From: a virus
Length of the DNA stretch: 21,565 nucleotides
Virus record (IMG/VR): IMGVR_UViG_3300009551_000126
Coordinates: 1-21,565 of that record
Reading direction: 5' to 3' (one strand)
Part shown: piece by piece, positions 1 through 21,565 of the stretch
Numbering within the stretch: the first letter of the stretch is position 1
Layout: the number at the start of each line of letters is the position of its first letter
Notes under the pieces: model-generated
What the model saw: the letters and a program-made list of their open reading frames with translations, nothing else
Told to the model about the DNA's origin: nothing
Database searches by the model: none
Translations under genes and position numbers: made by a program

Positions 1-43
1 AAGAGTTTTTACGCGATAATCCATAGATAGGAGACTCTATAAA

Positions 44-1633
44 GTGTGCGGAATCTTTGGTGTAATTCAGAACGATCCTGATAAGAAAACAATGGCGGCT
101 TTGTGCAGGTATATGCATCAAGCATGCCATGTCGGCATCTTTCGAGGAAATGACAGCACAGGTCTTTTCCAAGTCCAAGAACACAAAGACGATGTATTTG
201 TGCATAAGCTTCCCATTTCTGGGGAATATATGGCCAGCACTCGTCGAGCAGAGCAGATTTTCAATCTGGCAGACGAATACCCAATTACTATAGGCCATCA
301 TCGCGCTGCCACGCGTGGTGCTGTAAGTCTAGAGAATTGTCATCCATTTGAACATTATGACACTGAAAATTATCTGATAGGTGTCCATAATGGTTCCTTC
401 AATGGGTGGAAGTCGGATGAAGACAAGATACACTTCAATGTCGATTCGGATTGGGGCTTGTATCAAATCTGGAAACACGGTGATCTTGACGGACTGAGCC
501 GCCTCGATGGAGCATACGCTCTCGTTTGGTATCGCAATGACGGGAAAATCCGAGTTGCGTGTAATGCTGAGCGAGAATTCCATTGGGGATTTGTCCGCGG
601 CAAGAATGCTATGGTCATGGCCTCTGAGCATCCGATGATGTACTGGCTAGCTGATCGCAATGGATTAGAGTTGGAAGATCCAATTTGCTATCCAGCCAAA
701 GGCAAGATGTTTACATTCGATCCGAACAATGTACGAGACTTTAAGGAGGAAGTCATCCCGGAGCGCCCAAAAGCGCAAGTAGGGTTCCGGCCACACACAG
801 CGAATTCTCGTCAGACCTCAGCCACTGGGATCGCTTGTTTGCCGAATCCGAATTCTACTGCGGCTAATAATTCGGAATCTTACGAAGAGAGCTGGGAACG
901 CGCGCTAAGGAATCGTGAGAAGCGAGAAGGAGATGGCCCTAATTACGGCGCATCTGGGGACGATCACACTTCGCTATTTGACGTTCTTCCGCCTAATCAC
1001 ACAGAATCGGGGCACTTTATCCATTTCTCTAAGGACCAAGTCCTTGCAAGATTGAACATTAATTTGGGTGATGTAGCGGAATTTTATCCGGACAAGACTG
1101 TTCTTGCTAATAGGCGCAGGGAATCTACGGAACTGCCGGGAACGATTATTGTTGGAAATGAAGTACAACGCGCATTGATGACCGATCTTACTCCAGCAAT
1201 TTTCTACAACTTGGAGACGCTCGCTCAGCAAGAACGCATCATCGAAGCACGCGTACTCGGAGTTGCTAAGTGTCCGCCGGCAGTAGGAAGCATTAGTCCG
1301 GCGTGGGAAGAAGTGGCTATCATAGGCCGTCCACTAAAAACTTGGGTAAGAGACCGTACTACCAACATCATTGTCCCAGAATCGGCTACTGTGGATGATG
1401 GTGGGGAAGATGAGGTTTCTGGCACGGCGAAAGTACCGGGACCTAACGGAAAGCAAATCTTGTTGAGGGATTTTTTAGTCATGGTTAAGGATGGATGCGC
1501 GGAATGCTCCGCTCCTTTTGAAATTAAGGACGCTCTAAACGGTAAAATAGTTTGGGCTGGAAGTGATGTTGGAAAGCCCAGCCCTTTGTGCAAGGTTTGT
1601 GCAAAGCACCATTTCGGCGGAGTGGCGGCATAA
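44..1633 (+). CDS. Class II glutamine amidotransferase with unassigned C-terminal half
   Basis: The GTG start follows AGGAG (29-33) and places Cys at position 2, the N-terminal nucleophile of class II (Ntn) glutaminases after Met removal. Visible family motifs are MCGIFG, RGNDSTG (34-40), GHHRAATRG (84-92), HNG (115-117), the Asp pair in VDSDWG (133-138), and LDGAYAL (154-160). Such domains hydrolyse glutamine and pass ammonia to a synthase domain. Here no sugar-isomerase, PRTase or asparagine-synthetase module is recognisable after about residue 230. The remaining ~300 residues are unassigned and end in a likely zinc site, C485-x2-C488 ... C516-x2-C519. The protein is 529 aa. The next gene begins 3 bases after the stop, so the ammonia acceptor could be the C-terminal half or a neighbour (inference). 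The glutaminase assignment is secure; the product is unknown. Confidence 0.9.
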   Translation: MCGIFGVIQNDPDKKTMAALCRYMHQACHVGIFRGNDSTGLFQVQEHKDDVFVHKLPISGEYMASTRRAEQIFNLADEYPITIGHHRAATRGAVSLENCHPFEHYDTENYLIGVHNGSFNGWKSDEDKIHFNVDSDWGLYQIWKHGDLDGLSRLDGAYALVWYRNDGKIRVACNAEREFHWGFVRGKNAMVMASEHPMMYWLADRNGLELEDPICYPAKGKMFTFDPNNVRDFKEEVIPERPKAQVGFRPHTANSRQTSATGIACLPNPNSTAANNSESYEESWERALRNREKREGDGPNYGASGDDHTSLFDVLPPNHTESGHFIHFSKDQVLARLNINLGDVAEFYPDKTVLANRRRESTELPGTIIVGNEVQRALMTDLTPAIFYNLETLAQQERIIEARVLGVAKCPPAVGSISPAWEEVAIIGRPLKTWVRDRTTNIIVPESATVDDGGEDEVSGTAKVPGPNGKQILLRDFLVMVKDGCAECSAPFEIKDALNGKIVWAGSDVGKPSPLCKVCAKHHFGGVAA

Positions 1634-1636
1634 CCT

Positions 1637-2335
1637 ATGGAAATCGTTGAGACCAACGGCGAATTTAAGTTCACGTTTTCTTGTAGAGTGTCTAATCCGG
1701 GTCACAATTGTGGTATGGGCTGGCTTACAGATATGACTCTTGTTAAGAGTCGGCTCATTAATACACCGAAACTAGTTACAGCACCTCAGTACAATAATCG
1801 TTTAAACATCTCTACTCCAAGTCCTGATTGGAGCGTTCCTGTTTTAACGCTTAAAGAGGCGTGGGATTTTTGGGATCGCAATAAAGAATCGATCTTAAAG
1901 TGTATTTACAGCAGCAGTATAAGACAAAAGCCACATGGGTTCTATTTGATTTCTGATTCCGTGAATGTACAAGGAGACACGAATTGGGGACAGAAAAAAG
2001 CCGGCCAAGAAGAGTTTCCGGATGGCTTTACGAAAACTGTTCATTTTATGAACTGGGTAGCTGCGAGGCAAATTGGAAATTTGGTTCGAGGTCCGATTGG
2101 GAACAATCTTGCTCACACAGAAGACAATTACGTCAATAATGAAGGACGATGTGTTACTAGCTGGTTCTGGCAACCTTCTTCTGAGACTATAATTGATCCA
2201 AATGTAGTGGTCTTGAGTAATGCATTTGAGGCAAATCAAAAATATCCAAAGCTTCTTCAGAACTGCAAAGAGTACGTCGACTACGAGCTTAGTCTTATTC
2301 CTAAAGCTGAAAGTGAATTTAGAAGGGCGGCGTGA
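1637..2335 (+). CDS. Hypothetical protein between amidotransferase and primase
   Basis: This 232-aa protein is not recognised. It starts with ATG three bases after the amidotransferase stop, and its own stop overlaps the primase start region, so all three are probably translated from one message. The sequence is soluble-looking, rich in Asn and aromatic residues (FMNWVAARQ, SWFWQPSS), with no membrane segment, signal peptide or metal-binding cysteine cluster. Its position directly after the amidotransferase makes a functional link possible, for example as the ammonia-accepting partner, but nothing in the sequence shows this. The coding call rests on length, tight spacing and uniform codon use. 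Confidence 0.75.
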   Translation: MEIVETNGEFKFTFSCRVSNPGHNCGMGWLTDMTLVKSRLINTPKLVTAPQYNNRLNISTPSPDWSVPVLTLKEAWDFWDRNKESILKCIYSSSIRQKPHGFYLISDSVNVQGDTNWGQKKAGQEEFPDGFTKTVHFMNWVAARQIGNLVRGPIGNNLAHTEDNYVNNEGRCVTSWFWQPSSETIIDPNVVVLSNAFEANQKYPKLLQNCKEYVDYELSLIPKAESEFRRAA

Positions 2336-3210
2336 TGGTAGCCATGAGAGTTAAGCGAACTAACTACTTCCAAGATCAATACGAGCAAATAAAGGAATAT
2401 GCTCGTGATAAAGAGGTAGGATGGCAAGGATCAGGATATCTTTGCCCTTTCTGTAAAGGCGGCGCAACAGGAAAAGATAAGTCTTTGTCTGTCTCTCGTG
2501 ATTATATTCAAGTTAAATGGATGTGTCACAGAGATACTTGCAAGTCTGCAGGCACAGTTCTGCTAACCTCTAATCCAAAAGAAACGCCTCAAAAACAAGA
2601 AGTTGCATTCAAAGTGGCTAAACCCGCGTACTCTAGGGATTTAACAGAGCCCAAATGTGAGGCGCTTAACCAGTTCCAAATGGATTTCTTGGTCGATCAG
2701 TACGGTCTTGATCGTAAGGATGTTGAAAAGGCTATTTGGTTGTGGGATAATCTCCACAATCGTTTGTGGATGCCAATTCATAAGCCCGATCACTCGCGAT
2801 TTACCGGGCACGTATTGAGGGCGTTTGACAAGAAGCAAAGATCTAAATGCATCACGGTAGTTACCGATCCGACAACAATCGCCGCGGATTGGTTTTATCG
2901 TTTCGTTGGAGATACGAGACTTATTGTTGTAGAGGATCAAATCAGTGCGTGTAAAGTTGCTAGGCAATTCAATAGCTTAGCACTTCTAGGCACGAGAATG
3001 GGTGATGCTCTTGTGGCGGAAATCAAGAAGTTCCATTTCCGTAAGGTGTTTCTTGTTCTAGATAAGGATGCGCTTCAAACTGCTCTCGATCATCAAGCCA
3101 AGTACTCGGAACTCTTCGACGTATTTAAGGTCATACAGCCGGAGAAAGATCTTAAGTATCTGAGTGATAAGCAAATTAAAGAACTAGTGGAGAAGAATAA
3201 TGAATCTTAA
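2335..3210 (+). CDS. DNA primase, zinc-binding plus TOPRIM (T7 gp4 N-terminal type)
   Basis: Synthesises RNA primers for lagging-strand replication. An N-terminal zinc-binding domain shows CPFC (about residues 37-40) and CHRDTC (about 65-70), the template-recognition ribbon of T7-type primases. The TOPRIM catalytic fold shows IVVEDQISA with the conserved Glu near residue 200 and LVLDKDA with the DxD pair near 243-245. Length (about 290 aa) matches the primase half of T7 gp4; the helicase half is encoded separately two genes downstream. The start is chosen at ATG 2335, which shares a base with the preceding TGA and follows AAGGGCGG; GTG 2332 and ATG 2344 are alternatives. The last 11 bases overlap the DUF3307 gene. 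Confidence 0.9.
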   Translation: MVAMRVKRTNYFQDQYEQIKEYARDKEVGWQGSGYLCPFCKGGATGKDKSLSVSRDYIQVKWMCHRDTCKSAGTVLLTSNPKETPQKQEVAFKVAKPAYSRDLTEPKCEALNQFQMDFLVDQYGLDRKDVEKAIWLWDNLHNRLWMPIHKPDHSRFTGHVLRAFDKKQRSKCITVVTDPTTIAADWFYRFVGDTRLIVVEDQISACKVARQFNSLALLGTRMGDALVAEIKKFHFRKVFLVLDKDALQTALDHQAKYSELFDVFKVIQPEKDLKYLSDKQIKELVEKNNES

Positions 3211-3556
3211 TGTTATAATTGCTCTTTTATTTGGACACTTTCTCGGAGATTTTGTATTTCAATCAGATAGGCTGGCTTTAGGAAAAAGCAAAGATTCGGG
3301 CATTTTAGCACAGCACGTCCTAGTTTATATAGGAGTGATGACTTTAGTTATCAGTTTGTTTGACATTACTAGCCCTATGTATCCTCTTTGGGCAATTTTC
3401 AATTACTTCCTACACTTTGTAACTGATTTTATTAGCAGCAGAATCACATCAAAGCTATGGGCTTCTAAGAAGAATCACTGGTTCTTCGTTACGATAGGAG
3501 CCGATCAATTGGTTCACTATCTGTGTCTATTCGGTACTTGGAGGCTTATGGCATGA
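3200..3556 (+). CDS. DUF3307 family membrane protein
   Basis: This 118-aa protein has several hydrophobic segments (about residues 2-20, 38-58, 62-78 and 98-116) and the conserved DUF3307 signatures GHFLGDFVFQ near the N-terminus, HFVTDFISSRITSKLW in the middle, and an ADQLVHYLCL stretch near the end. It is expected in the inner membrane. DUF3307 proteins are found in phages and bacteria, and I know of no established biochemical role. ATG 3200 follows GGAGAA (3189-3194) inside the end of the primase gene, and the stop overlaps the next start as ATGA, so it is translationally embedded in the replication operon, between primase and helicase. Whether it tethers replication to the membrane is speculation. 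Confidence 0.85.
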   Translation: MNLNVIIALLFGHFLGDFVFQSDRLALGKSKDSGILAQHVLVYIGVMTLVISLFDITSPMYPLWAIFNYFLHFVTDFISSRITSKLWASKKNHWFFVTIGADQLVHYLCLFGTWRLMA

Positions 3557-3747
3557 AACATAGATATTACAAGTGTACCGTGTATATTAAAGCCTTAGAC
3601 GATCATTGGGATTCTCATTGCGACGAGCTGGCGGCCCTAGGAAGATTGGTGAATAATGACGACGGCTTTAGTGCTTTCGAAGAGGTCAGTAAAGAAGAAT
3701 TCAAAATCAACCAGAATAAATTATTCGATGAGTTTGGAGGCATGTAA
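3553..3747 (+). CDS. Small hypothetical protein
   Basis: A 64-aa protein starting at ATG 3553, which overlaps the DUF3307 stop as ATGA. An upstream in-frame start at 3523 would lie inside the DUF3307 gene and is less likely. The sequence is hydrophilic, with an N-terminal strand-like segment (YYKCTVYIKAL) and an acidic C-terminal half. No domain is recognised. Its GGAGG near the end (3736-3740) also serves as the probable ribosome site for the helicase. Confidence 0.65.
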   Translation: MKHRYYKCTVYIKALDDHWDSHCDELAALGRLVNNDDGFSAFEEVSKEEFKINQNKLFDEFGGM

Positions 3748-3753
3748 GATTGG

Positions 3754-4974
3754 ATGAGTGAAGCATCGATAGAAAAAAGAATAGTTGCTTCTTGCATCAA
3801 GAATAGAAACGTTTGGTGGAAACTTAAGAAGCACGTAGATAGCGATACATTCAGTCCATACGGAGAATGGTGTCTTGACAGAATTGAAGAATACTACGAA
3901 AAAGATCCGAGCAAGGACAGTGTTGACATTGCCTATCTCACTGAACTCTGTGAAATACGCTTTGATAACCCGTCCAAAGCGGGGTTGTACAAGACTTACA
4001 TTGAAGAGGCGAGCGGCGTAGATGTATCAGCAGTCAATCTCGCGGAGCTTGTGCTCGAAGGAAAGCGTAAGGCTCTCGGTGCCCGTTTGGCACAGGCGCT
4101 GGTTAATGATAACGGCTCAGATAGCACCAGACGGCTCCTTGAAGAATACAACGATCTTGAGCTTTCCTCTATCGACGAAGATGATAAAGAGCAGATTTTC
4201 AACAACGTCTCAGTCGAGTCTATTAACGAGACGGTTCTAAGTCCAGAAGGGAGAATTCAGCTAAGTCCTAGAATCCTAAACGAAAAAGTAGAGGGTGGTG
4301 TACTTCCGGGCCACCATATCGTGGTCTTTGCTCGTCCGGAGACGGGTAAAACAGCCTTGATGACCACTCTTGTGCGTATGTTTTGCGTCCAAGAGCTGCC
4401 GGGCATCTATTTCGGCAACGAGGACCCGATTCTAAGCGTCATAGAGCGCGGCCAAGCTTGCCTGAGCGGGTTAGGTAAAGATGATCGCCGTCGAGATCCT
4501 AAGGCCGCTCAGAAGCTCCTAGACGATGCTGGGTACAAGAACGCCACTTATATTCCGATTCATCCGGGATCGATAAGTGAGATTACTAAACACGTAGTGA
4601 GGCTAAAACCAAAATGGATCATAGTGGATCAAATTCGCAACTTGAATGTGGGTGGGGAAACGCGCGTCAACCAATTGGAGATGGCAGCGCAAGGAATCCG
4701 GAACCTCAGCAAGAAGTACAATCTCGTAGGTATTTCAGTTACGCAAGCCGGGGATTCGGCGGACAACAAACTCGTCTTGGGTATGGGCGACATCGACTTC
4801 TCAAATACGGGCATCCCCGCTACGGCGGATTTGATGATCGGCGTAGGAGTGAATGATGAATACTATCGACAAGGGCTAGTTATGTTGTCTCTTCCGAAGA
4901 ACAAAGTAAGTGGTAAACATGAGCACTTTCAGTGCCGCATCAATAAAGACTTGAGTAGAATCGAGAGTTTATAA
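3754..4974 (+). CDS. Replicative DNA helicase, DnaB-like
   Basis: RecA-fold hexameric helicase that unwinds DNA at the fork. The N-terminal ~110 residues resemble the helical DnaB N-domain (IEKRIVASCIKN and following). The ATPase core has Walker A ARPETGKTA (residues 193-201), which matches the DnaB form ARPSMGKT, and Walker B WIIVDQ with Asp292. SVTQAG near 330 fits the sensor strand that follows. At 406 aa it is slightly shorter than bacterial DnaB (about 470). ATG 3754 follows GGAGG (3736-3740). The stop overlaps the next ATG by one base. Unlike T7 gp4, primase and helicase are separate polypeptides here, with two small genes between them. Confidence 0.93.
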   Translation: MSEASIEKRIVASCIKNRNVWWKLKKHVDSDTFSPYGEWCLDRIEEYYEKDPSKDSVDIAYLTELCEIRFDNPSKAGLYKTYIEEASGVDVSAVNLAELVLEGKRKALGARLAQALVNDNGSDSTRRLLEEYNDLELSSIDEDDKEQIFNNVSVESINETVLSPEGRIQLSPRILNEKVEGGVLPGHHIVVFARPETGKTALMTTLVRMFCVQELPGIYFGNEDPILSVIERGQACLSGLGKDDRRRDPKAAQKLLDDAGYKNATYIPIHPGSISEITKHVVRLKPKWIIVDQIRNLNVGGETRVNQLEMAAQGIRNLSKKYNLVGISVTQAGDSADNKLVLGMGDIDFSNTGIPATADLMIGVGVNDEYYRQGLVMLSLPKNKVSGKHEHFQCRINKDLSRIESL

Positions 4975-5486
4975 TGACTATTAAGAAAGCTGCTGTAAAG
5001 ACTAAGAAAGCTCCGGCTAAGAAAGCGAAGCCCAAGCTCGAAGATCGCCACATTAAGTGGTTGAAAGATAACCTTTATATTGGCGATAGTCAGATTAAGT
5101 GGCTAATTAAGACGTTCGGAGAAGAGCGAATACTTAAAACCTTCTATGAAGATAGAGATGGATGGACAGATGAGGTCTATCTTGAATCTTCGTTGAACGA
5201 TTGCGAAAGTTTAAATGGGGAATCGCTTCCGTTTAACTGCGGCGTGTTTGTTGCCGAGGCTGCTGATATCGCCTCTGGCGAAGATGTCATACAGACTTTG
5301 CTAGGGGCATCTACCAGCGGCTACAGACACGTAATAATCACGACAAATCATACTCAGAAATCTCAGTTTAAGCTGTTGAAAGATAACGGATTTGAGGTTG
5401 TACGAGATTATATGGGAAATCCTAATCATGGTAATAGTACGAAGATTGCGGTCCTCATGTACACGTTCCCTACGACGGCTAATTAA
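4974..5486 (+). CDS. Lys-rich-tail protein, degenerate GNAT-like C-terminal half
   Basis: A 170-aa protein with a strongly basic N-terminus (Lys/Ala repeats, residues 3-20) resembling a nucleic-acid-binding tail, followed by a globular region. The C-terminal part, from GYRHVIITTNHTQ through LLKDNGFEVV to GNPNHGNS, aligns by eye with the C-terminal half of the GNAT protein at 6173 (GYTCLLCTDVD, ILSKNGWKTV) and with the protein at 5491 (LKGYGFEVL, RNPNSGSS). This is the part of a GNAT fold that follows the acetyl-CoA site. The RxxGxG/A loop itself is missing. It may be a non-catalytic or repurposed GNAT fold; this family call is my reading of the alignment. The start overlaps the helicase stop. 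Confidence 0.75.
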   Translation: MTIKKAAVKTKKAPAKKAKPKLEDRHIKWLKDNLYIGDSQIKWLIKTFGEERILKTFYEDRDGWTDEVYLESSLNDCESLNGESLPFNCGVFVAEAADIASGEDVIQTLLGASTSGYRHVIITTNHTQKSQFKLLKDNGFEVVRDYMGNPNHGNSTKIAVLMYTFPTTAN

Positions 5487-5490
5487 AATT

Positions 5491-5961
5491 ATGACTGACG
5501 CCATAACTGCATTAACTGAAGAAGAAAAAAGTCTCTATAAGGCTTACTTTGCAGAACACCCAAATACGTACACTTGGGTTATAGAGAAATTTTCTCCTAA
5601 GTTACTCAGAGAATTTATAGTAGATACTAAGGGATTTGGAAAAAAGATTTCAAATTCTCTCCCTGAGCAATTAAGTTACCGAGAACTTGATCGAGACTGG
5701 AAACAGGCTTTAGGAAATTGCGGTATAGGATATTTTTATGTACAATATATGGATGAAGGACATTTTAATAGATCTATTCTTCATTGTGCTCTGTTGAGAA
5801 AAGCGTACATCTTGATTAGCACTAATTACAATGAAGAAATGCGTCTAGAAACATCTGAGGCAACACTCAAAGGATACGGATTCGAGGTCTTGATCCCTTG
5901 GACGAGGAATCCTAATTCTGGATCGAGTATCCAGCTATACAAGTATACAATACCACAGTAG
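5491..5961 (+). CDS. Second degenerate GNAT-like protein
   Basis: 156 aa from ATG 5491, four bases after the preceding stop. The C-terminal segment LKGYGFEVLIPWTRNPNSGS matches the equivalent segment of the previous gene (LKDNGFEVV ... GNPNHGNS), and the upstream strand AYILISTNYN matches HVIITTNHTQ, so the two are paralogues. No acetyl-CoA-binding loop is visible. The first ~60 residues, helical and charged, share little with its neighbour. The gene is AT-rich (20 G+C in the 60 bases at 5761-5820) compared with the helicase. No convincing Shine-Dalgarno lies before the start, so translation may depend on coupling to the gene before. Function unknown. Confidence 0.7.
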   Translation: MTDAITALTEEEKSLYKAYFAEHPNTYTWVIEKFSPKLLREFIVDTKGFGKKISNSLPEQLSYRELDRDWKQALGNCGIGYFYVQYMDEGHFNRSILHCALLRKAYILISTNYNEEMRLETSEATLKGYGFEVLIPWTRNPNSGSSIQLYKYTIPQ

Positions 5962-5999
5962 TTATTTTCTGAGGATAATCAATAGGTTATAGTAAGTCT

Positions 6000-6028
6000 T
6001 TGATTCTAAAGGAAAGATAGTTTATGAT
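6000..6028 (+). promoter_or_regulatory. Candidate sigma70-type promoter
   Basis: TTGATT (6000-6005) and TATGAT (6023-6028) are separated by exactly 17 bases, giving 4 of 6 and 5 of 6 matches to the host -35/-10 consensus. It lies in the largest non-coding gap of the window (5962-6172) and points toward the GNAT gene. The gap is AT-rich, so a chance match is possible. Confidence 0.4.
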
Positions 6029-6085
6029 TTAGAGGAACTTTATAAGTTTTTTGTTGTCAAAGAGCTATCTTATATATGTATACGA

Positions 6086-6113
6086 GCAAAGCGGCTGGAT
6101 ATATTAGCTTTGC
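6086..6113. repeat. 7-bp inverted repeat in intergenic gap
   Basis: GCAAAGC (6086-6092) and GCTTTGC (6107-6113) are perfect inverted repeats 14 bases apart, in the 5' leader of the GNAT gene, downstream of the candidate promoter. It may be an operator half-site pair or a weak leader hairpin. There is no U-tract, so an intrinsic terminator is unlikely. Confidence 0.3.
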
Positions 6114-6172
6114 GAGTGTATGTATCTCTTATTCGTTCATTCTTCACTCTCTTCCATGGGATATGACGAGAT

Positions 6173-6631
6173 ATGTTTCAGGATTATCGTAGATCACTTA
6201 TTCCACAATCCGTGCAAGATGTGCTTGATCGTACTTTAAAATATTGGAGACTAGACCGATATGTCATCGGAACAAACAAGAAAGAGCCTAACTATAGATT
6301 TCGTTTATGGTCTCCATATAATCCAGAGGCAGTGCCAGAAACTATAGTCGCTGCATTTTCTTTATCACAGATGCCGGGCTGTTGTGGATTATGTGTATCT
6401 CACGATGCATATGTTATTAGTAGTTTACGAGGCCGCGGCATAGGCACTGCTCTAAATGAACTACGAATTTATTTGGCCAGAAATATGGGATATACCTGTC
6501 TGCTGTGTACAGACGTAGATTCTAATGAGCCACAAAAGAAGATTCTATCTAAGAATGGATGGAAAACAGTAATGACGTTTCCTAATAAACGTACCGGCAA
6601 CGTAGTTAATCTCCATTCGGCTTCTTTATGA
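6173..6631 (+). CDS. GNAT family N-acetyltransferase
   Basis: 152 aa. The acetyl-CoA pyrophosphate-binding motif A of GNAT enzymes is visible as SSLRGRGIGTALNELR (Q/RxxGxG/A with the following helix), after the strand CGLCVSHDAYVI. It is followed by the beta5 strand CLLCTDVDSNE and the helix-strand KKILSKNGWKTV. It probably transfers an acetyl group from acetyl-CoA to an unknown amine. It begins after a 211-base gap with its own candidate promoter, and its stop overlaps the next start as ATGA. Its C-terminal half matches those of the two preceding proteins, which have lost the acetyl-CoA loop. The substrate could be protein, a small molecule or, as for Mu Mom, a nucleobase; nothing here decides this. 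Confidence 0.85.
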   Translation: MFQDYRRSLIPQSVQDVLDRTLKYWRLDRYVIGTNKKEPNYRFRLWSPYNPEAVPETIVAAFSLSQMPGCCGLCVSHDAYVISSLRGRGIGTALNELRIYLARNMGYTCLLCTDVDSNEPQKKILSKNGWKTVMTFPNKRTGNVVNLHSASL

Positions 6632-6789
6632 AAGTTAGACGATTGATAGAGCTACTCAAGAAGTGCAATCCCGATTCACAGGTTGAAATCTCTTGTGAAT
6701 TCGAGGAAAAGCCAGAAGCAGTAATATCTTGTGCCCAAGTAGGAGAGATAGTAGTTATAGGGCATTCTCTAGGAGCAGATGAAACGTGA
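6628..6789 (+). CDS. Small phage protein (53 aa)
   Basis: ATG 6628 overlaps the GNAT stop as ATGA. The N-terminus VRRLIELLKKCNPDSQVEI follows a pattern common in short phage proteins (a helix, then xxPDxxVxI). It contains three cysteines (residues 13, 23, 35) but no CxxC pair. Ends at TGA 6787-6789, overlapping the next gene. Function unknown. Confidence 0.6.
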   Translation: MKVRRLIELLKKCNPDSQVEISCEFEEKPEAVISCAQVGEIVVIGHSLGADET

Positions 6790-6941
6790 AACTTGATGAA
6801 CTATATCAAAAGCTAGGAGAGCTTATTAAAGAGGGGCACGGTGGAAAGAAAGTCGATATTATGCTCCTCGCAGACGATCTCCGCTTAGAGATTGAGGAAA
6901 TAAAACATGGTATTATCTTTGTTGATGGCTTTACCTATTAA
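6786..6941 (+). CDS. Small hypothetical protein (51 aa)
   Basis: GTG 6786 overlaps the preceding TGA as GTGA. The sequence has an amphipathic N-terminal helix (KLDELYQKLGELIKEG), then VDIMLLADDLRLEIEEI. The coding call rests on the overlap pattern, which recurs throughout this window, and on the coherent helix-strand composition. Its last 35 bases overlap the following gene. Function unknown. Confidence 0.5.
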   Translation: MKLDELYQKLGELIKEGHGGKKVDIMLLADDLRLEIEEIKHGIIFVDGFTY

Positions 6942-7146
6942 TCTTGCTTCCCCGTTTGTAACCTTTAATCAAGTCGATGTTCCCGGAAGCGCTATGTATT
7001 GCTATCTTGAATCCGCTTCGTACAATTCACAATTAACGTTAATCGTTGATGCTTCATCGTGCATCAGAGATCAGATATTCAGCGATGGATTTGACAAACT
7101 AGCAACGAATGTTCCTATTCCTCCACAAAACAGGAATCAACCCTAA
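6907..7146 (+). CDS. Small hypothetical protein (79 aa)
   Basis: ATG 6907 has a good ribosome site, GAGGAA (6894-6899), seven bases upstream, inside the preceding gene. A second in-frame ATG at 6925 lacks one. The N-terminal ~20 residues are hydrophobic (MVLSLLMALPINLASPF), not clearly a signal peptide because a basic n-region is missing. The rest is mixed and ends in a Pro/Asn/Gln tail. No domain is recognised. Confidence 0.5.
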   Translation: MVLSLLMALPINLASPFVTFNQVDVPGSAMYCYLESASYNSQLTLIVDASSCIRDQIFSDGFDKLATNVPIPPQNRNQP

Positions 7147-7148
7147 CC

Positions 7149-7358
7149 ATGCAGCAAGTATATTTGACTCGCCGCAATCTTCAAACTCTCTTGAACAAGC
7201 TGGACAGAGGCTCTGGATCGGCTCATACAATCATCAAGAAAGACACGAAGCATTCGAAGTACCCGTGCTCAGATATTATTTCTGTCACGGCTGTAGAAGA
7301 TAAAGACTATTATACAAACCGCGAGCCCGGATATGTCCATCCATTGGATTTACCTTAG
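7149..7358 (+). CDS. Small conserved-looking phage protein (69 aa)
   Basis: ATG 7149 comes two bases after the previous stop. The sequence VYLTRRNLQTLLNKLDR, then TIIKKDTKH, VTAVEDKDYY and REPGYVHPLDLP has the ordered look of a small conserved phage protein of unknown function that I have seen in other phages, but I cannot name a family. An overlapping reading frame at 7109-7303 is rejected in its favour. Confidence 0.65.
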   Translation: MQQVYLTRRNLQTLLNKLDRGSGSAHTIIKKDTKHSKYPCSDIISVTAVEDKDYYTNREPGYVHPLDLP

Positions 7359-7360
7359 TC

Positions 7361-7531
7361 ATGAAGTGGTTAGTCCGATATTTCCGACAAGCTTTTTGTC
7401 ATCACTCCAAGATGGAGCGAGAGGATATTCCAACGTACATAAACATCAAAGGGACGGCGACTAAAAAGCGAGTGTTTCTTTATTGCCCCGAATGCCATTA
7501 TCACACTGATTTCTGGAAGGTTAATTACTAA
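7361..7531 (+). CDS. Small zinc-ribbon-like protein (56 aa)
   Basis: ATG 7361 lies two bases after the preceding stop. The protein has C13-H14-H15 near the N-terminus and CPECHYH (42-48) near the C-terminus, separated by a basic middle (TATKKR), which together could bind one zinc ion. Function unknown; a small nucleic-acid- or protein-binding role is possible. It ends just before the A-rich AAAAAGGAGG ribosome site of the polymerase. Confidence 0.6.
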   Translation: MKWLVRYFRQAFCHHSKMEREDIPTYINIKGTATKKRVFLYCPECHYHTDFWKVNY

Positions 7532-7535
7532 AAAA

Positions 7536-7548
7536 GGAGGCTAATATT
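7536..7548 (+). promoter_or_regulatory. Ribosome site and probable ATT start of the DNA polymerase
   Basis: GGAGG (7536-7540) is followed five bases later by ATT (7546-7548), in frame with the polymerase. From the in-frame stop at 7522-7524 to TTG 7612 there is no in-frame ATG, GTG or TTG. The overlapping TTG at 7547 is in another frame and meets a stop after six codons. Confidence 0.55.
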
Positions 7549-9420
7549 GAACTACCTAAATTCCTAACTGATCCTAATCCGGAGATATTCCTTGAAGGCT
7601 CGTTTGTTTGCTTGGATTTCGAGACAAGTGTACTCGACAGCGGAAGTCCCCTCAATCCTAAAAATCGCATTCTGTGCGCTTGTTGGTGTGTTGTACATCG
7701 TGGCAAGTCTTGGAATGATAGCCGAAATGATAAACATATCCAATGGAAATCCGTAATAGGAGGAGAAAATGACCTCGAAGAACTCTTGCGAGACATTGCT
7801 TCCGTTGACTTCATCGTCGCCCACAATGCCAAGTTCGAACTCGGCTGGCTCAAAAGATGCGGGCTTGATCTCCGTTCCGTGCTCGTGTTCGATACATACC
7901 TTGGAGAGTGGGTGTTACTTGGGAACCTACGAGGTACAGGGCTCGGACTCAATGAAAGCGGCATTCGCCGGGGCTGCAAGACTAGCAAAGACGTTGTTGG
8001 AGGATGGATTCGTGGTGGGGTTGACAGTGAAAACATACCCCGACAATGGCTTCTCTATTACTGTTCACAAGACGTCGTACTAACAAGGGAACTTTTCCTA
8101 AAACAAGTTGTCCTATTACAGGAGCGGAAGCAACTACATCTAGTATATCAGCGTGGATTGGTATGTGCTTGCCTAGCTGATATAGAGTTTAACGGATTAA
8201 AGCTAGATAAATCAAGGGTTTACGAGGAACACGAACGTGTCCAAAAAGAATACATCGGAATCCGCAACGAACTTGATGCAGAGTTCGGAGCAATTAATTG
8301 GCGAAGTCCAAAGCAAGTATGTGAATTACTCTACAATGGTCTCGGATTTGATCCAGAGGACGATGAATCGCCTAGCGCGGCGAAAGATGCTATTGCCAAC
8401 CTCAAGCCCCGTAGTAAGACTCAAGCGAAGTTCTTAGAGCTTTACAAGAAAGCTGCTCATCTAAGTGCTCGATTAACCAAGAGTCTTAATTTCTTCAAGG
8501 GAGTTTGCGACGAATATGACGGAGTGTTCCACGGAGTATTTAACCAAGGGTTTACTCAAACCCACAGGCTCTCTAGCTCTGGACGTAAGCTTTCATTTAA
8601 GGACGGAACAAGCTCTGGAGCGCAATTTCAGAATCTGCCGAGAGAATACAAACGCCTATTTACTTCCAAACGGAAAGGCTGGCTTATCGGAGATTGCGAC
8701 AGCAGCGGTGTTGAGTTTCGTGTAGCCGCTGATCTTGGTGACGATCAAATAGCGAAGAAAGAGATAGCAGATGGAGAGGATATTCATTCTCACACTGTAA
8801 AAGCTTTCGCAGAGGCAGGAGAAATAATTTCTAGGCAAGATGCCAAGCCACAGACCTTCAAGCCACTATATGCGGGGCGCGGGCACACAGATGCAGAGCA
8901 AGCATACTGTAAGTTCTTTCAGAATAAGTACGAAGGGATATACAAGACACAAACGGAATGGGTACATCAAGTAGTAGCAAGTAAGATCGGAGAACTAATT
9001 ACACCGTACGGAATGAGGTTCTATTGGCCGGGAACAAAAGTCAATAGATATGGGTGGGCCGACAATACAACGTCGATCTTTAACTATAGTATACAGGGCT
9101 TCAGCACAGGCGAGATTCTTCCAATCGCCATCACTTTCTTTTGGCACCGAATAAAAGGACATGATATTGAGCTAGTAAATACTATTCACGATTCGGCTAT
9201 CTCGGAGATAGCTCCTAACGAAGCGGATTATGCTAAAGAAACTTACGTTCAATCTTTTACTAGAGACGTTTACAATTTCTTAGAGAGGTGTTATGGCTAC
9301 TCATTCAAAACACAGCTTGGCTGTGAAGTCAAAATCGGAGAGCACTGGGGAGAAGGACAAGGCGAAAAATTCAGCGTCGATCCAGGTGAAGGAAGGCATG
9401 ATTCAACTTCCACTAGCTAG
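7546..9420 (+). CDS. DNA polymerase, family A, with 3'-5' exonuclease domain
   Basis: Replicative polymerase of the T7 gp5/PolA type, 624 aa from the ATT start. The DEDD exonuclease domain shows LDFET (D24, E26), VAHNAKFELGWL and YYCSQDVVLTREL. In the polymerase domain, motif A is CDSSGVEFRVA with D385 and E390. Motif B is RQDAKPQTFKPLYAG with R430, K434, F438 and Y442; Phe at the O-helix position suggests discrimination against dideoxynucleotides. Motif C is TIHDSAI with D549, where the usual His-Asp-Glu is His-Asp-Ser. The first canonical start, TTG 7612, would remove the first exonuclease beta-strand (GSFVCLDFE), so an upstream start is needed and ATT 7546 is the best placed. The end overlaps the next gene. 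Confidence 0.93.
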   Translation: MELPKFLTDPNPEIFLEGSFVCLDFETSVLDSGSPLNPKNRILCACWCVVHRGKSWNDSRNDKHIQWKSVIGGENDLEELLRDIASVDFIVAHNAKFELGWLKRCGLDLRSVLVFDTYLGEWVLLGNLRGTGLGLNESGIRRGCKTSKDVVGGWIRGGVDSENIPRQWLLYYCSQDVVLTRELFLKQVVLLQERKQLHLVYQRGLVCACLADIEFNGLKLDKSRVYEEHERVQKEYIGIRNELDAEFGAINWRSPKQVCELLYNGLGFDPEDDESPSAAKDAIANLKPRSKTQAKFLELYKKAAHLSARLTKSLNFFKGVCDEYDGVFHGVFNQGFTQTHRLSSSGRKLSFKDGTSSGAQFQNLPREYKRLFTSKRKGWLIGDCDSSGVEFRVAADLGDDQIAKKEIADGEDIHSHTVKAFAEAGEIISRQDAKPQTFKPLYAGRGHTDAEQAYCKFFQNKYEGIYKTQTEWVHQVVASKIGELITPYGMRFYWPGTKVNRYGWADNTTSIFNYSIQGFSTGEILPIAITFFWHRIKGHDIELVNTIHDSAISEIAPNEADYAKETYVQSFTRDVYNFLERCYGYSFKTQLGCEVKIGEHWGEGQGEKFSVDPGEGRHDSTSTS

Positions 9421-9637
9421 TAAAGCAAGTATTCTAGCGGTGCTAAAGCTTGACATGACCCAGAAGATCTCCAGAGGCAAAGCACTACAGAGCAATTTGC
9501 CGTATAACAAGAAGAATGCTAAATATTATGAAGATATATGTATTAAGAGCGAAGCGGAGATAGAAACGCTGCAAAAAGAGGTTGCGGAGATACGAAACAC
9601 TATCCAAGAAATTGAAAACGCAGCAAAGGCGGCTTAA
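9398..9637 (+). CDS. Small coiled-coil protein after polymerase
   Basis: 79 aa from ATG 9398, which follows AGGTGAAGGAAGG within the polymerase 3' end. Residues ~47-79 (YYEDICIKSEAEIETLQKEV and onward) show heptad-like spacing and are probably a coiled coil. The first half (LASKASILAVLKLDM) is likely helical. An upstream ATG at 9293 would add 35 residues, but those read as an out-of-frame shadow of the conserved polymerase C-terminus, so I prefer 9398. Function unknown; the coupling to the polymerase suggests a replication accessory role (inference). Confidence 0.65.
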   Translation: MIQLPLASKASILAVLKLDMTQKISRGKALQSNLPYNKKNAKYYEDICIKSEAEIETLQKEVAEIRNTIQEIENAAKAA

Positions 9638-9639
9638 TA

Positions 9640-9669
9640 ATGAGTGCTAAGAAAGCAACTGTCAAGTAA
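9640..9669 (+). other. Nine-codon mini-ORF (MSAKKATVK)
   Basis: ATG 9640 shares its region with the preceding stop and reads nine codons to TAA. The peptide resembles the basic N-terminus of the protein at 4974 (MTIKKAAVK). It may be a remnant of a deleted gene, a leader peptide for the SSB-like gene 42 bases downstream, or chance. Confidence 0.25.
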
Positions 9670-9711
9670 ACAAACCATAAATAATAAGAAAAAAGGATAA
9701 AATAATAACTT

Positions 9712-10224
9712 ATGATAGTAACAGGCCAGATTGAAAAGATTGCGATTAAGAAAACGCAGTACGGGGATTACTATGATGCTTATGTTAACGGCACTAAGTA
9801 CGGCATCGGTAAGAAGCGCCCTGCGTTCTCCGATGGAGATTGGGTAACGTTCGAAGCCGAGCAGAACGAGAAAGGGTTCTATAACGCCGATCCGACCACC
9901 TTCAAGAAGGTTGAGCCAAAGACTAAGACCTCAACTACGGCTAGTACCGGAGAGACGAAGCGAACTTGGGTACCGGATGATAAGCGTCAGGATTCGATTA
10001 GCTATCAGGCTGCTCGTAATTCTGCTCTTGTATTCGTAGACCTCTTGCTTAAAGCTGAGAAGGTTGATTTTGGCAAGATGAAGGGCGCAGATTCTATTGC
10101 ATTGCTTGAGACGTATGTAGATAACTACACAACTCGCTTCTTTGAAGATACCAAGAATCTAGGCCATAAGGCAGAAGTGAGTGTGTCACTTGGTGATCCG
10201 AACGATTCTCTGGAGAATATCTAA
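9712..10224 (+). CDS. Putative single-stranded DNA-binding (OB-fold) protein
   Basis: 170 aa. The N-terminal ~70 residues look like a small OB-fold: strands TGQIEKIAIKK, YYDAYVNGTKYGIG, DGDWVTFEAEQ and GFYNADPTTFKKV. A Lys/Thr-rich linker follows, then a helical region beginning RQDSISYQAARNSALVFVDLLL, a pattern I associate with phage SSB-like proteins. The tail ends acidic (DPNDSLENI), as many SSB tails do for partner binding. It has a long AT-rich leader with AAAAAAGGA before ATG 9712, suggesting high expression, which suits an SSB. No other SSB candidate is visible in the window. Assignment is by architecture, so moderate. Confidence 0.65.
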   Translation: MIVTGQIEKIAIKKTQYGDYYDAYVNGTKYGIGKKRPAFSDGDWVTFEAEQNEKGFYNADPTTFKKVEPKTKTSTTASTGETKRTWVPDDKRQDSISYQAARNSALVFVDLLLKAEKVDFGKMKGADSIALLETYVDNYTTRFFEDTKNLGHKAEVSVSLGDPNDSLENI

Positions 10225-10226
10225 CG

Positions 10227-10901
10227 ATGAGCACTCCGGAGCGTATCAAGAAGCTCGATAAGAAATACAACAAGAAAGAGGAAGATTCCAACACTGTTGA
10301 GATTCGTGTAATTCTCGACGAATCTGGTAGCATGGGAATTCTTCGTAAAGAAACGATTGAGAACTACAACAAGTTCCTAAAGGAACAAAAGGAAGATACA
10401 TCTGGAAAGGCTAATATCCAGCTCATCCGATTCGCCTCACGAGTCGAAGCTGGCCCCGTACAAGATGTCAAGACGGCGAATGAACTCTCTGAGAGTACGT
10501 ATAGTCCTGACGGCTGGACTGCTCTGTACGATGCTATTGGTGGCACTCTTGCTAACTTAAGTGCTATTAATCCTAAGTATGCGATCATTGTGATCCTTAC
10601 GGATGGAGAAGAGAACTACAGCAAGTTGTACAATCAGTATACTACTAAGACATGGATTACGAACGCTGAAACGCGTGGGTGGCGAATTGTCTATCTCGGA
10701 GCTAATCAAGATTCTTTCTTGACCACTAAAGCTCTTGGTATTAATCAGACTTACGTACAGAACTGGGATTTTAGTAAGACAGGGCTATTGGGCAGCACTA
10801 ACTACGCCAATGCCGTAGTCTCTGCCTATCGTGGCGGGGTTTCCAATATGGCTTCTGATGAAGAGCTGGCTAATACTGTACAGATAAGTTCCACGAGCTA
10901 A
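10227..10901 (+). CDS. von Willebrand factor A (VWA) domain protein
   Basis: 224 aa, two bases after the SSB-like stop. A complete metal-ion-dependent adhesion site is visible: D31-E-S33-G-S35, T98 in GWTALYDAIG, and D126 in ILTDGEEN. The central strands IRVILD, IQLIRFA and YAIIVILTDG alternate with helices as expected for the VWA fold, and IVYLGANQD fits the next strand. There is no signal peptide, so it is probably cytoplasmic, and no partner domain such as a MoxR ATPase is encoded nearby. Phage VWA proteins of this kind are known, but their role is unclear to me. Its place between SSB-like protein and RNR suggests a replication-time role (inference). Confidence 0.88.
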   Translation: MSTPERIKKLDKKYNKKEEDSNTVEIRVILDESGSMGILRKETIENYNKFLKEQKEDTSGKANIQLIRFASRVEAGPVQDVKTANELSESTYSPDGWTALYDAIGGTLANLSAINPKYAIIVILTDGEENYSKLYNQYTTKTWITNAETRGWRIVYLGANQDSFLTTKALGINQTYVQNWDFSKTGLLGSTNYANAVVSAYRGGVSNMASDEELANTVQISSTS

Positions 10902-10904
10902 TTA

Positions 10905-11162
10905 GTGGAAGAAGGAACTACTCTTTACAAATACGGAAGATACGAAGTAGTTCTTGGCGATAACGAATACTTGATAATCAACTTGGATACGGGCGTGGTG
11001 GAAGAGTCCACGCCCCATCTATTTGAAGCTATCATGATTGCCAAGATACACGATCAACGCCTTAGCGAAGCATTTGATTTTGAGCCGAAGCCGTTCGCAA
11101 ATAACGGCAATACTGGTGGAGATACTTCCGGTACCCCTAATAATAACAAGAAACTAAACTAA
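10905..11162 (+). CDS. Small hypothetical protein upstream of RNR
   Basis: 85 aa from GTG 10905, three bases after the VWA stop. The first half looks like a beta-strand-rich fold (LYKYGRYEVVLGDNEYLIINLDTG), followed by a helix (HLFEAIMIAKIHDQRLSEA) and a disordered Asn/Gly/Thr tail. No family recognised. An 8-bp GC-rich inverted repeat lies inside the gene (10991-11015). The stop is immediately followed by the RNR ribosome site. Confidence 0.65.
   Translation: MEEGTTLYKYGRYEVVLGDNEYLIINLDTGVVEESTPHLFEAIMIAKIHDQRLSEAFDFEPKPFANNGNTGGDTSGTPNNNKKLN
10991..11015. repeat. GC-rich hairpin inside the gene upstream of RNR
   Basis: GGGCGTGG (10991-10998) and CCACGCCC (11008-11015) form a perfect 8-bp stem with a 9-base loop. 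It stands out in this AT-leaning region. No U-tract follows on either strand, so an intrinsic terminator is unlikely; it might affect mRNA stability or translation ahead of the RNR gene. Confidence 0.35.
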
Positions 11163-11175
11163 GAGGAGACAAGGA

Positions 11176-13083
11176 TTGTCCGAAATTATAACGCCATGGT
11201 CCCCGATCGGATATATCGTTTACAAGAGAACTTATGCCAGACGGCTCGACGAAAACAATAGTAACAGTGCAACTGAAGAATGGAAAGACACTGTTGATAG
11301 AGTTGTGCGATCAACTGATGGACAACTTAATGTCGGATTTACAGAAGAAGAAAAAGATAGATTTCGTAACTATCTTCTCTCTTTGCGGGCTTCAGTTGCG
11401 GGAAGATTCCTCTGGCAACTTGGAACTTCGACTGTTCAACGACTCGGGCTATTAAGCCTACAGAATTGCGCAGCCGTAGCAGTTGACGAACCTATTCGGC
11501 CTTTCACATGGGCTATGGATGCCCTTATGTTGGGGTGCGGAGTAGGATTTAATATACAGAGAGAATATGTCTACAAACTGCCAAAAGTTAATTCAAGCTA
11601 TATCGGACCAAGTAGATTTGATTCGTCCTCTGCTGACTTCATTGTCCCCGATACTAGAGAGGGATGGATTAAGCTCCTCGAATATACTCTACGGTGCGCA
11701 TTTGACGATGATAGCAAAAGAGGATTTAGCTACTCGACCCAACTGGTCAGAGGGTCAGGAGCCGCAATTAAAGGATTTGGAGGTACAGCTAGCGGTCCTG
11801 AAATCCTATGTGAAGGCATTGGAAACATTAGTGAGATACTCAAGAATAGAATTGGAAAGCAACTCCGCCCAATAGACTGCCTCGATATAATGAATCTTAT
11901 CGGCTCAATTGTTGTAGCCGGTAACGTTCGTCGAAGTGCCCAGATAGCCATAGGAGATATGGATGATTTTCAGTACATTCGCTCCAAACGATGGGACCTT
12001 GGTAATATCCCCAATTGGAGAGCTAACTCCAATAACTCTGTGGTTTGCAACGACTTTGATCTTTTGCCCGAAGAAATCTGGCAAGGGTACATGGGAAATG
12101 GTGAGCCGTTCGGACTTATCAACCTACGTCTTTCCAGAAGGACGGGCCGCACGGGAGAAAACAATTATCCAGATAAAGAAGTTATTGGATTCAATCCGTG
12201 TGCAGAACAACCTCTCTGCAATTACGAAACTTGCTGTCTCGCTGAAATCTTCCTTCCCAACATCGAAGATAAAGATCAACTCCTTGATATAACAAAACTT
12301 CTTTATCGAGTATGCAAACATAGCCTTAATCTTCCTTGTCACAACAAAGAGACTGAAGAAATTGTTCACAAGAATCAGCGAATGGGAATCGGAATCACTG
12401 GCTATTTACAGAGCACCGACGAGCAACGTAGTTGGTTGGCTGGATGTTACGCACAGTTGCGGGCATTTGATGAGAAGTATTCGGACAGTAAAGGATTTCC
12501 AAGAAGCATTAAGCTTACTACAATCAAGCCGTCAGGAACCTTGTCTCTATTGCCGGGCGTTACACCGGGATGCCACCCTGCTTTTGGACAACATCTCATT
12601 CGACGGATACGTATCGCCTCAGACAGTAAATTGGTTGAAACTATTCGTGAAGCTGGTTACAAGGTCGAATACGCCCGCCATTTCGACGGATCAGACGATA
12701 GAGCGACTGTTGTCGCGGAATTTCCGTTCAACTACCCGAGCGGAACTAGATTGGCTAAAGACATGTCTGCAATTGATCAACTCGAAGTGGTTAAAAGATT
12801 GCAGAGCGAGTGGAGCGACAACGCAGTAAGCTGTACCATCTACTACAAGAAGGAGGAATTAGACGGAATAAAAGAGTACCTTAAGAAGAACTACAATAAA
12901 CACTTCAAGAGCCTCTCATTTCTGCTGCACTCTGAGCATGGCTTCGATCAAGCCCCCCTCGAAGAGATCACGGAAGAAGAATACAATAAATTAGTTAAGA
13001 AAGTAACACCAATTACCTCAGTATCGTCGGCTGAGTTTGAAAGTAACGACGAATGCGCAAGTGGCTACTGTCCTATCAAGTAA
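11176..13083 (+). CDS. nrdJ: Adenosylcobalamin-dependent ribonucleotide reductase (class II)
   Basis: Reduces ribonucleotides to deoxynucleotides for phage DNA synthesis, using coenzyme B12 to make the thiyl radical. Signatures match the monomeric Lactobacillus-type RTPR: LQNCAAVAVD with C98 (partner of the redox pair), NPCAEQ with radical C342 and E344, and CCLAE with C353, exactly 11 residues after C342 as C419 is after C408 in RTPR. Also present are KPSGTLSLLPGVTPGCHPAF and a C-terminal C-x4-C (CASGYC) reducing arm. At 635 aa it is about 100 shorter than the L. leichmannii enzyme (739). No NrdB or NrdG partner is visible, as expected for class II. TTG 11176 follows AGAGGAG (11162-11168). 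Confidence 0.93.
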   Translation: MSEIITPWSPIGYIVYKRTYARRLDENNSNSATEEWKDTVDRVVRSTDGQLNVGFTEEEKDRFRNYLLSLRASVAGRFLWQLGTSTVQRLGLLSLQNCAAVAVDEPIRPFTWAMDALMLGCGVGFNIQREYVYKLPKVNSSYIGPSRFDSSSADFIVPDTREGWIKLLEYTLRCAFDDDSKRGFSYSTQLVRGSGAAIKGFGGTASGPEILCEGIGNISEILKNRIGKQLRPIDCLDIMNLIGSIVVAGNVRRSAQIAIGDMDDFQYIRSKRWDLGNIPNWRANSNNSVVCNDFDLLPEEIWQGYMGNGEPFGLINLRLSRRTGRTGENNYPDKEVIGFNPCAEQPLCNYETCCLAEIFLPNIEDKDQLLDITKLLYRVCKHSLNLPCHNKETEEIVHKNQRMGIGITGYLQSTDEQRSWLAGCYAQLRAFDEKYSDSKGFPRSIKLTTIKPSGTLSLLPGVTPGCHPAFGQHLIRRIRIASDSKLVETIREAGYKVEYARHFDGSDDRATVVAEFPFNYPSGTRLAKDMSAIDQLEVVKRLQSEWSDNAVSCTIYYKKEELDGIKEYLKKNYNKHFKSLSFLLHSEHGFDQAPLEEITEEEYNKLVKKVTPITSVSSAEFESNDECASGYCPIK

Positions 13084-13089
13084 TTGATC

Positions 13090-13127
13090 TATAATTAAAT
13101 AACCAATTGGAGAATAAATAAAACTTA
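13090..13127 (+). promoter_or_regulatory. AT-rich leader with TATAAT and ribosome site
   Basis: Between the RNR stop and ATG 13127 lies an AT-rich leader containing a perfect TATAAT (13090-13095) and TTGGAG (ribosome site) near 13108-13113. No good -35 lies 17 bases upstream, so a host promoter is only possible. The leader resembles that of the gene at 9712 in length and in its AACTTATG ending. Confidence 0.3.
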
Positions 13128-13756
13128 TGAACGACATTAATACTCTTTACGCGGCTCTACTTGAAGCCGTTAATAACTCGTCCTTGATTGCCAAGGAAAT
13201 TGACGCCGAATTTGGCACTACTCTTGCATCAGAAATTCCGACTCTGCCGGCTACGCCGCCGGTACTTGGGGGCGGGAATGGCGATCCCGTATATGTGAAC
13301 GGCATGACGGCTCCGGATGCTGATGGCATGGTTCAGATCAAGTCTGTCGAAGACTTCCGCATTGCACATGCCAATGACGCACAGGCATCTGTTCGTAATC
13401 TTGCGTCCGGCCTGCCGAAGCGCTGGTTTATTCAGGACACCTTGGATAATCCGGGTTCTCTTAGTAAGGATGTTGTGTTTCAAGTCCAGACCCAGACTAA
13501 TGCTGCTCGCACTATGCTCAGTATTATGGGCGGGGGAGCTAAGGACACGTATTTCGTTCCGGTACACAAGGCTAGCCAGTCGGCTACTGGATTGTACAAG
13601 GAAGGAGACATCATTGCTGACGGCGGTGCCTTTGCTGGGGACTTTGTGATTGCCGGCTTTACCGTGTGGAAGGGCGTTCGTTGCACGGACGTTCCTGCGA
13701 CTTTGCAGGCGCTCCTCGTCCACGCACAGAAGAACAATACGATCAATAACCAGTAA
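13127..13756 (+). CDS. Hypothetical protein, probably highly expressed
   Basis: 209 aa, not recognised. The N-terminus is a short helical region (NTLYAALLEAVNNSSLIAKEI), followed by a Pro/Gly-rich linker (about 39-52) and an Ala/Gly/Val-rich, strand-rich C-terminal domain (VVFQVQTQT, DTYFVPVHK, FVIAGFTVWKGV). The gene is notably GC-richer than its neighbours (37 G+C in 13261-13320). It has its own AT-rich leader and is followed by a strong hairpin, the layout of an independently and strongly expressed gene. It could be a virion-associated or abundant DNA-binding protein; neither is shown. Confidence 0.75.
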   Translation: MNDINTLYAALLEAVNNSSLIAKEIDAEFGTTLASEIPTLPATPPVLGGGNGDPVYVNGMTAPDADGMVQIKSVEDFRIAHANDAQASVRNLASGLPKRWFIQDTLDNPGSLSKDVVFQVQTQTNAARTMLSIMGGGAKDTYFVPVHKASQSATGLYKEGDIIADGGAFAGDFVIAGFTVWKGVRCTDVPATLQALLVHAQKNNTINNQ

Positions 13757-13774
13757 TTAGGTAATAAATGTAGG

Positions 13775-13798
13775 CCCGGCCTCAATCAAGAGGCCGGG
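13775..13798 (+). terminator. Strong 9-bp GC hairpin, possible terminator without U-tract
   Basis: CCCGGCCTC (13775-13783) pairs perfectly with GAGGCCGGG (13790-13798) around a 6-base loop AATCAA, in the gap after the gene ending at 13756. No T-run follows, and CCGGAGG for the next gene begins four bases later, so it may be a leaky terminator or an mRNA-stabilising or processing hairpin. Confidence 0.45.
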
Positions 13799-13812
13799 AT
13801 ACCGGAGGATTT

Positions 13813-13974
13813 ATGAGTAACTCTCAGTACAGCTTCAAAGAACTTAGCCACGAAGATCTTATCAAGTTCGCTCTTAATCAGCCAAGGGATTTGGAACATA
13901 ATGAATATTCGCAGCTAGTGCGAGAGCTGGGAATTAGACTTAGAATCTTCAAGCGGTGCATGGACAAGTTTTGA
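13813..13974 (+). CDS. Small hypothetical protein (53 aa)
   Basis: ATG 13813 follows GGAGG (13804-13808). The protein is mainly helical and charged (YSFKELSHEDLIKFALNQP, then QLVRELGIRLRIFKR). Its stop overlaps the TTG start of the next small gene. No family recognised. Confidence 0.6.
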   Translation: MSNSQYSFKELSHEDLIKFALNQPRDLEHNEYSQLVRELGIRLRIFKRCMDKF

Positions 13975-14090
13975 AAAACCTCATTACAGCTACTCTAGCT
14001 TTTATAGGAGTACTTATGATAGTTCCTATTTTAGCATATAGCTTTATCTGGTATTGTTTATTGATTATAAGCCTGTTTACTAAGTTATGA
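13971..14090 (+). CDS. Tiny membrane protein (39 aa)
   Basis: TTG 13971 overlaps the preceding stop as TTGA, and its own TGA overlaps the next ATG as ATGA, so it is threaded between two genes by 4-base overlaps. After a short KN head, nearly the whole peptide is hydrophobic (ITATLAFIGVLMIVPILAYS, then FIWYCLLIISLF), enough for one long or two short membrane segments. It could be a small holin-like or membrane-regulatory peptide; function is not shown. Confidence 0.5.
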   Translation: MKNLITATLAFIGVLMIVPILAYSFIWYCLLIISLFTKL

Positions 14091-14434
14091 AAATAGCTTT
14101 GGATTATGATGGTACATATACTGCTGATAGAGTTCTCTGGAAAGCTTTTGTAAAGCACGCTCTTGAACGAGGCCATGAGGTTTCATTTGTCACATTTCGT
14201 ATGGAAAATGGGCCTATGGATAGATGCCCTAGTAACGATGATATCTTGAAATCATCTGAGCGTATGGGAATTCCCGTTATTTTCTCAAACGGTCAGCCTA
14301 AGAGAACATGCTTCACCGCAGATATTTGGATCGACGACAATCCCGAAACGGTGTTTATTGATTACGAACAGTGTCTTGAATCAGGAATATTTAAGCCGAA
14401 GGAGCTATTAGTTGAGCATAAGACACAGGTATGA
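14087..14434 (+). CDS. HAD-like phosphatase
   Basis: 115 aa. HAD motif I is LDYDGTYT, with nucleophile D6 and acid/base D8. The C-terminal motif IV strand is ADIWIDDNPE. Motif II may be VTFR after HEVSFV. The cap is minimal, so this is a short HAD of the kind that acts on nucleotides or phosphorylated ends; the substrate is not evident. The start overlaps the preceding stop as ATGA, and the end overlaps the next gene by 23 bases. Confidence 0.75.
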   Translation: MKIALDYDGTYTADRVLWKAFVKHALERGHEVSFVTFRMENGPMDRCPSNDDILKSSERMGIPVIFSNGQPKRTCFTADIWIDDNPETVFIDYEQCLESGIFKPKELLVEHKTQV

Positions 14435-14936
14435 CGATCCAGAACGCGCCGGAGAGGAGTTCTCCAAGAAAGCGGTCGAACAATTCACGGCGGAACGCTT
14501 TAAAAGCGTTACGATCAATAGAGAGTACGAAGTTCCGTATACTGCTGGATACAGTAAAGACGGAAAAACTATCTACATTGATAGACATGTCCCGGATACA
14601 ATCTCTTATAGAGGAAAGAAATGCGATATCATAAAGCCTTTGGTGATGCACGAAACAACCGAGATATCTCTTGAATCCAAGCCGTATTTCGACAGTTATG
14701 AATTATCGCACGAAACTGCAACCATGGCTGAGTTTGCTCTTGTTCGGGCTATGGGCTTTGATGTGGTGGAATACAACAAGCAAGTAAACGAAATAGTTAA
14801 ACGTGTATATAGTAGGGCTAAGTATGAATCAATTCCGCCCGATCTTGATCTTGAGCCTTATTATGATGAAAAAGACTACAAGTGTCTAAAACGTATGGGC
14901 ATAACTGATGAGGAGAGTAATAAGAGTGAAGAATAA
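14412..14936 (+). CDS. Hypothetical protein with HExxE...H motif, possible metalloprotein
   Basis: 174 aa from TTG 14412, which has a strong AAGGAG (14399-14404) seven bases upstream, inside the HAD gene. The central region reads VMHETTEISL and then YELSHETATMAEFALV, i.e. HExxE followed ~20 residues later by another His and an Ala-rich helix, a spacing reminiscent of zinc metallopeptidase-like proteins. Catalytic ability is not certain because the classic HExxH is not kept. The C-terminus is acidic and charged. The remaining sequence has strands YTAGYSKDGKTIYIDRHVP. I know no name for the family. Confidence 0.7.
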   Translation: MSIRHRYDDPERAGEEFSKKAVEQFTAERFKSVTINREYEVPYTAGYSKDGKTIYIDRHVPDTISYRGKKCDIIKPLVMHETTEISLESKPYFDSYELSHETATMAEFALVRAMGFDVVEYNKQVNEIVKRVYSRAKYESIPPDLDLEPYYDEKDYKCLKRMGITDEESNKSEE

Positions 14937-15462
14937 GTTAATTGCATTGTGTGCTGGTCTTTTGCTGAGCTTTAGTGTAGCATCTCACGCCGCTAAGACT
15001 GAAGATCCGTTTGAATTTAAGCGTCCCGTTCCTAAAGTTTCCGATCAGATGTATAAGGAAGCTGTTAAGGAATACAATGACGGCAATGTTAATGCCAAGT
15101 TGTTCTTGGACGGCATGAGGAAGGGATGGAAGGCTAATGAAGCCCGCGAAGGGCTTGATGAGCCGGAAGACATCTTCATGGGATGTGTTCTGTTTCAAGT
15201 TGGCGGCATGAAGGCTTTGAACGAAATTAACTTCGACCATACAGCAAGAGTTCTAGCTGGTGGCCCGAAGGAAGATGGAACTGGCAATTACGGTGAAACG
15301 GATGCAAAAAACCTAGTCCAGTCTTGGAATGAAGACCAGAAAGCTACCGCCGTGCGGCTATATGTCTTCATGGAAGAGTACGGAGAGGATTGCTACAGGC
15401 TAGTCCATCAAGGATTTACTGCCGGTATTCCCAAGCTTCCTGTCAATGAGGTGAAGAATTAA
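14926..15462 (+). CDS. Secreted (signal-peptide) hypothetical protein
   Basis: 178 aa from GTG 14926, preceded by GAGGAG (14910-14915) inside the end of the previous gene; ATG 14908 is an alternative that would put the ribosome site inside the coding region. The N-terminus has a basic start, a hydrophobic core (LIALCAGLLLSFSV) and a likely signal peptidase I site after ASHA. The mature protein is charged, with two cysteines (in FMGCVLF and EDCYRL) that could pair in the periplasm, and a helical pattern similar to small periplasmic proteins. It may act on the host envelope or periplasm; function unknown. Confidence 0.7.
   Translation: MKNKLIALCAGLLLSFSVASHAAKTEDPFEFKRPVPKVSDQMYKEAVKEYNDGNVNAKLFLDGMRKGWKANEAREGLDEPEDIFMGCVLFQVGGMKALNEINFDHTARVLAGGPKEDGTGNYGETDAKNLVQSWNEDQKATAVRLYVFMEEYGEDCYRLVHQGFTAGIPKLPVNEVKN
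15448..15460 (+). promoter_or_regulatory. Ribosome site and probable ATT start of the exonuclease
   Basis: GAGG (15448-15451), within GAGGTGA, precedes ATT (15458-15460) by six bases; ATT shares a base with the preceding TAA. The exonuclease frame is open from 15455 but holds no ATG, GTG or TTG until TTG 15671, which lies beyond the first catalytic Asp. ATC 15485 is the other near-cognate option. Confidence 0.5.
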
Positions 15463-16252
15463 GGGACCAGATCTAAGTAAGAAAATCGTTGGGCTAGTTG
15501 ATGCGGACGTACTCTTATTTCGCACTTGCTTTGCAGCGGAGAAGAAACGAGAAGTACGTAATAATAGCGATGATACCGAATTTGAGCTAAAGAGAGAAGT
15601 AGCGCCTCTCTCTCATGCCCTACAGAACACCGAAACGGTAATCAAAGAGCTATACAAAATATTCGATTCATTGGAGTTTTATCTAAGTGGCAAAAAGAAC
15701 TTTCGGAAAGAAATCGCAACAATTAAGCCGTACAAAGGAAATCGTTCCGAATTCCAGCGACCTGTGCATCTCAATGACGCTAGAGATTTCCTCGTCAATA
15801 AATACGATGCAATCGTTACGGATGGAGTGGAAGCAGATGACGCCCTCGGAATTCGAGCGACTTCTGGACAGCGTGAAGACGGACGTGTCTTCTGTATTGT
15901 CAGCAATGACAAAGACCTAAAACAGATACCGGGACTTCACTACAACTGGGTTAAGAAGGAATGGGACGAAGTAAGTGAAAGAGAAGCGTTACGTTCATTC
16001 TATCGGCAACTACTTACTGGAGACGCCACTGACAACATCCCCGGCGTGGAAGGTATCGGTACTGCTAACGCCCACAAAATCATTGATCCTTTTACAAAGG
16101 AACAAGGAATGTGGCAGACGGTGCTCGAAGAATACACCGAGCGATATCCAAATGGATACTACAATAAATCAGTTAAAAATGCGCTCCTTGAACTAGGACA
16201 ACTATTGTGGATACAAAGGACAAATCGAGTAAGGTGGGAACCGCCTAAGTGA
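15458..16252 (+). CDS. 5'-3' exonuclease (T7 gp6 / FEN-like)
   Basis: Removes RNA primers and degrades DNA 5'-3' during phage replication. From ATT 15458 it is 264 aa. The N-terminal metal-binding strand IVGLVDADVLLFR (D15, D17) lies upstream of the first canonical start. Then come NFRKEIATIKPYKGNR (arch/active-site basic residues), VEADDALG (E125, D127, D128), CIVSNDKDLKQIPG and the helix-hairpin element GDATDNIPGVEGIG. The C-terminal GQLLWIQRTN resembles T7 gp6. If TTG 15671 were used, the protein would lack the first catalytic strand and be inactive. The stop overlaps the endonuclease start as GTGA, so the two nucleases are coupled. Confidence 0.9.
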   Translation: MKGPDLSKKIVGLVDADVLLFRTCFAAEKKREVRNNSDDTEFELKREVAPLSHALQNTETVIKELYKIFDSLEFYLSGKKNFRKEIATIKPYKGNRSEFQRPVHLNDARDFLVNKYDAIVTDGVEADDALGIRATSGQREDGRVFCIVSNDKDLKQIPGLHYNWVKKEWDEVSEREALRSFYRQLLTGDATDNIPGVEGIGTANAHKIIDPFTKEQGMWQTVLEEYTERYPNGYYNKSVKNALLELGQLLWIQRTNRVRWEPPK

Positions 16253-16626
16253 AGAAAGGAAAAGGAGTTAAAAGACGAAGTGGATTCGAAGATAAGATTG
16301 AAGCCCAATTAAAGAAAGCTAAAGTTAAATATGGCTATGAAAGTGAACGAATCAAATACAAGGTGCCTGAGCGAGAAGCTACTTACATCCCCGATTTCGT
16401 CCTTCGAGGAGGCGATCTCATTATCGAGTGTAAAGGGCGTTTCACTAGTCATGATAGAAAGAAAATGGCCCTTGTCATTGAGGCTAATCCAACCTTGGAC
16501 ATACGAATGGTGTTCATGAGAGACAACTACTTGCGGAAAGGCTCTAAGACCAAGTACAGTGATTGGGCCAATAAAAATAATGTCAAGTATGCTATAGGAG
16601 AGGTGCCTACTGAATGGCTGAAATAG
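16249..16626 (+). CDS. Endonuclease I / Holliday junction resolvase (T7 gp3-like)
   Basis: 125 aa. It aligns throughout with T7 endonuclease I: RSGFEDKIEAQL (E14 corresponds to catalytic E20 of T7), TYIPDFVL (D49) and LIIECKGRF (E60, K62), which form the PD-(D/E)XK active site, then HDRKKMALVIEANPTLDIRMVF. It resolves branched DNA during replication and packaging and breaks down host DNA in T7. GTG 16249 overlaps the exonuclease stop. The basic N-terminus (KKGKGVKRR) likely contacts DNA. In T7 this enzyme precedes the polymerase; here it follows the exonuclease. Confidence 0.93.
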   Translation: MKKGKGVKRRSGFEDKIEAQLKKAKVKYGYESERIKYKVPEREATYIPDFVLRGGDLIIECKGRFTSHDRKKMALVIEANPTLDIRMVFMRDNYLRKGSKTKYSDWANKNNVKYAIGEVPTEWLK

Positions 16627-16847
16627 TGTATATCTTTGATGGACATAAGGCCGTTAGCATAGAAAAGTGCTCTAAGATAACTAAATCGCTAATTTTCAAT
16701 CTTATTGAAAGAGATAAACTTGGACAGAAGAAATATGGAACTTCTTTAGATCGTGCTGACTTAACTAAGAATCAATGGCTCGATCACATGACGGAGGAAA
16801 TGTTAGATGCTGCAGGTTACGCACAGGCGGCTAAGAACTCTGAATGA
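16614..16847 (+). CDS. MazG-like nucleotide pyrophosphohydrolase (putative)
   Basis: 77 aa. The pattern LIFNLIERDKLGQKKYGTSLDRADLT, then WLDHMTEEMLDAAGYAQAA, fits small phage MazG-like/dATP-dGTP pyrophosphohydrolase proteins, in which the KYG loop precedes a helix with an ExxxD-type metal site (E62, D65 region). Such enzymes hydrolyse (d)NTPs to monophosphates and help shape nucleotide pools. The motif is partial, so activity is uncertain. It starts within the last codons of the endonuclease gene and overlaps the next gene by 41 bases. Confidence 0.6.
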   Translation: MAEIVYIFDGHKAVSIEKCSKITKSLIFNLIERDKLGQKKYGTSLDRADLTKNQWLDHMTEEMLDAAGYAQAAKNSE

Positions 16848-17055
16848 ATGGAATTCTTTAGGATATAAAATAAATAAAGGAGCCAAGCATGTAAAGAGAA
16901 ATAATAGCGGCCAATGTATTTTCTCTAGTAAACAGGTCTCAAAGAGAAAAGAATGGCATCCCTACGATCATGGAGATGGTGATTTGGAAGATCCGTTGTA
17001 TTGTGGTATGACAGAAGAAGAATTTCTCGGATATTTACCCGGAGATCAGGAGTAA
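16807..17055 (+). CDS. Small basic hypothetical protein with WNSLGYxxxKGxK motif
   Basis: 82 aa from ATG 16807, which has GGAGG (16794-16798) eight bases upstream, inside the MazG-like gene. The segment EWNSLGYKINKGAKHV, then GQCIFSSKQV, has the WxxxGYxxxKGxK pattern seen in several phage and plasmid proteins, including N-terminal parts of nucleic-acid-binding ones. The tail is acidic (DHGDGDLEDPLY ... MTEEEFLGYLPG). No function is claimed. Confidence 0.55.
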   Translation: MLQVTHRRLRTLNEWNSLGYKINKGAKHVKRNNSGQCIFSSKQVSKRKEWHPYDHGDGDLEDPLYCGMTEEEFLGYLPGDQE

Positions 17056-17058
17056 TTA

Positions 17059-17241
17059 ATGACTAACAATAATAAAGAGATTACCGTTGAGGTAACGAGG
17101 TCGGATTTGGTGTATCTTCGTCGGGTTCTCGACAATACCCTTCCGGAAGTGCAGGCTGCTGTTGCGGACGGGCTTATTGATGAATCAATCTTGATCGGTC
17201 TTGATGAGGCTATTGAGATTGTAGAGGAGTATTTGAGTTGA
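17059..17241 (+). CDS. Small acidic hypothetical protein (60 aa)
   Basis: ATG 17059 follows AGGAG (17047-17051). Helical, acidic sequence (RSDLVYLRRVLDNTL, then VQAAVADGLIDESILIGLDEAIEIVEEYL). Its stop overlaps the TTG of a short frame beginning at 17238. No family recognised. Confidence 0.6.
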   Translation: MTNNNKEITVEVTRSDLVYLRRVLDNTLPEVQAAVADGLIDESILIGLDEAIEIVEEYLS

Positions 17242-17306
17242 CGATGAAAATTCTCGATAAAAATAACAACTATAATTTGAACGATTCGAGAGAAGCGAGA
17301 ATTTAA
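17238..17306 (+). CDS. Possible 22-aa peptide
   Basis: TTG 17238 overlaps the preceding stop as TTGA, with GAGGAG (17224-17229) eight bases upstream, and the frame ends at TAA overlapping the next ATG (TAATG). The start/stop arrangement matches that of other real genes here. The peptide is Asn-rich and hydrophilic; no function is evident. It may only relay ribosomes. Confidence 0.35.
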   Translation: MTMKILDKNNNYNLNDSREARI

Positions 17307-17569
17307 TGAGAAAAGATGAAGAAATAGAGTACGCAGAGCTGCTTAAGCTTGCCTATCAAGCAGATAGAGATTTTAATAAGTGGGATGAAGAGGATACCGC
17401 TAAATACGGCCAGCATCTTGGATATGATGGGCGCGATGGCGGAGAGCCGGAATATCCGCCGGAATCTCCCATTGATTTTAAGGTGAAGGGAGAAATCCTT
17501 AAAACTAAGAAAACTCTTGCTTGGCAAGCGGTAAAAAACTTCAAGGTTAATTTGGGAATTAGTTCTTGA
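17306..17569 (+). CDS. Small acidic hypothetical protein (87 aa)
   Basis: ATG 17306 overlaps the preceding TAA. Highly charged, helix-rich N-terminal half (DEEIEYAELLKLAYQADRDF), a Gly/Pro loop (GYDGRDGGEPEYPPESP), then a basic C-terminal strand and helix. Its stop overlaps the TTG start of the exonuclease gene. Not recognised; a binding partner or regulator of that exonuclease is conceivable only from position. Confidence 0.6.
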   Translation: MRKDEEIEYAELLKLAYQADRDFNKWDEEDTAKYGQHLGYDGRDGGEPEYPPESPIDFKVKGEILKTKKTLAWQAVKNFKVNLGISS

Positions 17570-18321
17570 ACAGCCCGCGTTTGCTCGTGCTCGACATAGA
17601 AAATTCATATTTGCTTGCGGGCACTTGGGGTCTTTGGAATCAGAACATTAACTTGGATCTTTTGCTCGATTACGGCAAAGTTCTTAGTGTAGCTGCCAAG
17701 TGGATTGGCGAAAAGAGTATCATCTTCCATAAGTGCGATGATAAAGGATTCCACAAAAGCATCTGGAAGCTCTTAGATGAAGCTGATGCAGTAATTACGT
17801 ACAACGGACGAAAGCACGATATTCCACTTCTTAATCGAGAACTCTTAAAAGAGGGGCTAGGTCCGTACAGTCCAATTAAGCACATAGACCTTCTTGAAAC
17901 CATGAAGAAGCAATTCAAGTTTCCGAGCAATAAACTAGCCCATATAACAGAAGAGTTAGGTCTCGGAAAGAAGCTCGATCACGGCGGATTCCAGCTTTGG
18001 GTTAATTGCTTAAAGGGCGATGAAGATGCTTGGAAAAAGATGGAGAAGTACAATAAGCAGGATGTACGGCTTACTGAAAAACTATTTCACAAGGTTCGTG
18101 CTTGGTGCAATCTTGTTGTTAACTACGCTCTTTATAGTAGCAACGGTGATGTACTTTGTCCTCATTGCGGTAGCGATCATCTCCATAAGCGAGGTTATTA
18201 CAGGACAACGTCTGCCATCTACCAGAAATTCAACTGTCAAGTATGCAAAGGATGGTCAAGGACTAGGTATACGGAAGTAACCAAGGAAGAGCGTAAGAAT
18301 ATCTTGGTAAAAGCAAATTGA
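17566..18321 (+). CDS. DEDDy 3'-5' exonuclease-like protein with C-terminal zinc ribbon
   Basis: 251 aa. RNase H-fold exonuclease motifs are visible: LVLDIEN (D10, E12), VITYNGRKHDIPLLN (D85) and YNKQDVRLTEKL (Y162, D166, the tyrosine-type motif III). IKHIDLL (D108) sits between. This resembles the predicted PolB-like/YprB-type exonuclease group. A C-terminal zinc ribbon follows: C198-x2-C201 ... C224-x2-C227, with the Gly/aromatic spacing of transposase-type ribbons (KRGYYRT ... KFNCQVC), a probable nucleic-acid-binding module. The phage polymerase has its own exonuclease domain, so this is a second DEDD nuclease. TTG 17566 overlaps the preceding stop as TTGA. Confidence 0.87.
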   Translation: MNSPRLLVLDIENSYLLAGTWGLWNQNINLDLLLDYGKVLSVAAKWIGEKSIIFHKCDDKGFHKSIWKLLDEADAVITYNGRKHDIPLLNRELLKEGLGPYSPIKHIDLLETMKKQFKFPSNKLAHITEELGLGKKLDHGGFQLWVNCLKGDEDAWKKMEKYNKQDVRLTEKLFHKVRAWCNLVVNYALYSSNGDVLCPHCGSDHLHKRGYYRTTSAIYQKFNCQVCKGWSRTRYTEVTKEERKNILVKAN

Positions 18322-18710
18322 GACTCTTAGTTTGTGGTGGCAGAGATTTTTCCGACAAGGAATGGCTAAATGGAGTTTTAGATGGAATTCATCAGCATTC
18401 TCCTGTAGATATCTTAATAGAAGGCGGAGCTTCTGGGGCAGATAGACTTGCTAGAGATTGGGCATGGAATAAAGGAATTCATGTAGCTACAGTCTGTGCG
18501 ATGTGGGTTAAGTATGGTAAAGGTGCTGGACACAGACGTAATGAAGCTATGATGAGGCTTGATCCAAATATGCTCATAGCCTTTCCCGGCGGAAAGGGTA
18601 CTACTAATATGCTGGACACTGCGTACACATGGAAGGCAAATACGTGGGGTAATGCAGAGGACTTGGAGATCATAAATGTATCACAAAAAGATGCTTCTAA
18701 TGCTAGCTAA
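18318..18710 (+). CDS. SLOG-fold protein, DUF2493 / YspA-like
   Basis: 130 aa. Rossmann-like SLOG signatures: LLVCGGRDF at the N-terminus, then ILIEGGASGADRLARDWA, a KYGKGAGHRRNEAMM stretch and LIAFPGGKGTTNM. These form the nucleotide-ligand pocket in the YspA/DUF2493 family. SLOG proteins bind or process nucleotide derivatives; the ligand here is unknown. TTG 18318 overlaps the exonuclease stop as TTGA, so both are co-translated. SLOG members occur in bacterial conflict systems and in phages, so a signalling or counter-defence role is possible but not shown. Confidence 0.88.
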   Translation: MRLLVCGGRDFSDKEWLNGVLDGIHQHSPVDILIEGGASGADRLARDWAWNKGIHVATVCAMWVKYGKGAGHRRNEAMMRLDPNMLIAFPGGKGTTNMLDTAYTWKANTWGNAEDLEIINVSQKDASNAS

Positions 18711-18846
18711 GAGATATCTTACCATCCATATGACTGAGGGACGCGAAGCAGCAGATGAATTTGAGATGCGACATCTTAACAAAGATCCAGAGCTGCACAA
18801 ACAATTGATTCCAGTAATTCACGATTTAATGACTAATAAGAACTAA
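18691..18846 (+). CDS. Small hypothetical protein (51 aa)
   Basis: ATG 18691 overlaps the SLOG gene end by 20 bases; in-frame ATGs at 18700 and 18730 are alternatives and none has a clear ribosome site. The main body is helical and charged (MTEGREAADEFEMRHLNKD, then LHKQLIPVIHDLM). No family recognised; the coding call is modest. Confidence 0.45.
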   Translation: MLLMLAKRYLTIHMTEGREAADEFEMRHLNKDPELHKQLIPVIHDLMTNKN

Positions 18847-18850
18847 AAGA

Positions 18851-19084
18851 ATGGAAAATACTATGAATTCAAGCACCATGGAACGGTTAATGAGCCTCCT
18901 AGATGGGGCTATCTCAGAAATGGCTAATAGTACAGCTAACGATAAATCTTACGAGTATCTTTGTAAAGCGATGTCTATTGTGGAGCGAGCTTATTACGCA
19001 TCGGATATTGATAAGAGTAGGCAAATGGAGCTAGACTTCTCAAAGCCTAACTACAATAACATTCCGGAGAATGAGGATGACTAA
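18851..19084 (+). CDS. Small hypothetical protein (77 aa)
   Basis: ATG 18851, with an in-frame alternative at 18863. A helical protein (MERLMSLLDGAISEMANS, then YLCKAMSIVERAYYAS) with an acidic Asn-rich end. Its 3' end carries the GGAGA ribosome site and ATG of the next gene. Not recognised. Confidence 0.55.
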   Translation: MENTMNSSTMERLMSLLDGAISEMANSTANDKSYEYLCKAMSIVERAYYASDIDKSRQMELDFSKPNYNNIPENEDD

Positions 19085-19259
19085 TGATGAGATTCTTGAT
19101 TTAGCGGAAAAATTCTCCGAAGAAGTTAGAACTGACGGACTTTTCACGTATTCGTATGCTTTTGAGCGAGATACTGATCTTTTGAATTTTGTTAATAAGC
19201 TTCTATTAGAACACGAAAGAGATACAGGAAATCCAAATGCCTTTACCCAGTCCGACTAG
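19077..19259 (+). CDS. Small acidic hypothetical protein (60 aa)
   Basis: ATG 19077, seven bases after GGAGA (19065-19069) and overlapping the previous gene's end by 8 bases; ATG 19071 is two codons upstream. Helical and acidic (NDEILDLAEKFSEEVR, then LLNFVNKLLLEHERD). Not recognised. It overlaps the next gene by 23 bases. Confidence 0.5.
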   Translation: MTNDEILDLAEKFSEEVRTDGLFTYSYAFERDTDLLNFVNKLLLEHERDTGNPNAFTQSD

Positions 19260-19503
19260 TTGGACATTCATTGATGATAGCCCACCTCCCGAAGACATAT
19301 GGATGTTTCTATATGTTTTAGCCAGTCCTTTTGACGATGATCCGGACAAAAAAATACCCGCAATCACTTGCGGGTACTTCTCCAGTAAAACTGGAGTATT
19401 CATTGATGAACGTTATAAATGCTTAAGCGAGATGTTTGAAGTCACTCATTATAGTGTAGCTACTACCCCTGCTGGAGAAGTCATTAAAGTGGATAATGGC
19501 TAA
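19237..19503 (+). CDS. Small hypothetical protein, last gene of the + strand block
   Basis: 88 aa from ATG 19237. Pattern WTFIDDSPPPEDIWMFLYVL, then ITCGYFSSKTGVFIDERY and VTHYSVATTPAGEV, a strand-rich small domain. It looks like a conserved small phage protein, but I cannot name it. The coding sequence contains two consecutive perfect hairpins (19355-19376 and 19380-19396), the first of which is a - strand terminator, so part of this gene is shaped by a second role. Its stop lies two bases from the stop of the converging o-spanin gene. Confidence 0.65.
   Translation: MPLPSPTSWTFIDDSPPPEDIWMFLYVLASPFDDDPDKKIPAITCGYFSSKTGVFIDERYKCLSEMFEVTHYSVATTPAGEVIKVDNG
19348..19376 (-). terminator. Intrinsic terminator for the - strand block
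   Basis: On the - strand a perfect 9-bp stem, TACCCGCAA / TTGCGGGTA (19355-19363 with 19368-19376) around a 4-base loop, is followed at once by a run of seven T (19348-19354). This is a textbook rho-independent terminator, about 130 bases past the o-spanin stop. It lies within the + strand gene 19237-19503. Confidence 0.8.
19380..19396. repeat. Second hairpin next to the terminator
   Basis: CTCCAGT (19380-19386) and ACTGGAG (19390-19396) form a perfect 7-bp stem with a 3-base loop, four bases from the terminator stem. On the - strand it is met just before the terminator. It may help termination or protect the mRNA 3' end. Confidence 0.45.
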
Positions 19504-19505
19504 GA

Positions 19506-19769
19506 TTACTTTCTGTTTTCGTAGTCATGAACGCACTGTACTTCGCCAACGTGCTTAGTCTTTAGGATTTTCCAAGCACCAATTAAGTAAGTTTCAAAGC
19601 TAGTATCACTTTCCCCGTCATCGGGGTCTCTTAGGGCGTCCGTGGTGTCCTCATACTTTGGAGGGCACCCGAGCGCCTTACTTGCTTCTATTGGCTTCGT
19701 TGATACGGTCGAGCAAGAACTTACGCTCAGCATCAGACTTAAGGCAATTAGAATCTTTCGAAAGCTCAT
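19506..19769 (-). CDS. o-spanin (Rz1-like outer-membrane lipoprotein)
   Basis: 87 aa. ATG at 19769 (- strand) has AAGGA eight bases upstream and lies inside the i-spanin gene in another frame. The N-terminus is a lipoprotein signal: basic MSFRK, hydrophobic ILIALSLMLS, lipobox LSVSSC with the acylated Cys. The mature part contains a Pro-containing segment (GCPPKYED), a charged loop and two more cysteines. With the i-spanin it forms the spanin complex that fuses inner and outer membranes in the last step of lysis of Gram-negative hosts. An upstream in-frame start at 19838 would add 23 residues before the signal and is unlikely. Confidence 0.8.
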   Translation of the reverse strand: MSFRKILIALSLMLSVSSCSTVSTKPIEASKALGCPPKYEDTTDALRDPDDGESDTSFETYLIGAWKILKTKHVGEVQCVHDYENRK

Positions 19770-20058
19770 CTGCTTTATCCTTGTTATCTTCATTCGTTTT
19801 CTGTTGTGCAGCAATTGTGTCGCTAGCTTTGCTAGCATTAGCTATAGCTTGCTTATTCTGCTCTTGCTCTTTCTTGTTCTCAGCAGCTTGAGCTTTAGCT
19901 GTATCTTTCTGCACAATAGCTATAGCATTGTTATATCCCCAGTCGTAGATCTTGTGCTCACCATAGAGCACTGCTATGCCTAAGAAAATATAAAGCCAAG
20001 TCTTAAGACTAAGACCAAGGGCTTCCTTCTCAATAAATCCCAAAATTTTAATCCACAT
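19678..20058 (-). CDS. i-spanin (Rz-like inner-membrane protein)
   Basis: 126 aa. ATG at 20058 follows AGGAAG on the - strand. A single N-terminal membrane segment (LKTWLYIFLGIAVLYG, about residues 18-33) is followed by a long Ala/Gln/Lys/Glu-rich periplasmic coiled coil (about 45-105) and a single Cys (SNCLKSD) that could allow disulphide-linked dimers. This is the usual Rz layout: N-in, C-out, spanning the periplasm. The o-spanin start is embedded in its 3' third, in the overlapping arrangement common for Rz/Rz1 pairs. No holin or endolysin is visible next to it in this window. Confidence 0.82.
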   Translation of the reverse strand: MWIKILGFIEKEALGLSLKTWLYIFLGIAVLYGEHKIYDWGYNNAIAIVQKDTAKAQAAENKKEQEQNKQAIANASKASDTIAAQQKTNEDNKDKADELSKDSNCLKSDAERKFLLDRINEANRSK

Positions 20059-20113
20059 AAACTTCCTATTGTATCAAATTCGAGTGAAACGAAGAATAAG
20101 GCAGGACAGGGGT

Positions 20114-21565
20114 CTAAAAATGGATTCTGAAAACCTGCGCCATTGACCCGACATCGATAGGAGTCCCTGTCGAACCATTTATGGTTATTCCCGTTATGTT
20201 TGTTCCAGTAGTTACCCATGAGACACCGCCCCACTGCAGCCTGGCAATAACCCCGCCAGTTCCCTCCATGGAAAAGCATTGCGCAATCTTCCGTGTATTG
20301 GCGTCATTCTGTATGAGGATGAATCCTGTCAACGCAGCATTCAGGGATGAATCAAGTGAGCCGATGATGTTGTTATTGGCAGCAGAAGCCCCCGGAGAGC
20401 CGCTGGCAAAGGTTCCGATTTGGCGCCAGTAGTTTGTTACGGTTGTGTCTGAGTTGAAAACCAGATTGATATTTGAAGCGTTTGCGGTTGAATTACGCAA
20501 GGAAAACAAAACCAGATAAGTCCCGTCCCTATTGATGTCCAGAGAACTGACTGTCAAATTTGCCGTTGCAGACCCCGCAACGGTAGTCCCGGCAACGAAG
20601 GCCATGGCGCCTCCCGATCCGCCGCCTACTGTCCCCAGCGCGAAATTTCCCGCGCCATCGCCGACGATCGCTTGTCCGGCAGTACCGTTGCCCAGCATCG
20701 CAGCAATGTAGGCATTGAACGTAGCGTCAGTGGGCGCCGCCGCGCTGCCGGTAATGTTCGCCTTGACCGTGTGCGCTGCCATGTCGGCGAGCTTGGCGTT
20801 GGTCGTGCCGCCGTCTTTCTCACTAAACGTTGTGCCAACCAATTGCAGCGTCGAGCCATCCGCACTATAGACGGTGCCCGGAATAGCAGCGGATAGATTA
20901 GCGAATGTTATTTTCTTATTAGCAAAACTAGAAGCGCTATCTGCTAGGAGAAATTCATCGCCACTGACAGGAGTAGTTTTCCCCGTTAAAGGATCTATTG
21001 CTATAGATATAGCCGGAGTAGCGCCGCCGCTTGATACTATAGGGCTTGTTCCTGAAACACTAGTAACTGTTCCAGAGCCCTTACTATTAAAGGTGTTCCA
21101 GTCAGTAGAAGTCAAGAAGCCTTTATGTGTAGCATCTGCGGCTTGACCATTAGTATAATCAATGGAAATTACACCAGAACCATTATCGTTAAAATCTGCT
21201 GCAGCAAAAGCCGCTGCACCAAGAGTACTTCCGTCCGCTTTTGCATCTGCAATAGAAATAGTAGGCGTACTGCCGCCACTAGAGGCTATAGGAGCTGTAC
21301 CGCTTACAGACGTTACAGATCCCCCAGTAATAGCTACATTAGTAACTCCTGATACGCGGCCATCAGCCAAAAGAGTTATTTGAGGTACGTTAGTAGCATT
21401 ACCATAAGTGCCGGCAGTAACTCCACTAGCAGATACAGATAAAGTTTCTGTGCCTGCTCCTGAAGTCATTGTTATGCTAGTAGAGCCTAGAAGCTTAGCA
21501 GCATTGGGAAGCGTAGCTGGAGGAGTATCGTAAAGAAGATACTTAGCCGAATCCGGAGCAGGAGT
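20114..21565 (-). CDS. Tail fibre/appendage protein, 5' end cut by window edge
   Basis: The frame stays open through the right edge (codons encoding PAPDSAKYLLYDTPPATLPN continue upstream of 21469), so the N-terminus is missing. At least 483 residues are present. The protein is Ala/Gly/Ser/Thr-rich and strand-rich. It has two 22-residue repeats of the type VTSVSGTxPIxSSGG (21251-21316 and 21002-21067) and GFLTSTDWNTFNSK between them, both common in phage tail fibres, then a different C-terminal region ending in ITGITINGSTGTPIDVGSM. The C-terminal half has a clearly different base composition (see findings). It is expected in the virion, where the distal end usually binds the receptor. Confidence 0.82.
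   Translation of the reverse strand, partial: TPAPDSAKYLLYDTPPATLPNAAKLLGSTSITMTSGAGTETLSVSASGVTAGTYGNATNVPQITLLADGRVSGVTNVAITGGSVTSVSGTAPIASSGGSTPTISIADAKADGSTLGAAAFAAADFNDNGSGVISIDYTNGQAADATHKGFLTSTDWNTFNSKGSGTVTSVSGTSPIVSSGGATPAISIAIDPLTGKTTPVSGDEFLLADSASSFANKKITFANLSAAIPGTVYSADGSTLQLVGTTFSEKDGGTTNAKLADMAAHTVKANITGSAAAPTDATFNAYIAAMLGNGTAGQAIVGDGAGNFALGTVGGGSGGAMAFVAGTTVAGSATANLTVSSLDINRDGTYLVLFSLRNSTANASNINLVFNSDTTVTNYWRQIGTFASGSPGASAANNNIIGSLDSSLNAALTGFILIQNDANTRKIAQCFSMEGTGGVIARLQWGGVSWVTTGTNITGITINGSTGTPIDVGSMAQVFRIHF

What the first reader, a model, noticed from the sequence alone, without database searches (positions are those of the whole stretch)
15448..15675. 5'-3' exonuclease gene also lacks a canonical start; ATT 15458 is the likely one
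The first catalytic strand (IVGLVDADVLLFR) is encoded at 15485-15523, upstream of the first canonical start (TTG 15671). The frame opens only at 15455, and the only well-placed near-start is ATT 15458, six bases after GAGG. Two replication enzymes in the same genome with the same rare start class suggests shared low-level or IF3-sensitive translation rather than chance error.
Basis: partly seen in the sequence, partly recalled or inferred. Interest (0 to 1): 0.62.

Follow-up and report, generated by a model that had tools for sequence, protein, structure and literature searches.

The report
Phage replication genes starting at AUU
This phage almost certainly starts two DNA-replication genes, an exonuclease and the DNA polymerase, at the forbidden-looking codon AUU, and related phages do the same with AUU, AUC or AUA at several genes, so it looks like a kept form of translational control that gene finders miss rather than a sequencing slip.

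Summary
Confirmed and widened. The exonuclease frame opens at 15455. Its only well-placed start before the catalytic strand is ATT 15458, behind the Shine-Dalgarno (SD) sequence GAGGTGA. The DNA polymerase likewise starts at ATT 7546, behind AAGGAGG.

It is not a one-off error. The isolated phage StenR_269 (405x coverage, polymerase about 43% identical) also has ATT behind AGGAGG at its polymerase. It was annotated from a later ATG that cuts off a conserved motif. Related contigs use ATA or ATC there.

The clearest proof is a class-II glutamine amidotransferase, whose catalytic Cys must follow the start Met. The codon before that Cys is ATG in seven genomes, GTG in the window and ATT in three. 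A DnaQ-like exonuclease uses ATC in four relatives and a ribonucleotide reductase ATA in one. SD sites before these AUH (AUU, AUC or AUA) starts are stronger than at ordinary starts (p about 1e-7).

AUH is the codon class that IF3 discriminates against, so translation is probably kept low or gated. IF3 dependence itself is untested.

Unexpectedly, the same exonuclease gene in seven other phages is split by a conserved TAG plus 5-nt frame offset, a candidate programmed ribosome hop. The window lacks that split.

The parts
15448..15454 (+). Shine-Dalgarno sequence GAGGTGA of the exonuclease gene, inside the end of the upstream gene
   Evidence: -9.9 kcal/mol duplex with the 16S tail
15458..15460 (+). 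ATT start codon of the 5'-3' exonuclease; overlaps the upstream gene's TAA (15460-15462) by one base
   Evidence: only well-placed start before the catalytic strand
15458..16252 (+). 5'-3' exonuclease (264 aa)
   Evidence: Pfam 5_3_exonuc_N 1e-10, residues 13-166; tblastn homologs
15485..15523 (+). first catalytic strand IVGLVDADVLLFR; its ATC 15485 is the weaker alternative AUH start
15446..15454 (+). in-frame ATG AGG TGA just upstream; no SD before the ATG, judged not the start
14908..15462 (+). upstream gene with an apparent signal peptide (by eye); its stop overlaps the ATT start
7534..7540 (+). Shine-Dalgarno sequence AAGGAGG of the DNA polymerase gene
   Evidence: -11.6 kcal/mol
7546..7548 (+). 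ATT start codon of the DNA polymerase
   Evidence: the LPxF motif follows immediately; no ATG/GTG/TTG in frame before it
7546..9420 (+). family A DNA polymerase with 3'-5' exonuclease domain
   Evidence: Pfam DNA_pol_A 1.4e-27; tblastn 43.5% to StenR_269
44..1633 (+). class-II glutamine amidotransferase, here GTG; three relatives have ATT at exactly this position
17566..18321 (+). DnaQ-like (RNase_H_2) exonuclease, here TTG; relatives use ATC
11176..13083 (+). class-II ribonucleotide reductase, here TTG; relative G010 uses ATA

Best explanation
The exonuclease is translated from AUU at 15458 and the DNA polymerase from AUU at 7546. They belong to a set of replication and nucleotide-metabolism genes in a clade of StenR_269-like podophages that start at AUH codons (AUU, AUC, AUA) behind unusually strong Shine-Dalgarno sequences. 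Shown by sequence: these codons are the only possible or the best-placed starts, and AUH interchanges with AUG, GUG and UUG at the same position between relatives. Inferred: initiator tRNA-fMet starts there with one mismatch, the strong SD compensates, and host IF3 (which discriminates against such codons) keeps output low or lets it rise when IF3 is limiting in infected cells, as for infC. Where AUH lies on or near the upstream stop, termination-reinitiation may also help.
For: Window anatomy. StenR_269, an isolate: tblastn homology of the polymerase begins 16 codons upstream of the annotated ATG, and the only in-frame start there is ATT 11992 of L003 with AGGAGG four bases before it; genome at 405x coverage, paper silent on start codons. 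LPxF is invariant across the six polymerases aligned and follows the ATT. AUH at the polymerase of relatives: ATA in L087 and L007, ATA/ATT in L091, ATC in L093 and L008. Of 107 non-redundant polymerase loci only 7 lack a canonical start; six of these fall in one 18-row clade with support 100/99. Amidotransferase: the codon before the catalytic Cys is ATT in G001, G004 and G005, GTG in the window, ATG in seven others. DnaQ-like gene: ATC in four genomes against ATG or TTG at the same position in three others; RNR ATA in G010 behind AAGGAGGTGA. SD strength at 16 AUH starts: median -9.2 against -5.4 (ATG), -5.95 (GTG), -3.8 (TTG), p = 1.3e-7. IF3 represses noncanonical starts; infC is ATT in E. 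coli and ATC in Streptomyces (PMC5472188).
Against: No protein or ribosome-profiling data. Exonuclease ATT is not conserved: relatives have ATG or GTG, and ATC 15485 would also give a plausible N-terminus. The SD comparison is partly biased, because some AUH starts were picked with SD spacing in mind. L007's polymerase also has an in-frame TTG (no SD), and G005's and G010's DnaQ have a canonical codon at residue 5 or 4, so those AUH calls are not unique. Most relatives are metagenome contigs; only StenR_269 is an isolate. No phage-encoded IF3 or RF1-type factor and no initiator-type tRNA, so any gate must act through the host.
Confidence: 0.85

Rival explanations
1. The exonuclease starts at ATC 15485 (MVGLVDADVLL), still an AUH start but nine residues shorter.
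For: Many relatives begin M-x-x-L-[VI]-D, so this length is ordinary; it is in frame.
Against: SD at that position is only -3.5 kcal/mol against -9.9 for ATT 15458; AAGGGA is 18 bases away.
Confidence: 0.08
2. Sequencing or assembly error: the real start is ATG at 15458 and/or 7546.
For: The window is a single virus record; one substitution would give ATG.
Against: The same class of start recurs at the polymerase, amidotransferase, DnaQ and RNR of independent contigs and of isolate StenR_269, always AUH and with strong SDs.
Confidence: 0.03
3. Recoding instead of AUU initiation: translation starts at ATG 15446 and passes the TGA two codons later by a stop-hop (AGG-TGA-AGA, both Arg codons) or readthrough.
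For: ATG 15446 is in the exonuclease frame and matched Arg codons flank the TGA; other phages of this group do break frame at this gene's start.
Against: No SD before ATG 15446 (-2.9); the start-codon hairpin of the frame-breaking phages is not significant here (7 of 8 pairs by my count; 57 of 142 loci reach 7 of 8).
Confidence: 0.04
4. A +1 frameshift at the upstream gene's stop (AAT TAA G) makes a fusion of the upstream protein with the exonuclease.
For: Frames differ by +1 and an SD-like GAGG lies just before the stop, as in prfB.
Against: The upstream protein has an apparent signal peptide, so the fusion would be exported; I saw no such fusion in relatives; the SD and ATT suffice.
Confidence: 0.02

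Closest known systems
infC (IF3 gene) AUU/AUC start and IF3 autocontrol; sigR GTC start in Streptomyces (PMC5472188)
   Same: A non-canonical start in the IF3-discriminated class, kept within the gene family, in a gene whose dose matters; missed or misplaced by annotation.
   Different: Here the genes are phage replication and nucleotide genes, several per clade, with AUU, AUC and AUA interchanging; IF3 dependence not shown; no autoregulatory logic.
StenR_269-like podophages, near Zobellviridae (PMC10747016)
   Same: Gene set and polymerase clade; StenR_269 polymerase itself has ATT.
   Different: The published annotation starts that polymerase at a downstream ATG and does not discuss start codons.
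T4 gene 26 internal AUU start (from memory, not checked)
   Same: AUU initiation in a phage gene.
   Different: An internal start giving a shorter product, not the primary start of the gene.
T4 gene 60 bypassing and synthetic stop-hops (PMC5009743)
   Same: For the TAG-split exonucleases of relatives: a UAG next to the take-off codon, frame resumed downstream.
   Different: Gap of about 5 nt not 50, frame changes by +2, landing codon match imperfect in four of seven; does not occur in the window.

Membership tests
genes with IF3-discriminated AUH start codons (infC type) | no ATG/GTG/TTG can start the conserved protein; AUH at SD distance | tested here: met
genes with IF3-discriminated AUH start codons (infC type) | start class kept across divergent relatives: polymerase, amidotransferase, DnaQ | tested here: met
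   polymerase; amidotransferase, DnaQ
genes with IF3-discriminated AUH start codons (infC type) | start class kept across divergent relatives: exonuclease | tested here: not met
   the ATT of the exonuclease is window-specific, so conservation is no argument for this gene alone
genes with IF3-discriminated AUH start codons (infC type) | expression rises in IF3 fidelity mutants and falls with excess IF3 | not testable with these tools
   needs a reporter experiment
5'-3' exonuclease (PF02739/PF01367) | N-terminal resolvase-like domain with the catalytic Asp strand | tested here: met
   PF02739 42.0 bits over cut-off 34.3; PF01367 31.3 bits, under its cut-off of 40
family A DNA polymerase | PF00476 polymerase domain | tested here: met
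   97.1 bits
class-II glutamine amidotransferase (start-codon yardstick) | nucleophilic Cys directly after the start codon | tested here: met
   Cys follows ATG, GTG or ATT in 11 genomes; domain hit GATase_6 over cut-off in the two proteins scanned
programmed bypassing (only the exonucleases of L007, L091, L096, L097, L098, L130, L132) | stop codon next to the take-off codon and conserved frame break | tested here: met
programmed bypassing (only the exonucleases of L007, L091, L096, L097, L098, L130, L132) | landing codon matches take-off codon | tested here: inconclusive
   same amino acid in L097, L132, L098; GCY to GTT in L096, L130; TCC to GCC in L007, L091

The most novel reading that the evidence does not exclude
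A clade of podophages gates its replication genes through the translation machinery in two ways: AUH start codons held back by IF3 (polymerase, amidotransferase, DnaQ, RNR, and in this window the exonuclease), and, in sister phages, a natural short programmed ribosome hop over UAG at the exonuclease's first catalytic strand (GAC NNN TAG NN GAY), so that replication rises only when initiation and termination factors are limiting late in takeover.
Probability: 0.25. Interest if true: 0.88.

Novelty: new variant of a known kind. Interest (0 to 1): 0.7.

Why it matters
Gene callers allow only ATG, GTG and TTG, so they truncate or lose these genes; the published StenR_269 polymerase is an example. 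Well-studied AUH-start genes are few (infC is the textbook case). A phage clade where AUU, AUC and AUA trade places with AUG at positions fixed by enzyme chemistry is a ready-made natural experiment on start-codon choice, and points to IF3 activity as a possible switch for phage replication. The TAG-split exonucleases would, if confirmed, be a natural short ribosome hop; the field's review (PMC5009743) says it would be of interest to find bypassing that serves a regulatory function.

Tried and rejected
Single-protein scans of viral contigs with the exonuclease and helicase found nothing and with the polymerase one relative; alignment queries were needed. A phage-encoded initiator tRNA as the cause: the tRNA-Met(CAT) genes of G002, G004 and G005 look like tRNA-Ile2 (loop CTCATAA, G1-C72); G010's has three G-C pairs in the anticodon stem but also G1-C72 and the same loop. 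Phage IF3 or release factor: none. Rfam: nothing in the window. L008's polymerase was first read as an indel or frameshift; its sister L093 shows an aligned ATC start. L064's polymerase lacks a canonical start but has no clear SD and lies outside the clade: not counted. The start-codon hairpin is not significant in the window. A downstream RNA structure for the TAG hop: no consistent signal (the segments printed there for G002 and G009 are offset because the search marked an earlier TAG inside the motif). A -1 or plain +2 shift at the TAG fits less well than +5 (my codon comparison): it re-pairs badly and adds one or two residues. Literature searches for AUU or non-AUG starts in phages gave nothing on this clade.

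Full report
Observation. TGA 15452 closes the frame, ATT 15458 follows GAGGTGA, the strand IVGLVDADVLLFR is 15485-15523 and the first ATG/GTG/TTG is TTG 15671. Two details were missed: ATC 15485 is a second in-frame AUH codon, and ATG 15446 lies in frame but is followed by AGG and the TGA. SD duplex energies are -9.9 (ATT 15458), -3.5 (ATC 15485) and -2.9 (ATG 15446) kcal/mol. The product is a 5'-3' exonuclease (Pfam 5_3_exonuc_N).

Companion gene. The family A DNA polymerase has ATT 7546 behind AAGGAGG. Six aligned polymerases share an N-terminal LP-x-F motif directly after this start, and no canonical codon precedes it in frame.

Relatives. StenR_269, an isolated Stenotrophomonas phage, is annotated with polymerase from ATG 22039 of its record, but homology begins 16 codons earlier; the only start there is ATT behind AGGAGG. 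Its paper reports 405x coverage and no remark on the start. In IMG/VR and one MAG contig the homologous start is ATA (L087, L007), ATA or ATT (L091) or ATC (L093, L008). A careful polymerase tree puts the window in a six-row clade (100/99) with L007, L091, L092, L008 and L093; StenR_269 and L087 are sisters in the neighbouring clade. Of 107 non-redundant polymerase loci, seven have no canonical start; six are in this 18-row clade.

Other genes. Thirteen related genomes (twelve virus records and StenR_269) were compared with the window gene by gene. The class-II amidotransferase is the best yardstick, since its nucleophilic Cys follows the initiator Met (established for this enzyme class): the preceding codon is ATG in seven genomes, GTG in the window and ATT in G001, G004 and G005. 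The DnaQ-like exonuclease has ATC in G004, G005, G010 and G011 where others have ATG or TTG. The RNR of G010 has ATA behind AAGGAGGTGA. Sixteen AUH starts have a median SD energy of -9.2 against -5.4, -5.95 and -3.8 for ATG, GTG and TTG starts (p = 1.3e-7); random internal AUH codons have -3.1. Part of that difference may come from choosing starts by SD, but the amidotransferase positions are fixed by chemistry.

Mechanism. AUU, AUC and AUA are initiated by tRNA-fMet with one mismatch and are discriminated against by IF3; infC itself is ATT in E. [quoted passage not shown] PMC2268962). Strong SDs plausibly compensate. The phages searched carry no IF3_C or RF-1 domain gene and no clear initiator tRNA. 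I therefore infer low or IF3-gated translation through host factors; this step is not shown.

The exonuclease itself. Its ATT is not conserved: other relatives use ATG or GTG. Seven phages (L007, L091, L096, L097, L098, L130, L132) instead begin at an ordinary start, read to ..[LI]VD[S/A/GD], meet TAG, and continue five bases on in another frame. Removing TAGNN restores VDxD[IF] exactly in all seven. Among 174 non-redundant loci no other frame break was seen at this place, and in 14 genomes the six-phage form of the motif occurs only there. A hairpin pairing the start codon region (GTC-N-AT[G/C]A) with the Val-Asp codons (GT-N'-GAC) covaries at N in all seven, 56 of 56 pairs. A +5 stop-hop fits best, but the mechanism is open. 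It supports the view that this gene's translation is under special control in this group, by a different device in the window.

Conclusion. The finding is real.

Noticed in passing
L091:17360-17420, L007:18110-18165, L096:20745-20800, L097:18849-18905, L098:3870-3920, L130:1650-1715, L132 minus strand near 1394-1415: 5'-3' exonuclease genes with an in-frame TAG plus a 5-nt frame offset at the first catalytic strand (GAC NNN TAG NN GAY; one codon later in L098); candidate programmed +5 ribosome hop, conserved in seven divergent phages.
   Followed up: partly
same loci, from GTC-N-ATGA to GT-N'-GAC: Hairpin that pairs the exonuclease start codon with its Val-Asp codons; the N column covaries C-G, T-A, A-T across seven phages. 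A perfect form also occurs in other exonuclease loci (L142, L149, L150, L151, L166).
   Followed up: partly
genome of L092 (G003), minus strand, near 16714 counted on the reverse complement: DnaQ-like exonuclease frame holds an in-frame TGA (ITR*WTDED) with homology on both sides.
   Followed up: no
L003:11992-12051: Published StenR_269 polymerase start is too late; the protein should begin at the ATT upstream.
   Followed up: yes
genomes of L007 (G001, RNR, minus, 46148 on the reverse complement) and L096 (G007, RNR, 25934): Ribonucleotide reductase genes interrupted by non-homologous sequence, probably introns or homing elements.
   Followed up: no
genomes of L091, L093, L008, L009 (G002, G004, G005, G010): Phage tRNA-Met(CAT) genes; the first three have the tRNA-Ile2 look (AUA decoding).
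   Followed up: partly
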